A stretch of 64,000 nucleotides of DNA, from the NCBI GenBank assembly GCA_000802095.1, contig JUEB01000029.1, forward strand, positions 124,001 through 188,000, given 5' to 3'. Shown piece after piece: positions 1-64,000 of this stretch; the stretch's first letter is position 1, and every line of letters starts with the position of its first letter. The DNA comes from Peptococcaceae bacterium BICA1-7. Lineage in GTDB: Bacteria; Bacillota; Desulfotomaculia; Desulfotomaculales; Desulfocucumaceae. Made by a program: the position numbers and the translations under genes. A model generated the notes under the pieces. The model was not told the DNA's origin. It saw nothing but the letters and a program-made list of their open reading frames with translations, and searched no databases.

Positions 1-2
1 AT

Positions 3-908
3 GATTACTGGAAGCTCAGGCGGTGGTCACTGGGGCTTTTGGTTTTGGCCTTCGTGCTACTATTACTGGTGCTGACCCCTCTGGGCAGCTCCAGGCTGGG
101 AGCCCAGCGCTGGATAGACCTGGGCTTTCTCAGCTTTCAGCCTTCCGAGCTGGCCAAGCTGTGCGTTATAATATTTGTGGCCACCAGTCTGGCCAATAAA
201 AAACACAAGATCCAGTCCTTCAAGGAAGGGGTTGCGCCCTACCTGGGGCTGATGGCGGTTCTGGCCGGACTGATTCTGGCCGAGCCTGACCTGGGCACCG
301 CGATAACTACGGTGGGCACCATATTTATAATGCTTTTCTGCGCCGGATCAAAGATAACCCAGCTTGGGGCAGTGGCCGTGGCGGGTGTGGGGGCGGTAAT
401 GGCCGCTATTATGTCGGAGGATTACAGGAGAGACAGGTTCTTTGCCTTTCTTAATCCTGAGGGCGATCCCACCGGAGCAGGCTGGCATATTCTCAACTCT
501 CTTATGTCCATCGGATCCGGAGGACTTTTGGGTACCGGACTGGGGCAGGGCCGCCACTCCAAATTCCTATACCTGCCGGAAAGGCAGACCGACTTCATAT
601 TTGCAGTTGTAGGAGAGGAATTGGGATTCATCGGCGGCTGCCTGGTAATACTTCTGTTTATACTTTTTATCTGGAGGGGCTTCAAGGTGGCCATTACCTC
701 CCCCGACCCCTTCGCCAGCCTTTTAGCGGCCGGGATAGTGTCGGGAATCGCCCTTCAGGCCATTATTAATATAGGGGTGGTCACCAGCTCATTGCCCATT
801 ACCGGGATAACACTGCCCTTTCTAAGCTTCGGGGGCACCTCTTTAGTCTTTACCCTGATGGGTGTTGGGGTGCTGCTCAATATTTCGAGATACATTACTC
901 CAAAATAG
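3..908 (+). CDS. ftsW: SEDS-family peptidoglycan glycosyltransferase FtsW/SpoVE (5' end outside window)
   Basis: The reading frame is open from the first bases, so the N-terminus lies upstream; about 301 residues are visible. The protein is a polytopic membrane SEDS glycan polymerase working with a class B PBP at the septum (FtsW) or the spore cortex (SpoVE). Visible hallmarks are the QRWIDLG and FQPSELAK segment, the loop with NPEGDPTGAGWH, the GLGQGRHSKFLYLPERQTDFIF signature and the C-terminal SFGGTS motif. It ends 24 bases before murG and belongs to the mur/fts cluster. FtsW and SpoVE cannot be separated from sequence alone; the position just before murG fits spoVE/ftsW of clostridia. Family certain, exact paralogue not. 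Confidence 0.93.
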   Translation, partial: DYWKLRRWSLGLLVLAFVLLLLVLTPLGSSRLGAQRWIDLGFLSFQPSELAKLCVIIFVATSLANKKHKIQSFKEGVAPYLGLMAVLAGLILAEPDLGTAITTVGTIFIMLFCAGSKITQLGAVAVAGVGAVMAAIMSEDYRRDRFFAFLNPEGDPTGAGWHILNSLMSIGSGGLLGTGLGQGRHSKFLYLPERQTDFIFAVVGEELGFIGGCLVILLFILFIWRGFKVAITSPDPFASLLAAGIVSGIALQAIINIGVVTSSLPITGITLPFLSFGGTSLVFTLMGVGVLLNISRYITPK

Positions 909-932
909 CTGTGGCGGGAGGTAGTATAGTAC

Positions 933-2066
933 TTGGTATTTGTTGTAAGCGGCGGCGGCACGGGAGGACATATTTACCCCGCACTGGCCATTGCCAGGGG
1001 GCTGGGGGATAGGTTCGGGGCTGAGGTTTATTATATAGGGGGCACCCGGGGCATGGAGTCGGATATTGTGCCCAGAGAGGGGCTGCCCTTCCGGTCCATC
1101 CCTCTGGCAGGTTTTAAAAGAGGCCTTTCCCTGTCTAATATAGCTGTGGGCTTTAAGGCCCTGAGCGGTATCAGGAGAGCTTGGGGCTATCTTAAGGAAA
1201 TAAAGCCGGACGCAGTAATTGGAACCGGGGGTTATGTATGCGGTCCGGTGGTTCTTGCCGCTGCACTGTCCGGAATACCCACACTTATCCATGAGCAGAA
1301 TGCCTTCCCCGGTCTGACCAACAGGATGCTGGCCAGGTTTTCCGGCTGTGTGGCGGCCACTTTTGAGGAGTCAAAAAAATTTTTTCCCGCCGGGGCCCCG
1401 GTCAGGGTAACAGGACTGCCGGTAAGAAAGCAAATATTTAAGGCCGAAAGGGATAAGGCCAGGGAAAAGTTGGGGTTGTCGACAGGCCGCCTCTTTGTTG
1501 TGTCCTTCGGGGGGAGCCAGGGGGCCCGCAGCATAAACAATGCCATGCTTTCGGTGCTGGGCCGCTTTTATGGGGATGACCGGATAAGTTTTCTGCATGT
1601 GCCGGGACCCGGCAATTATGCTGATTTTATGGAGTCCCTAAATACTAGTATAAAAATGGATGAGCATGGAAATATTACCATTACCCCCTACCTTCATGAT
1701 ATGCCCACCGCCCTTTCAGCGGCCGATCTGGTGGTGTGCAGGGCCGGTGCGGCAACGTGCGCGGAACTTGCCATCGTGGGGCTGCCGGCCATACTTGTTC
1801 CATACCCGCACGCCGCGGGAAATCACCAGGAGCATAATGCCCTGGCTTTGGAGAAAAAGGGGGCGGCGGTGGTTATAAGGGATGGTGAACTGGGAGGGAG
1901 CCTGCTGGCTGCGGAAATAGAGAGGCTGGTGGGGGGCGCCAGGGAGCTGAAGGACATGTCCCTGGCCAGCAGGAACCTGGGCAGGCCCCGGGCTCTGGAT
2001 GACATTCTTGACTGTGTTCAGGTTTTATTGGATAATAAGCGCAAAAAAAGGAACAGGATAACCTGA
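933..2066 (+). CDS. murG: UDP-GlcNAc:lipid I N-acetylglucosaminyltransferase MurG
   Basis: MurG adds GlcNAc to lipid I to make lipid II on the inner face of the membrane. The 377-residue product has the normal family length and a GT-B two-domain fold. The glycine-rich loop GGGTGGH is at residues 7-13, HEQNAFPGLTN follows near residue 120, and the second glycine loop GGSQGA lies near residue 195. The C-domain donor-site segment CRAGAATCAEL leads into the PYPHAAGNHQEHNA stretch that binds UDP-GlcNAc. TTG at 933 is chosen because GGGAGG sits about 11 bases upstream and the glycine loop then starts at residue 7 as in homologues. It follows ftsW closely, and a 267-base gap separates it from murC. 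Confidence 0.97.
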   Translation: MVFVVSGGGTGGHIYPALAIARGLGDRFGAEVYYIGGTRGMESDIVPREGLPFRSIPLAGFKRGLSLSNIAVGFKALSGIRRAWGYLKEIKPDAVIGTGGYVCGPVVLAAALSGIPTLIHEQNAFPGLTNRMLARFSGCVAATFEESKKFFPAGAPVRVTGLPVRKQIFKAERDKAREKLGLSTGRLFVVSFGGSQGARSINNAMLSVLGRFYGDDRISFLHVPGPGNYADFMESLNTSIKMDEHGNITITPYLHDMPTALSAADLVVCRAGAATCAELAIVGLPAILVPYPHAAGNHQEHNALALEKKGAAVVIRDGELGGSLLAAEIERLVGGARELKDMSLASRNLGRPRALDDILDCVQVLLDNKRKKRNRIT

Positions 2067-2186
2067 TAAAGGATATACTGCCACTGTAAATCACCGGGTG
2101 CTGAAAAGGCCTGGTTTTAACATTTTTTGAAAGTTGGACATGCCCTGTAATAATGAAAGACCTCTCCGAGCAGTTATTGAGTTGAA

Positions 2187-2244
2187 ACCGGACAAAAGCA
2201 GGGCTTTTGGCCAACGGGTGGACAACCTCCGGGCCAGTTCCGGT
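2187..2244 (+). promoter_or_regulatory. Possible structured leader in the murG-murC gap
   Basis: The 267-base gap between murG and murC holds no gene. Within it ACCGGA (2187-2192) pairs perfectly with TCCGGT (2239-2244). That helix encloses a hairpin AAAAGC/GCTTTT (2194-2208) and a second arm closed by GGCC/GGCC (2209-2235), giving a compact three-way-junction shape. No known riboswitch core was recognised. It could be chance folding in G+C-rich DNA. Confidence 0.25.
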
Positions 2245-2333
2245 AACACCTGAGAGCTGCTAAGCATACAATAATCTATCGTCGGTGCGGAATCCAGTTG
2301 AAGGACGTAATTTCTCTGCAGAAGGGGGTTGAT

Positions 2334-3728
2334 ATGGGATTGCAGCATATTCCTGATAATGTTCACTTTATTGGTATAGGCGGGGCCGGCATGAGCGGGC
2401 TGGCCAGAATACTGCTGGAATTGGGGCGCCGGGTGTCCGGATCGGACTTAAACAAAACAAATGTTACCGACAGGCTTGAGTCCATTGGGGCGGTCTGCTA
2501 CACCGGCCATGCAGCTGAAAATATAGAGGGAGCAGACCTGGTGGTGGTATCCACCGCTATAAAAAGAGAAAACCCGGAGCTGGCCAGGGCAATTGAAAAA
2601 GGTATACCCATAATACACCGCGGTGATCTGCTGGCCTTATTGATGGAGGAGCAGTGGGGCATCGCAGTGGCCGGGGCCCACGGGAAAACCACCACCACTT
2701 CCATGATGGCGCTGGTGCTGGAGAAGAATAAAATGGACCCTACCATAGTGATCGGAGGTGAATTGAACGATATTGGCGGGAACGCCAAATTTGGACGGGG
2801 CAAATACCTTGTGGCCGAGGCCGATGAAAGTGACGGGTCGTTTTTAAAGCTTTCCCCAAAGATCACCATTATAACCAATGTTGAAAATGACCATCTGGAT
2901 TATTATGGTTCGGTTGAAAGGATTAAAGAGGCCTTTAAATCCTTCATAATAAAGGTCCCTGGAGACGGGCTGGCGGTTGTGTGCCTTGACGACCCCGGGG
3001 TAAGGGAAATAATGAAGGAATATGACGGGCCTTTGGCCACCTATGGAATTGACCGTGAAGATGCGGATTTTGTTTTAAGCAATATCCATCTTGAGGGAAT
3101 GTCATCCACCGGTGAGGTGTATTGGCGGGGCAGAAGGCTGGGCCGTCTGGAGCTGTCTGTGCCCGGCCGGCACAATCTTTCCAATGCTCTGGCCGTGGTG
3201 GCTGCCGGTATGTTCATAGGCCTTGATTTTAAGGCCATTGCCTGTGCCCTTGGAAAGTTTAAGGGGGCGGGACGCCGCTTTCAACTTACCGGAGAGTGTA
3301 AAGGTGTAATGGTGGTTGATGATTACGCCCACCACCCCAGTGAAATAAAGGTCACCCTTAAAGCTGCCAAACAGGTGGGGGCCAAGAGAATTATAGCGGT
3401 TTTTCAACCCCATCGCTATACCAGAACATCCCTTTTGAGAGAAGAATTCGGATCAGCTTTCCTGGATTCCGACCTGGTGATCATAAATGAGATTTACAGC
3501 GCCGGAGAAAAGCCCATAGAAGGAGTAAATGCCGGTATTTTAGTTGAGGCTGTCCTGAAAAACGGCCAGGAGGATGTTGTTTACCTGGGTTCCCGTGAGG
3601 AGATAGTGGATTATCTGGCTGGCGCCGCAAGGCCCGGAGACCTGATAATTACAATGGGAGCTGGTAATATATGGATGGCAGGTGTGGAACTTGTCCAGAG
3701 GCTGCATTCAGCCGGAGTGGGCAGGTAA
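2334..3728 (+). CDS. murC: UDP-N-acetylmuramate--L-alanine ligase MurC
   Basis: MurC is the cytoplasmic ATP-dependent ligase adding L-Ala to UDP-MurNAc, the first peptide-stem step. The N-terminal Rossmann segment HFIGIGGAGMSGLA is followed by the Mur-ligase ATP loop GAHGKTTTTSMM near residue 110, EADESDGSF, NVENDHLDYY and the C-terminal VDDYAHHPSE motif. At 464 residues the length is typical. ATG 2334 is preferred over the in-frame TTG at 2298 because GAAGGGGG (2321-2328) is correctly placed and the glycine motif then begins near residue 10. The stop codon overlaps the murB ATG by one base, so the two are translationally coupled. Confidence 0.97.
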   Translation: MGLQHIPDNVHFIGIGGAGMSGLARILLELGRRVSGSDLNKTNVTDRLESIGAVCYTGHAAENIEGADLVVVSTAIKRENPELARAIEKGIPIIHRGDLLALLMEEQWGIAVAGAHGKTTTTSMMALVLEKNKMDPTIVIGGELNDIGGNAKFGRGKYLVAEADESDGSFLKLSPKITIITNVENDHLDYYGSVERIKEAFKSFIIKVPGDGLAVVCLDDPGVREIMKEYDGPLATYGIDREDADFVLSNIHLEGMSSTGEVYWRGRRLGRLELSVPGRHNLSNALAVVAAGMFIGLDFKAIACALGKFKGAGRRFQLTGECKGVMVVDDYAHHPSEIKVTLKAAKQVGAKRIIAVFQPHRYTRTSLLREEFGSAFLDSDLVIINEIYSAGEKPIEGVNAGILVEAVLKNGQEDVVYLGSREEIVDYLAGAARPGDLIITMGAGNIWMAGVELVQRLHSAGVGR

Positions 3729-4639
3729 TGTCGGGGCTTAAGTTTTTCAGCCTGATGAGTGAGCTTATAAAGGGGAAGATAAGCCTTGCTGAGCCTATGA
3801 GCCTGCACACAAGCTGGAAAATAGGTGGGCCTGCCGAGATTTTTGCCGAGCCCCGGGGGATTGATGACCTGGTGCTGCTGATAAAATATGCCCGCCGGTA
3901 CAGTATGCCCCTGACGGTAATAGGTGCAGGGACCAATATACTGGTCGGTGACGGGGGCATAGACGGGCTTGTTGTTAAAGTGGGCGGCGGCCTGGCGGAC
4001 CTGAAGCTGGAGGGAACACTGGTTACAGCCGGGGGAGGGGTCAGGCTGCCACGGCTGGCCTCAGCTGCCAGGGATGCCGGTCTGGGCAAGTTCGAATTTC
4101 TGGCGGGCATCCCCGGGACGGTGGGCGGGGCGGTAGTGATGAACGCCGGGGCCAACGGGTCATCGGTGGCTGAACTGGTGACCGGGGTTACCTGCGTTGA
4201 CTCTTTGGGAGAAATAAAGCGCCTGGAAAGGGACCGGCTGAGCTGGGGCTACAGAAGCAGCGGTCTCCAGGGAACGGACCTTATAGTGGTGGAAGCATCT
4301 TTTGAGGGCATTCCCAGGGATAAAGAGCTTATCGCCAGGGATATGGAGAAGTATCTGAACAGCCGCAACTCATCACAGCCGCTGGAGTATCCCAATTCCG
4401 GAAGCGTTTTTAAAAACCCCCCGGGCAGCTTTGCCGGAAAGCTTATACAGGAGTCAGGCTGCCGGGGCATGATCATAGGAGGCGCCCAGGTGTCATTAAA
4501 GCACGCCAATTTTATAGTAAACCTGGGTGGGGCCAAGTCCGGCGAGGTGTTGGAACTGATTTCCGAGGTTAGGGACAGGGTGCGGGAGAAATACGGCATA
4601 TCTCTGGAAATGGAGGTTAAGGTGTTGGGTCGCCACTGA
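3728..4639 (+). CDS. murB: UDP-N-acetylenolpyruvoylglucosamine reductase MurB
   Basis: MurB is the FAD enzyme that reduces enolpyruvyl-UDP-GlcNAc to UDP-MurNAc with NADPH. The 303-residue protein carries the N-terminal TSWKIGGPA segment, the FAD-binding IGAGTNILVGDGG loop, FLAGIPGTVGGAVVMNAGA, and the C-terminal PNSGSVFKNP and QVSLKHANFIVN stretches. The tyrosine in WGYRSSG fits the type-IIa layout without the type-I extra loop. The ATG overlaps the murC stop (TAATG), and GGAGTGGGCAGG lies just upstream. murB directly before murA lets the two consecutive reactions be made together. Annotation is secure. Confidence 0.97.
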   Translation: MSGLKFFSLMSELIKGKISLAEPMSLHTSWKIGGPAEIFAEPRGIDDLVLLIKYARRYSMPLTVIGAGTNILVGDGGIDGLVVKVGGGLADLKLEGTLVTAGGGVRLPRLASAARDAGLGKFEFLAGIPGTVGGAVVMNAGANGSSVAELVTGVTCVDSLGEIKRLERDRLSWGYRSSGLQGTDLIVVEASFEGIPRDKELIARDMEKYLNSRNSSQPLEYPNSGSVFKNPPGSFAGKLIQESGCRGMIIGGAQVSLKHANFIVNLGGAKSGEVLELISEVRDRVREKYGISLEMEVKVLGRH

Positions 4640-4654
4640 TGCGGGGGTATCAGA

Positions 4655-5908
4655 ATGCAAAAATATATGATTGTGGGCGGAAACAGGCTGCAGGGTAAGG
4701 TTAGGGCAGGAGGCAGCAAAAACGCCTCTCTGCCAATATTGGCGGCCTGTCTTTTGGGGTCAGGAAAAAGTATAATTCATGAAGTGCCCAATTTAAGAGA
4801 CATAACGGTGATGATGGAGGTGCTGCAGCACCTGGGAGCCGGGATAAAAAGAGAAGGGAACACCATCACCGTCGACACAGGAAGTATAGACACCTTTGAT
4901 GTTAATGAAGAACTGATGAGGAGAATGAGGGCCTCTAATCTGGTTCTGGGGCCCATGCTGGCCAGGTTCAGAAAGGTGACCATAAGCTATCCCGGGGGAT
5001 GTAATATAGGAACCAGGCCTATGAACCTTCACTTAAAGGGCCTGAAGCTGATGGGGGCCGACATAAAGGAAAGGTACGGTTATATAACCGCCGAAACCCC
5101 AAGTCTTGCCGGCACTGAAATTTATCTTGACATGCCCAGTGTGGGGGCCACCGAGAATTTAATGATGGCCGCAGTACTGGCCAGGGGTACCACCCTTATT
5201 AAAAACTCGGCCAAGGAGCCTGAAATAGTTGATCTGCAAAATTTTCTCAACCAGATGGGGGCCGATATAAAAGGGGCGGGCACCGATGTAATAAAAATAA
5301 AGGGAGTTTCTTCTCTGGGTCCGGCTGAGCACACTGTAATACCCGATAGGATCGAGGCCGGCACTATAATGGTGGCAGCGGCCATAACCGGTGGGGATGT
5401 GCTGATAACCAATGTTATTCCTGAACATCTTGAAGCCCTTGCTGCCAAACTTAGGGAAACAGGCGTGGAGGTGACTCCAGATCAGGACACCGTGCGGGTG
5501 AAGGGGGGCGGCCACGTAGGGGCGGTGGATGTAAGAACTCAGCCCTACCCGGGATTTCCCACCGATATGCAGCCCCAGTTCATGGCCCTGATGACGGTGG
5601 CCCAGGGAACCAGCATTATAACCGAGACAATATTCGAAAACAGATTCAAGCATGTCAGCGAGCTGCGCAGGATGGGGGCCGATATTAAGGTGGAGGGCCA
5701 GACCACCATAATAAAGGGGGTCACAAAGCTTAGCGGAGCGGTGGTGGAGGCATCGGACTTAAGGGCCGGGGCGGCGCTGATACTGGCGGCCCTGGTGGCC
5801 GAAGACGGAACGGTGATAGAGAACATAGAGCATATAGACCGGGGATATGACCGCCTGGAAAAGAAACTGGGATCCCTGGGGGCAAGAATTATTAGAGTGC
5901 ACAGTTAA
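4655..5908 (+). CDS. murA: UDP-N-acetylglucosamine 1-carboxyvinyltransferase MurA
   Basis: MurA transfers enolpyruvate from PEP to UDP-GlcNAc, the committed step of peptidoglycan synthesis and the fosfomycin target. The 417-residue EPSP-synthase-fold protein has the KNASLPILAA segment near residues 22-31 and the active-site loop SYPGGCNIGTRP. Cys116 aligns with the catalytic Cys115 of E. coli MurA, so a fosfomycin-sensitive active site is expected. Later the PTDMQPQF and GADIKVEG repeats typical of the inside-out barrel are seen. It follows murB by 15 bases and is probably co-transcribed. A 194-base gap with a possible promoter separates it from ftsQ. Confidence 0.97.
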   Translation: MQKYMIVGGNRLQGKVRAGGSKNASLPILAACLLGSGKSIIHEVPNLRDITVMMEVLQHLGAGIKREGNTITVDTGSIDTFDVNEELMRRMRASNLVLGPMLARFRKVTISYPGGCNIGTRPMNLHLKGLKLMGADIKERYGYITAETPSLAGTEIYLDMPSVGATENLMMAAVLARGTTLIKNSAKEPEIVDLQNFLNQMGADIKGAGTDVIKIKGVSSLGPAEHTVIPDRIEAGTIMVAAAITGGDVLITNVIPEHLEALAAKLRETGVEVTPDQDTVRVKGGGHVGAVDVRTQPYPGFPTDMQPQFMALMTVAQGTSIITETIFENRFKHVSELRRMGADIKVEGQTTIIKGVTKLSGAVVEASDLRAGAALILAALVAEDGTVIENIEHIDRGYDRLEKKLGSLGARIIRVHS

Positions 5909-5931
5909 TGTGGCTCTTTTTTGGTTTTATG

Positions 5932-5967
5932 ATGGACAAGTTTTTTAGTGCTGATATAATATATAAT
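5932..5967 (+). promoter_or_regulatory. Possible SigA-type promoter before ftsQ
   Basis: TATAAT occurs at 5955-5960 and again at 5962-5967 in an A/T-rich patch of the murA-ftsQ gap. The -35 region (ATGGAC at 5932-5937 for the first) is poor. About 135 bases of leader with no recognised structure would follow. Low confidence. Confidence 0.35.
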
Positions 5968-6102
5968 GTTAATAATTAGTTGGTTCGCAGGCTTGGGATT
6001 GTATCCGGCGGGGATCAGCAAAGTACCGATTCTTTTGTAGGACTGGCCGGGGTTTTGTAAACCACGGGCGGGGTAAAATAGAATTCAGTCGGGAGTGGTA
6101 TT

Positions 6103-6837
6103 TTGGCCAGCCTAAGAAAGGCAAAAAAAGCATCCAGGCACAGCTTTTTAAACAGTATTTTTTTTATAACGCTATTTCTTGCGGCCGCCTATATACTGGC
6201 CCGCTCATCCCTGTTCGAAGTCCGGGAAATAAAAGTTACGGGTAATGCTGCCCTTGACCGGGACCAGATAGTGTCAATTTCAGGGCTCTCTCCGGGAGAA
6301 AATATATTTAGAATTAATCTGCAGTCCGCTTCTGAAAAGCTCCGGGCCATACCAATGGTAAAGAATGTGGACATGACCAGGAGGCTGCCGTCCACTGTTC
6401 AGATCAAGGTGGAGGAAAGGAAGCCGGTGGCCCTGATGCCGGTGGAGGCCGGCTTTATACAGATTGACGGTGAAGGGGTTTACATAAAAAAAGGTGATAT
6501 AGGGCAGGATCAGCTGCCCGTTATAACAGGAGTCGAGTTTCCCGGGCCTGTGCCGGGAGGGAAGATAGTTTCCGAAAAGCTGGATCTGGCCCTGGCGGTG
6601 GTAAAGGGGCTGCCGGCCCAGCTTCTGCCGCAGCTTTCCGAAATAAATGCCGAAGGTGATCAGGCTGTCATCTATACCCTGGACGGAACCCGTTGCCGCC
6701 TGGGGGTGTCCGAGGATCTGGGGCAAAAAGGGGAAGTTTTACTAAAGGTGCTGGACGGGCTTAAGGAAAAGGGGAAAAAAATAGAGTACATTGATCTTAC
6801 CTACGCCGGGTCTCCGGTGGTAAAGTATACCGAGTGA
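6103..6837 (+). CDS. ftsQ: Cell-division protein FtsQ/DivIB
   Basis: This is a bitopic membrane divisome protein that links with FtsL/DivIC. It has a short basic cytoplasmic tail rich in Lys/Arg, one membrane segment (about residues 18-35), then a POTRA domain starting FEVREIKVTGN and running through the LPSTVQIKVEERKP segment (roughly residues 38-108), followed by the DivIB beta domain. At 244 residues it is typical. TTG 6103 is supported by GGGAGTGG at 6091-6098. It starts a group with the two DUF881 genes and sbp downstream. Sequence conservation in this family is low, but position and POTRA motif agree. Confidence 0.9.
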   Translation: MASLRKAKKASRHSFLNSIFFITLFLAAAYILARSSLFEVREIKVTGNAALDRDQIVSISGLSPGENIFRINLQSASEKLRAIPMVKNVDMTRRLPSTVQIKVEERKPVALMPVEAGFIQIDGEGVYIKKGDIGQDQLPVITGVEFPGPVPGGKIVSEKLDLALAVVKGLPAQLLPQLSEINAEGDQAVIYTLDGTRCRLGVSEDLGQKGEVLLKVLDGLKEKGKKIEYIDLTYAGSPVVKYTE

Positions 6838-6883
6838 TTAGAAAAAGAGGCAATTTTAATTATATACGCGGGGGTGGTACCTG

Positions 6884-7603
6884 ATGCGCATAAAACCATT
6901 TCATCTTGCTCTGGCACTGGTGGGCCTTGTTTTAGGGCTTCTATTGTCAGTACAGTTCAGGGTTACCAGGGATACCATGAAATTCCCCCAGGTGCACAGA
7001 GTAAAGACCATGGCGGATAAAATCCATGATGCCCGGGTGGAGCATGACTCCAAGCAGGAAAAGATAAATAGGATGAGGGAGGAATTGGACAAGGTGGCGG
7101 CAGGCGCAGCTCTGGGAGCTCTGAAAGAGGAGCTGGTGGACGCCAGGATTGAGTCAGGAATGACAGTGGTTTCGGGCCCCGGAATAGAGGTTACCCTAAA
7201 TGACAGCAACCTGGAGGTAAAAAACGGCGGCAACCCTAACTGGTACGTTCTGCATGACGAGGATATACTGAAGGTGCTGAACGAATTAAGAGCCGCCGGC
7301 GCCGAGGCAATGGCCATCAACAACCAGAGGGTGCTGGCTACCAGTGAGGTTCGCTGCACAGGCCCCACCATACTGATTAACAGGAACCAGCGCATAGCGC
7401 CTCCCTTTGTTATTGCCGCCATAGGCAACCAGGATACCCTTACCAATTCACTGAAGATGAGGAACGGAGTGATTGATTCCCTGGAGCCCTGGGGTATCCA
7501 GGTAAGCATAAAGAAGGTTTCCCGGGTGGAAATACCTCCCTTCTCGGGAAGTATAAGCTTTGATTATGCTAAGCCTGTTTTGGAGGATCAAAAAAATGAG
7601 TAA
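6884..7603 (+). CDS. DUF881 family membrane-anchored protein (first of two)
   Basis: The 239-residue protein has an N-terminal membrane anchor (about residues 7-25), a short coiled-coil-like charged region (residues 45-75), and the extracellular DUF881 domain. That domain carries the SGPGIEVTLND segment, a HDEDILKVLNELRAAGAEAMAINNQR core and a C-terminal part around IAAIGNQDTL. DUF881 proteins are habitually encoded beside ftsQ and sbp in sporulating Firmicutes; their biochemical role is unknown and a function at the division site is only inferred from location. Its last codons overlap the start of the second DUF881 gene, so the pair is translationally coupled and likely arose by duplication. 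Confidence 0.9.
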   Translation: MRIKPFHLALALVGLVLGLLLSVQFRVTRDTMKFPQVHRVKTMADKIHDARVEHDSKQEKINRMREELDKVAAGAALGALKEELVDARIESGMTVVSGPGIEVTLNDSNLEVKNGGNPNWYVLHDEDILKVLNELRAAGAEAMAINNQRVLATSEVRCTGPTILINRNQRIAPPFVIAAIGNQDTLTNSLKMRNGVIDSLEPWGIQVSIKKVSRVEIPPFSGSISFDYAKPVLEDQKNE

Positions 7604-8282
7604 AAAGTCTATGCATTTATCAATAGTTGTAATAACCATGATACTTGGAGTAATGCTGGCCATACAGTTTCGCACCAACCGGAATATGGAGCTGGGTGTT
7701 ACGGCCGACCGGGCCCAGGAAATGGTGGCTGAGCTGGCCAGGCTGGAGAGTGATAACCGGAAGTTTGATCGGGATATTGATGACCTGACCTTCAAGCTTG
7801 AACAGGCCCGGAAGGGGCAGACCCAGGCCAGGGACGCTATAACGGATGAACTTAATAAGGCCAAAATGAGTGCCGGGCTTACTCCGGTAACCGGACCGGG
7901 CATTGAGGTGGTACTGGACAACCCGGACTCCTCCTCGGGTATTTTCATAAGGGATGAGTACCTGCTTAAAATAGCCAACGATCTTAAGGGGGCCGGAGCT
8001 GAGGCCATTTCCGTCAATGGACAGAGGCTTATAGCCACATCTGAAATAAGGCTGGCCGGCAGTTTTATAAACATCAACCTTGACCGGACCGAGCCGCCCT
8101 TCCAGATACTGGCCATTGGAAATCCGGAGAAGCTTAAGAGCTCCCTGGAAATAAGCGGCGGGCTGGTAGATTATTTCAGGGAACTGGGTATAGCGGTAAA
8201 AACCCAGACCCACAGCAGTGTGACCATTCCTGGCTATAACAAGGACTTACGGTACGATTACGCCAAATCGGTGAAAGGATGA
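7596..8282 (+). CDS. DUF881 family membrane-anchored protein (second of two)
   Basis: This 228-residue paralogue of the preceding gene has an N-terminal anchor (residues 7-23), a charged helical linker and a DUF881 domain with TGPGIEVVLDN, DEYLLKIANDLKGAGAEAISVNGQR and ILAIGNPEKL. ATG 7596 is used because GGAGGA lies at 7582-7587; the frame is open further upstream but without a ribosome site. Its start overlaps the previous stop by eight bases and its stop overlaps the sbp ATG (ATGA at 8279). The tight overlaps argue that the DUF881 pair and Sbp are made in fixed proportion. Specific function unknown. Confidence 0.9.
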   Translation: MSKKSMHLSIVVITMILGVMLAIQFRTNRNMELGVTADRAQEMVAELARLESDNRKFDRDIDDLTFKLEQARKGQTQARDAITDELNKAKMSAGLTPVTGPGIEVVLDNPDSSSGIFIRDEYLLKIANDLKGAGAEAISVNGQRLIATSEIRLAGSFININLDRTEPPFQILAIGNPEKLKSSLEISGGLVDYFRELGIAVKTQTHSSVTIPGYNKDLRYDYAKSVKG

Positions 8283-8629
8283 TATTAAACATGTGGATAG
8301 GGGTTTGGCTGGCTGCCTTGGGGCTGGTGCTGGGTATAGCGCTGGGACTTAACCTGCCTTTTACGGTGCCTCAGGCGTATGCCAAGTATATGTCGGTGGC
8401 TGCCCTGGCGGCCATGGACTCGGTATTCGGGGGAATCAGGGCGGCCATGGAAGAGCACTATGACAACCGTATTTTTATCACCGGATTCTTCAGCAATGCT
8501 CTGCTGGCTGCCGGCCTGGCCTTTATCGGGGAGCGTCTGGGCATAGACCTGTATCTGGCAGCTGTGGTGGCTTTTGGCGTAAGACTGTTCCAGAACCTGG
8601 CCATAATAAGGAGACATTTGCTTAAATAA
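8279..8629 (+). CDS. sbp: Small basic protein Sbp (DUF1290)
   Basis: This is a 116-residue integral membrane protein with three hydrophobic segments (about residues 5-25, 35-52 and 75-105). It matches the Sbp/DUF1290 family through VPQAYAKYMSVAALAAMDSVFGG and the GVRLFQNLAIIRRH end. It is widespread between ftsQ and ftsA in Gram-positives; the role is uncharacterised. The ATG shares the ATGA of the upstream DUF881 stop. The stop is followed directly by the repeated regulatory-like element (8625-8746), so this is probably the last gene of the ftsQ group. Confidence 0.9.
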   Translation: MILNMWIGVWLAALGLVLGIALGLNLPFTVPQAYAKYMSVAALAAMDSVFGGIRAAMEEHYDNRIFITGFFSNALLAAGLAFIGERLGIDLYLAAVVAFGVRLFQNLAIIRRHLLK

Positions 8630-8746
8630 AAAAGCACCAATGGTGCTCGCCCTTCTCGAGTGCTGTCAGAGGAAGCTTTTTTGAAACGCTCTTAACGGAA
8701 AGTGGAAAACTTAAGGAGAACTATACTTCATAAGCGTTATAAAAAA
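8625..8746 (+). repeat. Conserved ~122-nt element, copy A (before ftsA-ftsZ)
   Basis: About 105 of 122 bases are identical to a second copy at 35745-35866. It starts at the sbp stop codon, and 109 bases separate it from the ftsA ATG. Paired segments: CTTC/GAAG (8652-8655 with 8672-8675) and AACGCT/AGCGTT (8685-8690 with 8733-8738). AGCAC (8633-8637) can pair with either of two GTGCT segments (8643-8647 or 8660-8664). The 3' end holds the small palindrome ATAAGCGTTAT (8730-8740). It lies sense to the division genes. I do not recognise it as a known RNA family; a regulatory RNA, a small RNA or a mobile element are all possible. Confidence 0.7.
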
Positions 8747-8855
8747 TAAATTGCCTCACTAAAAGGGAAATTACTAATAATGTTGAATTTTACAGCTTAT
8801 AAGTAAAATCCGGTTTCATTTTAGGTGCAGTACGGCCAAACAGAAAGGAACAGCA

Positions 8856-10073
8856 ATGGAATCTGTAGCCGGTCTTGACATCGGTTCATCCCGTGTTATC
8901 GCTGTTGTGCCCGGTACAAGAGACCCAGGGGCTCCCGCCGCAAGTGCAATAAAATGTGGATTTTCATGTGCGGTGGGCATTCGAAAAGGACAGGTTGTTG
9001 ATACTGCAGCCCTGGCTGGTTCCATCAGGGAAGCCCTTGATGTGGCCGGGGAGGCCGCCGGAGTGAAAGTGGAGGCCGTATATGCCGGCTTTCCCGGCCA
9101 CTCGGTGGAGTTTTACATAAAAGAGTCCGGCAATTTAATCGGCAGAGGCAGAAAAATAACAGAACAGGACCTTGAAAGGGTCAGGAGGCTGGCCCTGGTT
9201 TCAGAATTTCCCGAGGGGCGCCGGGTAATCCAGTCGGTACCTCTTGAATATATTCTGGACGGCGTTCCGGTTGGAGGTGATCCTATCGGTATGGCCTGCT
9301 CCAGGCTTAATATGGAATCACTGATTATAACAGCGGACAATGATATGTTGGAAAGACTGTCTGAGGCAATACACAGGGCGGGCGTCAGGATTATTGACTG
9401 GGCCCCCTCGGCGCTGGCTGTGGGAGAGGTGGCCCTGGATAGCGCCCGGCGCCAGGTTGGTGTTGCCCTGGTGGAAATAGGAGATTCCGGCACCAGTGTG
9501 GTGCTCTATAACCATGACCGCCCTACCGCCTTTCAGTGGCTGCCGGTGGGAAGCGGTCATATTACCAGCGACCTGGCTATATGCCTGAGAACTACCCTGG
9601 AGGCGGCCGAGGGGTTGAAAAAAGAGATAGGTCTGTCCGTGGACCCCGCCTGTAGTGACACGGCGGTATCTGTGCCCAGGCTTAGTGGAGTGGGGTTTAA
9701 CGAGGTATCCCGAAATACAGCGGCCAGTATTATCGAGGCCAGGGTGGGAGAGCTTCTGGATATAGTTATTTCATCAGTCAGCAAAATGGCCGGACAGATC
9801 ACTCTTACCGGCGGGATAGTGCTGGCGGGGGGCGGAAGCCTGATCCCGGGTATGTCCGCCTATGCGTCAAAATACCTTAATTGCCGGATAGAGGTTGGCG
9901 CCCCGGACGTCGGGGGTTTAAACATAGAAAAGCATCCTGTGCCCGGGGCGGACTGCTTCGGGGCGCTGGGTTTATTGAAATATTTTTCAAAAAGATCCCA
10001 TACCCTGCCTGAAAACCGTCAGCCTGAGGATTTCTGGAGTAAATTTAGAGGTTTGTTCAGGGTTTCCAGATAA
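8856..10073 (+). CDS. ftsA: Cell-division protein FtsA
   Basis: FtsA is the actin-fold ATPase that tethers FtsZ to the membrane. The 405-residue product has the phosphate-1 loop GLDIGSSRV at residues 6-14, the SHS2/1C insertion domain after residue 85, a phosphate-2-like VEIGDSGTSVVL segment and the adenosine motif GGIVLAGGGSLIPG near residue 325. The C-terminus DFWSKFRGLFRVSR looks like the amphipathic membrane-targeting helix. It is more divergent than Bacillus FtsA but complete. ATG 8856 has AGAAAGGAAC upstream. It lies 41 bases before ftsZ, so the two are likely co-transcribed, with the copy-A element in the leader region. Confidence 0.88.
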   Translation: MESVAGLDIGSSRVIAVVPGTRDPGAPAASAIKCGFSCAVGIRKGQVVDTAALAGSIREALDVAGEAAGVKVEAVYAGFPGHSVEFYIKESGNLIGRGRKITEQDLERVRRLALVSEFPEGRRVIQSVPLEYILDGVPVGGDPIGMACSRLNMESLIITADNDMLERLSEAIHRAGVRIIDWAPSALAVGEVALDSARRQVGVALVEIGDSGTSVVLYNHDRPTAFQWLPVGSGHITSDLAICLRTTLEAAEGLKKEIGLSVDPACSDTAVSVPRLSGVGFNEVSRNTAASIIEARVGELLDIVISSVSKMAGQITLTGGIVLAGGGSLIPGMSAYASKYLNCRIEVGAPDVGGLNIEKHPVPGADCFGALGLLKYFSKRSHTLPENRQPEDFWSKFRGLFRVSR

Positions 10074-10114
10074 AGCTTAGCGGCGTTTAACAAATTAAAG
10101 GGAGGAAATCTTAA

Positions 10115-11167
10115 ATGATTGATGTTGAGCTCGACCTTGATCAATTTGCCAATATAAAAGTAATTGGAGTCGGGGGCGGGGGCAATAACGCTGTTAACAG
10201 AATGATCAGCTCGGGCCTTAAAGGAGTAGAGTTCATTTCGGTTAATACTGATGCCCAGGCCCTTCAGCTCTCCCAGACAGATATAAAAATTCAAATAGGC
10301 ACAAAGCTAACCAAGGGGCTCGGTGCGGGGGCAAACCCGGAGATAGGGCAGAAGGCCGCCGAGGAGAGCCGCGATGAAATTATTAAGTGCCTTAAGGGTG
10401 CAGATATGGTTTTTGTCACCGCCGGTATGGGGGGGGGCACAGGCACCGGGGCAGCTCCCATAGTTGCTGAGGTAGCCAAGGAAATGGGCGCCCTTACCGT
10501 GGGTGTGGTTACCAAGCCCTTCACCTTTGAGGGCCGCAAAAGAATGTCCCACGCCGAGACCGGCACACAGAACCTTAAGGACAAGGTTGACACACTTATC
10601 ACCATACCCAATGACAGGCTCCTGCAGGTGATAGACAAGCACACATCCATAATGGAGGCCTTCAGGATTGCTGATGATGTCCTGCGGCAGGGAGTCCAGG
10701 GCATATCCGACCTCATAGCTGTGCCCGGGCTTATTAACCTTGACTTTGCCGATGTGAAGACCATTATGAAGGATACCGGATCGGCGCTTATGGGGATAGG
10801 TATAGCGGCGGGAGAAAACCGAGCATCCGAGGCCGCCCGGATGGCCATATCCAGCCCTCTGCTGGAGACATCCATCGAGGGGGCCAGGGGAGTGCTGCTA
10901 AATATTACAGGCGGGTCCTCACTAGGGCTCTTCGAGGTTAACGAGGCTGCGGAGATAATAGCTCAGGCTGCAGATCCCGAGGCGAACATCATATTCGGGG
11001 CGGTAATTGACGAAAGGCTTGAGGATGAAGTACGGGTCACCGTTATCGCCACCGGGTTTGACCAGAAGGCTGTAAAAAGGGAAAGGCTAAAGCCGGAAAT
11101 GGAGATAAAATCATTTAGCAGCGGTAATGATGAGCTGGATATACCGGCCTTTCTGAGAAGAAAATAA
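10115..11167 (+). CDS. ftsZ: Cell-division protein FtsZ
   Basis: FtsZ is the tubulin-like GTPase that forms the Z-ring. The 350-residue protein has the nucleotide-binding [13 protein letters not shown] near residue 18, the tubulin signature GGGTGTGA at residues 106-113 and the T7-loop [11 protein letters not shown]. The conserved C-terminal tail is [12 protein letters not shown], which binds FtsA and SepF, both encoded in this window. The linker before the tail is short. The ATG follows GGGAGG. A strong hairpin terminator at 11254 closes the ftsA-ftsZ unit. Confidence 0.99.
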
Positions 11168-11253
11168 GGTGGTTTGTATTTGGCTTAATGAATTGATTTA
11201 TAAGCAGTTAATAAAAAGAATGTCACATACTAAATAATGACAAAAATAGAAGG

Positions 11254-11287
11254 TCCTGGCATGTATAATAATAGCCAGGGCTTTTTA
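11254..11287 (+). terminator. Terminator after ftsZ
   Basis: TCCTGGC (11254-11260) pairs with GCCAGGG (11274-11280), followed by a T-rich run. It lies 87 bases after the ftsZ stop. Confidence 0.8.
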
Positions 11288-11317
11288 TTTTTATTACCAG
11301 GGAGCCAGGATACGGGT

Positions 11318-11505
11318 CAGTAGACAGGAGACGGGAATGTCCAGGGTATCACCGGTATGTCGATTACTAATGCTTATACTGAGGAATACGAATCACTTTA
11401 TATTGCCACAGAGATGGCGTAGCTTTAGCTTTATGTCAAAGCATATAAAACTCCTGTCTCCTGTCTCCCGTCTCCCGACCGGAGGTATTAACCTTAAGCA
11501 GGCTG
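11318..11505. repeat. Degenerate ~30-nt repeat units before spoIIGA
   Basis: In the 402-base gap ahead of spoIIGA, GGTCAGTAGACAGGAGACGGG (11318 on) and the oppositely oriented stretch at 11450-11500 (CTCCTGTCTCC..., then CTCCCGACCGGAGGTATTAA and CCTTAAGCAGG) are members of the intergenic repeat family described at 14543. No convincing gene lies in this gap; small open frames there have no ribosome site or conserved motif. Confidence 0.55.
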
Positions 11506-11569
11506 TCATATGCACTCAATTATGGCCATATACTGGTGGGAGAGCAGCCGGCTTTCCCGGAGGTGCCTT

Positions 11570-12490
11570 ATGAGCGTCACTGTGGTGTACCTGGATAAGC
11601 TTTTCATCGGGAACCTGCTGGCTGACTCGCTGATCCTCTGGGCAGCGGGCAGACTCAGTCAGATAAGGGTGAAACCCTACAGAATAATAATAGGATCATG
11701 CATTGGAAGTTTGTACTCACTGGCCCTCTTTCTTCCAGGAACCGATTATCTGCTGGGCTTTCCGGTGAAATTCACAGTGTCACTTCTGATGTTGGCGGCC
11801 TCTTTCGCCCCCCTGCCACCGAGGAAGCTGGCAGCCTGTATGGCCTTCTTCTACCTGGTGTCTTTTGTCTCGGGCGGGGCGGTAATTGGCATTTCCTATT
11901 TTATCAGCCAGTCAGGAGGCGTAAAGGGAATAAGCGGCTTTGCAGAGGTGATCAGCCAGCATAGCTGGTCGGGGTTTATCCTTGCCATGGCTATAATATG
12001 GGTGGGGGTGGCGGTGCTGCCCCGCTATTTTAAAAAAAGACAGGGGTTTTTATCAAATAAACTGGCGATAACAATATTTATGGAAGGTCAGCGGGTTACT
12101 GTCAGAGGGCTTATTGATACCGGCAGCAGCCTGTGTGATCCGGTTACCGGGGAGCCGGTGGTAGTGGTTGAGCACAGTGCCTTGAAGGATCTTCTGCCGG
12201 TCCCCATGAAGGACACCGGCGCCTGCACCGGAAATGCTATTTCTCTCATTGAGAGCATGATGGATACCTCCTGGTCTGATAGGCTTAGACTAATACCTTT
12301 CCAGTCACTGGGGAGTGACAGGGGCATACTGCTGGGCATTAAGCCGGACAGGGTCGAGTATACCTGGGACAGCCGGATGCTTAAAGTTGAAAAAGTGGTC
12401 ATAGGCGTTCACGGAAAAAGGCTTGACGCAGGCGATGAGTATAACGCAATAATCAATCCAGCCCTGTTTGAACTGTCCGTACCGGCATAA
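11570..12490 (+). CDS. spoIIGA: Sigma-E processing peptidase SpoIIGA
   Basis: SpoIIGA is the membrane aspartic protease that removes the pro-sequence of SigE in the mother cell after the SpoIIR signal from the forespore. The 306-residue protein has five hydrophobic segments in its first ~150 residues and a cytoplasmic retropepsin-like domain with LIDTGSSLCDP; the catalytic Asp is residue 183. ATG 11570 is preferred over the in-frame ATG at 11510 because CGGAGG sits seven bases upstream and the product then begins VTVVYLDKLF like homologues. sigE follows 95 bases later, the classical pairing of protease and substrate. Confidence 0.95.
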   Translation: MSVTVVYLDKLFIGNLLADSLILWAAGRLSQIRVKPYRIIIGSCIGSLYSLALFLPGTDYLLGFPVKFTVSLLMLAASFAPLPPRKLAACMAFFYLVSFVSGGAVIGISYFISQSGGVKGISGFAEVISQHSWSGFILAMAIIWVGVAVLPRYFKKRQGFLSNKLAITIFMEGQRVTVRGLIDTGSSLCDPVTGEPVVVVEHSALKDLLPVPMKDTGACTGNAISLIESMMDTSWSDRLRLIPFQSLGSDRGILLGIKPDRVEYTWDSRMLKVEKVVIGVHGKRLDAGDEYNAIINPALFELSVPA

Positions 12491-12495
12491 AAATG

Positions 12496-12559
12496 TAGTC
12501 AGTCGTCAGATTATATGGGGCGGACGGTTGTGTCTGATGACCGGCGTCCTACGACTGAC
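12496..12559. repeat. Inverted repeat between spoIIGA and sigE
   Basis: GTCAGTCGT (12498-12506) pairs perfectly with ACGACTGAC (12551-12559). An overlapping alternative, TCGTCAGA (12503-12510) with TCTGATGA (12533-12540), is also possible, so the two hairpins exclude each other. The arms resemble those at 22225-22281. It may lower sigE expression relative to spoIIGA or simply be an intergenic repeat. Confidence 0.5.
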
Positions 12560-12585
12560 GACTTATGGCACGGGAGGAAAGAGAA

Positions 12586-13311
12586 ATGCTTAATCTATGG
12601 AGGATAAAGCTGACGCTCCGGCTTACTCTGGTCAGAGTGCTGGGGTGGCTTGGTGAAAGGCCCGAAGTATATTATGTCGGGAGCAGTGAGGCGCTGCCTC
12701 CACCTCTCTCCAACGATGAGGAGATGTTCCTGATAAACAAGCTGGAGGCCGGGGATGGGGCTGTCCGTAGCGTGCTGATAGAAAGAAACCTGCGGCTGGT
12801 TGTATATATAGCCAGGAAGTTCGAGAGTACCGGGGTAGGTATAGAGGATCTTGTTTCCATAGGCACCATCGGACTGATCAAGGCGGTCAACACCTTTGAC
12901 CCGGCCAAAAAAATAAAGCTGGCCACCTATGCCTCCCGGTGCATAGAAAACGAGATACTCATGTACCTCAGGAGGAGCAACAAAACCAGGACAGAAGTAT
13001 CCTTCGACGAGCCCCTTAACATAGACTGGGACGGCAATGAGCTGCTGCTTTCCGATGTGCTGGGCACCGAGAACGACATTATATATAAATACATTGAGGA
13101 AGAGGTGGACAAAAAGCTGCTGCACCTGGCCCTACAGAGGCTGAATGGGAGGGAAAGAAGGATAATGGAGCTGCGCTTCGGCCTCAACAACGGGTCGGAG
13201 AAAACCCAGAAAGAGGTGGCCGACATGCTGGGGATATCCCAGTCCTATATTTCCAGGCTGGAAAAGAGGATCATCAAGAGACTGAAAAAGGAGATCCACA
13301 GGATGGAGTGA
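12586..13311 (+). CDS. sigE: RNA polymerase sigma factor SigE (pro-form)
   Basis: SigE is the early mother-cell sporulation sigma factor, made as a membrane-associated precursor. The 241-residue product has the amphipathic/hydrophobic pro-sequence and the [15 protein letters not shown] junction around residues 27-41 where SpoIIGA cleaves. Region 2 ([28 protein letters not shown]) and region 4 ([20 protein letters not shown]) follow. Nearly all positions agree with B. subtilis SigE, including the [18 protein letters not shown] linker. ATG 12586 is used because GGGAGG at 12572 is well spaced; ATG 12565 has no ribosome site. A terminator lies at 13430. Confidence 0.97.
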
Positions 13312-13317
13312 GTCAGG

Positions 13318-13425
13318 GCTTAAGGGCTATGACTTGGGGTCGGGAGACTGCTTAACGGTAATACTTTTGGTCAGGAGACAGGAGACTGCTCAAGGGTAAT
13401 ACTTCCGGTCGGGAGACAGGAGAAT
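13318..13425 (+). repeat. Tandem degenerate ~30-nt repeat units after sigE
   Basis: Three successive units begin GGTCGGGAG or GGTCAGGAG and continue CTGCTTAACGGTAATACTT or CTGCTCAAGGGTAATACTT. They lie directly downstream of sigE and have the same orientation as the first half of the array at 14543. Confidence 0.65.
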
Positions 13426-13429
13426 ATTT

Positions 13430-13452
13430 CCGCCGCTTTGCGGCGGTTTTTT
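13430..13452 (+). terminator. Terminator after sigE
   Basis: CCGCCGC (13430-13436), a three-base loop, GCGGCGG (13440-13446), then TTTTTT. Confidence 0.88.
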
Positions 13453-13539
13453 GTTGCAGGAAAGCATCTGGTGTTTAGCGGAGTCTTTACATTTATATAT
13501 TTACTGATTTTCTCCTGACCCGGGACAATTGTAGCGTGC

Positions 13540-13625
13540 AACTCCTGTCTCCTGACCGGAGATACTACCCCCAAGCAGTCTCCTGACCCGGGATAATACT
13601 ATTGAGCAGTCTCCCGCCGTCTCCC
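13540..13625 (-). repeat. Degenerate ~30-nt repeat units, inverted orientation
   Basis: CTCCTGTCTCCTGACCGGAG, then ATACTACCCCCAAGCAG, then CTCCTGACCCGGGATAATAC and TATTGAGCAG are inverse-oriented units of the same family as 13318-13425. The two sets face each other across the sigE terminator and could form a long imperfect hairpin. The sigE-sigG gap (437 bases) otherwise holds two terminators and a sigG promoter. Confidence 0.6.
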
Positions 13626-13643
13626 CGCCGTCTGCAAGACGGC

Positions 13644-13666
13644 ACCGCCTGGAAGGCGGTTTTTTG
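13644..13666 (+). terminator. Second terminator in the sigE-sigG gap
   Basis: ACCGCC (13644-13649), a short loop, GGCGGT (13655-13660), then a T run. The small hairpin GCCGTCTGCAAGACGGC (13627-13643) lies just before it. Confidence 0.75.
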
Positions 13667-13695
13667 GGTATTCGGTATAAAGGCTCTGGCCGGGG

Positions 13696-13726
13696 GTAAT
13701 AATGTGATTGAAGCCGATGCATAATA
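13696..13726 (+). promoter_or_regulatory. Candidate forespore (SigF/SigG) promoter of sigG
   Basis: GTAATA (13696-13701), 18 bases, then CATAATA (13720-13726), which fits the SigG -10 pattern CATnnTA. It sits 22 bases before the sigG ATG. SigF-started and SigG-maintained transcription of sigG is known from Bacillus. Confidence 0.45.
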
Positions 13727-13748
13727 TGGAAAGAGGTGGGAGTCTCCG

Positions 13749-14522
13749 ATGCTGGTGAACAAGGTAGAAATTTGCGGTGTAAATACATCAAAACTCCCAG
13801 TACTTACCGGATCCCAGATGCGCATACTTTTTGAAGCAATGCACCGGGGCGATGGCGGGTCACGAAGTCAGCTGATCAACGGCAACCTGCGGCTGGTGTT
13901 AAGTGTAATTCAGAGGTTTACCAATAGGGGCGAGTATGTGGATGACCTTTTTCAGGTGGGCTGTATAGGTCTCATGAAGGCCATCGATAATTTCGATCTG
14001 TCTCAGAATGTAAAGTTTTCCACTTACGCCGTGCCCATGATAATAGGAGAAATAAGGAGATATTTGAGGGACAACAACCCCATCAGGGTCAGCCGCTCTC
14101 TCCGGGATGTGGCCTACAAGGCGCTGCAGGTCAGGGACAGCCTGGTAAACCGCTATTCCAGGGAGCCCTCCATAAATGAAATAGCCGGGGAGCTTAAAAT
14201 GCCCAGGGAGGAGATAGTATTCGCCCTGGACGCCATCCAGGAGCCAATCTCATTATTCGAGCCCATCTATCATGATGGAGGGGACCCTATATTTGTAATG
14301 GACCAGATCAGTGATGAAAAGAACCATGATCAAAACTGGCTGGAGGGAATTGGTATCAGGGATGCCCTCCGTAAGCTGAGTGATCGGGAGAAGCATATAC
14401 TGACGCTGCGCTTTTATGAGGGAAAAACCCAGATGGAGGTTGCCGAGGAGATAGGCATTTCCCAGGCCCAGGTTTCCAGACTGGAAAAGGCGGCCCTCAA
14501 TCATATGAAGAAGTATCTTTAG
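13749..14522 (+). CDS. sigG: RNA polymerase sigma factor SigG
   Basis: SigG is the late forespore sigma factor that drives SASP, germination-receptor and other spore-core genes. The 257-residue product opens NKVEICGVNTSKLPVLTG, the conserved SigG N-terminus. It has region 2 (NGNLRLVLSVIQRFTNRGEYVDDLFQ interval), the NNPIRVSRSLRDVAYKALQ region 3 and region 4 (EEIGISQAQVSRLEKAA). The DAIQ and SLFEPIYHDGGDP segments are diagnostic against SigF. The ATG has AGAGGTGGGAG upstream. It probably has its own forespore promoter, as terminators separate it from sigE. Confidence 0.97.
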   Translation: MLVNKVEICGVNTSKLPVLTGSQMRILFEAMHRGDGGSRSQLINGNLRLVLSVIQRFTNRGEYVDDLFQVGCIGLMKAIDNFDLSQNVKFSTYAVPMIIGEIRRYLRDNNPIRVSRSLRDVAYKALQVRDSLVNRYSREPSINEIAGELKMPREEIVFALDAIQEPISLFEPIYHDGGDPIFVMDQISDEKNHDQNWLEGIGIRDALRKLSDREKHILTLRFYEGKTQMEVAEEIGISQAQVSRLEKAALNHMKKYL

Positions 14523-14542
14523 CTCAAGGGCATTCACGATTT

Positions 14543-14765
14543 GTCGGAGTAGCTAAGGGATAATACCTGTTGGCCGGAGGGGCTCACGGGCAGTACCTTT
14601 CGGTGGGAGGAGCTAAAGGGCAGTATCTTTCGGTCGGAGACCATCAGGAACTGCACTTCTACCCCCTCCGGCATACAGGGAATGCTCCTTTAGGCCCTCC
14701 GGCCATCCGGAAATACATCTCCGGCTACTCCGACCAACCGGAAATACTTTCTTAGCCCTCCGACA
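14543..14765. repeat. Array of ~30-nt repeats in two inverted halves (sigG-spoIIR gap)
   Basis: Four 30-base units run in one direction, each starting GTCGGAG, GCCGGAG or GTGGGAG and containing an AGCTAAGGG/AGCTAAAGGG core and a TACC-TTTCG end. They are followed by four units in the opposite sense (CTCCGGC or CTCCGACC start, GGAAATAC core, CTTAGCC end). Units are about 60-75% alike. The arrangement would make a long imperfect hairpin between sigG and spoIIR. It is the clearest example of a family also seen near 11450, 13318, 13540, 15523, 21164, 23372, 40890 and 44052. There are no identical repeats with distinct spacers, so it is not CRISPR. Confidence 0.75.
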
Positions 14766-14779
14766 GAATAAGTCTTACA

Positions 14780-14809
14780 GTATAATATAATCACTTTATG
14801 TCCAAACTT
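14780..14809 (+). promoter_or_regulatory. Candidate SigF promoter of spoIIR
   Basis: GTATA (14780-14784), 15 bases, then GTCCAAACTT (14800-14809), which fits the SigF pattern GyATA-n15-GGnnAnAnTw with one mismatch. The predicted transcription start falls at about the spoIIR ATG (14815), implying a leaderless message. spoIIR is a SigF gene in Bacillus. Confidence 0.5.
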
Positions 14810-14814
14810 ATATT

Positions 14815-15522
14815 ATGAATGATCATAAGTGGTTAGTTATATCTTTAAGAAAAACAGTCTTAGCAGTGCTTCTTATCTTGGCCGGGGCTATGGTGGCTGC
14901 CGGGATCTGGCTGGACCACAGGGGGTCGGGTATTCCCCTGAACTCCGGAGAGCTGATCAGGTTTCATGTTATAGCAAACAGCGATTCCTATGCCGACCAG
15001 GCTCTTAAGCTTAAAGTCAGGGACGAGGTAGTAAGGGCGGTGGGGCCCGTTTTTAAAGGGGCCGGCAGTATAGGAGAGGCCAGACAAAGGGTGGATGAAA
15101 ATATTGACCTGATCGTCTCCACTGCGGTGGAAACCATAAACAGCAGCGGCTGCAGCTACCCGGTGAGGGTAATTCACGGTAATTTCCAGTTTCCTGAAAA
15201 GACCTACCGGGTAGCCCGGGGGGGCGGGAGTGAGGAAGATATCACCCTTCCTGCCGGTGAATATGAGGCAGTCAGAGTTGTCATCGGGGAAGGCAGGGGT
15301 GCCAACTGGTGGTGTGTTCTGTTTCCTCCACTTTGCTTCGTAAGCCCGCCGGAAGGGGAAGGCGGTGGCGCCGACCCTTCCGGGAGCATTGAAGAATTTC
15401 CTGCAGGAGCGCCTCCAGCCTTCAGGTATGATTATACCGAGCCGGGGGTGGCCTCGGAACCATGCCGGGTGGAGTACAGGTTTAAGGTAGTGGAGTGGTT
15501 TAATGCTTATACTGAGGGTTAA
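14815..15522 (+). CDS. spoIIR: Stage II sporulation protein R (SpoIIR)
   Basis: SpoIIR is the forespore-secreted signalling protein that activates SpoIIGA and so pro-SigE processing. The 235-residue product has an N-terminal membrane/signal segment (about residues 14-32) and the conserved IRFHVIANSDSYADQALKLKVRD start of the mature domain (quoted in part). Later come a GANWWCVLFPPLCFV block and the EYRFKVVEWF end. No Shine-Dalgarno is visible upstream of ATG 14815, and a SigF-like promoter abuts it, so translation may start on a leaderless mRNA. It lies between the 30-nt repeat array and a repeat-derived terminator. Substrate protease and substrate sigma factor are both encoded nearby. Confidence 0.93.
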   Translation: MNDHKWLVISLRKTVLAVLLILAGAMVAAGIWLDHRGSGIPLNSGELIRFHVIANSDSYADQALKLKVRDEVVRAVGPVFKGAGSIGEARQRVDENIDLIVSTAVETINSSGCSYPVRVIHGNFQFPEKTYRVARGGGSEEDITLPAGEYEAVRVVIGEGRGANWWCVLFPPLCFVSPPEGEGGGADPSGSIEEFPAGAPPAFRYDYTEPGVASEPCRVEYRFKVVEWFNAYTEG

Positions 15523-15532
15523 TTGGTCGGGA

Positions 15533-15649
15533 GACGGGAGACGGGAGGTGCTCACGGGTAATACCCCGGGTCAGTAGACGGGAGTAATCCCCATCTGAGC
15601 TCCGATGTTCAGTAGGACTGACGAGCTCCCGTCTCCCGTCGTTTTTTTT
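15533..15649 (+). terminator. Repeat-derived inverted repeat with T8 tail after spoIIR
   Basis: The 15-base arm GACGGGAGACGGGAG (15533-15547) is exactly complementary to CTCCCGTCTCCCGTC (15626-15640), which is followed by GTTTTTTTT. A shorter alternative uses GACGGGAG at 15577-15584. The arms are members of the ~30-nt repeat family, here apparently serving as a terminator. Confidence 0.6.
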
Positions 15650-15715
15650 CATGGATTCAGTTCAGATCAGGATGCCGCCCTCATATACATAATGTAATCG
15701 GGGGGTGTCCATAAA

Positions 15716-16006
15716 ATGGTAAAAATTTCAGACCTCAGGCTGAGAGAAGTAATAAATATTACCGACGGCAGGCGGCTGGGACCTATTAAGGACATAGACA
15801 TTGATCTGGATGAGGGCCGTATTAATGCTATTATTCTCCCTTACCCCGGGGCCAGGCTGATAGGCTTTTTCAGCAGCAGGGAAAATGAAATAGTGATCCC
15901 CTGGGATAAGATCATAAGGATTGGGGTGGATGTGATACTGGTAGAGCTCAACATACCCCATGACGATCGGGGGGGAGGGTATTACCAGGGCAGAGGGCGT
16001 CTGTAG
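15716..16006 (+). CDS. YlmC/YmxH family PRC-barrel sporulation protein
   Basis: The 96-residue protein has a PRC-barrel fold: SDLRLREVINITDGRRLG, then DIDIDLDEGRI, IILPYPG, GFFSSRENEIVIPW and IIRIGVDVILVEL. It matches the YlmC/YmxH family, which is restricted to endospore formers; the biochemical role is not established. ATG 15716 has GGGGG at 15701-15705. It is a single-gene unit between the spoIIR terminator and its own terminator at 16071. Family assignment is good, function open. Confidence 0.85.
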   Translation: MVKISDLRLREVINITDGRRLGPIKDIDIDLDEGRINAIILPYPGARLIGFFSSRENEIVIPWDKIIRIGVDVILVELNIPHDDRGGGYYQGRGRL

Positions 16007-16070
16007 GGCGGAAAAATTATCCTGGTAAAGTCAAGCCTTCAAAAATTGCAAAAATTTAAATTATTAGCAT

Positions 16071-16097
16071 GGAGAGAATTATTTCTCTCCTTTTTTA
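16071..16097 (+). terminator. Terminator after the YlmC/YmxH gene
   Basis: GGAGAGAA (16071-16078), TTAT loop, TTCTCTCC (16083-16090), then TTTTTT. Confidence 0.9.
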
Positions 16098-16119
16098 ATT
16101 GTTGGTGCATTTTTCCCTT

Positions 16120-16177
16120 TTGCCGGGCCATTCAATATATAGTATAATGCATCCAGTAATCATACTATATATGTGTA
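16120..16177 (+). promoter_or_regulatory. nrd operon promoter with two NrdR boxes
   Basis: TTGCCG (16120-16125), 17 bases, TATAAT (16143-16148) form a good SigA promoter. ATTCAATATATAGTAT (16130-16145) matches the NrdR-box consensus (acaCwATATATwGtgt-like) at 13 of 16 positions and overlaps the -10. A weaker half-conserved box, ATACTATATATGTGTA, lies at 16162-16177. The boxes start 32 bases apart, about three helical turns, the spacing usual for paired NrdR boxes. This predicts repression of nrdR-nrdD-nrdJ by NrdR. Confidence 0.75.
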
Positions 16178-16358
16178 GTGCTGGCCAGTTACCCATGCAT
16201 CCAGCAGCACTATTCTATCCTGAAAATCACCTGGGGCTTAAAAAGGACCGCATTTTCATTCTTCCTGTTGGCTGCTTTTCAGCCCGGGTGTCTGAATTCT
16301 GGATTCCGGACACATAGTAGTTTCAGTATAAGCAATACAAGATTAGGCGGTGTAATAA

Positions 16359-16844
16359 TTGAGATGTCCCTATTGCGGGTATTCGGACAGCAGGGTGCTT
16401 GATTCAAGGCCAGTGGAGGAAGGCCACTCCATCCGCCGCCGGAGGGAGTGCGGCGGGTGCGCCAGGCGTTTTACCACCTACGAGAGATTTGATGAGGTGC
16501 CCCTGATGGTGGTTAAAAAAGACGGCCGGAGGGAGCCTCTAAACAATAAAAAACTCCTGGCAGGGCTGGCCAAGGCCTGTCAGAAAAGGCCTGTTTCCAT
16601 GGAGAAGCTGTCTGCCGCCGCCGATACTATTGAGCGGGATCTTCGCAATACGGTGGAGGCCGAGGTCAGCAGCCGGGAAATAGGTGAAAGAGTGATGGAA
16701 TACTTAAGGGAGCTGGACGAGGTGGCCTATGTCCGGTTTGCCTCGGTATATCGGGAGTTCCGTGATATTCAGAGTTTTCTGGGCGAAATAGAAAAGCTTA
16801 TAGGAGTAAAGAGGGAGAGGGGAGATAGTATCGGGGGAGACTAA
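16359..16844 (+). CDS. nrdR: Transcriptional repressor NrdR
   Basis: NrdR senses ATP/dATP through an ATP-cone and represses ribonucleotide reductase genes. The 161-residue product has a zinc ribbon with Cys pairs at residues 3/6 and 31/34 (CPYC, CGGC) and an ATP-cone from about residue 46, beginning VVKKDGRREPLN. The family's usual length is 150-160. TTG 16359 is the only start that keeps the first zinc pair, and GGCGG lies upstream. A 210-base leader separates it from the promoter and NrdR boxes at 16120-16177. It heads an operon with both reductases, so it likely autoregulates. Confidence 0.97.
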   Translation: MRCPYCGYSDSRVLDSRPVEEGHSIRRRRECGGCARRFTTYERFDEVPLMVVKKDGRREPLNNKKLLAGLAKACQKRPVSMEKLSAAADTIERDLRNTVEAEVSSREIGERVMEYLRELDEVAYVRFASVYREFRDIQSFLGEIEKLIGVKRERGDSIGGD

Positions 16845-16894
16845 ATCCGGAGATTGGTACCCGCCGGCGGTACTATTGGCAAGGAGGCTGGCCA

Positions 16895-18907
16895 GTGTTT
16901 AGGGCTATTAAAAAAAGAGACGGGCGGGAAATGCCCTTCGATGAAACAAAAATTACCGACGCTATTTTTAAGGCTGCCAGGGCTGTGGGCGGAGAGGATC
17001 AACAGACGGCCCTGGAGCTGACCACGGAAGTTTTAAAAATGTTAAAGGAATCATACAATGGCAGTGTGTTTGGCGTGGAGGAAGTGCAGGACATTGTTGA
17101 AAAGGTGCTGATAGAGGCAGGGCACGCCCGTACAGCCAAGGCATATATTCTATACCGGGACAGGCGGACACGCATCAGGGACGCCAGGGGAGACCTCATG
17201 GACGCGGTGGAGGAAATACTGGAGGAAACCAACCGGGAGAATAGCAGCTCCCCGTCAGCTAAAATGCTTCAGATAGCCAGCGCCGCCAGCAAGAAGTACT
17301 ACCTTACCAGGCTTATTCCGGAGGCCATGGCCCAGTCTCACCTGCGGGGCGATATTCATATTCATGACCTGGACTTTTACGGAAAGACACTCAACTGCCT
17401 GCAGGTTCCCCTGGGCAGCTTGCTGGCGGAGGGATTCAATACCGGCCACGGCTATATAAGGGCTCCCAGGAGGCCCACCTCGGCTACCGCCCTGGCCGCT
17501 ATTGTGCTGCAGAGCTCTCAGAACGATATGCACGGGGGGCAGTCCTTTGCTTTTTTTGACCGGGACATGGCCCCCTATGTGGAGGAAGCCGACGACTTTG
17601 AAATATACCAGGCCATGGAGGCCTTTATATACAATCTGAATTCAATGCACAGCAGGGCCGGGGCCCGGGTGCCCTTCAGCTCTCTGAACGTGGGAACGGA
17701 AACCGGCGAGGCCGCCCGGAGAGTTGTGCGCAGCCTGCTGGAGGCATACGAGGCCGGCCTGGGGCGGGGGGAGAACCCTATTTTCCCCAATATAATATTC
17801 AGGGTGAAGAAAGGCGTAAATCTTAATCAGGGGGATCCCAATTACGATCTTTTCAGGCTGGCCATCAGGGTAGCGGCCAAACGGCTTAATCCCACCTTCA
17901 GCTTCATGGACTCATCCTTTAACAGCAGGTATGGGGATCAGGTCAGCTACATGGGCTGCCGCACCAGAATCATGGCCAACCGCCGGGGGCCGGTGGTCAC
18001 CGACGGCAGGGGGAATCTCTCCTTTACCACCATAAATCTGCCCAGGGTGGCTATAAAGGCAAAAAAGGATATGAACAGGTTTTACCAATACCTTACTCAA
18101 ATAATGGACCTGGTCATCAACCAGCTCTACCACCGCTTTACCGTACAGGCCAGGCTTAAGGTCAGGGAAATGCCCTTTATAATGGGCCAGGGACTGTACC
18201 TGGGGTCCGGGGATTTAAGGCCCGGAGACCCTATTGAGCCGGTAATAGCCCACGGTACGCTCTCCATGGGCTTTATCGGGCTGGCTGAAGCCCTGGTGGC
18301 GCTTACCGGGAAGCATCACGGCCAGAGCGGGGAGGCCCGGAAGCTGGGGGAGCAGATAGTATCCTGTATGCGTAAGAGGATTGACGAGGCCTGTGAGGAT
18401 TACAATCTGAACTACACCCTCCTGGCCTCTCCGGCTGAGGAGCTAACCGGGAGGTTCGTCAAGCTGGACCGGAAGGAGTATGGAATAATCCCCCAGGTTA
18501 CCGACCGGGAGTATTACACCAACTCATTTCACATCCCGGTGGGGCATTCTATAGGCGCTTTTGAAAAGATCAGCATAGAGGGTCCCTTCCACAAATACTG
18601 CAATGCCGGGCACATAAGCTATGTGGAAATGGAGGCCCCGCCCCGGAACAACCCCGAGGCCCTGGAGGCCATTATTAAGCATATGGCAGCCAGCGATATG
18701 GGCTACGCGGCTGTTAATTACCCGGTGGACTTCTGCACGGGCTGCAGCCTGCTGGGAGTTATTGAAGGGGACAACTGCCCCTCCTGCGGCTACACCCACA
18801 TACGCAGGGTCAGGAGGATTACCGGTTACCTGGGTACCACCGACCGCCTCAATGACAGTAAAATGGCCGAGCTAAAGGATAGAAAAGCAAATATCTTTTC
18901 AGTTTAA
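16895..18907 (+). CDS. nrdD: Anaerobic (class III) ribonucleoside-triphosphate reductase NrdD
   Basis: NrdD is the oxygen-sensitive glycyl-radical reductase making dNTPs from NTPs. The 670-residue protein has an N-terminal ATP-cone starting KKRDGREMPFDETKI (about residues 6-95), the GDIHIHDLDFYG segment, and the substrate-site region with FNSRYG and SYMGCRTR. Near the C-terminus are the zinc-binding CTGC...CPSC pairs and the glycyl-radical motif RITGYLG with Gly644 as the expected radical site. GTG 16895 follows AAGGAGG. It lies 50 bases after nrdR and 44 before nrdJ. The activating enzyme NrdG, usually adjacent, is not in this window. Confidence 0.96.
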   Translation: MFRAIKKRDGREMPFDETKITDAIFKAARAVGGEDQQTALELTTEVLKMLKESYNGSVFGVEEVQDIVEKVLIEAGHARTAKAYILYRDRRTRIRDARGDLMDAVEEILEETNRENSSSPSAKMLQIASAASKKYYLTRLIPEAMAQSHLRGDIHIHDLDFYGKTLNCLQVPLGSLLAEGFNTGHGYIRAPRRPTSATALAAIVLQSSQNDMHGGQSFAFFDRDMAPYVEEADDFEIYQAMEAFIYNLNSMHSRAGARVPFSSLNVGTETGEAARRVVRSLLEAYEAGLGRGENPIFPNIIFRVKKGVNLNQGDPNYDLFRLAIRVAAKRLNPTFSFMDSSFNSRYGDQVSYMGCRTRIMANRRGPVVTDGRGNLSFTTINLPRVAIKAKKDMNRFYQYLTQIMDLVINQLYHRFTVQARLKVREMPFIMGQGLYLGSGDLRPGDPIEPVIAHGTLSMGFIGLAEALVALTGKHHGQSGEARKLGEQIVSCMRKRIDEACEDYNLNYTLLASPAEELTGRFVKLDRKEYGIIPQVTDREYYTNSFHIPVGHSIGAFEKISIEGPFHKYCNAGHISYVEMEAPPRNNPEALEAIIKHMAASDMGYAAVNYPVDFCTGCSLLGVIEGDNCPSCGYTHIRRVRRITGYLGTTDRLNDSKMAELKDRKANIFSV

Positions 18908-18951
18908 ACTGAAAGGTTTATATAATTAACTGATAAAGGAGTCTGAATGGC

Positions 18952-21150
18952 ATGGAATTGACAGAAAACGGCCAGAAGGTATTTGATGCGCGATATGCGG
19001 GGAGGAATGAGATCGGCGAGGTGGTGGAGAGCTTTGAACAGGCTGTTTACCGTCTGGCCCGGGCGGCGGCCAGGGCTGAAAATGAAAACAAAAAAAAGTG
19101 GGAAAAGAAATTTTCTTCGGTGATAGGGGATTTGCTTTTTGTGCCTTCCACACCAATATGGGCAAACATAGGTAAATCTGACCGGCCCTGGCAGCCAGGC
19201 GCCTGTTTTGTTCTGGATGTGGAGGACAGCCTGGATTCCATGTACCAGACCCTTAAGGAAACCGCAATGGTGTTTAAGTCCGGGGGAGGCGTGGGCTATA
19301 ATTTCAGCGGCATAAGGCCCCGGGGCTCATTGGTCCAGTCCACCAAGGGCAAGGCCTCCGGTGTGGTGGAGCTGATTAAGCTCTACGATGCGTCATCAAA
19401 TATGGTTATGCAGGGAGGAGTCCGCAGGGGGGCCTCCATGGGTATTCTGAACATTGACCACCCGGAGATCATTGAGTTCATTGACTCAAAGCTGGATGGC
19501 TGCCTGGCCAACTTTAACATATCTGTGGGAGTCAGTGACCTTTTTATGGAAGCCCTTGATAAGGATGAGGAATGGCCGCTGTCGTTCAGCGGACAGGTAT
19601 ATGAAACCGTCCCGGCCAGGGACCTGTGGGAAAGGATAACCAGGGCCGCCCATGCCTGCGGCGACCCCGGTGTAATATTTGTCGACCGCCTGCAGCAGTA
19701 TAATCCTGTCCCCGGGAGGCTCTTAAACTGCACCAATCCCTGCGGCGAGCAGCCATTGAGCCCGGGTGAGTCCTGCCTGCTGGGCAGTATAAATCTGGCG
19801 CGGATGATTACCCCGGACGGCAGACTTAACCCGGAGCTGCTGGACAGCACAGTGGGCATAGCTTTGCGCTTCCTGGACAACCTTATTGATGTGGCCCAGT
19901 ACCCTCTGCCCAGTATTGAAAAGTCCACCAGGGCCACCCGCAAGGTGGGGCTTGGCTTCACCGGGCTGCATGATGCCCTGATACGGTCGGGGCTGGCCTA
20001 CGACTCCCAGGAGGGCAGGACTTTTGCCGGTGATTTGACCCGGCGGATTCAGGAGGCGGCTCATCAGACTTCAAGAGAGCTGGCCAGTGAAAAGGGCTGT
20101 TTCCCCGAGTGGGAGAACAGCATATACTACCCGGGGGACAAGCACCGTAATGCCGCCTGCATAACCATTGCCCCCACTGGAAGCGTGACGGCCATGGCCG
20201 GGTGTGAGGGCTATGGGGTAGAGCCTATTTTTGCAGTGGCCTACACTAAAAAAACAAATGTAGCCGGCGATTTTGAAGTTTTTTCACCTCTTTTCCTGGA
20301 GGCCTGCCAAAAGCATGGTGTTCCCCAGGAAATACTGTCGGAGGTGGCCAAAACAGGATCCTGCCAGAACATTGCCGGCATTCCTGAACAAATAGCCCGG
20401 GTATTCAAAGGCGCCCAGGATATTGCCTATACAGACCATATACTGATGCAGGCCGAGGTCCAGAAATATGTGGAAAATGCAGTCAGCAAAACCATTAACC
20501 TCCCTTCTACGGCATCGCCGGAGGATATAAGAGAGTGCTATCGAATGGCCTTCGAGCTGAACTTAAAAGGTATTACAGTCTTCAGGGACGGCTGCAAGAT
20601 GGGCACGGTAAGTGTGGGCAATGGCAGGGAGCAGGCCCCTCCCGGTGAGCTGAAAAGGGGTGAGATACTTCCGAGGCCCCTGAGCGCCCACGGTGTAACC
20701 CACCGGCTGGACACCGGCTGTGGTAAAATATACCTTACAGTGAACTATCAGACCGACAGCGGCAAGATAATGGAGACTTTTATTACCACCGGATCTGACG
20801 GAGGCTGCCTGGTTTACACCGAGGCCACCTCAAGGCTGATCAGTCTGGCCATTCGCGGCGGAATAGGCGTTGATGAGATAATAGAGCAGCTGACCGGAAC
20901 ACATTCCTGCGCATCGTACATGCTGGCCAGGGGCAAGGGTAAGGAGCTGTCGCCCGGTAAGTCCTGCGCCTCGGCTATTGCCAGAAAGCTTGATGAAATA
21001 AAGGCTGAGCTGGCAGCCAAGTGTAATGGACACTCCGGTGAACAGGACAATGGTTTGGAGGAGTCCATGAAATGTGAGGTCTGCGGGAACGGGCTGAACA
21101 GGGCAGAAGGCTGCCTTGTGTGCAGAAACTGCGGGTTTTCGAAATGCTAA
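18952..21150 (+). CDS. nrdJ: Adenosylcobalamin-dependent (class II) ribonucleotide reductase NrdJ
   Basis: NrdJ is the B12-dependent, oxygen-indifferent ribonucleotide reductase. The 732-residue protein shows the N-terminal RNR fold, the KSGGGVGYNFSGIRPRGS segment, NCTNPCGEQPL with an active-site cysteine, ATRKVGLGFTGLHD and IAPTGSVTAMAGCEGYG. A C-terminal extension around residues 560-732 ends with a zinc-ribbon-like CEVCGN...CLVCRNC tail. TTNPCGE-type motifs and the absence of an NrdB partner place it in class II. ATG 18952 follows AAAGGAG; another ATG at 18947 is out of frame. It is the last gene of the nrdR operon. Confidence 0.96.
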   Translation: MELTENGQKVFDARYAGRNEIGEVVESFEQAVYRLARAAARAENENKKKWEKKFSSVIGDLLFVPSTPIWANIGKSDRPWQPGACFVLDVEDSLDSMYQTLKETAMVFKSGGGVGYNFSGIRPRGSLVQSTKGKASGVVELIKLYDASSNMVMQGGVRRGASMGILNIDHPEIIEFIDSKLDGCLANFNISVGVSDLFMEALDKDEEWPLSFSGQVYETVPARDLWERITRAAHACGDPGVIFVDRLQQYNPVPGRLLNCTNPCGEQPLSPGESCLLGSINLARMITPDGRLNPELLDSTVGIALRFLDNLIDVAQYPLPSIEKSTRATRKVGLGFTGLHDALIRSGLAYDSQEGRTFAGDLTRRIQEAAHQTSRELASEKGCFPEWENSIYYPGDKHRNAACITIAPTGSVTAMAGCEGYGVEPIFAVAYTKKTNVAGDFEVFSPLFLEACQKHGVPQEILSEVAKTGSCQNIAGIPEQIARVFKGAQDIAYTDHILMQAEVQKYVENAVSKTINLPSTASPEDIRECYRMAFELNLKGITVFRDGCKMGTVSVGNGREQAPPGELKRGEILPRPLSAHGVTHRLDTGCGKIYLTVNYQTDSGKIMETFITTGSDGGCLVYTEATSRLISLAIRGGIGVDEIIEQLTGTHSCASYMLARGKGKELSPGKSCASAIARKLDEIKAELAAKCNGHSGEQDNGLEESMKCEVCGNGLNRAEGCLVCRNCGFSKC

Positions 21151-21163
21151 ATTTTGCTTAAAG

Positions 21164-21195
21164 GTATTACCTCCGGTCGGAATACAGGAGTCAGA
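21164..21195 (+). repeat. Single ~30-nt family unit after nrdJ
   Basis: GCTTAAAGGTATTACCTCCG followed by GTCGGAATACAGGAG matches the intergenic ~30-nt family. An AGAATACAGAATTCAGAAT stretch follows, similar to one at 33136. The rest of the 285-base gap holds a hairpin repeat and a terminator; no gene is seen. Confidence 0.5.
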
Positions 21196-21320
21196 ATACA
21201 GAATTCAGAATGTGCAGGGCATTTCTGATATGTCTGCAAATGCTGAAAGATGCTGGATTGTTCTGGGAGTCTGCTTTCAAGGCTCTACATAAAGAATCTC
21301 AATTCCGCCGTCTATGCATC

Positions 21321-21370
21321 GGGGACATTCCTCTGACCCCCAAAAGGTCACGCTAGAGAGGTGTGTCCCC
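21321..21370. repeat. GGGGACA...TGTCCCC hairpin repeat, copy 1
   Basis: GGGGACATTCCTCT (21321-21334) faces AGAGAGGTGTGTCCCC (21355-21370), forming an imperfect ~50-base palindrome. Close copies lie at 37648 and 44633, with a rearranged cluster at 39031. The shape is that of REP-like elements moved by Y1 (RAYT) transposases; no such transposase gene is in the window. Confidence 0.7.
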
Positions 21371-21390
21371 TTTCCTTTAAACGGCACCGC

Positions 21391-21412
21391 CCGCCCTCAG
21401 GGCGGTTTTTTT
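21391..21412 (+). terminator. Terminator of the nrd operon
   Basis: CCGCCC, TCA loop, GGGCGG (21391-21405), then seven T. Confidence 0.88.
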
Positions 21413-21435
21413 ATCCGGGGTGAATATTAAAAAGT

Positions 21436-22164
21436 ATGCCGCCAAAAGATATAAAAAACAAATTGCGGGACGGTTGTTGCATGCTGATAGGAATAATCAG
21501 GACCCTGATACTTTTTACTGTGGTTGTGGTTTTTTTAAGGCTTATGGGAAAGAGGCAGATAGGACAGCTGCAGCCCTATGAGCTGGTGATTATAATAATG
21601 CTTTCCGAGCTGGCCTCCATTCCCATGGGAAATTCCGGGATACCGCTGGTCAGCGGTCTGGTTCCTATTTTCACCCTTCTGGTGGCCCAGGTGCTTCTGT
21701 CGGAGGTCTCCCTGAAAAGTGAAAATACCCGGCGGATAATATGCGGAACCCCCAGTGTGCTGGTGGAAAAGGGAAGAATTGTTGAAGGGGAGCTCAGGAG
21801 ATTAAGGTACAACATAAACGACCTTTTGGAGCAGCTCAGGTCAAAAAGCATGCCCAACATAGCCGATGTGGAATTTGCCATACTGGAAACCAACGGTGAC
21901 TTAAGCGTTATTCCCAAGTCCCAGAAGAGGCCCCTGGTGCCCGAAGACATTAATCTGCCTACAAAATATGAAGGTATTCCCACAACTCTGATTATAGATG
22001 GCTATGTTTTTAAAAAGAATCTGGCCAATATTCATCATAGTGAGGAATGGCTTATGGATGAGCTGAAGAAATATGGCGTTAATGATTTTAAAGAAGTGCT
22101 TTTTGCCAGCATCGACACTGAAGGAAGTATTTTTTACCAGGCAAAAGCAAAAAAAGCGGTATAA
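21436..22164 (+). CDS. DUF421 (YetF-type) membrane protein
   Basis: The 242-residue protein has three N-terminal membrane segments (about residues 16-100) and a cytoplasmic DUF421 domain with RLMGKRQIGQLQPYELVIIIMLSE (quoted in part), IICGTPSVLVEKGRI and DVEFAILETNGDLSV. The family is common in spore formers; its activity is not defined. Translation may start at ATG 21436 (GGGGTG upstream, long spacing) or at ATG 21481, which would remove a hydrophilic 15-residue leader absent from many relatives. The DUF4363 gene downstream is its usual partner, suggesting a joint membrane function. Confidence 0.85.
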   Translation: MPPKDIKNKLRDGCCMLIGIIRTLILFTVVVVFLRLMGKRQIGQLQPYELVIIIMLSELASIPMGNSGIPLVSGLVPIFTLLVAQVLLSEVSLKSENTRRIICGTPSVLVEKGRIVEGELRRLRYNINDLLEQLRSKSMPNIADVEFAILETNGDLSVIPKSQKRPLVPEDINLPTKYEGIPTTLIIDGYVFKKNLANIHHSEEWLMDELKKYGVNDFKEVLFASIDTEGSIFYQAKAKKAV

Positions 22165-22224
22165 AAGTTTTATGCCTAAGTAACATCATATCATTAAAAA
22201 TCCGGGAAGGCTGTTATATCCGAG

Positions 22225-22281
22225 CAGTCGTCAGAATTGGGACAGGTAATTGTTTCTTTCAATTTTTACTTCTGACGGCTG
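22225..22281. repeat. Inverted repeat between DUF421 and DUF4363 genes
   Basis: CAGTCGTCAGAA (22225-22236) pairs with TTCTGACGGCTG (22270-22281), 12 bases with one G-T pair. The arms share GTCGTCAGA with the spoIIGA-sigE hairpin at 12496. Confidence 0.55.
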
Positions 22282-22318
22282 TTTGCTGTCAGCTTTTCAG
22301 GGAAAGTAGGAGAATATT

Positions 22319-22699
22319 ATGCGTTTATTGGCAGCTCTGCTAATATTCTTTACCGGGGTTGTGGTGCTGGGAGGGTGGACAAATCATAAGCTGGAGACGT
22401 CCACCGGCGAGCTGCTGAAAATAATAGACTCCCTGGCAGGGGCTGTTGAAAAAAAAGACTGGGACCAGGCCGGTAAGGAGACAGCCCGTCTGGAAAAAAG
22501 CTGGGAGGAAAAGGCGGGCTGGTGGCCCGTTCTTCTGGATCACCAGGAAATGGATAATATAGAGTTTTCACTGGCCAGGATTAAAGAATATGTTTCAGCT
22601 CATGATCTGGCGCTGTCCAGGGGACAGTTGTCCGAATTGAGGGAAATGGTCAGGCATATACCGGAAAAGGAAGCGGTTACCCTGAAAAACATACTCTAG
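22319..22699 (+). CDS. DUF4363 family protein
   Basis: This is a 126-residue protein with one N-terminal membrane segment (residues 2-20) and an otherwise helical, charged extracytoplasmic part with WTNHKLETSTGELL, a WEEKAGWWPVLLDHQEMDNIE centre (quoted in part) and ISA-like LARIKEYV. It fits DUF4363, a family found beside DUF421 genes in clostridia; function unknown. ATG 22319 has AGTAGGAG upstream. The downstream amidase starts within 18 bases of its stop, its ribosome site overlapping the stop codon. Confidence 0.8.
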   Translation: MRLLAALLIFFTGVVVLGGWTNHKLETSTGELLKIIDSLAGAVEKKDWDQAGKETARLEKSWEEKAGWWPVLLDHQEMDNIEFSLARIKEYVSAHDLALSRGQLSELREMVRHIPEKEAVTLKNIL

Positions 22700-22716
22700 G
22701 AGGAAGAGACGCGGAC

Positions 22717-23370
22717 ATTAAAAATAAGGCGACATTGCTTTTAATGCTGCTGTTAATGGCACTTTCCCCAGGCCGGACCTTTCCCGCTCCGGCCGGCCCG
22801 CTGGGGCAAAAAATAGTGGTGGTGGACCCCGGACACGGAGGCCGTGACCCCGGGGCGATGTCAGGCAAGACTTATGAAAAGGACATAAATCTTTTGATAG
22901 CCGTAGCTATAAAAAAAACACTGGAGGAGTCGGGGGCCAGGGTAGTGCTTACCAGAGAGGGTGACTACAGCCCTGGCTCTGCTGGAGGAAGTGTGCGCCG
23001 GGATCTGGAAAAGAGGTTGGAGATTGCCCGGCGGCACAGGGCAGATATTTTTTTAAGTGTGCACACCAACAGCTTCAAGGGGATAGTGGACGGGGGGCCG
23101 GAGGTATTTTACCATCCCGGGTCGGAGAGGGGCAGGCTCCTGGCTGAATGCATCCAGAAAGAGCTTCTGTCCATACCGGGAAGCGGGAACCGGTCCGTCA
23201 AACCAGGGGACTGCCTTGTGCTGGCGGACACATCCATTCCCTCGGCCCTGGTGGAGGTAGGCTTTATGAGCAGTTCCGATGAGAAAAGGAAGCTACTTGA
23301 CAGAGCTTACCAGGGTCTGCTGGCGGAAAAGATTACCCGGGGCATTTTGCAATATTTTGCTAAAGGGTAG
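22717..23370 (+). CDS. N-acetylmuramoyl-L-alanine amidase (CwlD-type)
   Basis: This is a secreted Amidase_3 zinc amidase cleaving the MurNAc-L-Ala bond; CwlD relatives act on the spore cortex. Zinc ligands are visible in VVDPGHGGRDPG (His) and a glutamate in INLLIAVAIKKTLEESG vicinity, with SVHTNSF (His) and VEVGFMSS carrying the catalytic Glu. An N-terminal signal segment is present. No ATG or GTG fits: AGGAGGA at 22698-22704 points to ATT at 22717, giving a Lys-rich signal peptide start. TTG 22735 would lie about 30 bases from the ribosome site. Linked to DUF4363. CwlD identity is inferred from length and a spore-gene neighbourhood. Confidence 0.85.
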   Translation: MKNKATLLLMLLLMALSPGRTFPAPAGPLGQKIVVVDPGHGGRDPGAMSGKTYEKDINLLIAVAIKKTLEESGARVVLTREGDYSPGSAGGSVRRDLEKRLEIARRHRADIFLSVHTNSFKGIVDGGPEVFYHPGSERGRLLAECIQKELLSIPGSGNRSVKPGDCLVLADTSIPSALVEVGFMSSSDEKRKLLDRAYQGLLAEKITRGILQYFAKG

Positions 23371-23371
23371 T

Positions 23372-23508
23372 ACCTCTGGTCTCCCGACCCTCCGGGATGC
23401 ATCTCGGCTCCTCCGACCATCCGGAAATGCGTCTTCGGCCCCTCCGACAAATCAGGAATGCATCTTGGCGCCTCCGACCATCCGGGAATGCCTTATTAGC
23501 CTGTCAGG
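23372..23508 (-). repeat. Four tandem ~30-31-nt repeat units after the amidase gene
   Basis: Four consecutive units start CTCCCGACC or CCTCCGAC, contain CCGGAAATGC or CAGGAATGC, and end TCTTCGGC, TCTTGGC or TTATTAGCC. All face the same way and fill the gap between two convergent genes, overlapping the end of the small minus-strand gene by a few bases. Same family as 14543-14765. Confidence 0.72.
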
Positions 23509-23731
23509 TCAGCAGTCTTTCCACATACAGGGCTACCGGCTCAAAAATGACCATGATCAATTTTGTGGGATTGGGCAGCGGAATGTCAAGGGCCTGGCCG
23601 TAGCTGTACACCATTCCGATAAGGAGCAAGACTGAAAAGGCGGCCAGCTCCCGCCAATTTTTACCCTTGACCAGGGCCGGCGCCTCAAGGGCTATGATGG
23701 CTATAAAAACAAGGCTGAGCAAGAAAACCAT
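23504..23731 (-). CDS. Small membrane protein at the end of the gerA-gerC operon
   Basis: The 75-residue protein has two or three hydrophobic stretches: residues 2-15, 30-42 and 55-72. A conserved-looking GQALDIPLPNPTKLI segment separates the last two. It lies 28 bases downstream of gerC on the same strand with a good ribosome site (GGGGG) before its ATG, so it is probably translated from the ger operon. Similar short membrane proteins accompany gerABC operons in clostridia (GerD-independent accessory or 2-TM subunits), but I cannot assign a named family. Function unknown; a germinant-receptor accessory subunit is plausible. Confidence 0.65.
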   Translation of the reverse strand: MVFLLSLVFIAIIALEAPALVKGKNWRELAAFSVLLLIGMVYSYGQALDIPLPNPTKLIMVIFEPVALYVERLLT

Positions 23732-23759
23732 TTAACATCCCCCGCTGCTTGCGGCGCAG

Positions 23760-25004
23760 CTACCTCTGCTTTGGCTCGGTGGGCTTGGTAATGAGCCCGG
23801 TGCGGCGTATTTTTGCTTTTACTCCCACCTGCACCTGGACCTCCGGAAAAAGTTCAGACCACCTGCTTTTCATTTCCTTCCACTGGCGGGGATATTTCCG
23901 GTGCAGGGCCTCGCCGAATCCAAACACATCCACGCCATATTCCTCTTGCGCCCTGGCCAGGGCAGACTCTATCTCCCCCTGTATGGCCCGGGCCTGCAGT
24001 TCCTCCAGTCTGGTTACTGTTTCAGGCTTTACAATGTCCAGCTCCCCGGTGGTTTCCCCCAGGTTGCTTTCTACAGCTATGTCTGCTGTCAATATAATTT
24101 GCCCGTCCTTTATTTCCGGTTTAAGCTTTGTTTTGGACTTTATTATCTCCAGGACTATGATTTGGCCCTTCTGGTCAGGGTTGGGTACGTCTATAACCCC
24201 ACCCCTTACCTTCCCCCTTATCCATAATAGTCCCCTGCTCTCCCTGGAATTCAGCCACCCCACCATTTTGTCGCGCCTGAAGATGGCTGTGCCGTCAATC
24301 TGGACATTCTGGTGGGGCTCCGCAATGTGCCCCTCGGCCAGCCTGTTCTTATGTTCTTCGGGAGCGGCCTTGTTTATTTTTCTTTCCAGCACGGCGGTAT
24401 AGGGCTGGGAGCCCTCGGACTCCATCATTTCAAGAAAATCACCCAATTTTTGAACAGCGTATTGAGAGGTAAGGTCTCTCTCATTAATAATGCCTACCAC
24501 CCGCTGGGCCGGGTTGTCCTCCAGGCGGCCCGGCTCATCCATCAGGGCGCTGAGGGGTCCTTTACCCACCAGCAGCCAGGTGGTGCGCCTTATCTGGGGA
24601 TGTCTCTCAAAAAAATCGGTTATTTCCCTTAAGCCTCGCTCCCTGGCCATTTCCTCGGATATAATAATCACCTGGTTGTGGGCGAAGAAAAGCTGGCGGG
24701 GGGTTTCCCGGGACAGCTCACGGATGGCGTCAAAAATGGTGTTTCCCTCGCCCAGGCGGTTCCTGTAAGGCTTGCCACCCGCCCCTCCTCCCCCCATGAG
24801 CCCTCCACCGCCGCCTCCTTTGCCAATCGCGCCGGGGTTGATATTTTGCACAATTACACGCACCTTGCCGCCCGGGGCTGACTCAATGCCGACAGTCATA
24901 ACTATTCCCAGCCGCTCCACCTCCCGCCTGTCCCAGCAGGACGGCAGGGTGCACAAGAGGGAAATTATCATAAGGGTCAGGGTAATTCTTTTTATATGCC
25001 TCAT
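23760..25004 (-). CDS. gerC: Spore germinant receptor lipoprotein subunit GerC
   Basis: This is the outer-leaflet lipoprotein C subunit of a GerA-type germinant receptor in the spore inner membrane. The 414-residue product has a lipobox LPSC with Cys23, the Ger(x)C start WDRREVERLGIVMTVGIE and the C-terminal domain with VAVESNLGETTGELDI-like stretches. Unusually it carries a glycine-rich insert (GKGGGGGGLMGGGGAGGK) near residue 60. ATG 25004 is chosen because GGGG lies just upstream and it follows the gerA stop by four bases; the frame is open further upstream inside gerA. Operon order gerA-gerC, with gerB transcribed divergently. Confidence 0.93.
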   Translation of the reverse strand: MRHIKRITLTLMIISLLCTLPSCWDRREVERLGIVMTVGIESAPGGKVRVIVQNINPGAIGKGGGGGGLMGGGGAGGKPYRNRLGEGNTIFDAIRELSRETPRQLFFAHNQVIIISEEMARERGLREITDFFERHPQIRRTTWLLVGKGPLSALMDEPGRLEDNPAQRVVGIINERDLTSQYAVQKLGDFLEMMESEGSQPYTAVLERKINKAAPEEHKNRLAEGHIAEPHQNVQIDGTAIFRRDKMVGWLNSRESRGLLWIRGKVRGGVIDVPNPDQKGQIIVLEIIKSKTKLKPEIKDGQIILTADIAVESNLGETTGELDIVKPETVTRLEELQARAIQGEIESALARAQEEYGVDVFGFGEALHRKYPRQWKEMKSRWSELFPEVQVQVGVKAKIRRTGLITKPTEPKQR

Positions 25005-25008
25005 ATTT

Positions 25009-26643
25009 TTACCCCTTATTCTTATTGGTATCAGGAGGGGAAGGCTTAAGGCCGGGACTCTGGCGGCGGCGGTTTTTAGAAGAAATTTCGACCGGGCGCC
25101 GGTCCATTGCCCACCAGGGGGCCCGAATGGCCACATCTTTCATGTCGCTGAGGTGGAGGGGCGAGATGGAGGCCGTGTAGGGAATTCCGAAGGAGCGGAG
25201 ACCGGCCATGTGAATTAGTATGGCCAATATCCCCGCCATTACCCCGAACAGGCCCAGGGTTCCCGCCAGCAGCATCATGGGAAAGCGCAGCAGCCGCATG
25301 GTAAGGGCAATATTGAAGGCCGGGTTCATAAAGGAGGCTATGCCGGTTACCGCCACCACTATGACCATAAGCGGGGAAACAATATTGGCCTGTATGGCTG
25401 CCTGCCCGATCACCAGGGCACCCACTATACTTACCGCCTGGCCCACCGCCCTGGGCAGGCGTATGCCGGCCTCCCGCAGGGCCTCAAAGGTAAATTCCAT
25501 CAGCAGGGCCTCCACCAGTGCCGGAAAGGGCATCCCCTCCCGGGCGGCCGCCAGGCTTATTAAAAGCCTGGTGGGGATCATCTCCTGGTGAAAGGTGGTA
25601 ATGGCAATATACAGTGACGGAAGGACCAGGGATATAACAAATCCGATGTACCGCACCCACCTGATGGCGGTGCTAAGATAAAAGCGCTCGTAATAGTCCT
25701 CGGGGGACTGCATGAAGGTGATGAAGGACGCCGGCGCCACCATGGCTATGGGAGTGCCGTCGGTAAGTATGGCCACCCGGCCCTCCAGAAGTGAGGCGGC
25801 CACCTTGTCCGGCCTCTCGGTGTGCAGCACCTGGGGAAAGGGTGAAAAAGGGCTGTCCTCTATAAACTCCTCCAGATAGCCGCTTTCCAGCACGCCGTCG
25901 ATTTCAATCCGGGAGATACGGCTTATTACCTCGGCCACCAGGGAGGGATCGGCCAGGCCTTTAATGTAGGCTATGGTTACTGAGGTGTTGGTCAGCCTGC
26001 CCACCTGTATATCCCTGAACAAAAGGTCAGGTGTTCTGAGTTTGCGCCGGATCAGGCTGGTATTGGTGCGCAGGGTCTCAGTAAACCCCTCCCGTGGCCC
26101 CCTTACCAGTACCTCTGAGGGGGGCTCCTCAATGCTCCTGGCCGGCCAATCCTTTACATCTATAATCAGCCCCAGGTCGAGACCGTCTACGAAGAGGGCT
26201 GCGTCACCGTAAAGCACACTGGCTACAACATTTCCCATAAAGTTTGCGTGCTTAACTCCGGAGGCTGTAATGCCGGAATTTTCCACTAAGTCCAGCAGCT
26301 GTTCCTTGCTGCAGCCCATTCCGGCCATGCGGGACTCAAGCATCAGAGGCTTTATTATCTCAGCGCTTATTATTTTTTTTTCGATCATCCCGTCCACGTA
26401 GACCAGCACGGCCTCTGCCCGGTTGGCCAGCTCTATACGGAAAGTCCTGAATACAACATCGCTGTTCAGCCCCAGAACGTTTTTAAGTATATCGAGGTTT
26501 TCGGCAAGGCGTTTTGACACCGGCAGCTTTTCCAGTTTCTCCATACCATATGTCTGCCGGCTGCCGGCCTTTTCGTTCCTCTTTGGGGACTCTTTTTTTC
26601 CCCTGTTTCTTTTTTCCATAAGAATTCTTGTCAGGCGGGACAT
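25009..26643 (-). CDS. gerA: Spore germinant receptor subunit GerA
   Basis: The GerA-type A subunit, involved with B and C in germinant sensing and signal release. The 544-residue protein has a basic hydrophilic N-terminal region, the A-subunit soluble domain (RIELANRAEAVLVYVDGMI; ESRMAGMGCSKEQLL, quoted in part; VRGPREGFTETLRTNTSLIRR) and then a membrane domain with about five segments from residue 300, including PSLYIAITTFHQEMIP and FTFEALREAGIRLPRAVGQA. ATG 26643 is used because AGAAGGG lies five bases upstream. A SigG-like promoter is at 26681-26710. The locus is divergent from gerB. Confidence 0.95.
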   Translation of the reverse strand: MSRLTRILMEKRNRGKKESPKRNEKAGSRQTYGMEKLEKLPVSKRLAENLDILKNVLGLNSDVVFRTFRIELANRAEAVLVYVDGMIEKKIISAEIIKPLMLESRMAGMGCSKEQLLDLVENSGITASGVKHANFMGNVVASVLYGDAALFVDGLDLGLIIDVKDWPARSIEEPPSEVLVRGPREGFTETLRTNTSLIRRKLRTPDLLFRDIQVGRLTNTSVTIAYIKGLADPSLVAEVISRISRIEIDGVLESGYLEEFIEDSPFSPFPQVLHTERPDKVAASLLEGRVAILTDGTPIAMVAPASFITFMQSPEDYYERFYLSTAIRWVRYIGFVISLVLPSLYIAITTFHQEMIPTRLLISLAAAREGMPFPALVEALLMEFTFEALREAGIRLPRAVGQAVSIVGALVIGQAAIQANIVSPLMVIVVAVTGIASFMNPAFNIALTMRLLRFPMMLLAGTLGLFGVMAGILAILIHMAGLRSFGIPYTASISPLHLSDMKDVAIRAPWWAMDRRPVEISSKNRRRQSPGLKPSPPDTNKNKG

Positions 26644-26680
26644 AACAGCCCTTCTCCCCAAAGGATTTTGAATTCTTTTT

Positions 26681-26710
26681 TAATATCCTACAGAGGAGAC
26701 GCCTTTATTC
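26681..26710 (-). promoter_or_regulatory. Candidate SigG promoter of gerA
   Basis: On the minus strand GAATAA (26710-26705), 17 bases, then GATATTA (26687-26681), close to the SigG pattern GnATA-n17/18-CATnnTA. It is about 38 bases before the gerA ATG. Ger receptors are SigG genes in Bacillus. Confidence 0.4.
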
Positions 26711-26746
26711 TGCTCTGTCTCTTTTTTTAAACTAAGGGCATATTTT

Positions 26747-26813
26747 CCGGACCGGCATATTAACGCTACAGCCGGGTTATCATAACGCAGTATAGGTGTT
26801 ATTGCCGGTCCGG
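26747..26813. repeat. Perfect 11-bp inverted repeat in the gerA/gerB divergent region
   Basis: CCGGACCGGCA (26747-26757) is exactly complementary to TGCCGGTCCGG (26803-26813), 45 bases apart. GGTTATCATAAC lies between them. It could be a cruciform or an operator shared by the divergent genes. Confidence 0.55.
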
Positions 26814-26838
26814 TACCGGAGGCGGGGGGGCTTTGTAT

Positions 26839-27963
26839 ATGCTGGAGCGGGGCAGAATTTCCTGTATCCAGACTGTCTACATGCTCATAAATGTTGTGGG
26901 GGCCACTTCGATTGTATTTCTGCCCGGCATAACTGCGGTTGCCGCCGGGCGGGATGCCTGGCTGGCGCCGCTGCTGGCCATAGCGCCGGGCATTTACCTG
27001 GCCTTCATTATTTATTCACTGGGTAAAAGGTTTCCCGGACGCACTCTTATAGAGTACCTTCAGGTGCTGCTGGGCCCCTGGGCGGGCAAGCTGCTCGGAC
27101 TACTGTATGTTTTCTTTTTTTTGCACACCAATGCCGTTATTATAAGGGAGTTCGGTGAGCTGTTGGTGTCTCTGGTGCTGCCGCTGACCCCCCTGGCTGT
27201 TATCCATGGTATATTACTGGTTCTTTGCGCCTGGGCTGTCAGAGGGGGGCTGGAGATACAGGCCAGGGTTATGGAGTTTGCCTTTCCTTTTACCCTCTTT
27301 TTATTTATGGCGGCTGTACTGCTTGTAGTCAGCGAAATTAATCCGGCCAACCTTCTCCCTGTGCTGGAGAACGGCTTTAAGCCGGTGATCAGGGCTTCCC
27401 TGGACCCGGTGGGGTGGAGGGGGGAAATAATTCTTCTGGCCATGATACTTCCCTTTATGTCCAGGCCTGACCAGGGGGGCCGGTGCGCCTATATAGCCGT
27501 AATAGCCATCGGGATTCTTCTGGCCTTAGACTCCCTGGCCAACACGGCGGTTTTCGGCCCCACGGTGGCGCGCCTTACCTTTCCCACCTTTTCACTGGTA
27601 AGGATGGTGAGTGTGGGCGACTTTATTGAAAGAATAGAGTCGGTGTTGGTGGCCATATGGGTACTTGTTATATTTGGCAAGGTGGCTATATTTTATTACG
27701 CCACCGTAATTGGGATTGCCCAGTTGGGCGGACTCGGGGATTACCGGCCCCTGGTGCTTCCGGTAGGTGTATTGCTGGCTGCCCTTTCTCTAATGGTGGT
27801 GGGCAGTGCAACTGAATTGCTGGACTATATAATCAGGGGCTTTTATCCCTTTGCCTACATTTTTGAGTTTATTATCCCCACGGCGCTGCTGGCGCTGGCC
27901 GCTGCCAGGGGGATAAAAAACTGTGAGGGGGGTGTGTGCGGCGGTGATGGAAAAGGCCGGTAG
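26839..27963 (+). CDS. gerB: Spore germinant receptor permease subunit GerB
   Basis: This is a ten-helix APC-superfamily transporter-like subunit that binds germinant in GerA-type receptors. The 374-residue protein has the N-terminal ISCIQTVYMLINVVGATSIVFLPG helix (quoted in part), AGRDAWLAPLLA, the FGELLVSLVLPLTPL loop and PTFSLVRMVSVGDFIERIESVL. ATG 26839 is chosen because GGCGGGGGGG ends eight bases upstream. It is transcribed away from gerA-gerC, an uncommon split of the receptor operon. A second gerB-like gene overlaps its end. Confidence 0.93.
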   Translation: MLERGRISCIQTVYMLINVVGATSIVFLPGITAVAAGRDAWLAPLLAIAPGIYLAFIIYSLGKRFPGRTLIEYLQVLLGPWAGKLLGLLYVFFFLHTNAVIIREFGELLVSLVLPLTPLAVIHGILLVLCAWAVRGGLEIQARVMEFAFPFTLFLFMAAVLLVVSEINPANLLPVLENGFKPVIRASLDPVGWRGEIILLAMILPFMSRPDQGGRCAYIAVIAIGILLALDSLANTAVFGPTVARLTFPTFSLVRMVSVGDFIERIESVLVAIWVLVIFGKVAIFYYATVIGIAQLGGLGDYRPLVLPVGVLLAALSLMVVGSATELLDYIIRGFYPFAYIFEFIIPTALLALAAARGIKNCEGGVCGGDGKGR

Positions 27964-29026
27964 AGGCAGCGTTTCCTCCTTTGTTTTTTATATGAACATT
28001 CTTCCCCTGGCCTGAGCTTTTCCAGTGGCCTCGGTGGCAGGCCGGGACACCTGGATGGTGGGCTTTGTTTTTCTCCTATACGGCATTTTCTTTATAAAGT
28101 TCATGTTTTCTCCCAGGGTGTATTCACCCGGCCGGGGGTTGGCAGGGCTGGCCGCAAGACGTCTGGGCCCGCTGGGGGTGGGCCTTACCCTGCTGGCGAT
28201 AGTCTATATTTTTCTGGTGCTGATTGTTGATATAAATGACTTTGTCGACTTTTTTGAGCTGGTCATGCCCGAAACCCCCCCCTATATTTTTTGGGGGGTG
28301 CTGCTTATTCTTTCTACCGCCGTACTGGTCTCTGGTGTGGAGGTGCTGGGCAGGGTGGCCCTAATACTGCTTCCCGTGGTCATTATTTTTATTTTTGGGG
28401 GTGTGGTCGGAAATCTTCCGTCCTTTGAGGCAGGGGCACTGCTGCCCTTTCTGGACAGGGGCCCGGAGCCTATTGTCAGGGCCGGCTTTATGCAGATGGC
28501 CTATACCAGTGAGATGATTGCCCTTGGCTTTCTGTCAGGCCGCCTGGGCGGCCTCTTCGGGCAGGTGAGGAGGGCCTCTTATCTGGGCTACTCCGTGGTG
28601 GCGCTGGTGTTTTTTATTGTGTCGGTGGATCTGTTCGGGATAGTGGGTGAAGGTTATGCCAGGCAGTCAAATTTCAAGATGTTTTCCCTTTTCCAGTACG
28701 GCCTGAAGGATTCTTCCACGGGATTTGACAGCCTTTTTATTGTGCTCTGGGTGTCGGTATTCTATGTCAAGGCGTCACTTCTGCAGGGGGCCATTGGAGA
28801 GGCCCTGGGGGAGATTACACCCCTTGGGACCAGGACTTATCATTACCTTACAGGCATTGCGGCCTTTGCCGTTTCATTTTTCATTTTTGAAAACAGAATA
28901 ATGCTGCTGAATTTTTATGCGGATTATTTCCCGTTTTTCTCAATTCCCTTTGCCCTTATTTTCCTGGCGCTTATTTATCTTTTTTCAGGAAAAGATAAAT
29001 ATATGGATAAAAAGGGTGAAAATTGA
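27947..29026 (+). pseudogene. Second gerB-like permease interrupted by an in-frame TGA in helix 1
   Basis: From ATG 27947, which overlaps the end of the first gerB, the frame reads MEKAGRGSVSSFVFYMNILP, then LA, a TGA stop at 28013-28015, and AFPVASVAGRDTWMVGF. Helix 1 of GerB is thus complete across the stop and aligns with the first gerB (INVVGATSIVFLPG...AGRDAW). The remaining 333 residues from GTG 28025 are intact, with ten-helix permease features such as GVEVLGRVALILLP, QMAYTSEMIALGFLSGR and a KDKYMDKKG tail. Either a recent nonsense mutation, a base-call error, read-through, or a functional truncated start at GTG 28025 (no ribosome site seen) explains it. Confidence 0.75.
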
Positions 29027-29095
29027 GTGGTTACCCTGTCCTGAAAAGGATTTATTAGGTTAACCGGAGAATAGCTTTTAGCGGAGGTGATAATA

Positions 29096-29467
29096 TTGTC
29101 CATATTTGATCAGGCCCTTGCCCTGGGCAAAGGGATTGCCGATACCAGTGAGTATGCAGAAATGCAGACGGCCGAAAGTGCTGTAAAAGCCGATCCCGGG
29201 GCTCTTCAGGCGGTCAAGAGTTTCCAGGAGCTGCAGCAGTCCTATTATCAGATGCAGATGGCGGGCCAGGAGCTTACCGAGGAACATCTAAAAAAGCTTA
29301 ACGAGGCTGAGACTGCGGCCATGGCCAATGCTATTGTAAAGGAGTATTACGATACCAGAATGAAATTCCACCAGGTGGTGGAGAAGGTTAACGCCAAGAT
29401 ACAGGAAGGAATCACCGGCACCTGTTCCGACAACTGCAGCTGTGGCTGCAGTGGAGGCTGCGGTTAA
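29096..29467 (+). CDS. YlbF/YmcA-family protein with cysteine-rich tail
   Basis: The 123-residue helical protein matches the Com_YlbF family through ALALGKGIADTSEYAEMQTAE (quoted in part), an ALQAVKSFQELQQSYYQMQ core and a coiled-coil second half. The C-terminal CSDNCSCGCSGGCG tail carries five cysteines. In Bacillus YlbF, YmcA and YaaT form an Fe-S complex acting on RNase Y and Spo0A phosphorylation; relatives with Cys-rich tails are common in clostridia. TTG 29096 is the best start because GGAGG (29083-29087) is eight bases away; GTG 29087 overlaps that site. It stands alone after the ger genes. Confidence 0.82.
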   Translation: MSIFDQALALGKGIADTSEYAEMQTAESAVKADPGALQAVKSFQELQQSYYQMQMAGQELTEEHLKKLNEAETAAMANAIVKEYYDTRMKFHQVVEKVNAKIQEGITGTCSDNCSCGCSGGCG

Positions 29468-29564
29468 TCAGGACTGCCATAAAGATTGTCTTAGGAAGCT
29501 TATGACGACCCGGCCTTGGTTTTGTGGTTTTTTGGATTGACCTTAAGCCTTAAAACCCTTGACC

Positions 29565-29760
29565 CGGGTCTTTCTTTTGCCACAGAGGGCACAGAGATCA
29601 CAGAGAATTAAATCACAGCACTACTCTGAAGAAAGAAGCGATAGCTGAGAAACCTCTGTAAGACGTTTCCAATCTGTTTAATAATATTATTTTAATCATA
29701 CAGGCAGGGCTTAAAAATCTCTGTGTCCTCTGTGCTCTCTGTGGCTTAAAAAAGACCCAA
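29565..29760 (+). mobile_element. MITE-like element, copy 1
   Basis: The terminal inverted repeats begin GGGTCTTTCTTTT then GCCACAGAGGGCACAGAG on the left, and on the right read CTCTGTGTCCTCTGTG...CTCTGTGGC then TTAAAAAAGACCC. The interior matches the reverse complement of the element at 40307-40490 (for example TAATAATATTATTTTAATCA against TAATAAATCTTTATTAAGCA). No transposase is encoded. It fills the 395-base gap before the LysM gene. Confidence 0.75.
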
Positions 29761-29862
29761 TTTTCTTCATAATAAGCATATTTACCTCTCCAAACCGCAC
29801 CTTCCTTACCGTCTTTTCATAAGATGGTATAACACTATTGTGTTTGGAAGGAGGTAATAAAT

Positions 29863-30984
29863 TTGCCGCAGTTTTACACGGTAAGAACCGGTGATACCCT
29901 TTCTTCTATAGCCAGGGAAACGGGAACCACGGTGGAAAACCTGCTGGCGTTGAACCAGATAACCGATCCTAATATGATTTTTCCGGGCCAGACGCTTGTA
30001 GTCAGTGCCGACGGGATAGAGACCGGGACACAGGGTCGCAACGCGAACAGCAGGGTGGTCAACGGTTTGCTTTATACCATTGTTACTAACAGGAGGACAT
30101 ACAGGCGGGGCGAGCCGGTGAGCATTACCCTGGTAAAGACCAATATCTCCTCTAGCCCCAGAACCCTGACCTATACAACCGGACAGAGATATGATTTTGA
30201 AGCGGTGCGGACCGATGGCAGGGTAGTTTGGAGGTGGTCCCAGGGCAGGGTGTTTACCCAGCAGACGGGCACCGTAACCCTTCAGCCCGGAGAAAATCAG
30301 GTCTTTACGGCCACCTGGGACCAGCGCAACCAGCAGGGAAATCTGGTGACCCCGCAGGATATAACCATACGCGGGTACAATTGGGCCCAGGGACTGAGAA
30401 ATCAGTTTGTGTCAGTCGGCATTGTCATAACCCGTGCCGGAACAACCGCCCCGCCTACTATACCACCTACAACCACCCCCCGGCCCGGCGAATGCCGCCC
30501 GGGAGTGAACCTGCTGCAGAATACGGGATTTGAGTCGTGGCCCAACCCCGATTCTCCTCCTCCCCGCTGGCAGGGTGTAAATGTGTCCCGCCAGGAATTT
30601 ATACGCCACATGGGGACTTTTTCAGCCAGGCTGGGAACCAGCCCAACCAGAAGGGCAACACTTTCCCAGACTATTCCCGCAACCGGTGGAAGAGTATACA
30701 GGGTGGCCTACTGGGTGAGAGAGATTCCCCAGGTTCCTCCGGGAAGTAACTTCCTATTTAATGTCAGGGTGTTCTTCTACAATGCCGCCGGTCAGCTGAT
30801 CAGCACCGCTGACCCGGAATACACAGAGGATTTTATTCCCAACAATTTCATTCAGTTCAGCTTTACCACCGGGCTAACCCCCCAGCAAACCCGCAGCCTG
30901 GAGGTGCGCTTTATTTTTACCCCCGAGTCCGGAAATAATAATGCGGTAGCCCTGGATGATGTATTCCTGGAGTGCATCAGGTAA
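29863..30984 (+). CDS. LysM - BsuPI-like - C-terminal beta-domain protein
   Basis: The 373-residue protein has three parts. LysM (residues 3-47) reads FYTVRTGDTLSSIARE and ends IFPGQTLVV. A BsuPI-type (intracellular proteinase inhibitor) beta domain spans residues 63-170, with TNRRTYRRGEPVSITL and LQPGENQVFTATWDQR. After a Pro/Thr linker comes a carbohydrate-binding-module-like beta sandwich (residues 206-373) that starts NLLQNTGFESWP and ends ALDDVFLE. TTG 29863 follows GGAGG. There is no signal peptide, so it is either cytoplasmic in the mother cell and placed on the spore coat (as SafA-type LysM proteins are) or externalised by lysis. Function inferred only. Confidence 0.8.
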   Translation: MPQFYTVRTGDTLSSIARETGTTVENLLALNQITDPNMIFPGQTLVVSADGIETGTQGRNANSRVVNGLLYTIVTNRRTYRRGEPVSITLVKTNISSSPRTLTYTTGQRYDFEAVRTDGRVVWRWSQGRVFTQQTGTVTLQPGENQVFTATWDQRNQQGNLVTPQDITIRGYNWAQGLRNQFVSVGIVITRAGTTAPPTIPPTTTPRPGECRPGVNLLQNTGFESWPNPDSPPPRWQGVNVSRQEFIRHMGTFSARLGTSPTRRATLSQTIPATGGRVYRVAYWVREIPQVPPGSNFLFNVRVFFYNAAGQLISTADPEYTEDFIPNNFIQFSFTTGLTPQQTRSLEVRFIFTPESGNNNAVALDDVFLECIR

Positions 30985-31028
30985 CTGAGAGCGATCAGCC
31001 ATCAGCACTCAGCAATCAGCTAAAAAAA

Positions 31029-31058
31029 GATAAACCCGGGAAAACCCCGGGTTTATCA
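31029..31058. terminator. Hairpin between convergent genes
   Basis: GATAAACCCGGG (31029-31040) pairs with CCCGGGTTTATC (31047-31058). It sits between the LysM gene and the convergent fmdB-like gene, inside flanking CAGC.ATCAGC-type inverted repeats (30985-31125). Likely a two-way terminator, although the T runs are short. Confidence 0.6.
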
Positions 31059-31124
31059 TATAGAAAGCAATATAAAACCAGCACCTTAATTAAAATGGCT
31101 GACAGCCGATAGCTGACGGCTTTT

Positions 31125-31355
31125 TTAATGTCCACAGGAGCCGCAGCTGGTGGAGGTGCACCCTCCGCAGCCGCTGCTGCCGCCCGATCCTAATTCTTCC
31201 CTGCCGGCGCCCTTGGCGGCGAAGCCGCTCATTACCCGGCTAGGCCCGGTGGCCCCGCACTTGGGGCAGGATAGTTTTTCTCCGCTGTCCCCTATGCCGC
31301 AAAGTTTCTCAAACCTTTTTCCACAGGAGGCGCACTTAAATTCATATATGGGCAT
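31125..31355 (-). CDS. FmdB-family zinc-ribbon protein
   Basis: The 76-residue protein begins MPIYEFKCASCGKRFEKL and continues SCPKCGATG, the CxxC...CxxC zinc ribbon of the FmdB/regulatory family. A C-terminal Gly/Cys-rich tail (SSGCGGCTSTSCGSCGH) adds further metal-ligand candidates. Such proteins are usually single genes and of unknown role; the FmdB name comes from a formamidase operon and implies no enzyme here. It is convergent with the LysM gene and divergent from the beta-CASP nuclease gene. Confidence 0.85.
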   Translation of the reverse strand: MPIYEFKCASCGKRFEKLCGIGDSGEKLSCPKCGATGPSRVMSGFAAKGAGREELGSGGSSGCGGCTSTSCGSCGH

Positions 31356-31540
31356 TTAAAAAATCCTCCATTTGACTGTAAAAATAATTCTTCCTCAGAT
31401 AAAGATTAAGCATTTTATCTTTCAATGTCAAGGGCTGGGACCAGGGGTAATTATTAGGGCCGCTTACTGCACAGGGAGGAATTGTCTTTCTAAAGAGGAA
31501 TTACTATGTAATTAACTGTATGAAAAAAGGAGATAATGCT

Positions 31541-33106
31541 ATGAAGCTTACTTTTTTGGGGGCGGCGGGCACTGTTACCGGTTCCTGCTTTCTTATCGAG
31601 ACAGGGAATTCCAGGGTTATGGTGGACTGTGGGATGTTTCAGGGGCCAAGGCTTATAAGGGAGAGGAATTACCAGAAATTTCAGGTGAACCCCTCATCGG
31701 TGGATTATCTTTTACTGACCCACGCACACATCGACCACAGCGGGATCATACCTAAATTCATAAAGCATGGCTTTAAGGGAAAGATTTTTGCCACTGCCGC
31801 CACAGTTGATCTCTGCGAGGTAATGCTGCCGGACAGCGGGTTCATTCAGGAGATGGAGGTGGAGAGGCTCAACCGTAAAAACAAAAGGGCGGGCCGTCCG
31901 CTGGTAGAGCCTTTATATAATGTCGAGGACGCACGGGCATCCCTCAGGAGCTTTTACAAGGTTACCTACGGCGAGACTATAAACCTTACTCCGGAGATCA
32001 AGGCCCGCTTTATCAACGCCGGTCATATACTTGGGTCGGCCATACTGGAGGTATGGATAAGGGAGGGGTCCGAGCAGACCAAGCTGGTATTCTCCGGTGA
32101 CCTGGGAACACCGGGAAAACCTTATATTGAAGACCCTGCGGTAGTGGATGGGGCCGATTATCTTTTTATGGAGTCAACTTACGGGGCCAGACTGCACGAG
32201 GACTCGGCCAACAAGCTGGACCTGCTGCACGAGGTAGTCTGGAATACTTACAAGAAGGGTGGCAACCTTGTCATTCCGGCTTTTGCCGTGGAGCGCACCC
32301 AGGACCTTCTTTATGACATCAGCCAACTGGTGAGAGATGGCCGTTTCCCCCCCATGGATGTTTATATTGACAGCCCCATGGCCATCGCCGCCACCGAGGT
32401 CTTTAAGCAGCACCAGGAATGCTTTGACGATGAGGCCAAAGCCATTATGTGCGGGAAAGACAGTCCCTTTGAAATGCCCAATCTCAGGTACTCCAGGACC
32501 ACTGAAGAATCTATGGACTTAAATAATATAAAGGGCGGGGCGGTAATCATTTCGGCCAGCGGCATGTGTGATGCCGGCAGAATCAAGCACCACCTGAGGC
32601 ACAACCTCTGGAGGACGGAGAGCACAGTTCTTTTTGTGGGCTATCAGGCTCCAGGAACAAAGGGTAGACAACTTCTGGACGGAGCCGAGTTTATCAGGAT
32701 TCATGGCGAGGAGGTAAAGGTCAGGGCAGATATAAGGGATATTGACGGCTATTCCTCCCATGCGGATCAGAAAGGACTTTTAGATTGGCTGGGAACCTTC
32801 ACCAGCCTGCCGAAAAAAGTATTCCTGGTGCATGGTGAAGCTCAGTCCTGCGCCACCTTAGCCGGGCTTATAAAGGAAAGGTTTGGTGTGGAAGTGGTTA
32901 TCCCCCAGTGGCTGGATTCAATAGAGCTGACACCGGGCATAGTATTTACAGAGGATCAGGTGCTCCAGGCCCATTCTGTCGTGGCAGCAAAGCTGCAGCG
33001 GGCGCTGGAGGACGGATCGGCAAAGGGAGACTATGCTGCTATTATCAAGCAGCTCAATGACCTGAACGGGCTGATAGAAAGGCTGAGCAGCAAAGCGGCG
33101 GGATAA
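31541..33106 (+). CDS. Metallo-beta-lactamase / beta-CASP RNA-processing exonuclease
   Basis: The 521-residue protein has the zinc motif THAHIDHSG near residue 60, a second ligand NAGHILGSA, FSGDLG and ESTYG, followed by a beta-CASP insert (DSPMAIAATEVF; SASGMCDAGRIKHHL) and the late RDIDGYSSHADQ and LVHGE motifs. This set defines mRNA 3'-end-type (YSH1/CPSF73-like) nucleases that cut or trim RNA. The N-terminus MKLTFLGAAGTVTGSCFLIE is canonical. ATG 31541 is used because GGAG sits eight bases upstream; ATG 31520 lies inside the leader. Role in general RNA turnover is inferred. Single-gene unit. Confidence 0.9.
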   Translation: MKLTFLGAAGTVTGSCFLIETGNSRVMVDCGMFQGPRLIRERNYQKFQVNPSSVDYLLLTHAHIDHSGIIPKFIKHGFKGKIFATAATVDLCEVMLPDSGFIQEMEVERLNRKNKRAGRPLVEPLYNVEDARASLRSFYKVTYGETINLTPEIKARFINAGHILGSAILEVWIREGSEQTKLVFSGDLGTPGKPYIEDPAVVDGADYLFMESTYGARLHEDSANKLDLLHEVVWNTYKKGGNLVIPAFAVERTQDLLYDISQLVRDGRFPPMDVYIDSPMAIAATEVFKQHQECFDDEAKAIMCGKDSPFEMPNLRYSRTTEESMDLNNIKGGAVIISASGMCDAGRIKHHLRHNLWRTESTVLFVGYQAPGTKGRQLLDGAEFIRIHGEEVKVRADIRDIDGYSSHADQKGLLDWLGTFTSLPKKVFLVHGEAQSCATLAGLIKERFGVEVVIPQWLDSIELTPGIVFTEDQVLQAHSVVAAKLQRALEDGSAKGDYAAIIKQLNDLNGLIERLSSKAAG

Positions 33107-33217
33107 GCCGGCTTGCCGGCGGGTGTCTCCGGTCTGAATCCAGAATTCAGAATGAGTTTAGGCCATTCTCACGTGCTGTTGGGGGCTTTTTATGGGGACT
33201 AAGATCGAATATCTTAT

Positions 33218-34054
33218 TTGGAAGGGAAGAGGCTGTTGGCGGGGTATAATATTGTTACAGCCGGGGATATCAGTTACCTGAGCTTTGATATTTTTGAGAA
33301 TACAGGGCTGGTAAAACACGCCTTTACCACCCGGCGGGGCGGGGTGAGCAGGGACTCTTTCCGGTGGCTGAATCTGGCCTCCCATGTCGGGGACGACCCC
33401 GGGGCGGTGGTGGAAAACAGGATAATTATTTCCTCAGCCCTGGGCTTTGGCATTGATGACATGGTAGTTGGCCAGCAGGTTCATGGTGACCGGGTGCATA
33501 TTGTCCGGAAGGAAGACAGGGGCAGAGGGGCCAGGGACTTTACAGGGGCTATTCCCGATGCCGACTCGCTGGTCACAAATCTTCCGGGCATACTGCTCTC
33601 CAGCTATTATGCCGACTGCGTTCCTGTAATGCTGCTGGACCCGGTGAAGAAAGCCATAGGGCTGGCCCATGCGGGCTGGAAGGGCACGGTGAAGAGGATT
33701 GCCGCCACCACCCTAAAAGTCATGGGGTCAGCCTTTGGGACCGATCCGGCCCGCTGCCTGGCTGTTATTGCCCCCTCAATAGGGCCCTGCTGCTATGAAG
33801 TAGACCAGCCTGTAATCAGGTCCTTTTCAGGGGCTGGATTCGATCCCGCATTCCTTACAAAGCCATCCGGGGACGGGCGCTGGAAGCTCAATCTGCAGGA
33901 GGCCAACAGGCTAACCCTGGTGGAGGCCGGAATACAACCTGATAATATTGTCCTGGCTGGTATGTGTACAGCATGCACCCCGGATATTTTTTTCTCTTAC
34001 CGGGGTCAGTCGGGAAAATGCGGCCGGATGGCTTCGCTTATGGCACTTAAATAG
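33218..34054 (+). CDS. pgeF: Peptidoglycan editing factor PgeF (YlmD/laccase-domain)
   Basis: YlmD/YfiH-type oxidase-like hydrolase that removes mis-incorporated L-Ser from peptidoglycan precursors. The 278-residue protein carries the conserved His and Cys metal ligands in QQVHGD, YYADCVPV and LAHAGWKGTV, plus IGPCCYEV and CTACTPDIFFSYR. TTG 33218 is the outermost start; TTG 33236, preceded by AAGGGAAGAGG, would give a six-residue shorter protein and is equally possible. In many Firmicutes ylmD precedes ylmE-sepF; here a PhoP-like regulator, pstB and an HlyD-like gene intervene. Confidence 0.9.
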   Translation: MEGKRLLAGYNIVTAGDISYLSFDIFENTGLVKHAFTTRRGGVSRDSFRWLNLASHVGDDPGAVVENRIIISSALGFGIDDMVVGQQVHGDRVHIVRKEDRGRGARDFTGAIPDADSLVTNLPGILLSSYYADCVPVMLLDPVKKAIGLAHAGWKGTVKRIAATTLKVMGSAFGTDPARCLAVIAPSIGPCCYEVDQPVIRSFSGAGFDPAFLTKPSGDGRWKLNLQEANRLTLVEAGIQPDNIVLAGMCTACTPDIFFSYRGQSGKCGRMASLMALK

Positions 34055-34097
34055 TGTTTGCCAGGGCTGCCGGTAATCCGGAAAGTGGGAGGTTATT

Positions 34098-34805
34098 ATG
34101 CACAGGATACTGGTGGTGGATGATGAGCTTAATATTCTGGAACTGATTAGGTATAACCTGGAGAAGGACGGCTTTATAGTACTGACAGCCTCCGACGGGA
34201 ACACCGCCCTGGAGATGGCCAAAAGGGAAAAGCCGGACCTCATTCTTTTGGATGTCATGCTTCCCGGTGTGGACGGGCTGTCCGCCTGCAGGCTGTTAAG
34301 GCAGAATGAGGACACCAGAAAAATACCTATAATAATGATCAGCGCCAGGGGTGAGGAACTGGACAAGGTCCTGGGACTGGAGATAGGGGCTGACGATTAT
34401 GTGACCAAGCCCTTCAGCAACCGGGAACTGCTGGCCAGGATTAAAGCCAGGCTTAGGCACAGGCTGGATGACGCCATTGAGCCTGAAAAGAGAAGAGGTG
34501 ATGTGATTATCCACGGGGAGCTGGTTATTGACCAGAGCAGGTACCTGGTTACCGTTAATGGCGCGAGACAGGATTTGACCCCCAAGGAGTTTGAGCTTTT
34601 AAGATTTCTGGCCCTGGAGCCCGGGAAGGTTTTTTCCAGGGAATATCTGCTGGAAAAAATTTGGGGCTATGACTACCTGGGGGATTCCAGAACCGTTGAT
34701 GTGCACATACGCCACATAAGGCAGAAGTTTGAGCAGGTGCCGGGATGTCTCCAGTATATAGAGACGGTCAGAGGTGTGGGGTACCGTTTTAAGGATATCA
34801 GTTAA
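34098..34805 (+). CDS. OmpR-family response regulator (PhoP/PhoB-like)
   Basis: The 235-residue regulator has a receiver domain (DD at residues 9-10, phosphorylated Asp in LILLDVMLPG near residue 54, ISARGEE, KPF) and a winged-helix effector with LTPKEFELLRFLALEPG, REYLLEKIWGYDYLGDSRTVDVHI (quoted in part) and the C-terminal RGVGYRF. PhoP-like identity is supported by the neighbouring pstB and by three Pho-box-like repeats between the two genes. No histidine kinase follows, unlike a standard phoPR operon. ATG 34098 has GGGAGG upstream. The regulator call is firm; phosphate specificity is inference. Confidence 0.85.
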   Translation: MHRILVVDDELNILELIRYNLEKDGFIVLTASDGNTALEMAKREKPDLILLDVMLPGVDGLSACRLLRQNEDTRKIPIIMISARGEELDKVLGLEIGADDYVTKPFSNRELLARIKARLRHRLDDAIEPEKRRGDVIIHGELVIDQSRYLVTVNGARQDLTPKEFELLRFLALEPGKVFSREYLLEKIWGYDYLGDSRTVDVHIRHIRQKFEQVPGCLQYIETVRGVGYRFKDIS

Positions 34806-34812
34806 TGCAATT

Positions 34813-34840
34813 TTAACAAATGCCTAACAGGCCCCTAATA
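34813..34840 (+). promoter_or_regulatory. Three tandem PhoP boxes upstream of pstB
   Basis: TTAACA (34813-34818), CTAACA (34824-34829) and CTAATA (34835-34840) repeat with an exact 11-base period, the arrangement of PhoP-binding TT(A/C/T)ACA repeats. A weaker fourth unit may follow at 34846. They lie 50-77 bases before the pstB start. Confidence 0.7.
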
Positions 34841-34889
34841 CTTTTTTGTTAATATGACTTGAAATTCTGTTTATTGGGGGAGGGCCCAG

Positions 34890-35648
34890 GTGAGCGGCAA
34901 TAAGATAGAGGTAGAGTCCCTGCACCTTTATTATAAGGATTTCCAGGCGTTAAAAGATGTGACCATAAATATAAGGGAAAACCACATCACTGCCCTGATA
35001 GGCCCCTCGGGCTGTGGTAAATCCACATTTTTGAGGACGCTGAACAGGATGAACGACCTTTATGAGGGAGTCAGGGTGGAGGGCAGGGTTTTGCTGGACG
35101 GCCAGGACATCTATCAGTCAGGTATAGATGTGGTGGCCCTGCGCAAGAGGGTGGGGATGGTATTCCAGCGCCCCAATCCTTTTCCCATGTCCATTTTTGA
35201 TAATGTTGCCTACGGTCCCCGTATTCACGGCATAAAGAACAAAAAGAGACTGGATGAAATAGTTGAGATGAGCCTAAGGGGGGCAGCCCTCTGGGAGGAG
35301 GTCCAGGACAGGCTCTTTAAGCCGGCGCTGGGTCTTTCCGGAGGCCAGCAGCAAAGACTCTGCATTGCCAGGCTGCTGGCGGTGGAGCCCGAGGTGGTGC
35401 TGATGGATGAGCCCAGTTCGGCTCTGGATCCTATCTCTACACTTAAAATTGAAGAGCTTATACAGGTTCTTAAACATGATTATTCAATTATTATAGTAAC
35501 TCATAATATGCAGCAGGCCGCCAGGGTGTCTGACACCACCGCCTTCTTTTTGAATGGGGAGCTGATTGAATACGGCGATACTGAGGAGATATTTACCGGC
35601 CCCGGAGACAGAAGGACGGAGGACTATATTACCGGAAGGTTTGGTTAA
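34890..35648 (+). CDS. pstB: Phosphate ABC transporter ATP-binding protein PstB
   Basis: PstB is the ATPase of the high-affinity phosphate importer. The 252-residue protein has Walker [10 protein letters not shown] near residue 38, the PstB-specific [19 protein letters not shown]-loop [21 protein letters not shown], signature [19 protein letters not shown] and Walker [16 protein letters not shown] 34890 follows GGGGGAGGG. Upstream are three Pho boxes, so it should respond to phosphate. No pstS, pstC, pstA or phoU is adjacent: an orphan ATPase, perhaps serving a transporter elsewhere or a second copy. Confidence 0.93.
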
Positions 35649-35744
35649 AACATATAAGCCCTAATCAATTGATAACCCTTATGTCTTATGTTCATATTTT
35701 GATATAAAATCTGAAGTCAGTACCATACCAATTGGCTGTAAAAT

Positions 35745-35866
35745 AATAAAAAAGCACCAATGGCGCATGACTTCTCGAGTGCTGTCAGAGGAAGCTTTTT
35801 TGAAACGCTCTTAACGGAAAGTGGGAAACAGAGGAGAACTATACTTTCCTAAGCGTTATAAAAAAA
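35745..35866 (+). repeat. Conserved ~122-nt element, copy B (before the hlyD-like-ylmE-sepF genes)
   Basis: About 105 of 122 bases agree with copy A (8625-8746). Conserved pairings: CTTC (35771-35774) with GAAG, AACGCT with AGCGTT (ending at 35856), and AGCAC at the 5' end with GTGCT in the central loop; here the alternative local AGCACC hairpin is weakened (GGCGC instead of GGTGC). A terminator with a T7 run lies 18 bases downstream. It sits 97 bases after pstB and sense to the division-related genes. The combination suggests either a small RNA or an attenuator. Confidence 0.7.
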
Positions 35867-35883
35867 GTCAGTATTTTTTTGAA

Positions 35884-35909
35884 AACACCCTGTTTTGGGT
35901 GTTTTTTTC
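35884..35909 (+). terminator. Terminator just after element copy B
   Basis: AACACCC (35884-35890), TGTTTT loop, GGGTGTT (35897-35903), then T run. It is 68 bases before the HlyD-like start, where an attenuator would stand. Confidence 0.85.
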
Positions 35910-35976
35910 GCAGGAGATAGCGTATGGGCGTCGAATAAGCCTAGTTAACTATTATATCCAGGGAGTGGTATTTTTT

Positions 35977-36948
35977 ATGGGCCGGGCTTTGACTGAAAAT
36001 GGACGGCCCGCTAAAAAAGGCCGGCTGACGACAGCGATCAGGAAATTTGTACTGTTTGCCGCTGGAATGTCAATACTATACCTGGTGGCAGTGCAGGGAC
36101 TGCACTGGGCAGGGTTTAAAATGATAGAGACCAGTACCCTGGGCCGGGGGGAACTGAAAAAAATGTACCCTGCCGGGGGAATAATTATAAGAGATGAAAC
36201 GGTCATAACCGCACCTGCCGACGGTGAGCTGGTCATGCTGGTGGAGGAAGGGGACAGAGTCAGGGCCGGTGACAGCGTGGCCGAGATAAAAACAGCCGGC
36301 GCAGATCCTGGGGTGCCTGGGCTGTCAGCCCTGGTCAGTGCCACCAGGACCGGTGTGGTAAGCCTCGGGGTGGATGGTCTGGAAGGATTGCTTAAGCCCG
36401 GCCAGGCCGATATATTTGATGCCGCCAGGCTGCCGGAAAGCCCTACACGGATGAAGGGAGACGGCTCCCGGCAGCTAAAGTGCACTAAAGGGCAGCCTGT
36501 GCTGAAGATCATAGACAACCTGTCCCCACTGATGATATGTGTCAGGGTTCCCGGCGGGCTTCCCCCGGAGGCAAGTAAAAAGGGGGATGTGTTTATTGTC
36601 CGGGAAGGCAGGGAAACCTCCGGACGTATAGTGGAAGCGGGCAGCTATGACGGTGGGACACAGCTGGTGCTGGAAGTATCTAATTATTCGGAGGAATATT
36701 TGAGTGTAAGAAATATGTCCATGGAGCTGGTGGGGGAAAGGGTAAACGGGTTTATAGTTCCCTCGGACGCACTGGCGGTAAAGGATGGGGGCCAGGGGCT
36801 GTACCTGATGGACAGGGATGAGGCGCAGTGGGTTCCGGTTAAGGTAGATGGCGCGGTAGATGGCAGTTCAGCTGTTTCCGGGGCTGACCTTACACCCGGC
36901 GGCCGGTATGTCATAAATCCCCGCTGGCTTATATTTGCCGGAGACTGA
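35977..36948 (+). CDS. HlyD-like membrane-anchored adaptor protein
   Basis: The 323-residue protein has a short basic tail, one membrane segment (about residues 24-45), and an extracytoplasmic part with a biotinyl/lipoyl-like barrel (TAPADGELVMLVEEGDRVRAGD, quoted in part) and a beta-barrel region with VPSDALAVKDGGQGLYL. It resembles HlyD-family adaptors but is short, lacks a long coiled-coil hairpin and has no adjacent transporter. Such genes occur beside ylmE-sepF in Peptococcaceae, so a role at the envelope during division is possible. ATG 35977 is chosen because GGGAGTGG lies at 35961-35968; the open frame upstream runs into the terminator and repeat. Confidence 0.8.
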   Translation: MGRALTENGRPAKKGRLTTAIRKFVLFAAGMSILYLVAVQGLHWAGFKMIETSTLGRGELKKMYPAGGIIIRDETVITAPADGELVMLVEEGDRVRAGDSVAEIKTAGADPGVPGLSALVSATRTGVVSLGVDGLEGLLKPGQADIFDAARLPESPTRMKGDGSRQLKCTKGQPVLKIIDNLSPLMICVRVPGGLPPEASKKGDVFIVREGRETSGRIVEAGSYDGGTQLVLEVSNYSEEYLSVRNMSMELVGERVNGFIVPSDALAVKDGGQGLYLMDRDEAQWVPVKVDGAVDGSSAVSGADLTPGGRYVINPRWLIFAGD

Positions 36949-36965
36949 GCAGGTGTGGTATTGTT

Positions 36966-37643
36966 ATGGTAAAGGAAAATATAGCAAGGCTGCAGGGGGA
37001 AATATACAGGACCGCCATACAGGCGGGGAGAAACCCTGCCGATATAAGAATTATAGCGGTGACCAAAAATGTTCCGGTGGATCGGATAATTCCCGCCCTT
37101 GGGGAGGGTGTGACTGATCTCGGCGAAAACAGGGTGCAGGAGCTGCTTGATAAGCAGCCGGGGCTGGACCCGGGACTGCACTGGCATATGATCGGCCACC
37201 TGCAGACAAATAAGGTTAAGTCAATAATAGGAAAAATATGCCTTATACACTCGCTGGACTCCTGGCGGCTGGCTGTTGAAATAGACGGCAGGTCCAGGGA
37301 GGCAGGTATTGTGTCGGAGGTGCTGGTGCAGGTAAATGTAGCCGGCGAAGAGACCAAGTACGGGCTGGAGCCACTGGAAGTGGCTGATTTTATCAGGGAG
37401 GGTATGTCCCTTAAGGGGCTTTCCATAAAGGGGCTGATGACTATAGCCCCTTATACCGGCGATCCCGGGGAAGTCAGGCCGGTTTTTGCCAAACTGCGCG
37501 GCCTGTTTAATGATATAAGAAATAAGATGCCGGAGGTCCCACTGACCCATCTTTCCATGGGTATGACCAATGACTTCCTGGTGGCTGTTGAGGAGGGCGC
37601 TACCCTATTGCGGATAGGGACGGGTATATTCGGAGGACGTTAG
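36966..37643 (+). CDS. ylmE: PLP homeostasis protein YlmE/YggS
   Basis: This is a fold-III TIM-barrel pyridoxal-phosphate-binding protein; it carries PLP but has no known catalytic activity and maintains vitamin B6 and amino-acid balance. The 225-residue product shows the PLP-lysine in IIAVTKNVP near residue 36, GENRVQELLDK, WHMIGHLQTNK, IHSLDS, GLMTIAP and the phosphate-binding LSMGMTNDF and LRIGTGIFG. It lies between the HlyD-like gene (17 bases upstream) and sepF (80 bases downstream, through a REP-like hairpin). The same ylmE-sepF order occurs across Firmicutes. Confidence 0.95.
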   Translation: MVKENIARLQGEIYRTAIQAGRNPADIRIIAVTKNVPVDRIIPALGEGVTDLGENRVQELLDKQPGLDPGLHWHMIGHLQTNKVKSIIGKICLIHSLDSWRLAVEIDGRSREAGIVSEVLVQVNVAGEETKYGLEPLEVADFIREGMSLKGLSIKGLMTIAPYTGDPGEVRPVFAKLRGLFNDIRNKMPEVPLTHLSMGMTNDFLVAVEEGATLLRIGTGIFGGR

Positions 37644-37647
37644 AATC

Positions 37648-37698
37648 GGGGACATTCCTCGGCAAACAAAGCCAAACATATCAGAGAGGTGTGTCCCC
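37648..37698. repeat. GGGGACA...TGTCCCC hairpin repeat, copy 2
   Basis: GGGGACATTCCTCGG faces CAGAGAGGTGTGTCCCC. It lies directly before the sepF ribosome site (37711), so it could affect sepF translation within the ylmE-sepF message. Confidence 0.7.
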
Positions 37699-37723
37699 AT
37701 ACCTTAGAGAGGAGGAATATATT

Positions 37724-38173
37724 TTGTCGAGAAAGCTAATGGACAAGGTTCTCGGAATAATGGGTTTCGAAGAGGAAGCAATGGACGATGAAGAAAGAGG
37801 ACAGGATTCAAAGTACCGGGAAGAAGAGGAAATGATGCCGGCCAGTAAGCGCAAGGGGCAGGTATTGAACCTGCACGCCCAGAGGCAGCTCAAGGTTGTA
37901 GTGACCGAGCCCAGGGCCTTTGATGATGTGCAGGGTCTGGCTGACAATCTGAAAAACCGGCGTCCGGTTGTGGTCAACCTGGAAAAGGCTGACGCCGAGC
38001 TGGCCAAGAGAGTGGTGGACTTTATCAGCGGCGCCACCTATGCCTTAAACGGCAGTCTGCAAAAGGTGGGCAGCGGCATATTCCTCATCGTGCCCAGCAA
38101 CATGGATATATCCAGCGAAATAGGTGACGAGCTGAAGGAGCGGGGTCTCTTTTCCTGGATGGGCAAGGCCTGA
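37724..38173 (+). CDS. sepF: Cell-division protein SepF
   Basis: SepF is a membrane-binding, ring-forming FtsZ anchor in Gram-positives. The 149-residue product has an N-terminal amphipathic helix (SRKLMDKVLGIMGF), an acidic linker of about 35 residues, and the SepF core with VVVTEPRAFDDVQGLADNLKNRRPVVVNLE (quoted in part), VDFISGATYALNGSLQKVG and IFLIVPSNMDIS. TTG 37724 is chosen because GAGGAGG lies eight bases upstream and the product then begins with the membrane-binding helix. SepF coexists with FtsA in this genome, giving two FtsZ anchors. Confidence 0.95.
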   Translation: MSRKLMDKVLGIMGFEEEAMDDEERGQDSKYREEEEMMPASKRKGQVLNLHAQRQLKVVVTEPRAFDDVQGLADNLKNRRPVVVNLEKADAELAKRVVDFISGATYALNGSLQKVGSGIFLIVPSNMDISSEIGDELKERGLFSWMGKA

Positions 38174-38207
38174 TAGCTCTATTATATAACGAACGGAGTG
38201 AACTTTC

Positions 38208-39029
38208 ATGCCCCTGAAAGGGTTAAAAATAGGCTTTCTTGGCGGGGGGGCCATGGCCGGGGCGATAATTTCCGGGCTTATCTCCGGCGGGGCGGTGTCC
38301 GCCGGCAGCCTGTTCGTATCTGACGTAAGCAAAGATAGGCTGGAACATTTAAAGGCCTCGCTAAATATTAATACCTTAAGTGAAAACAGGGAACTGGTGG
38401 CGGTATCGGATGTTGTCCTGCTGGCCATAAAGCCGGGCATGGTGCTGCCTGTTGTCCGGGAGGTGGGGATCTCACTGAAGCCGGGCCAGACCATTATTTC
38501 AATAGCTGCCGGGGTTTCCACTGCGGTGTTGGAAAACGCCGTGGGTAAGGATATTCCGGTTATTCGGGTGATGCCCAATACTCCTGCCCTGGTTGGAGAG
38601 GCCGCCAGCGCCCTGTGTGCCGGATCAGGGGCGGGCAGGGCTGATATGGAGAGGGCCCTGGCTATTTTTAACTCAGTGGGAAGGGCGGTGGAGGTTCCCG
38701 AGACCCTTATGGATGCGGTAACGGGCCTAAGCGGCAGCGGCCCGGCCTACATGTTCATCATGCTGGAGGCACTGGCTGATGCGGGGGTCAGGATGGGACT
38801 GCCAAGGGATGTAGCTACTGTTTTAGGCGCTCAGACCATGTTGGGGGCCGCCAGGATGGTGCTGGAGTCAGGGCGTCATCCGGGGCAGCTGAAGGATATG
38901 GTCACCACTCCGGGTGGAACTACCATTGAGGGGCTGTTCTCACTGGAAAGGGATGGAGTGCGTGGGGCACTGATGAAGGCAGTGGAGGTTTCCGCAGGTA
39001 AATCTAAAGAGATTTCAAGCGGGATTTAA
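38208..39029 (+). CDS. proC: Pyrroline-5-carboxylate reductase ProC
   Basis: ProC reduces pyrroline-5-carboxylate to proline with NAD(P)H. The 273-residue protein has a Rossmann IGFLGGGAMAGAIISGL at residues 7-23, the AIKPG segment, VIRVMPNTPALVGEAASAL and the C-terminal signature with LSGSGPAYMFIMLEALADAGVRMGL (quoted in part) and TTPGGTTIEGL. Length and motifs are standard. It lies 34 bases after sepF and is followed by a dense block of REP-like sequence before yggT, which matches the sepF-proC-yggT order found in related clostridia. Confidence 0.96.
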   Translation: MPLKGLKIGFLGGGAMAGAIISGLISGGAVSAGSLFVSDVSKDRLEHLKASLNINTLSENRELVAVSDVVLLAIKPGMVLPVVREVGISLKPGQTIISIAAGVSTAVLENAVGKDIPVIRVMPNTPALVGEAASALCAGSGAGRADMERALAIFNSVGRAVEVPETLMDAVTGLSGSGPAYMFIMLEALADAGVRMGLPRDVATVLGAQTMLGAARMVLESGRHPGQLKDMVTTPGGTTIEGLFSLERDGVRGALMKAVEVSAGKSKEISSGI

Positions 39030-39030
39030 G

Positions 39031-39165
39031 GAATGGGGACCGAAAGTGGAAAGGGGACACACCAAAAGAGGAATGGGGACACACCTGCTGAAGCATAAGT
39101 ACTTCTTTGGGTACAGGAATGTCCCCGATAGATGAATGCTTTGGGTACAGGAATGTCCCCGATTT
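39031..39165. repeat. Cluster of GGGGACAC/GTCCCC repeat arms between proC and yggT
   Basis: Contains GGGGACACACC twice (near 39053 and 39077) and two direct copies of a 25-base segment ending GGTACAGGAATGTCCCCGAT (near 39105-39128 and 39140-39163). It looks like two or more REP-like hairpins, partly duplicated. No gene is seen here. Confidence 0.65.
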
Positions 39166-39185
39166 ATATAGGAGCGTGAACTGAA

Positions 39186-39461
39186 ATGGGTTTGATTAAA
39201 ACACTTATAGATGTTGCCTTCGAGGTATATATAGTACTTATTATTGCCAATGTTTTACTTTCATTGTTAAGAATTAATCCGTATCAGCCTGTGGTGCGGT
39301 TTATATATGAAATTACCGAGCCTGTGCTGGGGCTATTCAGAAAAGTAATTCCGCCAATAGGGGTTCTGGATATTTCTCCCCTGGTGGCTATACTGGCGCT
39401 ACAAGTGCTTCAGTACTTGATTGATAGCATTTTAGTGGCAATTTCGAGAATGCTGGGGTGA
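39186..39461 (+). CDS. yggT: YggT/YlmG family membrane protein
   Basis: The 91-residue protein has two membrane segments (about residues 8-28 and 62-85) and the conserved [34 protein letters not shown] region (quoted in part) between them, with [12 protein letters not shown] following. The YggT/YlmG family occurs next to sepF and ylmH; in cyanobacteria and chloroplasts it affects nucleoid and division distribution, but its biochemical role is unknown. ATG 39186 has TAGGAG upstream. It lies 25 bases before ylmH. Confidence 0.93.
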
Positions 39462-39486
39462 TCGGGAACTGGACAGGGATCGTTTT

Positions 39487-40251
39487 ATGGCCCAGGCAGG
39501 GGGTAATGACAAACTCATTTTGGCCCGGGCGGCTGATATGGCCCAGGATGTGCTTCTATATCACAAAATAAATATTACCGACTTTTACGACCCGTACCAT
39601 ACGGGTCTGGTTATTTCAGCCCTTAAGTTTACCAGCGGAGTAAGTTGCAGGGCAGACGGAGGATATCCCGGGGCCGAGAGGAAAAGGGTGGTCATCTGTC
39701 CTGATTACCAGGACCCGGAGGACACTGACAGCGGGCTGACTTTTTTATCAATTGCCGGCAGCTTTCACAGCTCCCGCCCGGGGCACAGGGACTACCTGGG
39801 ATCTCTCTTGGGCCTGGGGCTTAAAAGGGAAAAGTTGGGGGATGTGCTGGTAAATGACGGCGGGGCCAATGTCATTGCGTCGGGAGAGGTAGCGCCGTAC
39901 ATTATGGCCAACCTGCTCAGGGTGGGCAGGTGGGAGGTTTCGGTGGACCGCATGGAGGCCAAAGATCTGAAGCTTCCCGAGGAAAAGGTAAAGACAGTCA
40001 ATACCACTGTTTCCTCTTTAAGACTGGACTCGGTGGCCGCCGCAGGCTATGGTGTATCCCGGTCAAAAATGGCCGGCTATATATCCTCGGAGAGGGTGAA
40101 TCTCAACTGGCAGGTAAAAAACTCCCCCTCCCAGACTGTTAAAGAGGGGGACATTATTTCCATAAGGGGCCGGGGCAGGGTGGAGGTAACCGCGGTAAAG
40201 GGTAACTCCCGGGGCGGAAGGATATTCATTGAGCTTAATAGATACTATTAA
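39487..40251 (+). CDS. ylmH: YlmH S4-domain RNA-binding protein
   Basis: The 254-residue protein has an N-terminal YlmH domain (TDFYDPYHTGLVISAL; SFHSSRPGHRDYLGSLLGLGLKREKLGDVLV, quoted in part; GWEV-like region) and a C-terminal S4 RNA-binding motif starting about residue 178 (RLDSVAAAGYGVSRSKMAGYI, quoted in part; VNLNWQVKNSPSQTVKEGDIIS). In Bacillus YlmH binds ribosomal 50S subunits and helps rescue stalled or peptidyl-tRNA-blocked complexes. ATG 39487 has CAGGGAT upstream. The gene ends the sepF neighbourhood; a MITE-like element follows. Confidence 0.93.
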   Translation: MAQAGGNDKLILARAADMAQDVLLYHKINITDFYDPYHTGLVISALKFTSGVSCRADGGYPGAERKRVVICPDYQDPEDTDSGLTFLSIAGSFHSSRPGHRDYLGSLLGLGLKREKLGDVLVNDGGANVIASGEVAPYIMANLLRVGRWEVSVDRMEAKDLKLPEEKVKTVNTTVSSLRLDSVAAAGYGVSRSKMAGYISSERVNLNWQVKNSPSQTVKEGDIISIRGRGRVEVTAVKGNSRGGRIFIELNRYY

Positions 40252-40306
40252 GGGTCGGAATTCAGAAGGGCCGCAAAAAAGTGGCCAACAAGGAGAATGA
40301 AAATTC

Positions 40307-40490
40307 GGGTCCTTTTTAAAGCCACAGAGGACACAGAGGTTAATAGACCTGCTTGAATGCTTAATAAAGATTTATTAATAATAGGTAAGGCTACATAATT
40401 ACTTAAATATACCACTTCAGTTTCAGACCTTTGAGTAATGCTTGATAGCAAATTCTCTGTGATCTCTGTGTCCTCTGTGGCTTTTTAATA
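40307..40490 (-). mobile_element. MITE-like element, copy 2 (opposite orientation)
   Basis: The left end is GGGTCCTTTTTAAA then GCCACAGAGGACACAGAG; the right end is CTCTGTGATCTCTGTG, TCCTCTGTGGC then TTTTTAATA. It is the reverse complement of the element at 29565-29760, with conserved ends and recognisable interior. No coding capacity. It lies between ylmH and the DUF167 gene. Confidence 0.75.
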
Positions 40491-40527
40491 CTTGCATTTG
40501 GCTGACAAGAGTTTTTAGGTGATAGAT

Positions 40528-40818
40528 ATGTTGGATATCAGGGAAGATAAGGACGGGGTGACCTTTCGGGTGAAGGTGCAGCCAAGGGCCTCCAAAAATC
40601 AGTTGGCCGGAGTCATGGACGGGGCCGTCAGGGTACGCCTTACAGCGCCGCCGGTGGATGGTGAGGCCAATCAGGCCTGCCTTAAATTCTTCGCTCACCT
40701 GCTGGGGGTGCCCTTAAGGTCGGTGGAGCTGGTTTCAGGGCACACCGGCCGGAATAAAACACTGAGGGTTTGCGGACTGAGCAGCGCCCGGGTGACCGAA
40801 CTTTTAAATTGCTCATAG
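40528..40818 (+). CDS. DUF167 (YggU) family protein
   Basis: The 96-residue protein fits DUF167/YggU: VTFRVKVQPRASKNQLAG, VRVRLTAPPVDGEANQACLKFFA (quoted in part) and VELVSGHTGRNKTLRV. These small alpha-beta proteins are of unknown biochemical function and often lie by yggT. ATG 40528 is preferred because AGGTGATA lies just upstream; GTG 40519 overlaps that site. It sits between the MITE-like element and the ileS leader. Confidence 0.88.
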   Translation: MLDIREDKDGVTFRVKVQPRASKNQLAGVMDGAVRVRLTAPPVDGEANQACLKFFAHLLGVPLRSVELVSGHTGRNKTLRVCGLSSARVTELLNCS

Positions 40819-40885
40819 GCACTACTTTTATTATTCTTCTCTGAATCTTCTTGGCTTAATTTACACTGTAAGGATTACCAGGACC

Positions 40886-40914
40886 TCCTGTCTCCTGACC
40901 AGGTAGTCACTCAG
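40886..40914 (-). repeat. Single ~30-nt family unit upstream of the ileS promoter
   Basis: CTCCTGTCTCCTGACCAGG followed by TAGTCACTCAG matches inverse-oriented units of the intergenic family. Confidence 0.45.
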
Positions 40915-40957
40915 TATAAGCGTTATAGTTGACGTTACAGAGCGTTTTTAATATAAT
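40915..40957 (+). promoter_or_regulatory. ileS promoter with adjacent palindrome
   Basis: TTGACG (40929-40934), 17 bases, TATAAT (40952-40957): a strong SigA promoter for the T-box leader. TATAAGCGTTATA (40915-40927), a perfect palindrome with a GCG centre, abuts the -35. Its core TAAGCGTTATA also ends both copies of the 122-nt element. Confidence 0.8.
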
Positions 40958-40963
40958 ACAATA

Positions 40964-41229
40964 TGTTATCAGCGAAAAAGCCTATGATCGGGAAGAGTAA
41001 GAAAAGAAGGCCTTTTAAAGAGAGTCCGGGGAGGTGTGATCCGGACAGGGCTCTTTTCCCAAAATCCCCCGGGAAGGCGCCCGCCGAAAGCGGATTTTCC
41101 GCCATAGACCGGGACGGCAGCCTCCGTTAAGGGCTCAAGAGCGGGTGAGGAAAATACTTTCCCTCATTCAATTGGGTGGTACCACGGGAGTATATCATAC
41201 CCGTCCCTTTACGGGGCGGGTTTTTATTT
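40964..41229 (+). ncRNA. T-box leader of ileS (isoleucine, AUC specifier)
   Basis: Stem I begins GATCGGGAAGAGTA (AGTA at 40996-40999), continues AGAGAGTCCGGGGAGGTGTG at the distal end, and holds CCCAAAATCCCC with ATC (41064-41066) as specifier. The antiterminator T-box sequence is TGGGTGGTACCACGGG (41173-41188). The terminator stem CCCGTCCC/GGGGCGGG (41200-41219) ends in a T run. Uncharged tRNA-Ile should favour read-through into ileS. Confidence 0.93.
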
Positions 41230-41271
41230 TTTTAGGTTAAAATATTAAAGAGCAGTACAGGGGGTCATTTA

Positions 41272-44052
41272 ATGGACTACGGAAAAACATTAAACCTTCC
41301 CAAAACCGATTTTCCCATGCGGGCCAATCTGCCTGAAAGGGAGCCGGAGATATTGAAATTCTGGGAGGAAATAGACATTTACAATGAGGTGGGCCGGCGC
41401 AATTCCGGCAAGCCAAAATTCATTCTGCATGACGGGCCGCCCTATGCCAACGGGCACATTCATCTGGGTCACACTCTTAACAAAGTGCTCAAGGACATTA
41501 TTGTAAAATACCATACCATGTCAGGCTATGACTCACCCTACGTGCCCGGCTGGGATACCCACGGCCTGCCCATTGAGCAGCAGGCTATAAAGGCCCTGGG
41601 GATAAACAGGCATGCTGTGCATCCGGTGGAATTCCGCAAAAAATGCAAGGACTACGCCCTTAAGTTTGTGGATATACAGAGGGAAGAATTCAAGCGGCTG
41701 GGGGTAAGGGGAGACTGGGAAAACCCCTATATGACCCTTATGCCTCATTTTGAGGCCTCCCAGATAGGTGTTTTCGGTGAAATGGCCAAGCGTGGCTATA
41801 TATACAAAGGCCTTAAACCGGTTTACTGGTGCTCTACCTGTGAGACTGCCCTGGCCGAGGCCGAGGTGGAGTATGGTGAGAAGCACTCCCCCTCCATACA
41901 CGTGCGCTTCCCTGTGGTAAACGGAAAAGGAGTGGTGCCGGAGGGTAACACCTACCTGGTGATCTGGACTACCACCCCCTGGACACTTATAGCCAATGTG
42001 GCCATCTGCCTGCACCCAGAGTTTGAATATGTGCTGGCCCGGTTCGGTGACGTATCCTACGTGGTGGCTAAGGGGCTCCTGGGTCAATTTATGGAAGCCA
42101 CAGGGCTTTCCGGCCCCGAGGTGGTTAAGGAAATGAAAGGTAAAGACCTGGAGGGGGTTGTCTGCCGGCACCCCTTCATAGACAGGGACTCTCTTGTTAT
42201 TCTGGGGGAACATGTAACCCTGGAGGCCGGGACGGGCTGTGTGCACACCGCACCGGGACACGGCCATGAGGACTTTATTGCGGGTAAGCAGTATAATCTC
42301 CCGGTAATCTCCCCGGTGGACGGAAAGGGTGTTTTCATCGAAGAGGCCGGGGAATTTGCCGGGCAGAATTACAATGAGGCCAATAAGGGAATTGTTGAAA
42401 AAATGTCGGCCGATGGAAGCCTGCTGGCCAGGAGCACCATTCAGCACCAGTATCCCCACTGCTGGCGCTGTAAAAAGCCGTTGTTTTTCCGGGCTACCGA
42501 GCAGTGGTTCGCCTCCATTGACGGCTTCAGGCAGGAGGCCCTGGACTCTATCAGGCAGGTAAAGTGGATACCGGCCTGGGGTGAGGACCGCATCCACAAC
42601 ATGGTGGCCAACCGGGGGGACTGGTGCATTTCCAGGCAGCGCACCTGGGGGGTGCCCATTCCCATATTCTACTGCGCCAAATGCGGGCAGCACATCATAA
42701 ATGATGAGACTATCACCCACCTGCAGGGTCTGTTTAAGGAGCATGGCTCCGACGTATGGTTTGCCAGGGAGGCCGGCGAGTTGGCTCCCCCAGGACTTAC
42801 GTGCCCGGAGTGCGGGTCTGATCAGTTTACCAAGGAAACCGATATAATGGACGTCTGGTTTGACAGCGGCACCAGCCACCTGGGTGTACTGGATCAACCT
42901 GAAATATGGCCCGGCCTGAGATGGCCGGCGGACCTTTACCTTGAGGGAAGCGATCAGCACCGGGGATGGTTTAACAGCTCCCTGTCCACCTCGGTGGCGG
43001 CGCGGGGCCAGGCCCCTTACAGGGCGGTGCTTACCCACGGCTTCCTGGTGGATGAACAGGGCCGGAAGATGAGCAAGTCTCTGGGCAATGTGGTGGACCC
43101 TCTGAAGGTTATTGCCCAGATGGGGGCAGACATACTGAGATTATGGGTGAGCAGCTCGGACTATCGCAGTGACCTGGCCGCCTCTCCGGCTATAATGAAG
43201 CAGATGACCGAGTCTTACCGCAAAATAAGAAACACCTGCCGCTTTCTGGTGGGTAATCTTTACGACTATAACCCAGGGACCGACAGTGTGGACTACCGGG
43301 ATATGCCTGAGATAGACCGCTGGGCCCTGTTGAGACTGCAGAAGGTGGTGGAGAGGGTCCTGGCGGGCTACCGGGACTATGAGTACCATGTGGTTTACCA
43401 CGCCATCCATAACTTCTGCACGGTAGACATGAGCTCCCTTTACCTGGATATTATAAAGGACCGGCTCTACACCGCCGCCCCCTCCTCCAGGGAAAGAAGG
43501 GCGGCCCAGACGGTTATGCACGAGGTGCTGGGGGCACTGGTGCGGCTGCTGGCGCCGGTGCTGGCCTTCACCAGCGAGGAGATCTGGAGATATATTCCCT
43601 ACAGCGGCGATAAGCCGGCCAGCGTCCAGCTGAGCGATATGCCCGAGGTTAAGGGCCAGTATATTGACCCGGACCTGGAAAAGAAATGGGACCGCCTCCT
43701 GGAATTAAGGGCGGTGGTTACAAGGGCACTCGAGGCTGCCAGAAGGGATAAAATAATAGGCAACTCCCTGGAGGCTGTAACAGAGCTCTATGCTTCAGGG
43801 GATGTGTACAGTTTCCTGGAGTCCTTCGGGGATGAGATGGCCACCCTTTTTATTGTATCGGCCGTGGCGCTGAAGAAGGGGGACCCCCCCGCCGGGGCAG
43901 CCTCTAACGAAGATATTCCCGGCTTCGGGGTGATTGTTGGGAGAGCGTCGGGAAGCAAGTGTGAGCGGTGCTGGAACTATCATGAGGGAGTGGGCCTGGA
44001 CTCCGAACACCCCACCCTTTGCCCCCGCTGCGCGGAAGTGGTTAAGGGCTGA
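41272..44052 (+). CDS. ileS: Isoleucyl-tRNA synthetase IleS
   Basis: IleS charges tRNA-Ile. The 926-residue class I synthetase has the HIGH motif in YANGHIHLGHTLNK near residue 60, the CP1 editing domain with TTTPWTLIANVA and GTGCVHTAPGHGHEDF, and WCISRQRTWGVPIP. The KMSKS loop is GRKMSKSLGNVVDP near residue 603. It ends with a zinc-binding CERCWNY...CPRC segment. This is the long bacterial form (IleS1 type), with the C-terminal zinc domain. ATG 41272 has AGGGGG upstream. Expression is controlled by the T-box leader. Confidence 0.99.
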   Translation: MDYGKTLNLPKTDFPMRANLPEREPEILKFWEEIDIYNEVGRRNSGKPKFILHDGPPYANGHIHLGHTLNKVLKDIIVKYHTMSGYDSPYVPGWDTHGLPIEQQAIKALGINRHAVHPVEFRKKCKDYALKFVDIQREEFKRLGVRGDWENPYMTLMPHFEASQIGVFGEMAKRGYIYKGLKPVYWCSTCETALAEAEVEYGEKHSPSIHVRFPVVNGKGVVPEGNTYLVIWTTTPWTLIANVAICLHPEFEYVLARFGDVSYVVAKGLLGQFMEATGLSGPEVVKEMKGKDLEGVVCRHPFIDRDSLVILGEHVTLEAGTGCVHTAPGHGHEDFIAGKQYNLPVISPVDGKGVFIEEAGEFAGQNYNEANKGIVEKMSADGSLLARSTIQHQYPHCWRCKKPLFFRATEQWFASIDGFRQEALDSIRQVKWIPAWGEDRIHNMVANRGDWCISRQRTWGVPIPIFYCAKCGQHIINDETITHLQGLFKEHGSDVWFAREAGELAPPGLTCPECGSDQFTKETDIMDVWFDSGTSHLGVLDQPEIWPGLRWPADLYLEGSDQHRGWFNSSLSTSVAARGQAPYRAVLTHGFLVDEQGRKMSKSLGNVVDPLKVIAQMGADILRLWVSSSDYRSDLAASPAIMKQMTESYRKIRNTCRFLVGNLYDYNPGTDSVDYRDMPEIDRWALLRLQKVVERVLAGYRDYEYHVVYHAIHNFCTVDMSSLYLDIIKDRLYTAAPSSRERRAAQTVMHEVLGALVRLLAPVLAFTSEEIWRYIPYSGDKPASVQLSDMPEVKGQYIDPDLEKKWDRLLELRAVVTRALEAARRDKIIGNSLEAVTELYASGDVYSFLESFGDEMATLFIVSAVALKKGDPPAGAASNEDIPGFGVIVGRASGSKCERCWNYHEGVGLDSEHPTLCPRCAEVVKG

Positions 44053-44055
44053 GAT

Positions 44056-44220
44056 GCATTTCCGGATGGTCGGAGAGGCCGAAGATGTATTCCCGATTGG
44101 TCGGAGACAGGAGGTTTTTAACCTTCAAGATCTCCGACCTAAGGTAATACCCTTTAGTTCCTCCGACCGGTAGGGACTACCCGTATGCGCCTCCGACCAA
44201 AAGGCACTGCCCTTGAGCGA
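44056..44220. repeat. ~30-nt repeat array in two inverted halves after ileS
   Basis: Two units in one direction (GCATTTCCGGATGGTCGGAG; GAAGATGTATTCCCGATTGG with TCGGAG) face three in the other (CTCCGACCTAAGGTAATACC; CTCCGACCGGTAGGGACTAC; CTCCGACCAAAAGGCACTGC). The last units have 30-base periods. It lies between the convergent ileS and SASP genes and may stop transcription from both sides. Confidence 0.72.
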
Positions 44221-44391
44221 TTACCCTTCTGCTTTTAGCCTCCGGGCCAGCAGACCGCCTATCCTGCCTGCCTCAACAGCATTTAGCTCTCCCCAGCCCC
44301 CCTGCTTTATTTTTTCCGCCAGCCCAAGCTCCTCGGCTATTTCCAGCTTAAGCTTTTCCTTCAATAATTCAAAATTATTTTTTGGAGCCAA
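44221..44391 (-). CDS. Small acid-soluble spore protein, alpha/beta type (short)
   Basis: The minus strand encodes a 56-residue protein starting MAPKNNFELLKEKLKLEIAE (TTG start at 44391) and ending GGLLARRLKAEG. It matches the alpha/beta SASP pattern: LKLEIAEELGL near the start, then GGWGELNAVEAG and RIGGLLARRL in place of the classic GGxxTxREAGxxGGxxxKRL. SASPs coat spore DNA and protect it. AAAGGGTG precedes the TTG. The linker between the two conserved halves is short, as in clostridial short SASPs. The position beside cotE fits a spore role. It is easily missed because of its size and TTG start. Confidence 0.82.
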   Translation of the reverse strand: MAPKNNFELLKEKLKLEIAEELGLAEKIKQGGWGELNAVEAGRIGGLLARRLKAEG

Positions 44392-44632
44392 AAAATCACC
44401 CTTTCTAAATTGGTATGCAAAAGTTATTTTACCCCGGTTTTACCGCATATAAAAAAGGAGACCTATAAAAGGCTCCCTTTTGCCCAATACAGCAATAAAA
44501 CAACTTGCCGTCCGGTGTATGCCTAAAATCTCTATTTCTTAAGCTGAATCTGCAGACATTGCTGTGGACATTCCTCCGGCCTTGAAAGTGCCGGAATTAG
44601 GAATTGGGGGAAGGTCAAAAGCCATCCCGAAC

Positions 44633-44683
44633 GGGGACATTCCTCCGACCTTCAAAGCCATCACATCAGGGAGGTGTGTCCCC
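44633..44683. repeat. GGGGACA...TGTCCCC hairpin repeat, copy 3
   Basis: GGGGACATTCCTCCGACC faces GGGAGGTGTGTCCCC. A partial arm (GGACATTCCTCCGGCC) lies about 65 bases upstream at 44567. The 299-base gap between the SASP and cotE genes otherwise shows only a weak hairpin near 44450. Confidence 0.68.
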
Positions 44684-44690
44684 ATTCCCC

Positions 44691-45212
44691 CTAAACATCT
44701 TCCGGGGAAACTACCTTTACCAGAACCTTTGTCTCGCCAACCACCTCAACATACACTCCCAGCTCAAAGTCTATTTTTATGCTGCCGTCCTTGGTGATGA
44801 CGGTGTCCTGGGCCAGGGGGGGCTTTATAACCGCCGCCTTGGCATCGGTGATGGACAGTATCTGCCCGTCGTACTCATTTACCGGTATTATTTCCTCAAA
44901 ATGAATAGCCTGGCGAATAAGGTCCGTGGACTTTCCCCCATTGTAAGCATACCATACGTGGGCCTCAAAAATACCGCTTACCCTGACACCTATTTTGTCC
45001 CCCTCTGCATCTATCTGGGGTTCCTTGAGGCGCATCTGGGTAATGGAAGTGCCCAGTATCTGTGTAGGGTTTCCGTCTTCAACCGTGGGGAACTGCTGGC
45101 TGTAGCGGAAGAACTTTTTTGCCGTTCCGCAGACGGCTTTGGTGATTATCTCTCTATAGCCGCCCTTTGACAAAACAGAAAAATTTCTTTCCAGACTGGT
45201 CGTTTCGCTCAC
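44691..45212 (-). CDS. cotE: Outer spore coat assembly protein CotE
   Basis: CotE is the morphogenetic protein on which the outer spore coat assembles. The 173-residue product matches CotE through GGYREIITKAVCG, PTQILGTSIT, FEAHVWYAYNGGKSTDLI, a PPLAQDTVITKDGSIKIDFE stretch (quoted in part) and the C-terminal YVEVVGETKVLVKV. GTG 45212 has AGGAGGG well placed upstream. The N-terminal dozen residues are extra compared with Bacillus. It is divergent from larE. It indicates an outer coat layer in this organism; promoter elements (SigE-like) are possible near 45330 but not convincing. Confidence 0.92.
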   Translation of the reverse strand: MSETTSLERNFSVLSKGGYREIITKAVCGTAKKFFRYSQQFPTVEDGNPTQILGTSITQMRLKEPQIDAEGDKIGVRVSGIFEAHVWYAYNGGKSTDLIRQAIHFEEIIPVNEYDGQILSITDAKAAVIKPPLAQDTVITKDGSIKIDFELGVYVEVVGETKVLVKVVSPEDV

Positions 45213-45488
45213 TTTTTGTACCCTCCTTAAAAATGAATAAAGAAACCTCCAAAACCGCCATTGCCACCGCTGGCTCAGGTGTTGAGACGACTTTATGGCC
45301 CTAAGATATACCTGTGTTCACAATATATTATGAATAAATAACAGTAAGTGTGACCATTTGACAGCACAGTTAAAAGAAGGAATGATAAATGACCTGAAGG
45401 ACATCTTCAAAAGGTAGCAAATCTAATCAATAATGTTTATGTTGATAAACGAATACTTTGCGAAAAAAATGCCGGAAAGGTGATTTTG

Positions 45489-46286
45489 ATGGTAAGCTGG
45501 GAAAAATTTGACCGCCTGGTACATTATATGAAAGGGCTGGACAGTGTGCTTGTGGCCTTTTCCGGTGGGGTAGACAGCCTTCTATTGCTGGATGCGGCCA
45601 TAGAGGCCCTGGGCAGGGAAAGGGTGTTGGCGGTTACCGCCGTGTCGGTGATTCGCTCCCCGGAGGAAAGGGAGGAGGCCTCCCGCCTGGCCGGGCTATT
45701 CGGCGCCCGCTGGGTAGAGGTGGCGACGGGGGAGATGAAAAACAACAGTTTTGTGGCCAACCCCCCGGAGAGGTGCTATCACTGTAAAAAGGACCTTCTG
45801 TCACTTCTGGGAGATCTGGCCGCCGGAGAGGGGCTTGCTCATATAGTGGAGGGCAGCAATAAGAGCGATATGGACGACTTCAGGCCCGGCTTCCGGGCGG
45901 TGCGGGAGTCCGGTGCCTTAAGCCCCCTGCTGGAGGTGGAAATAACCAAGAATGACGTAAGAGAGATTTTAAAGGCCAGGGGCATTGCCGGCTGGGACAG
46001 GCCGTCCGAGGCCTGCCTGTGCTCCAGGGTGCCCTACGGTACGGAGATAACTCCGGAAAAGCTGAAGAGAATATATCTGGCTGAGAAGGCTTTAAAGGAA
46101 CTGGGATTTAATGTGGTCAGGGTAAGAGATCACGGGAATGTGGCCCGCCTGGAGGTTCCCCCGGCAGATATAGAGGGAATGTGCCGGGAGGAAAATAGGT
46201 CTTTGATTTTGCAGATCCTGAAGGAGCTGGGATACAAATACGTATCGGTGGATATGGGGGGCTACCGCACAGGGAATATGAATTGA
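45489..46286 (+). CDS. larE: LarE-type ATP-dependent sulfur transferase
   Basis: This PP-loop enzyme adenylates and then sulfurates the pyridine precursor of the nickel-pincer nucleotide cofactor. The 265-residue protein has the PP-loop AFSGGVDS at residues 23-30, a RCYHCKKDL pair (Cys96, Cys99), and SEACLCSRVPYG with Cys176 in the place of the sacrificial sulfur-donor Cys of Lactobacillus LarE. A second Cys (Cys178) follows, suggesting the Fe-S-cluster type that does not lose its own sulfur. ATG 45489 is chosen for GGAAAGG upstream. No larA, larB or larC is nearby, so the physiological partner is unknown. Confidence 0.88.
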   Translation: MVSWEKFDRLVHYMKGLDSVLVAFSGGVDSLLLLDAAIEALGRERVLAVTAVSVIRSPEEREEASRLAGLFGARWVEVATGEMKNNSFVANPPERCYHCKKDLLSLLGDLAAGEGLAHIVEGSNKSDMDDFRPGFRAVRESGALSPLLEVEITKNDVREILKARGIAGWDRPSEACLCSRVPYGTEITPEKLKRIYLAEKALKELGFNVVRVRDHGNVARLEVPPADIEGMCREENRSLILQILKELGYKYVSVDMGGYRTGNMN

Positions 46287-46320
46287 CGGTGGATGCTATT
46301 ATGGTTTGAAACTAAAAAAT

Positions 46321-46368
46321 AATGATAAAACCGGATTTACCCCTGGTGGTAACCCGGCTTTATCATTT
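46321..46368. terminator. Bidirectional terminator between larE and nuoB
   Basis: AATGATAAAACCGG (46321-46334) pairs imperfectly with CCGGCTTTATCATT (46354-46367). It separates two convergent genes. Confidence 0.65.
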
Positions 46369-46408
46369 AAATGATATCCCGTCGGCTGTATACACTCTCG
46401 CTTACAGG

Positions 46409-46945
46409 TCAGAATCCACGGACTATGTTGGCGGAATTGGGGTCCAGTAGCTTCTTTTTAATCATCAGCCAGGCTTCCAGAGCGGCCTCCGGGCGGGGTG
46501 GACAGCCCGGAACGTAAACGTCTACAGGTATTAGCTTATCTACTCCCGGCACCACGTTATATGAATCCACAAAGGGGCCTCCGGAAATGGCACAGCTTCC
46601 CACGGCGATGACCCACTTGGGCTCCGGCATTTGCTCGTATAGCCTGACCACAAAGGGGGCAGACTTACACGTCACCGTTCCGGCCACCATCATCACATCA
46701 GCCTGGCGAGGGCTTCCCCGTGTTACCTCATAACCGAAGCGGGATTGGTCGAAGCGGGGCATGTTGGCCCCTATAATGCTTTCAAAGGCGCAGCAGGCCA
46801 GCCCAAAGCCCAGAGGCCAAAGGGAATGCGCCCTGCATATGTCCAACAGTTTTTCCAGCGGGGCAATGTGAACCAGCCGGCTAACCTCACCTATAATCAC
46901 CGGATCGCCGCTTAGTTTTTCTATTGGATGATTTTTTTGACTCAT
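46409..46945 (-). CDS. NADH-quinone oxidoreductase subunit B homologue (NuoB-like), stand-alone
   Basis: The 178-residue protein has the four N2-type Fe-S cysteines: the CC pair in [25 protein letters not shown] and PGCPPRPE. Full length and motif order fit NuoB/hydrogenase small-subunit relatives. It is not beside any other nuo or hydrogenase gene here, so it is an isolated paralogue or part of a dispersed complex. ATG 46945 is preferred (GGGGG in range); an upstream in-frame start would add 21 residues without a ribosome site. Whether it transfers electrons in complex I, an Ech-type hydrogenase or another enzyme cannot be told from sequence. Confidence 0.85.
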
Positions 46946-47095
46946 ATCAATAAAACCCCCTCTCCACAAGCACAATAAACCGGGTAGTATCGCTTTTAAA
47001 GAGGTCACATTATATTGATAATGGAAACAGAATCTTTAATATTAAACCCCCTTTATAAAAATATTTTTCATTCACCAGCCAGTCAGTGGCGAATT

Positions 47096-49735
47096 TTAAA
47101 TATATACCCTTCCCTCATCACCGTCCACAGTGATTTGCTGTTCATCCCTTAATAGCTTTAACACCCCCGGAATGTTGACAACCGCCGGAATACCATATTC
47201 CCGGGCCACAATGGAGCCGTGGGATAAAAACCCTCCTGTTTCCATCACTATGGCGGAAGCTTTTAAAAAAAGGGGCGTCCAGGCGGGATCGGTGGAAGGA
47301 GCTACCAGTATATCTCCGTTTTTCAGTTTTTCTCCTTCCTGGGGGTGATTGATTAACCTGGCTGAACCGGAGGCCCGCCCCGCAGCCACGCCTATACCAG
47401 TTAAGGCATCGCCTGTATTCGCGGCGGGGGTTTCCACGTATTCAGGCACATCTCCTATAATTAAATCCGGAGGTGAAAGTACTTCCATTTCTTTTCTACG
47501 ATCGATTCGTTCAGAAACCAAAACAGCCAGGCCCCTCCCGTCCCAATCCTCCTGCAGAATGGACTTAATCTCAGTCACGGTGCAATGGTATATATCGTCC
47601 TGCTTTCCAATAACCCCCCTTTCCGCCAGACGGCGTCCTATTTCCCTGTACATAATGCGTTCAGGCTCCAGTAGTTTCACCAGTATAGACTTGCACATTT
47701 CCCGCATTTCCACGCCTTTCAGCGATTGTTTCAGCCAGTGTTTAACCATAATCAGCCGGTAAAAAGGAATGCCCGGTTTTATCTGCCGCCAGGTTTTAGC
47801 CAATTTCTCTTTTTGACGGGCCTTTATTTGGCTGAGATCGGCGTTTTCCATGGTGCTCCTGATGATATTCAAAAGGTAGGAGGGATCTTCCCTCCAGCGA
47901 GGGTTTATAATATCCAGCTCATAAACACCCCGATGCCCGTATTCCTCCAAATAGCTTATAAAGGCTTGCTTGAACCGGGAATTATCCGGTAATTCTTTCA
48001 TCCATGACAGAGGCTCAAAGGACCCGGAGGAGAAATACCTCCCGGCATCGGCATCCTCACGGGCTATTTCAGCCATTTCCAGCAGACGGTATCCGTGCTC
48101 CGCGCTGGTTATATCCGCGCTTCCTGCCATAAGGGCGTTGGCCAGAGCGTTGCCCCTTCCGGGAAAAGTTTTTTCTAACGCCTTAGCCAGCCTCCCGACA
48201 GGGCCGGTAAAAAACATGGACGCGCAAAAAACGGGTGAGAATTGAATCCGCGCCCTTTCAAGGTCATTTATAACATTGAGAAACTCCCCATCCGGCAAAG
48301 TCTTATAGTCCTTTTTTAATAATTTATTCGATGTATTAATAAACAGGTCAAAATATTTATCAGCCGCCTTCCTGATCCTTGAAACTGCCAGAAATAGCTT
48401 CAATGCGTTACCTATTCTTTTAAGCCCCTTCGTTCCAGCGTAGGGGGCTTTTGGGTCAATTTTTATTTCCGGCTGGTGGCCGCCCGCTATAGCGTTAAAT
48501 TCTCGGGGTGTTATGCCAAAAACGTCATAATAGAGCCATTGTTGAAGTGAAATGTTCAGATATGCCCTACCCTGAAACAGTTTGAGAAACTGCAGGCCTG
48601 CCGGGGTTTTATTGCTAACCATCTGAAAGGGCATATAAAAACCGAAGTTTAGAGTGTTTTTTATTCTGGACCAGCTCAGGGTTGACAGCACCATGGGCAA
48701 AGCATCCCTGAAATTGGCGTTGGACCACATATCAGGATGGTGTTTAATCCCGCTGCAGGTATACCGGGGCAGAGCCGTCACCGGACGGGCCTGGACCAGA
48801 ATAAATCCGTCGCCGTCAAATACCCATTCAATATCCTGGTGTTCCTCCCCCTGTCCCAGGACTTCATACACACGGAGGGTCAGCCGGCCCAATTCCCATA
48901 TGCTCCCGTCGGGCAATACCTGTTCTGACGCTGCCGCACCGGACTTAACGAACTCTGTCCCGTCTTCCTCCCCAGGAATGGTGATGCCCTCTTTGCGGCC
49001 GATTCTTTTTTCCATAATCGACGCATTAAGGTCCAGGCGGTATTCATCAGGCTCTATAGATCCGCTGACCACACTTTCACCCAGACCGTAGTTGGCGTTT
49101 ATCAAAATAACATCCTCACGGCCGGTCCCGGGGTCGCAGGAAAAGGCTATCCCCGCCGCTTTGGCCTCAGCCATGGCCATGATCACAATGGCCATGCTCA
49201 TACGGCTATCCGGGATGTTCATTTTCCGCCGGTAGGCCACGGCCCTGGGTGTCCACAGGGAGGCATAGCATGCTTTAACAGCCTTTAATGTGCTGTCCGG
49301 CCCCTGTATATTTAATAATGAATCATGAATGCCGGCAAAGGACGCCTCGCCGGAGTCTTCAGCAGTGGCTGAAGACCTGACAGCCACCGGTTTATCCAGT
49401 ATGCCAGCCGCGCTAAGCCTGGTAAGCAGTTCTTCCTGAATGCCTTGAGGAATAAGGCCGTCAATAATTTTTTCTCTGATCCGGGCCAGTTTTTCTTCCA
49501 TTTCAACTGAACCGATATTATCAGGTGTAGCTTCTTTTTCAATTTGTATAGCTTCCTCCAGGTGGTTATACTCAATAAAATACCTGTAGGCTGTTGCGGA
49601 GAGAACACCTCCCAAGGGAATATCAAAGCCGTACCTGGCTAACCTTCCCAGGTTCCACCCCTTGCCTCCGACGGTTTCGGCTCCGGCCTTAAGGGCCTCG
49701 GGCCAGAAAAGAAAATGATTATCGCCACTTGACAA
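47096..49735 (-). CDS. PEP-synthase-family phosphotransferase, rifampicin-phosphotransferase-like
   Basis: The 879-residue protein has an N-terminal ATP-grasp/PPDK domain (GGKGWNLGRL; AVRSSATAEDSGEASFAG; a GYGLG-like ANYGLGESVVSG; IEWVFDGDGFILVQARPVT), a long middle domain, and a C-terminal swivelling His domain with METGGFLSHGSIVAREYGIP, His being the phosphocarrier. It lacks the PEP-binding TIM barrel of true PpsA/PPDK and stops right after the His domain, the layout of rifampicin phosphotransferases (about 865 residues). TTG 49735 follows GGGGGGAGGGG. A TetR gene lies just upstream on the same strand. The substrate is not established; antibiotic inactivation is a hypothesis. Confidence 0.78.
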   Translation of the reverse strand: MSSGDNHFLFWPEALKAGAETVGGKGWNLGRLARYGFDIPLGGVLSATAYRYFIEYNHLEEAIQIEKEATPDNIGSVEMEEKLARIREKIIDGLIPQGIQEELLTRLSAAGILDKPVAVRSSATAEDSGEASFAGIHDSLLNIQGPDSTLKAVKACYASLWTPRAVAYRRKMNIPDSRMSMAIVIMAMAEAKAAGIAFSCDPGTGREDVILINANYGLGESVVSGSIEPDEYRLDLNASIMEKRIGRKEGITIPGEEDGTEFVKSGAAASEQVLPDGSIWELGRLTLRVYEVLGQGEEHQDIEWVFDGDGFILVQARPVTALPRYTCSGIKHHPDMWSNANFRDALPMVLSTLSWSRIKNTLNFGFYMPFQMVSNKTPAGLQFLKLFQGRAYLNISLQQWLYYDVFGITPREFNAIAGGHQPEIKIDPKAPYAGTKGLKRIGNALKLFLAVSRIRKAADKYFDLFINTSNKLLKKDYKTLPDGEFLNVINDLERARIQFSPVFCASMFFTGPVGRLAKALEKTFPGRGNALANALMAGSADITSAEHGYRLLEMAEIAREDADAGRYFSSGSFEPLSWMKELPDNSRFKQAFISYLEEYGHRGVYELDIINPRWREDPSYLLNIIRSTMENADLSQIKARQKEKLAKTWRQIKPGIPFYRLIMVKHWLKQSLKGVEMREMCKSILVKLLEPERIMYREIGRRLAERGVIGKQDDIYHCTVTEIKSILQEDWDGRGLAVLVSERIDRRKEMEVLSPPDLIIGDVPEYVETPAANTGDALTGIGVAAGRASGSARLINHPQEGEKLKNGDILVAPSTDPAWTPLFLKASAIVMETGGFLSHGSIVAREYGIPAVVNIPGVLKLLRDEQQITVDGDEGRVYI

Positions 49736-49836
49736 AGCTATACCCCTCCCCCCAGGAAATATTAATGTTTTAACATTACCTGTTTGTGGTAATACACAGT
49801 GCACAGTGGGAAAAAAGTCGGATTTTAAAAGTTTAA

Positions 49837-50457
49837 TTATTTTTTACTGGTGCATTCCAAAGCTGTTCCCTGTAAAAAGAGGTCAATGTTCAGCTCGACG
49901 CGCTCAGCCAGGGGAAACTGATCTGGGTCTGTCATCCAGACCAAAAAAGTCAAAAAGTTTGAGGATTGCAGCTGCTCAGCCAGCACTTGAGCCGGAATGT
50001 CATTTCTGATTTCCCCTTTCTGCTGGCCCAGTTCAAATATTTGAGCCAGGATACCGCTTAAGCCGCTCCTCAATGACCAGTCACGCACAGCCTCACCAAT
50101 GATTTGCAGCTGGTAAAGCATATATCTTTTATTAAGGTCTATGGTTAAATGTTTTTCCCCAAACTCACGGGATTTTGCATAAAAGTATATCAGGCGGGAA
50201 CGCGTATCCGGCAGCTCAAACATAGCCCCGATTATCCGGGTGGCGCCCTCATTTAAATAAGCCCTTACATATTCGCTGATAATTGCCTCTTTAACAGGGA
50301 AATGAAGATAAATGGTACCTTTGGCAATGTCGGCCTCCTCGGCTATCTGATCCATGGTGGTCGAGTCAAAGCCCTGTTTTTTAAATAAATCCATGGCCAC
50401 TGTAATTATTTTTTTTTTGGTTTCCTCTTTTTTTCTTTCCAGCCTGTTTTTTAACAT
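49837..50457 (-). CDS. TetR-family transcriptional regulator
   Basis: The 206-residue protein has an N-terminal TetR helix-turn-helix (KKKIITVAMDLFKKQGFDSTT and MDQIAEEADIAKGTIYLHFPVKEAI, each quoted in part) and a helical ligand-binding domain. A near-perfect 28-bp palindrome at 50486-50513, 29 bases before its ATG, is the likely operator. It lies 101 bases upstream of the phosphotransferase-like gene on the same strand, so the pair probably forms an autoregulated unit responding to a small molecule. AAGGAGG precedes ATG 50457. The ligand is unknown. Confidence 0.88.
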   Translation of the reverse strand: MLKNRLERKKEETKKKIITVAMDLFKKQGFDSTTMDQIAEEADIAKGTIYLHFPVKEAIISEYVRAYLNEGATRIIGAMFELPDTRSRLIYFYAKSREFGEKHLTIDLNKRYMLYQLQIIGEAVRDWSLRSGLSGILAQIFELGQQKGEIRNDIPAQVLAEQLQSSNFLTFLVWMTDPDQFPLAERVELNIDLFLQGTALECTSKK

Positions 50458-50485
50458 GATGTCCTCCTTAACTGTGTCAAGTAGT

Positions 50486-50513
50486 AAGCTTAGTATAGTA
50501 ATAAACTAAGTTT
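50486..50513. promoter_or_regulatory. Candidate TetR operator
   Basis: The left half AAGCTTAGTATAGT and right half AATAAACTAAGTTT form a 28-base near-palindrome (22 of 28 positions symmetric), overlapping the likely promoter of the tetR gene. Confidence 0.7.
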
Positions 50514-50551
50514 ATTATATTGTGCCAGGTTAAAAATTTCAATATAAATCC

Positions 50552-50588
50552 TGAAAAAAACTGGCTTGAATAAAGCTCAAGCCAGTTT
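50552..50588 (-). terminator. Terminator of capA (minus strand)
   Basis: AAACTGGCTTGA (50558-50569) pairs with TCAAGCCAGTTT (50577-50588), 12 bases. Read on the minus strand it is followed by seven T. It also separates capA from the divergent TetR promoter region. Confidence 0.85.
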
Positions 50589-50653
50589 TAGTTAGTACAT
50601 TCTTTTTTTTGAGGGCCGGGGCAGGGTGTTGGGGTGAAACCGGGTCTGCCCGG

Positions 50654-51811
50654 CTAACCAGGCTGCCCGGGGCTGAATTCCGGGCCTATAAGCGTTGTGG
50701 TGTCCTGCCAGACTTGCTGCAGGGTATGATAGTCCCCCTCTGTAAGCAGGGGGTCGGCTCCGTCCTGGTAATCCTTAATGGACTGGCCAACCGGCAGGAC
50801 GCGGTACCTGTTCAGCCCGCTTTCCTCAAAGGTGTCCACCCACACAGGGATGTATTCCGCCCCCTCCAGCACCGGGGAGCCGTCTTCCTGCTTCACTATG
50901 TTCAGGTTCAGTATAATGCCGCAGTCGGAGTATCTCCAGCGCTGGTTGGAGATAAAGTTCCCCAGGGAGTAGGCCGCCAGCACCTTCTTTGACCCGCCCT
51001 CAACGGTTCTGGTCTGCCACTCCAGGGGCTGTATCACATGGGGGTGGGAGCCGGCCACCACGTCCACCCCGGCGTCGAACAGCTCTCTGGCCACTGTTTT
51101 CTGAAACTGGTTGGGCTGGCGCTGGTACTCGGTGCCTGAGTGTATAATGGCAATGATAAACTGGCAGCCTTTTCCCTTAAGTCTACCTATCTCACCCAGC
51201 ATCAAATCCCGCCTGACAAGGTTCACCATATGGCTGGCCTTTGTGGGCACAGGCAGTCCGTTGGTGTCCTGGGTGTAGTTTATGAAGCCCACCCTTATCC
51301 CGTTTATATCGAAGAAGGCCGGGGAGTCTCTTTCCTCCGGGCTGCGGTAGGTGCCTATGTGCTTTAGCCCCGCCCTGTCCAGATTGTCCAGGGTGGTCAG
51401 AACTCCCTGCCGGCCCATGTCCATGCTATGGTTGTTGGCGGTGGTGACCAGGTCAATCCCCAGTTCCTTCATATCTGCCGCCAGTTCAGCCGGTGTGTTG
51501 AAGCGGGGGTAGCCGGAGTAGCCCCTGTCCGGCCCCGCCAGCCTGGTTTCCAGGTTGGCCATGGTGAAGTGGGGACCTGAAAGGCAGGGGCCCACTTCGC
51601 TGAAAATCTCCTTGAAGTTATATTCACCTGGGCCGGGGGTCCGGGCGGAGCGCACCACCGGCATATGCATGAGGAAATCTCCAACCAGTGCTATACGTAC
51701 TTTTTCAGGAGGGGCTGGCTTTTTTTCCTGCCCCGCTTCCTTTACGCTGCAGCCAGGCAGAAGCAACAGCAAAGGCAGTAACAACCATATAATTCTTCCG
51801 GTAGCAAACAA
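50654..51811 (-). CDS. CapA-family lipoprotein (poly-gamma-glutamate synthesis-like metallophosphatase)
   Basis: The 385-residue protein has a signal peptide with lipobox LPGC (Cys21), then the CapA calcineurin-like fold: VGDFLMHMP near residue 43, NLETRLAG, TTANNHSMDMG, GFINYTQ, IHSGTEYQ and VAGSHPHVIQP with metal ligands. CapA/PgsA proteins take part in poly-gamma-glutamate attachment or export. No capB or capC is in the window, so the role is unknown; clostridial orphans of this type are common. TTG 51811 is the outermost start and has only a weak ribosome site. A minus-strand terminator lies at 50552. Confidence 0.87.
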   Translation of the reverse strand: MFATGRIIWLLLPLLLLLPGCSVKEAGQEKKPAPPEKVRIALVGDFLMHMPVVRSARTPGPGEYNFKEIFSEVGPCLSGPHFTMANLETRLAGPDRGYSGYPRFNTPAELAADMKELGIDLVTTANNHSMDMGRQGVLTTLDNLDRAGLKHIGTYRSPEERDSPAFFDINGIRVGFINYTQDTNGLPVPTKASHMVNLVRRDLMLGEIGRLKGKGCQFIIAIIHSGTEYQRQPNQFQKTVARELFDAGVDVVAGSHPHVIQPLEWQTRTVEGGSKKVLAAYSLGNFISNQRWRYSDCGIILNLNIVKQEDGSPVLEGAEYIPVWVDTFEESGLNRYRVLPVGQSIKDYQDGADPLLTEGDYHTLQQVWQDTTTLIGPEFSPGQPG

Positions 51812-51932
51812 CAGGGTAACACAACCTATCTCTTTATTTCACACCGCTCTGTGCCGGCGGCTACTTTAATAATATATAACACTGCTGGAAAAAGAAAGCA
51901 TTTTTGGCGTTCTATTATACTCACCGGCAGGA

Positions 51933-52184
51933 GTGGCCGCCGCCCTGGGACTCTCCCCACTCGTCGATCAACTGCCCCCGGAGAATAAAATAATCACAGG
52001 GCCGGTCATCTCTTTCCGCCGGGAGGCCTGTTTTTTCACAAAGGGCCCTACCGGTGAAGAACAGTTCCCTGAAGTAAAAACAATTCATGCAGTACAGGCT
52101 GATACCCCCTCTTTTAAATGGCTGATAGTTAATTATACATCTGATGGGCGGAACCTTTTTTTATTTCCATCGTCTTTGGGTTAG
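51933..52184 (+). CDS. Unassigned small ORF upstream of the YcdB/SLH gene
   Basis: An 83-codon frame from GTG 51933 (GGCAGGA upstream) encodes a product with LGLSPLVDQLPPENKIITGPV and a mixed C-terminal part ending LFLFPSSLG. I do not recognise a family. The 403-base gap between capA and the YcdB/SLH gene contains this frame and nothing else clear. It may be a real short gene, a relic, or chance. Confidence 0.25.
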   Translation: MAAALGLSPLVDQLPPENKIITGPVISFRREACFFTKGPTGEEQFPEVKTIHAVQADTPSFKWLIVNYTSDGRNLFLFPSSLG

Positions 52185-52214
52185 ATGGAAATTTTAAGGG
52201 GAGGTCTGCACGGA

Positions 52215-54449
52215 ATGGGTTCAAAAAGTAGATTAGGGCTGGCCGCCTGCACGCTGGTCGTGGTTCTTGCGGTGGCCCCCCTGCCGCCTCCGGCCACAGC
52301 CGCGACGCTGTCCGGGGCGGTGGAAAAAATAGCGGTTGTGCCGGACAGTACTGTAAAAAAAGCCACCATATCCCTGGAGAAGGCCATTGCGCTGGCCAAA
52401 GAAAAGGTGCCGGTGCCTGACGCGCTGGATACCTTCAAGTCCGAGTACTACGAGAATAACGGCAAGGGCAAGTGGGTTCTCCGCTGGAGCGGTAAAAAGC
52501 CTACCGAGGCCAACATGCAGGTAACGGTAGACTCCGGCAGCGGGGAGATAGACGGTGTAAGCTTTTACCGGTCATCGCCTCCCGGCGCTCATTTTAACGG
52601 GCTTCCCGCCTACAGCCGGGACCAGTGTCTAAAGCTGGCCCGTGACGAGGCGGCCAGGATGTTTCCGGACAGGTTTCCCGGCACCGTGCTGGTAGAGAGG
52701 AAAGACAGGGATGTTATACCCCTGGTAAGAGATCGTGACTACCCAGTTGTGTATGAATTTTATTTTCAGAAAACCCAGCAGGGCATTCCGGTGTCCGATC
52801 AGGGCATAAACATAGGCATAAACGCCGAAAATGGAGAATTAATGCGGTGTGATTCCAGCTGGGACAGCAGTATTAAGCTCCCCTCACCGGAGGGGCGGGT
52901 CAGTCCGGATAAAGCCAGGAATATATTCCTGGAAAAGGCGGGCTACCAGCTCACCTACTATATGGTCAGAGGAGATGACCCCGATTCTCCGGGGGAACTT
53001 AAACTGGTTTACCGGGAAAAGCCCCCCGGGCGGTTTGTGCTTAATGCCCTTACCGGGGAAATTATGGACAGCTCGGTGATGTTTTATGACCGGGATATGG
53101 GTTATGGCGGGGGAGAGAGCGTGAGTCTCCTGAAGTCCGATAAGTCCGCCCTTACCCCGGCCGAAAAAAGCGCGGTGGAGGAAAACCAGAAGTTTATAAC
53201 CCCGGACAAAGCACAGGAGATTGCCTCCGGGGCGCTGGAGATACCCGAGGGCTACACCGTCAGCGGAAGAAACCTGGAGAGAAGCTATAATGTTCCGGGA
53301 GGCAGGTACTGGAGCATTTCCTACAAGGACTCTGAAGGAAAGAATTACATAAGGGTGTCGGTGGATGCCAGGAGCGGCGAGCTTATTTCCTTCAGCCTGG
53401 ATGAGCCCTGGGACGCCACAAAGGAGCCCCAGGTAAAATTCAGCCAGGAGGAGGCAGTGAAAATAGCCGGGGATTTTATAAGAAAAATGCAGCCGGCCAG
53501 ATCCGGCCAGTCAGAATTCCGTCAGTCGGAGCCTGATGTGGGACCCTGGGTTAAAATGGGCAGCATAGTGCCGGGATCTTACTCCATCCAGTATGCCAGG
53601 GTGGTTAACGGGGTGGTTTTCCCGGAAAACGGCTTTAGGGTGAGGGTTAATTCCACCACCGGAAAAGTAACCTATTACGAAATGACCTGGTGGGAAACCA
53701 AATTTCCCGGGGTTGGCAGTGTTATAGGCGAGGCGGCGGCCAATGAGAGGTACCTGGCGGATCACCCCTTAAAGCTTGAGTACGGCGTGGGTCACCAGCG
53801 CTGGGGAATGGAGAAGGAGCCTGTCCACTACCTGGTATACCGGCCCGGGGGAAGTTCCGGGGTAATGCTGGATGCCCTGACCGGGGAGGAAATAGATTAC
53901 CGGGGCAAACCGGTGTCTAAAAAGGGCAGTCCGTCATTCAGCGATATATCCGGCCACCCTGCGGAGGCTGATATAATGCTTCTGGCCGGAGAAGGCATAA
54001 TAAGCGGCGAGGGTGGAAAATTCCGCCCTGATGAACCGGTAACCGGGGCCGAGGAGTTGGCCATGCTGGTAAAGGCCTTTGACAGGGACCGATACTACCC
54101 GTTAACTACAGCAGAGGACGGCCCCTGGTATAAGACAATATTTGAAAGGGCTGCCGCCATGGGCATACTGGACAGCGGCTTCACAGTAAGCCCCGAGGGA
54201 AGCGTCAGCAGAATACAGCTGTCCCGCCTGGGAGTCAATGCCGCAGGCTGGGGTAAGCTGGCCAGGGTGCATGGAATATTTAATCTGGATACCGCCGACT
54301 CAAAAGCGGTGCCTGCTGAGTTGAGGGGCTACGCCGCAGCCGCCCTGGGGCTGGGACTGATCAATGCTGAAAAGGGCAGCTTTGCCCCGGACAGGGCCGT
54401 TACCCGCGGGGAGGCAGCCACCTTCCTGGTGAAGTTGCTCAAACAGTAA
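52215..54449 (+). CDS. Secreted YcdB/YcdC-repeat protein with C-terminal SLH domains
   Basis: The 744-residue protein has a signal peptide (about residues 5-32), then repeated PepSY/YcdB-YcdC-like domains. These repeat the pattern of ISLEKAIALAKEKV- or ITPDKAQEIASGAL-type helices followed by W..SY and VDARSGE/ALTGEIMDS strands, about four copies between residues 45 and 570. Three SLH modules follow (SDISGHPAEADIMLLAGEGI, KTIFERAAAMGILDS, and ELRGYAAAALGLGLINAEKG with DRAVTRGEAATFLVKLL), which anchor it to secondary cell-wall polymer. It probably sits on the cell surface. ATG 52215 is used because GGGGAGG lies 10 bases upstream and the signal peptide then starts correctly. Function unknown beyond surface location. 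Confidence 0.88.
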   Translation: MGSKSRLGLAACTLVVVLAVAPLPPPATAATLSGAVEKIAVVPDSTVKKATISLEKAIALAKEKVPVPDALDTFKSEYYENNGKGKWVLRWSGKKPTEANMQVTVDSGSGEIDGVSFYRSSPPGAHFNGLPAYSRDQCLKLARDEAARMFPDRFPGTVLVERKDRDVIPLVRDRDYPVVYEFYFQKTQQGIPVSDQGINIGINAENGELMRCDSSWDSSIKLPSPEGRVSPDKARNIFLEKAGYQLTYYMVRGDDPDSPGELKLVYREKPPGRFVLNALTGEIMDSSVMFYDRDMGYGGGESVSLLKSDKSALTPAEKSAVEENQKFITPDKAQEIASGALEIPEGYTVSGRNLERSYNVPGGRYWSISYKDSEGKNYIRVSVDARSGELISFSLDEPWDATKEPQVKFSQEEAVKIAGDFIRKMQPARSGQSEFRQSEPDVGPWVKMGSIVPGSYSIQYARVVNGVVFPENGFRVRVNSTTGKVTYYEMTWWETKFPGVGSVIGEAAANERYLADHPLKLEYGVGHQRWGMEKEPVHYLVYRPGGSSGVMLDALTGEEIDYRGKPVSKKGSPSFSDISGHPAEADIMLLAGEGIISGEGGKFRPDEPVTGAEELAMLVKAFDRDRYYPLTTAEDGPWYKTIFERAAAMGILDSGFTVSPEGSVSRIQLSRLGVNAAGWGKLARVHGIFNLDTADSKAVPAELRGYAAAALGLGLINAEKGSFAPDRAVTRGEAATFLVKLLKQ

Positions 54450-54575
54450 TTTAGGTAGAATTTTATATATGGTCCCCCGAGGTGGAAATTATTGAATGTA
54501 AAACCAAAGTGAGCACGGAGGACACAAAAAGGCTTACAGCAGTGCTCAGGGACATAAAGAAAGAAAACAAATGGC

Positions 54576-54601
54576 CCCCATGCCTTATTAAGGTATGGGG
54601 G
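54576..54601. terminator. Hairpin between convergent genes
   Basis: CCCCATGCC (54577-54585), TTATTAA loop, GGTATGGGG (54593-54601). It has no T run but sits between the SLH gene and a convergent methyltransferase gene. Confidence 0.5.
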
Positions 54602-54626
54602 TAACCGTTAAAATGGAGAAGAAACA

Positions 54627-55391
54627 CTAATCAGCCTCAATATTGCATAGTGCTTTGCCACGGGGCCTTGTTTTATTTGTCAATACATAAATATTCCAGG
54701 GTGCGGTGCTGGTTTCACTGGCCCATTTGTAAGTGTCACTCTCTTTACCCAGCGGCTTGAAGGTTTCAACCAACTCTAGCCCGGCTTTTTTAAAAATCTC
54801 TTTATAATCATCATCTGTGCAGATAAAATCTTCTACCGGCCGTTTGTCTTCTATATCTGTAATAATAATTTTAACCTTGTCACCACTTCTTGCCCTTTTA
54901 TTTTCAGGAAAGTCCCTGGTGGAGAATGATGCCCATTCATTTATATAAATTTCAGGCGAGGATACCAGGTTGACAATTATTCCACCTCTCTTCAGCAGGC
55001 TCCCCATTTCTCTTAGAATAGTAACCTTCTTTTCCATTAGAGGAATATTATCAAAAGTAAATACAGACAGTGCCAGATCGTAGGCATTATTTTCAAATTG
55101 GCCCAGGCGGCCACCTTTTATAAGTAAATAATTCCCGTTAGGATCCATCTCCAGCGCTTTTTCTATCATATCTTTTGCTATATCAACTCCCACAGTGTCA
55201 AACCCCAGTTTTTTCAGGAACCGTGTGGAACGTCCCGCGCCACAGCCAAAATCCAGGGCTTTCTTTCCTTTTGCATACTCAGACAGTATATCGGGTAAAT
55301 CTCTGTATGCCAGGAAGTACGTGCCGGGAAACTCCAGTTTGGCATAGGCCTGGGCGCGTTTGGCATCCTCGTAGCAATTAGTGGCTGCCAT
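54627..55391 (-). CDS. Class I SAM-dependent methyltransferase
   Basis: The 254-residue protein has the SAM motif ALDFGCGAGRSTRFL near residue 50, VGVDIAKDMIEKAL (motif II) and LALSVFTFDNIP (post-I), in the Methyltransf_11/25 arrangement. The substrate cannot be predicted; the C-terminal region has a D/E-rich ICTDDDYKEIFKKAGLELVE helix of the small-molecule methyltransferases. ATG 55391 has AAAGGGAGGGA upstream; in-frame codons further upstream lack a ribosome site. The GNAT gene ends 18 bases upstream on the same strand, so the two form a small operon. Confidence 0.85.
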   Translation of the reverse strand: MAATNCYEDAKRAQAYAKLEFPGTYFLAYRDLPDILSEYAKGKKALDFGCGAGRSTRFLKKLGFDTVGVDIAKDMIEKALEMDPNGNYLLIKGGRLGQFENNAYDLALSVFTFDNIPLMEKKVTILREMGSLLKRGGIIVNLVSSPEIYINEWASFSTRDFPENKRARSGDKVKIIITDIEDKRPVEDFICTDDDYKEIFKKAGLELVETFKPLGKESDTYKWASETSTAPWNIYVLTNKTRPRGKALCNIEAD

Positions 55392-55408
55392 AAAATCCCT
55401 CCCTTTGC

Positions 55409-55897
55409 CTATAGTATCAACTGCATCCAAATGACATCGAAGTTAATCCCCTTTTTGAGACCTATTCCGGTAAAGCGGCCGCACTCTTCAAATCCATGCC
55501 TGCTGTGAAAACGAATGCTGTCCTTGTTAATGGAGGATATTGCCGCCAGTATGTTTTTGATGCCTCTTGACCTGGCTTCCTCCAGCAGATACTTGAGCAT
55601 AAGGGTTCCCAGTCCCCGGCCTGTCATATCCGGTTTGATAAAGTAAGTGATTTCGCCCGTACCCCGGAAAGCGGGTATGGGGTTATGTGGACGCAGCAAA
55701 GCAAAACCGACAACATTTCCTTCTTGATTCTCTGCAACTATCCGGGGATAGCCCTGGCTCTTTAGAAATACTTCCTCGAAGAATGTATAAGGTATTTTTT
55801 CCTCAGGAAAGGCAGCAAAGCTCTGTCCAACGTAATGATTGAAGATGTCAATGACAGATTTACAATCCTCTTTTTTCATTTCCCGAATGGCTGTCAT
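55409..55897 (-). CDS. GNAT-family acetyltransferase (phosphinothricin-acetyltransferase-like)
   Basis: The 162-residue protein has the GNAT fold with an IDIFNHYVGQSFAAF start, EITYFIKPDMTGRGLGTLMLKYLLEEA (motif A, quoted in part; RGLGT contacts CoA) and SINKDSIRFHSRHGFEECGRF. The RxxGxG/A signature and length match the PAT/Rim-like group used on phosphinothricin, methionine sulfoximine or other small amines, but the substrate is open. ATG 55897 has GGGTGAGA upstream. It is the first gene of a pair with the methyltransferase. Confidence 0.85.
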   Translation of the reverse strand: MTAIREMKKEDCKSVIDIFNHYVGQSFAAFPEEKIPYTFFEEVFLKSQGYPRIVAENQEGNVVGFALLRPHNPIPAFRGTGEITYFIKPDMTGRGLGTLMLKYLLEEARSRGIKNILAAISSINKDSIRFHSRHGFEECGRFTGIGLKKGINFDVIWMQLIL

Positions 55898-56085
55898 ATC
55901 TCTCACCCTTCTGATCATGATTTAACAGCTTGTGGTAGCCGGTAATCTATGTGTTAAAAAACACCTGCAGTGATAATAGCCTTATTTTTGTTATATTGAA
56001 AGTCACAGTTTATAGAAAGTTGACCTATAACAGTTGTAAAAGCATAGCAACTGTTCTATATTATTCTGAAAAGCAATAAGGAGCT

Positions 56086-57537
56086 GTGATAGGAATAAAA
56101 AAGTATGATCAAATAATAAATAGAATTAAGGACCTTGTCAGGCTGGAAACTCTGAAAGATGGTGAGCGGGTGCCCTCTGTCCGCTCCATGTCCAAACAAA
56201 TGGGTGTTAGTGTAATGACCGTTCTTGAGGGGTATCGCCGCCTGGAGAATATGGGGTTGATTGAAAGCCGGCCGCAAAGCGGATACTATGTTTGTTCCAG
56301 TGCTCTTCGCAGGGCACATCAGTTGGCGCGTCCCCCCCAGGCAACCCGGTTGGATATTGCTCTCAGGACTGAAGCGGTAATGATTCCGAAGGCGGTGGAA
56401 AGGCTTCTAGCTCTAGCATTAAGAAAGGGCGTTCTACCTCTTGGCACTGGGATGCCCGCACCGGATTTTTTTCCCAGCGAAGAACTGAGCATACGCCTGG
56501 CCCGGGCTGCCCGCACCGATCCAAAACTGGTTAACAGGTATTGCGTTGGCAGGGGACACCACTCCCTGGTGAAAATGATTTCCAGATGGATGATTGAAGC
56601 TGGGTGCGCCGTCCCGGAAGAGGAGATTGTTGTAACAGCTGGAGCAACCCAGGCGCTGATGCTGGCCATAAGATCATTGACCCGGCCAGGAGATACAGTT
56701 GCTGTTGAATCACCCGGTTACTACGGTTTTTACTCCCTTTTGCAGTTTTTTAACCTAAAAGCGGTTGAAATACCATGCGACCCGCAAAGCGGGCTGGCGG
56801 TGGATGCATTGCAAACCATATTGCGCCAGGGGCTGAAACCCGCCTGTTTAATATTGTCGCCCAGTTACTCCAATCCGACGGGAGGGGTGATGCCTGATGA
56901 TAATAAGGAGGCGCTGGTTAAGCTTTGCTTAAAACATAACCTCCCAATCATAGAAGATGATACATTTGGAGAGCTGACCTTCAATACTTACCGTCCTCGC
57001 CCATTAAAGGCGCTGGCTCCGGATAGGGTGATTTATGTAGGGAGTTTCAGTAAGATACTTGCTCCGGGATACAGGATTGCCTGGTTGGCCGGTGGGCGTC
57101 ACACCAGTGACATACTGCGCTGTCATGCCATGTCCGTTCTTGCAACACCCGTGGCAACGCAGCTGGCGCTGGCATCATATTTGAGGGATGGAGGTTTGAA
57201 GCGGCACCTGCGGCTTTTACGAAAGAAATACAAGGTAAATGCCGGGCTGTTGCAAGACAAAATTGCTCTTTTCTTTCCGGCCGGAACGCGGACAAGCAAT
57301 CCCCAGGGCGGTCATTTTTTATGGGTTGAACTGCCTCCGGGGCAAGATGCCGTCATGCTTTCTGCAGCTGCGGCTGAAGAGGGAATTTCCATTGCTCCGG
57401 GTGTTCTTTTTTCGTCCCGGCAGCACTATAGAAGAAATTTCCGTCTTAATTTTGCCGTCAAATGGAATGAGGAAGTTGAGAAAGCCATTGCGCGGCTTGG
57501 TGAGCTTTCGTCTAATCTTTTTAAGGCTACTTATTAA
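56086..57537 (+). CDS. MocR/PdxR-type regulator (GntR helix-turn-helix fused to aminotransferase fold)
   Basis: The 483-residue protein has an N-terminal GntR winged helix (GERVPSVRSMSKQMGVSVMTVLEGYRRLENMGLI, quoted in part) and a fold-I aminotransferase domain with SPSYSNPTGG, IEDDTFGEL (Asp) and the PLP lysine in VGSFSKILAPGYRIAW. MocR-type regulators sense PLP or other amines. The start is uncertain: GTG 56086 is only two bases after AAGGAG and ATA 56089 would be next; no better codon exists before the stop at 56077. It is a single gene, convergent with the metallo-hydrolase. A direct target was not identified. Confidence 0.88.
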   Translation: MIGIKKYDQIINRIKDLVRLETLKDGERVPSVRSMSKQMGVSVMTVLEGYRRLENMGLIESRPQSGYYVCSSALRRAHQLARPPQATRLDIALRTEAVMIPKAVERLLALALRKGVLPLGTGMPAPDFFPSEELSIRLARAARTDPKLVNRYCVGRGHHSLVKMISRWMIEAGCAVPEEEIVVTAGATQALMLAIRSLTRPGDTVAVESPGYYGFYSLLQFFNLKAVEIPCDPQSGLAVDALQTILRQGLKPACLILSPSYSNPTGGVMPDDNKEALVKLCLKHNLPIIEDDTFGELTFNTYRPRPLKALAPDRVIYVGSFSKILAPGYRIAWLAGGRHTSDILRCHAMSVLATPVATQLALASYLRDGGLKRHLRLLRKKYKVNAGLLQDKIALFFPAGTRTSNPQGGHFLWVELPPGQDAVMLSAAAAEEGISIAPGVLFSSRQHYRRNFRLNFAVKWNEEVEKAIARLGELSSNLFKATY

Positions 57538-57558
57538 TGAACAGTAATGGCTGTCTAT

Positions 57559-58449
57559 TTAAACCATGGAAAAATACTGCCTGTTGCTTTCATAGGAGAC
57601 CGCTATCCGGCCCTCTTCCAGCAGGTAGCCCAGATAGGCCATTACAGTGAGATTCATAAGGCACTGCTGTCCTATATTGGTTATGCTGATCCCCCTTTGC
57701 GAGCACGCTTCCGCCAGAATTTCTTCAGCTGTCAGGGGTTTGTCCAGAAGCTGAAGGATGGTGGAAAGGGTCTCCAGCACCCTGGACCGGTTGGCCTTTA
57801 TCACGGGTCCCAGGTCGCTGACCGGGGACCCGTGGGCAGGGATAAAGAGGCTGTCCTTTCTGGCCTCCAGAAGGTCGAAGGTATCCAGTGCCCGGGCCAG
57901 GTGGCTGTTTAAAGGGATGCCGTGCTTTTCCACCACCTCCGGGGCTATAACCGAGTCGGCGCAGAAGAGGACTCCCCCGGCGGCCACACCAATCTGACCC
58001 GGGGAGTGCCCGGCCAGGTCCACTATCTCTACGCTGATGTCCCCGGCATTGATCACACCGGGCACCACAGTATGGTTTACTGCCACCCCGGGGGCCATAA
58101 AAAATTTATTAAGCAGGGGGGAGGGTGGGTAGGCCCCGGAAAAAAGGTACAGCGGCTCCCACAGGGGGGACTCAATGACTCCCTTTTCCAGCCCGGTGGC
58201 GTATACCCTGGCCCCGGTGGCCTTCACCAGGTGCGGCGCACCCCCGCAGTGGTCGGCGTGGGAGTGGGTCAAAATTATTCCCTTAAGGGCAAAGCCTGCT
58301 CCCAGGATCAGCTTAAGCACTTTTTTACCCGTGCTCTCATCAATGCCGGTGTCAATTAAAAGGGCTTCACCCCTGTCATTGACCACCAGCCCCATGTTGA
58401 CGGCAGAGTCTATGTAATATACCCGGTCGGAAATTTTATTAAGGTTCAT
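57559..58449 (-). CDS. Metallo-beta-lactamase-fold hydrolase
   Basis: The 296-residue protein has the zinc motif LTHSHADHCGG at about residue 60, plus LAGHSPGQIGV, CADSVIA and IPAHGSPV, consistent with a dinuclear glyoxalase-II/lactonase-like hydrolase. The C-terminal helical part from residue 215 (LDKPLTAEEILAEACSQRGISI, quoted in part) resembles the wHTH-like tail of many clostridial MBL-fold proteins. AAGGAG precedes ATG 58449. It is convergent with the MocR gene and divergent from marR. Substrate unknown. Confidence 0.86.
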   Translation of the reverse strand: MNLNKISDRVYYIDSAVNMGLVVNDRGEALLIDTGIDESTGKKVLKLILGAGFALKGIILTHSHADHCGGAPHLVKATGARVYATGLEKGVIESPLWEPLYLFSGAYPPSPLLNKFFMAPGVAVNHTVVPGVINAGDISVEIVDLAGHSPGQIGVAAGGVLFCADSVIAPEVVEKHGIPLNSHLARALDTFDLLEARKDSLFIPAHGSPVSDLGPVIKANRSRVLETLSTILQLLDKPLTAEEILAEACSQRGISITNIGQQCLMNLTVMAYLGYLLEEGRIAVSYESNRQYFSMV

Positions 58450-58570
58450 GGTGGTACTCCTTGTTTTTTTAATTATACATTCTTTCTAAACCAAGCTTTT
58501 CCTGTGCATAATATGTTAAAACATCGGGGAGATGAAAAATGATAACGATTGAGATTTGGAATACAGGTTG

Positions 58571-58629
58571 TTGACAGGTAAGCCCAAAATGAGTAATATT
58601 TATTTACATGCAATTTATTGTAATACAAT
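58571..58629 (+). promoter_or_regulatory. marR promoter and candidate MarR operator
   Basis: TTGACA (58571-58576), 17 bases, TAATAT (58594-58599). The perfect palindrome ATTGTAATACAAT (58617-58629) lies 18 bases downstream of the -10 and 24 bases before the marR ATG, where an autorepressing MarR would bind. Confidence 0.7.
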
Positions 58630-58652
58630 CAATTTTTTTTAAGAGGTATGCC

Positions 58653-59078
58653 ATGCTCAGTGAAAATACCGGCCCCTCAAAATACATATGCTTTAAACTC
58701 AGTAAGGTAATGAGAAAGGTGCAGCGCTATTATGAAAGCAACCTTTCCTCTTTTGGCGTGACACCGGTGCAGTTTTACGTGTTGAGCGCTCTTTGGGAGA
58801 ATGACGGGATAAAATTTAAAGACCTCGCCAGGAGTATAAATATGGACGGCTCTACACTCACCGGGATACTGGACAGGATGGAACGTCTGGATTATGTTGA
58901 GAGAAGGGATGATCCGGAAGATCGCCGGTCCCTGCTGATCTTTTTAAAGGAAAAGGCCAAAAATAATCAAAGGGAAATAGTAAGCCTTGCCGAGAGGCTT
59001 AATAAAGAGATTAAAGAACAATTTTCCGAAGAAGAATTTGCTATTTTTGAAAAGGTTTTAAATAACCTTGCCCAATAA
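58653..59078 (+). CDS. MarR-family transcriptional regulator
   Basis: The 141-residue protein has a MarR winged helix: VTPVQFYVLSALWENDGIKFKDLARSINMDGSTLTGILDRMERLDYVERRDDPEDRRSLLIFL (quoted in fragments) with the DRR wing motif. It is likely autoregulated by the palindrome at 58617. ATG 58653 follows AAGAGG; the frame is open further upstream. The ferredoxin/OYE operon starts 125 bases downstream behind a different palindrome (59121), so control of it by MarR is possible but unproven. Confidence 0.9.
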   Translation: MLSENTGPSKYICFKLSKVMRKVQRYYESNLSSFGVTPVQFYVLSALWENDGIKFKDLARSINMDGSTLTGILDRMERLDYVERRDDPEDRRSLLIFLKEKAKNNQREIVSLAERLNKEIKEQFSEEEFAIFEKVLNNLAQ

Positions 59079-59120
59079 AGTATTTTTTTGTCTTATATAT
59101 TTGTATACACATAACTGAGA

Positions 59121-59145
59121 TATCAATAATTGATAAACGTATAAT
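59121..59145 (+). promoter_or_regulatory. Palindrome and -10 upstream of the ferredoxin/OYE pair
   Basis: TATCAATAATTGATA (59121-59135), a perfect palindrome, lies just before TATAAT (59140-59145). It differs from the marR palindrome. The -35 is weak. The site would suit an operator overlapping the promoter. Confidence 0.5.
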
Positions 59146-59202
59146 GGGAGGTGTTGGGAGTCTAACGGTTGACTGATTATTTATGTAGAGGAGGATATTA
59201 TA

Positions 59203-60312
59203 GTGGGACACCTGACTCATGACAAGGACGAGGTTTACCGGCTGCTGGCCGAACGACTGAACAAAAATCCTGTGGGGGCTCCTATAAACGATACCCTGAT
59301 GACTATTCTCCATCGCCTCTATACTGAGACTGAGGCCATGGTGGGCAGTAAATTTCCTCTGGTTCCCATGACCCTTGAACAGATTACCGGCATTACCGGA
59401 ATTAAGAAAGATCAGCTGAAAACAATACTGGATGGCATGGCTGACAAGGGATTGGTATTGGATATCCCTCGCCGGGAATCTGTCTATTACATGCTGGCCC
59501 CGATGGTGGTGGGATTTTTCGAATATACCTTCATGCGGGTGCGGGATGACGTGGATATGAAGGATTTGGCAGAACTTTTTCAAGGTTACTTTCACAATGA
59601 AGAGACGAGAGATGAGCTATCCGGTGTAGACACCAGGATTATGCGCACACTGGTATATGAAAGCCTTATACCTGTTGCCGTGGAAACCGAGGTATTAACC
59701 TACGAAAGGGCCAGTGAAATTATCAGGCAGTCCGGGGGAGGCGCCCTCTCCATATGCCCCTGCCGGCATAAGGCCGGTCACCTGGGCAAGTCCTGCGGAG
59801 CGCCCCTTGAGGTCTGCACCTCCCTTGGCACCGCTGCAGAGTGGATAGTGCGCAGAGGTATGGGCAAGCCTGCCACAGTGGATGATTTGCTAAGGGTGCT
59901 GGACCAGACAGAAAAATTGGGGTTGGTTCACAATTGTGATAATGTTTTAAATAAGCCCGCTTACATATGCCACTGCTGCGGGTGCTGCTGCGTAATCATG
60001 ACCGGCATCAAAGAATCCGGTAAGTATGCCACACATCCCAGTAACTTTATTCCTGTAGTAGAATCTGAAACCTGCGTTGGCTGCGGCGCTTGCGCCGACA
60101 GCTGCCATATTCAGGCCATAACTATGACTGATGAAGGAAATGGAGCTGAAGTCCCGGTTGTGAACAAAGACCTCTGCATAGGCTGCGGCGTGTGTTCCTC
60201 GGCCTGTCCCAGCGGCGCGTTAACCATGTCACGCCGCTCTGTCCTGCATGTTCCCCCTGCTAACGCAAAGGAAAAGTTTTTAAGGATTGCCGGGGAGAAG
60301 GGAAGGGTTTAA
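59203..60312 (+). CDS. Cysteine-rich iron-sulfur protein with two 4Fe-4S ferredoxin motifs
   Basis: The 369-residue protein has an N-terminal, possibly winged-helix-like region (residues 1-120), a CPCRHKAGHLGKSC segment near residue 185 and a run CHCCGCCC near residue 262. The C-terminal dicluster ferredoxin domain has CVGCGACADSC and CIGCGVCSSACP. By eye about 19 cysteines occur outside the first 170 residues, enough for two 4Fe-4S clusters plus one or more extra centres. GTG 59203 follows GAGGAGG. Its stop is five bases before the GTG of the flavoenzyme gene, suggesting that it feeds electrons to it. The family is uncharacterised to my knowledge. Confidence 0.8.
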   Translation: MGHLTHDKDEVYRLLAERLNKNPVGAPINDTLMTILHRLYTETEAMVGSKFPLVPMTLEQITGITGIKKDQLKTILDGMADKGLVLDIPRRESVYYMLAPMVVGFFEYTFMRVRDDVDMKDLAELFQGYFHNEETRDELSGVDTRIMRTLVYESLIPVAVETEVLTYERASEIIRQSGGGALSICPCRHKAGHLGKSCGAPLEVCTSLGTAAEWIVRRGMGKPATVDDLLRVLDQTEKLGLVHNCDNVLNKPAYICHCCGCCCVIMTGIKESGKYATHPSNFIPVVESETCVGCGACADSCHIQAITMTDEGNGAEVPVVNKDLCIGCGVCSSACPSGALTMSRRSVLHVPPANAKEKFLRIAGEKGRV

Positions 60313-60316
60313 TACA

Positions 60317-61414
60317 GTGAGTAAAATGTTTGAGCGTACTGAAATAAATGGTATGGCCCTGGAGAACCGTTTTGTTCGATCGGCCACCTGGGAGGGAATG
60401 GCGGACGGTGACGGAGCAGTAACCCCGAAACTGGTGGCCACAATGGCTGATCTCGCCAGAGGAGGGGTGGGATTAATCATCAGCAGCCACTCCTATGTCC
60501 GCCCCGAGGGTCAGGCGGGACCCTGGCAATTGGGAGTTTATAAGGATGAACTTATCCCCGGGCTTCAGGAAATGACTGCGGCTGCCCATAATAATGGCGG
60601 AAAAATTGTAATGCAGCTATCCCATGCCGGAATATTTGCGTCCTCAAAGCTGACCGGCCAGGATCCACTGGCTGTCTCGGATCATGAGGAACCGGGCAAA
60701 AAGCCGTGCCGCCAATTAACAGGGCAGGATATAAAGGAGATAGTTGCCTCCTTTGCTGATGGAGCAAGCAGAGCCAAAGCCGCCGGCTTTGACGGAGTAG
60801 AGCTGCACTCCGCCCACGGATATCTGCTCAGCCAGTTTCTCTCTCCGGTGTTTAACCGGCGTCAGGATGAATATGGAGGAGGTATACTGAATCGATCCCG
60901 CATTCATATCGAGGTGTACCAGGCTGTCAGGGAGGCCGTGGGGGAAAGCTATCCGGTATTAATTAAACTGAACTGCAGGGATTTTGCAGAAAAGGGGCTC
61001 AGTCTGGAGGAATCCCTTCAGGTTGGACGTATGCTGGCTGATGCGGGCCTGGACGCCATTGAACTGAGCGGCGGCCTGCTTACAGGAGGAAGGCTGTCTC
61101 CCAGCCGGCCCGGGATAAAATACGAGGAAGAAGAGGCCTATTTCAGGGAAGAGGCCCGCTATTTTAAAAATGCCCTCGATATTCCGATTATACTGGTGGG
61201 CGGCATGAGATCCTGTCAGGTGGCTGAACGGCTGGTGACAGAGGGGACAGCGGACTACATATCCATGAGCCGCCCATTAATAAGGGAGCCTTTTTTGATT
61301 AATCGCTGGAAATCCGGGGATTTAAGCAGGGCAAAATGTAAGTCGGATAATTTGTGCTTCAAAACCGCCATGGCTGGAAACGGGGTATACTGTGAAATGA
61401 AAAACAGCGAATAA
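60317..61414 (+). CDS. NADH:flavin oxidoreductase / old yellow enzyme family protein
   Basis: The 365-residue FMN TIM-barrel protein has VRSATWEGMADGDGAVTPKLV, MQLSHAG, the FMN-binding ELHSAHGYLLSQFLSPVFNRRQDEYGG core (quoted in part), the LIKLNC strand and ILVGGMRS near the phosphate site. It lacks the extra C-terminal FAD/4Fe-4S domains of 2,4-dienoyl-CoA reductases, so it needs an outside electron donor; the ferredoxin protein encoded five bases upstream is the natural candidate. Natural substrates of such enes are unknown. GTG 60317 has AAGGGTT upstream. A terminator follows at 61433. Confidence 0.88.
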   Translation: MSKMFERTEINGMALENRFVRSATWEGMADGDGAVTPKLVATMADLARGGVGLIISSHSYVRPEGQAGPWQLGVYKDELIPGLQEMTAAAHNNGGKIVMQLSHAGIFASSKLTGQDPLAVSDHEEPGKKPCRQLTGQDIKEIVASFADGASRAKAAGFDGVELHSAHGYLLSQFLSPVFNRRQDEYGGGILNRSRIHIEVYQAVREAVGESYPVLIKLNCRDFAEKGLSLEESLQVGRMLADAGLDAIELSGGLLTGGRLSPSRPGIKYEEEEAYFREEARYFKNALDIPIILVGGMRSCQVAERLVTEGTADYISMSRPLIREPFLINRWKSGDLSRAKCKSDNLCFKTAMAGNGVYCEMKNSE

Positions 61415-61432
61415 AACAAATAAGCAAAAATA

Positions 61433-61459
61433 AAGGTCACCGGAAAGGGTGGCCTTTTT
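61433..61459 (+). terminator. Terminator after the flavin oxidoreductase gene
   Basis: AAGGTCACC (61433-61441) pairs with GGTGGCCTT (61448-61456), one wobble, followed by T. Confidence 0.85.
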
Positions 61460-61539
61460 CTGTGATATATTACTAAGATAAAGATTTTTATACTAAGAGT
61501 TTGGTCTTAGGCATTATTTGCAAAGGAGTTGTAAGATAT

Positions 61540-62331
61540 ATGGAAATACCATTTTCCAGGTGGTATGCCGCGATAGCCGAGCGCAGGTCCAGGAGGAGGT
61601 TTGATTCCCGTCCCATTGAGACTGCGCTGGCAGAGCGTCTTGACAGTATGTGCAGGAAATTCAGGCCTTTTCCCGGCGCAAGGGCGGTGCTGGTGAACCA
61701 GCCCCCGGACAGAATTTTTAAGGGGGCGGTGGGCCACTATGGCAGCATAAAAGGAGCCCCGGCCTTCATCGCCTTTATTGGGGAGTCCGGAGACCCCCAT
61801 GTAAACGAGAAGGTGGGCTATACCGGGGAGGGAATAATACTGGAGGCCACTGCCCTGGGCCTGGCCACCTGCTGGGTGGGGGCGCTTTTCCGGCCTGAGC
61901 AGGCCGCTAATCTGACCGGGGCGGAAAAAAATGAAAAAGTGCTGGCGGTTTCTCCTGTTGGATGGGCCTCAAAAGACCAAACCCTGGAGGAGAGGATCAT
62001 GTCCGGCTTTGGGCGGAACCACCGGCGCAGGCCCCTGGCCGAAATGACCGGCGGCCTGGAGGAAGGAGGCCGCCCCCGGTGGATGAGAGCGGCCCTGGAG
62101 GCGGCCAGGCTGGCCCCTTCGGCCGTTAACCGCCAGCCCTGGCAGTTTGGGCTGGACGAGGGGGGCATAACGGTGTCGGTGGACAGCCCGAAGGACTCTT
62201 ACAACATATCCAGGCGTCTGGACTGCGGCATTGCCATGCTGCATCTGGAGGCGGCGGCGCTGGACTGCGGTGTTCCGGGCAGGTGGCGGCTGCTTGAATC
62301 TCCGGGTGTGGCCCGCTTTACCCCGCTATGA
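61540..62331 (+). CDS. Nitroreductase-family protein (two half-domains)
   Basis: The 263-residue protein resembles the clostridial nitroreductase/TM-nitroreductase group: AIAERRSRRRFDSRPIE, FKGAVGHYGSIKGAPAFIAFIG (quoted in part), EGIILEATALGLATCWVG, and in the second half LEAARLAPSAVNRQPWQF with a flavin-contact-like pattern. It likely binds FMN and reduces small electrophiles with NAD(P)H, but activity is inferred. ATG 61540 has AAAGGAG at a somewhat long distance; TTG 61501 has no site. The stop overlaps the convergent glutamate-synthase-domain gene by six bases. Confidence 0.83.
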   Translation: MEIPFSRWYAAIAERRSRRRFDSRPIETALAERLDSMCRKFRPFPGARAVLVNQPPDRIFKGAVGHYGSIKGAPAFIAFIGESGDPHVNEKVGYTGEGIILEATALGLATCWVGALFRPEQAANLTGAEKNEKVLAVSPVGWASKDQTLEERIMSGFGRNHRRRPLAEMTGGLEEGGRPRWMRAALEAARLAPSAVNRQPWQFGLDEGGITVSVDSPKDSYNISRRLDCGIAMLHLEAAALDCGVPGRWRLLESPGVARFTPL

Positions 62332-63750
62332 GAGTAGGGCAGATCTTTCCGCCATTGCCTCTCTCCCGGTCTCATAGGACTGCAGCCCGCTTATTTCACT
62401 ATAAAAGGACTCCTGCTTTTCCGGGGGCACAAAACCGAGCTGAACGTTTAGCGCCCTGGACAGGAAGGGGTCAAGACAGACAAGGTCATCCCTGTTTATA
62501 TCTCTTAAGGCAACCTTCCCCAGTGTAATGGCCACCAATTCCATTTCCCGGATCGAGGCGTTAAGAAAATAAAAAATGTTTTGTGTGGATTTGTCCAGGT
62601 CCAGCCTGTCCGTCATCTTACCATGATATACCACCATGTCGGTGGGAGGCTCAAAGGGTATAGCGGTGGTGATCTGGTCTCCTACCATGGCCATCAGGGC
62701 GGCTGTTCCGGTGTATACGGCGTTGGCCCCCAACGCCATTGCCTTCAGCATCTGGCCCGGTGTGATCAGCCCTCCTGCGGCTATAAGGCTGACCGATTCC
62801 GTGGCCCCCTTTTTCATCAGGAACTGGCCGGCCCTGCTTACTGCATGCAGGGTAGGCAGTCCCACATCATCTTCCAGGGTGGGTGAGGTCCCATGGGTGC
62901 CTCCCTCGGCGCCGTCCACGGTAATAAAATCACAGCCGGCCTCCAGGGCTATCTGCAGTTCTCTTTCCAGGTGGTGGGCGGCGGCAATTTTAAGCCCTAC
63001 CGGCACCCCGGTTTCCTCCCGGAGCTTTTTCACCAGCTGAATAAAATCCTCTTTTGTGTTTACCCCTTTAAGCCGGGAGTTGATCACTGCGTCCTGGTCC
63101 TCCTGCAGCTCAAATACCTCCCGGTATTCCTCACCTATATTTTTGGCGGAGGATCTCTGGGGTGTGGACCCCTGGGCGCCCTGTCCCAGCTGTATTTCAA
63201 TGGCATCCAGCCTTGAGTATTTTTCCCTGGTGTTCAGCCAGCCACCCCTGTTGTACTGCCCTATAAGGAGTCCCGCCTCCTGCCTCTCCTCTTCCATCAG
63301 CCCGGCCTCACCGGTGTTTGTGGCCGTGCCGGCCATGGTGGCCGCCCTGGCCAGGGCTATTTTCACTGTTTTGGACAGTGCCCCGCCGTAGGACATCCCG
63401 GCGATCATCACTGGAATGGACAGGGAAAGAGGCTTTTTGGCCCTGGGGCCTATAATTGTCGCCGTGCTGATTGCTACATCCTCAGGAGTGGGAAACCGGA
63501 AAAGGTGCACCGGGCTAAAAAGGAGACTGTCCCACGGAGACAGCCGGAGATGGCTGCCCAGGGGCCTGGCCACAGGCCTTCCCTGGGATGCCCTCATGGC
63601 TGTTTCCATAAGGTAAATGGGGTTTACTTTTTTACTGGCGGGGATCATTTCGAAGAGGTTCTCGGTGTACTGGTCTCTCACCATTGTGCGGACGGCATCG
63701 TCCGTAATTTCATTGACAGCTCCCCTCAGCAGCCTGGCCAATATGCCCAA
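62326..63750 (-). CDS. FMN-binding glutamate-synthase-domain protein (stand-alone GltB2-like)
   Basis: The 474-residue protein is a lone GltS central domain: SIPVMIAGMSYGGALSKTVKIALARAA (quoted in part), GTATNTGEAGL, QYNRGGWLNTREKY, LKIAAAHHLERELQIALEAGCDFITVDGAEGGTHG (quoted in part) and AAGGLITPGQMLKAMALGANAVYTGTAALMA. It has no glutaminase domain and no obvious [3Fe-4S] cysteine cluster at the C-terminus, so it is probably not a full glutamate synthase; isolated copies are common in clostridia and archaea with unknown substrate. TTG 63750 follows GGGAGG. A small gene on the same strand precedes it. Confidence 0.86.
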   Translation of the reverse strand: MGILARLLRGAVNEITDDAVRTMVRDQYTENLFEMIPASKKVNPIYLMETAMRASQGRPVARPLGSHLRLSPWDSLLFSPVHLFRFPTPEDVAISTATIIGPRAKKPLSLSIPVMIAGMSYGGALSKTVKIALARAATMAGTATNTGEAGLMEEERQEAGLLIGQYNRGGWLNTREKYSRLDAIEIQLGQGAQGSTPQRSSAKNIGEEYREVFELQEDQDAVINSRLKGVNTKEDFIQLVKKLREETGVPVGLKIAAAHHLERELQIALEAGCDFITVDGAEGGTHGTSPTLEDDVGLPTLHAVSRAGQFLMKKGATESVSLIAAGGLITPGQMLKAMALGANAVYTGTAALMAMVGDQITTAIPFEPPTDMVVYHGKMTDRLDLDKSTQNIFYFLNASIREMELVAITLGKVALRDINRDDLVCLDPFLSRALNVQLGFVPPEKQESFYSEISGLQSYETGREAMAERSALLS

Positions 63751-63754
63751 TGAG

Positions 63755-64000
63755 CTAAACCTCCCGCCGGTTATCCAGGCTTCCCTGGATTTCCTGTATT
63801 CTCTGGGCCATGGCGATACACAGCTGCTTTATTTCCCCCAGTTGCCTGGCGCTGTTCTGCTCTGCCACGGCAATCCCCGCCAGCCTTTGGTCCTCATATT
63901 TGGAAAGGTCGTTAAAATGATCCCTTTCAATCTGTGAAAGTGTCCCGGCCATGGTTTGTATCCTGTTAAGGTCCGAGTGAAATGATGTAAGAGTATCCAT
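63755..64000 (-). CDS. Small hypothetical protein (start at the window edge)
   Basis: An 81-residue frame starts with ATG exactly at the last bases of the window and ends four bases before the TTG of the glutamate-synthase-domain gene. It is largely helical with a coiled-coil character (TLSQIERDHFNDLSKYEDQ; IKQLCIAMAQRIQEIQGSLD, quoted in part). It has no signal or membrane segment. The ATG may be internal if the gene extends beyond the window. Co-translated with the downstream gene by position. Family unknown. Confidence 0.5.
   Translation of the reverse strand: MDTLTSFHSDLNRIQTMAGTLSQIERDHFNDLSKYEDQRLAGIAVAEQNSARQLGEIKQLCIAMAQRIQEIQGSLDNRREV

Follow-up and report, generated by a model that had tools for sequence, protein, structure and literature searches.

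A small, probably mobile non-coding repeat beside ftsA and near sepF in Peptococcaceae bacterium BICA1-7

Two copies of a non-coding element and their surroundings

The 64,000-nucleotide stretch of Peptococcaceae bacterium BICA1-7 DNA analysed here (the window) contains two copies of a short element that encodes nothing, as the initial annotation had stated. Copy 1 (8626–8746) is located between a DUF1290 gene and ftsA, and copy 2 (35746–35865) is located between pstB and the pstB terminator; both are assigned to the minus strand, the strand on which the element ends in a terminator-like hairpin. A global alignment of the two copies (120 vs 119 nt) gave 109 identities in 121 columns, where about 105 of 122 bases had been estimated before, with 98% identity across a 59-nt core. 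The covariance model of the family scores them at 134.7 and 140.5 bits, and their similarity is far above chance.

Pfam matches around copy 1 (DUF1290, FtsA, FtsZ) and around copy 2 (an ABC ATPase that is PstB-like by sequence, HlyD_2, the YlmE-like Ala_racemase_N, and SepF) bear out the earlier names of the FtsA, FtsZ, HlyD-like, YlmE-like and SepF genes, but not the idea that copy 2 forms a sepF leader. The intrinsic terminator of pstB (35880–35908, plus strand, -13.8 kcal/mol), the sequence of which is identical in a relative without the element, lies 3' of copy 2 and 5' of the hlyD-like gene. Copy 2 thus sits in the 3' untranslated region of pstB, outside the hlyD-ylmE-sepF leader. The open reading frame listed as 35821–36948 runs into copy 2, and the start of the hlyD-like gene is more likely the ATG at 35977.

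The element consists of about 113 nt plus one 8-nt ATAAAAAA (TTTTTTAT on the opposite strand). On the strand opposite to that originally noted, its parts follow in the order TTTTTTAT, hairpin 3, CAAAAAAG, hairpin 2, hairpin 1 and TTTTTTAT. The two ATAAAAAA direct repeats of copy 1 occupy 8626–8633 and 8739–8746, as identified from the sequence itself and from a single A-rich tract at the empty sites described below; the DUF1290 gene ends at 8629, with its stop codon (TAA) inside the left repeat. The direct repeats of copy 2, read from the sequence, occupy 35746–35753 and 35858–35865, the latter corresponding to a single ATAAAAAAAGTCAGT in a relative.

Hairpin 1 of copy 1 (GCACC-ATT-GGTGC; 8634–8646, minus strand, -9.1 kcal/mol) is followed by TTTTTTAT, and in both window copies the terminator scan reports hairpin 1 and the T-run as terminator-like. 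Hairpin 2 with its CTTTTTT (8652–8682, plus strand, -5.1 kcal/mol) is weakly terminator-like and was missed by that scan. Hairpin 3 (8685–8738) combines an outer stem, AACGCT...AGCGTT, which is the long-range pairing proposed before (8685–8690 with 8733–8738), with an inner stem, GGAAAGT...ACTTTCC, that is imperfect in copy 1. Its loop carries AGGAGAAC (GTTCTCCT on the minus strand), which 18 of 22 copies match exactly; GAGAAC is present in all 22.

Several other features were observed in the window. A T-box leader (Rfam RF00230, 100.6 bits) at 40975–41211 lies 5' of a 926-aa open reading frame (41272–44052). Separate dispersed repeats occur in both orientations, one CTCCGACCATCCGGAAATGCATCTTCGG-like (14696–14764, 23410–23478, 14666–14721 and 44051–44106) and one CTCCTGTCTCCTGACCGGAGGTATTACC-like (11454–11504, 13337–13423, 13542–13589 and 21155–21201); the CTCCTGTCTCCTGACCGGAGGTATTACC-like motif also flanks a decayed half copy of the element elsewhere in the genome (L019). 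A pair of repeats with GGGGACA...TGTCCCC ends (37647–37703 and 44632–44688) shows 75% identity.

Copy number, distribution and empty sites

A DNA search of the source genome (4.75 Mb in 33 contigs) identified 17 full copies and two partial ones, namely a tandem partial copy (L018), joined to a full copy (L006) through a common ATAAAAAA, and the decayed half copy. The covariance model recovers exactly these 19 places and none further. The full copies share a mean pairwise identity of 87% (range 80–95%) and are dispersed over both strands in intergenic sequence; in the orientation originally noted, the left A-tract often coincides in part with a stop codon or comes immediately after one. Neighbours include valS, folC, asnS, an aminotransferase gene, rnj, pstB, a fur-like gene, and spore-coat, CoA ligase and transport genes (named by reading translations, with the profile search confined to window genes), and they show no functional theme. 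The initial annotation had said that many copies at random positions in both orientations would point to a mobile repeat instead of a division-linked RNA; the genome-wide count revealed many copies, in either orientation and beside unrelated genes.

Across 113 genomes of the order, the covariance model matched within the genus (three genomes) and in G019, a member of another family of the same order that carries a diverged version (two matches; 61 bits), and a single doubtful match in G084 did not recur. The search at class level comprised 113 genomes as well, under the identifiers of the order-level set, so that little was gained by it. An exact-pattern scan of the genome collection returned only two relatives of the same genus, Peptococcaceae bacterium BRH_c4a (G001) and a metagenome assembly labelled 'Actinobacteria bacterium FK_Sedi_B_Bin.80' (G002). 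The element was absent from plasmid and phage records searched by distant BLAST and from viral contigs searched by exact pattern only.

Two side observations concern individual copies. At L016 (1501–2175) the right end is altered and an open reading frame resembling an IS110-type transposase starts next to it, where the contig ends; this copy may have been hit by an insertion sequence. Older copies in G001 and G002 (L034, L035, L036 and L038) lie beside or within another repeat (TTAGCCACAGAG...CTCTGTGGCTAA).

The orthologous loci of G001 and G002, found with chimeric protein queries, enabled us to compare filled with empty sites. At the ftsA locus, where the flanks align to those of G002 with 90% and 87% identity, G002 reads CATTTACTAAAAAAATAAATTT and G001 reads CATTTGTTAAAAAAATAAAT in place of the element. 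At the pstB-hlyD locus, G002 reads GCTGCAAAAGCATAAAAAAAGTCAGT, where the window reads GTAAAATAATAAAAAA, the element and ATAAAAAAAGTCAGT. The repeated association with ftsA and sepF that the initial annotation had named as possible support is not seen in these relatives: the ftsA locus is element-free in both and the pstB-hlyD locus in one. The valS-folC, asnS and rnj sites of G002 also lack the element. Two further loci lack it as well (L014 against G002 and L011 against G001), but their sequence is too diverged for a clean junction. In the reciprocal case, G002 carries a copy between gyrA and a 16S rRNA gene where the source genome reads GAGGAGTAATAAAAAGGTTTATAAATAC, the bare tract downstream of gyrA being GTAATAAAAAGGTTT / GAGTAATAAAAAGGTTT. 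Presence and absence in both directions indicate that the element moved independently in both lineages.

An empty site is a single A-rich tract, and a filled site has a ATAAAAAA-like tract at each side. Thus TTTTTTAT flanks the element on both sides and occurs once in the empty site, which fits a target duplication and an element-borne copy alike. We put at roughly 87% the probability that the element is a small non-coding, non-autonomous mobile repeat whose copies beside ftsA and near sepF are incidental. The initial annotation had offered as one option a MITE that landed twice; it was right about a mobile repeat, but there are 17 full copies and they lack terminal inverted repeats. The element's ends (AAAAAAGCACC... 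and ...GCGTTATAAAAAA) have hairpins near them and differ from each other; since they are not mutual inverted repeats, we rejected a classical MITE moved by a DDE transposase.

Landing sites and possible routes of movement

Of the 22 copies examined, 11 have a hairpin of -12 kcal/mol or lower that starts no more than 10 nt from the right A-tract, compared with 1 of 22 on the left flank and 43 of 332 control A-runs in the window (13%). This enrichment is significant by Fisher's test against both the control A-runs (p = 7e-5) and the left side (p = 8e-4). Read on the opposite strand, such sites consist of a terminator hairpin, then TTTTTTAT, then the element. The preference is not absolute: some copies have no hairpin beside them, and in neither window copy does one sit at the exact junction; copy 2 lies about 14 nt ahead of the pstB terminator. 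The element's own end is hairpin 1 plus TTTTTTAT and therefore resembles the preferred target. Insertion into a terminator would, by this mimicry, leave a terminator-like structure behind, and every copy could become a new target.

For the movement itself, a recombinase or transposase acting in trans would recognise the hairpins near the element ends and would join the element 3' of a T-rich motif (TTTAT) where the DNA is exposed or single-stranded. The joining step can be modelled on IS200/IS605-type elements and their transposase-free derivatives, the PATEs. PATEs lack terminal inverted repeats, have palindromes near both ends and are too short for a transposase, and strain-specific PATE insertions are seen even where almost every IS200-type transposase is disrupted (PMC3119063). 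The related group A IStrons, which contain IS200/IS605 components, insert after the T-rich motifs TTGAT, ATTAT or TTTAT (PMC4227781). Within the mobile-element explanation, single-strand transposition of the IS200/IS605 type would be the likeliest analogy, at somewhat less than even odds, and is favoured by the hairpins near both ends, the lack of terminal inverted repeats and insertion after TTTAT. Rather unlikely, in our estimate, is a minimal element whose end imitates its target, an intrinsic terminator, with each insertion restoring a terminator-like end and each copy offering a further landing site, and whose mover may be a new or undescribed enzyme or its own terminated RNA.

No transposase gene bounded by the element's ends was found in this genome or the relatives examined. 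The five Y1 transposase matches (PF01797) of the source genome look RAYT-like, as do those of three relatives, with lengths of about 270–290 aa where intact (four genomes), and the covariance model gave no element match above noise near the Y1 transposase genes. These enzymes were rejected as mobilisers, as the flanks read in the source genome and G002 carry GGTTAACCGGTACC-type palindromes and not element ends. A REP/RAYT element was likewise rejected, since no palindrome is common to the element and the RAYT gene flanks read in these two genomes. The RAYT-like Y1 genes at L039, L040, L042 and L155, several with GTTAACCGGTACC/GGTACC-type flanking palindromes, apparently have REP-like repeats of their own.

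A variant of the mobile-repeat reading with a different enzyme is retro-insertion by target-primed reverse transcription, in which a transcript with hairpin 1 and the U-run would base-pair with an A-tract at a nicked site, after which a group II intron reverse transcriptase would copy it into DNA. The plus-strand A-tract could prime on the U-tail, the right ends adjoin terminators, and the genome contains two group II introns, one of which begins a few bases after a hairpin and T-run. However, no group II intron parts were detected in the element, the junctions of the introns examined differ, and the copies are mostly full-length, whereas reverse transcription often yields 5' truncations. We regard this route as improbable. 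The two introns, the only ones in the source genome, were also rejected as mobilisers, as neither their sequence nor their junction matches it.

RNA structure and comparison with known repeats

Over 22 copies, 87.5% of the cells of the named structure are paired, compared with 86.8% in shuffles, and the covariation score of 0.079 (0.069 shuffled) is reached by 35 of 500 shuffles. These values near shuffle level indicate that the copies decay with little sign of compensation, and pair changes within the genus lend little covariation support to a division RNA. Hairpins 3 and 1 are not equally preserved, with about 95% of cells paired in hairpin 3 and 74% in hairpin 1, which has decayed in many copies. 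When an extra G001 copy and the diverged G019 copy are included, paired cells and covariation score exceed all shuffles, although the enlarged alignment was built to fit the structure of the model, which biases the count towards that structure. In hairpin 3 the gain comes from two pairs that are double-changed between lineages (GC to AU and CG to UA). Hairpin 3 is probably kept in active lineages, a pattern that would fit recognition by a protein or production of an RNA. The consensus fold is also more stable than shuffles on either strand (z about -2.5).

The by-eye comparison of the initial annotation, which had seen no match to the riboswitch cores it considered, agrees with the Rfam scan of the window and the element, in which nothing at the element exceeded the gathering score; the best sub-threshold match, to a tracrRNA (E 0.35), was taken as chance. 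Of the two partners proposed for AGCAC, the alternative GTGCT is present in both window copies but in no other of the 17 full copies, so the suggested switch is no property of the family.

A dispersed family of small-RNA genes would make an approximately 115-nt minus-strand RNA ended by hairpin 1 and the U-run, whose C-rich (UUCUCC) loop could pair with ribosome-binding sites. The preserved AGGAGAAC loop, the terminator-like character of hairpin 1 with its T-run on the minus strand, and the two hairpin 3 pairs retained through double changes are consistent with such a function. Neither window copy contains a promoter-like site, however, the minus-strand upstream flanks are often the terminators of other genes, hairpin 1 itself is decayed in many copies, and the precise presence and absence indicate mobility regardless of any RNA role. 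We consider a small-RNA family doubtful as the explanation, on a par with retro-insertion, though small-RNA function and mobility may coexist. The division-linked idea, a cis-regulatory RNA (riboswitch or attenuator) common to division operons, draws on the copies upstream of ftsA-ftsZ and, more distantly, of hlyD-ylmE-sepF, on the well-formed hairpin 3 and on the stable fold, and it is hardly credible against the precise absence at the division loci of relatives, the many remaining copies on both strands by unrelated genes, the position of copy 2 upstream of the pstB terminator, the alternative partner confined to two copies and the covariation of the genus set at or near shuffle level.

As a mobile repeat, the element can be compared with several known systems. 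The bcr1-type repeats of the Bacillus cereus group are non-coding and intergenic and frequently lie within untranslated regions (PMC3446304), and bcr1 is clade-restricted, with TTTAT motifs (PMC6542083). Likened by description, the element is close to bcr1 in behaviour as a clade-limited non-coding intergenic repeat, but the hosts differ. With PATEs and other IS605-derived elements it shares the lack of terminal inverted repeats, the palindromes near the ends and the absence of a transposase gene. In contrast to them, no IS200/IS605 transposon with its ends was found, and its target has a longer T-tract, often flanking a hairpin. YPAL/RU-2 of Yersinia, which inserts in or beside dyad-symmetric sites and for which empty and filled sites are known (PMC2229807), is similarly a small mobile repeat with internal inverted repeats, but it is about 168 bp long, is not A+T-rich and makes variable target duplications (3–26 bp). 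SPRITE of Streptococcus pneumoniae, a dispersed repeat like a rho-independent terminator (PMC10969869), resembles the element by description and belongs to another host.

The closest kinds are bcr1-type repeats and IS605-related PATEs, and we class the element as a new family of this general kind and as a member of none of the repeat families compared here. This mobile repeat family in Peptococcaceae-like bacteria is apparently undescribed. With this analysis a tempting but false riboswitch candidate for the division genes drops out and the repeat family is documented at filled and empty sites, and the resemblance between its end and its target provides a simple, testable idea of how such a repeat may spread near genes at little cost.
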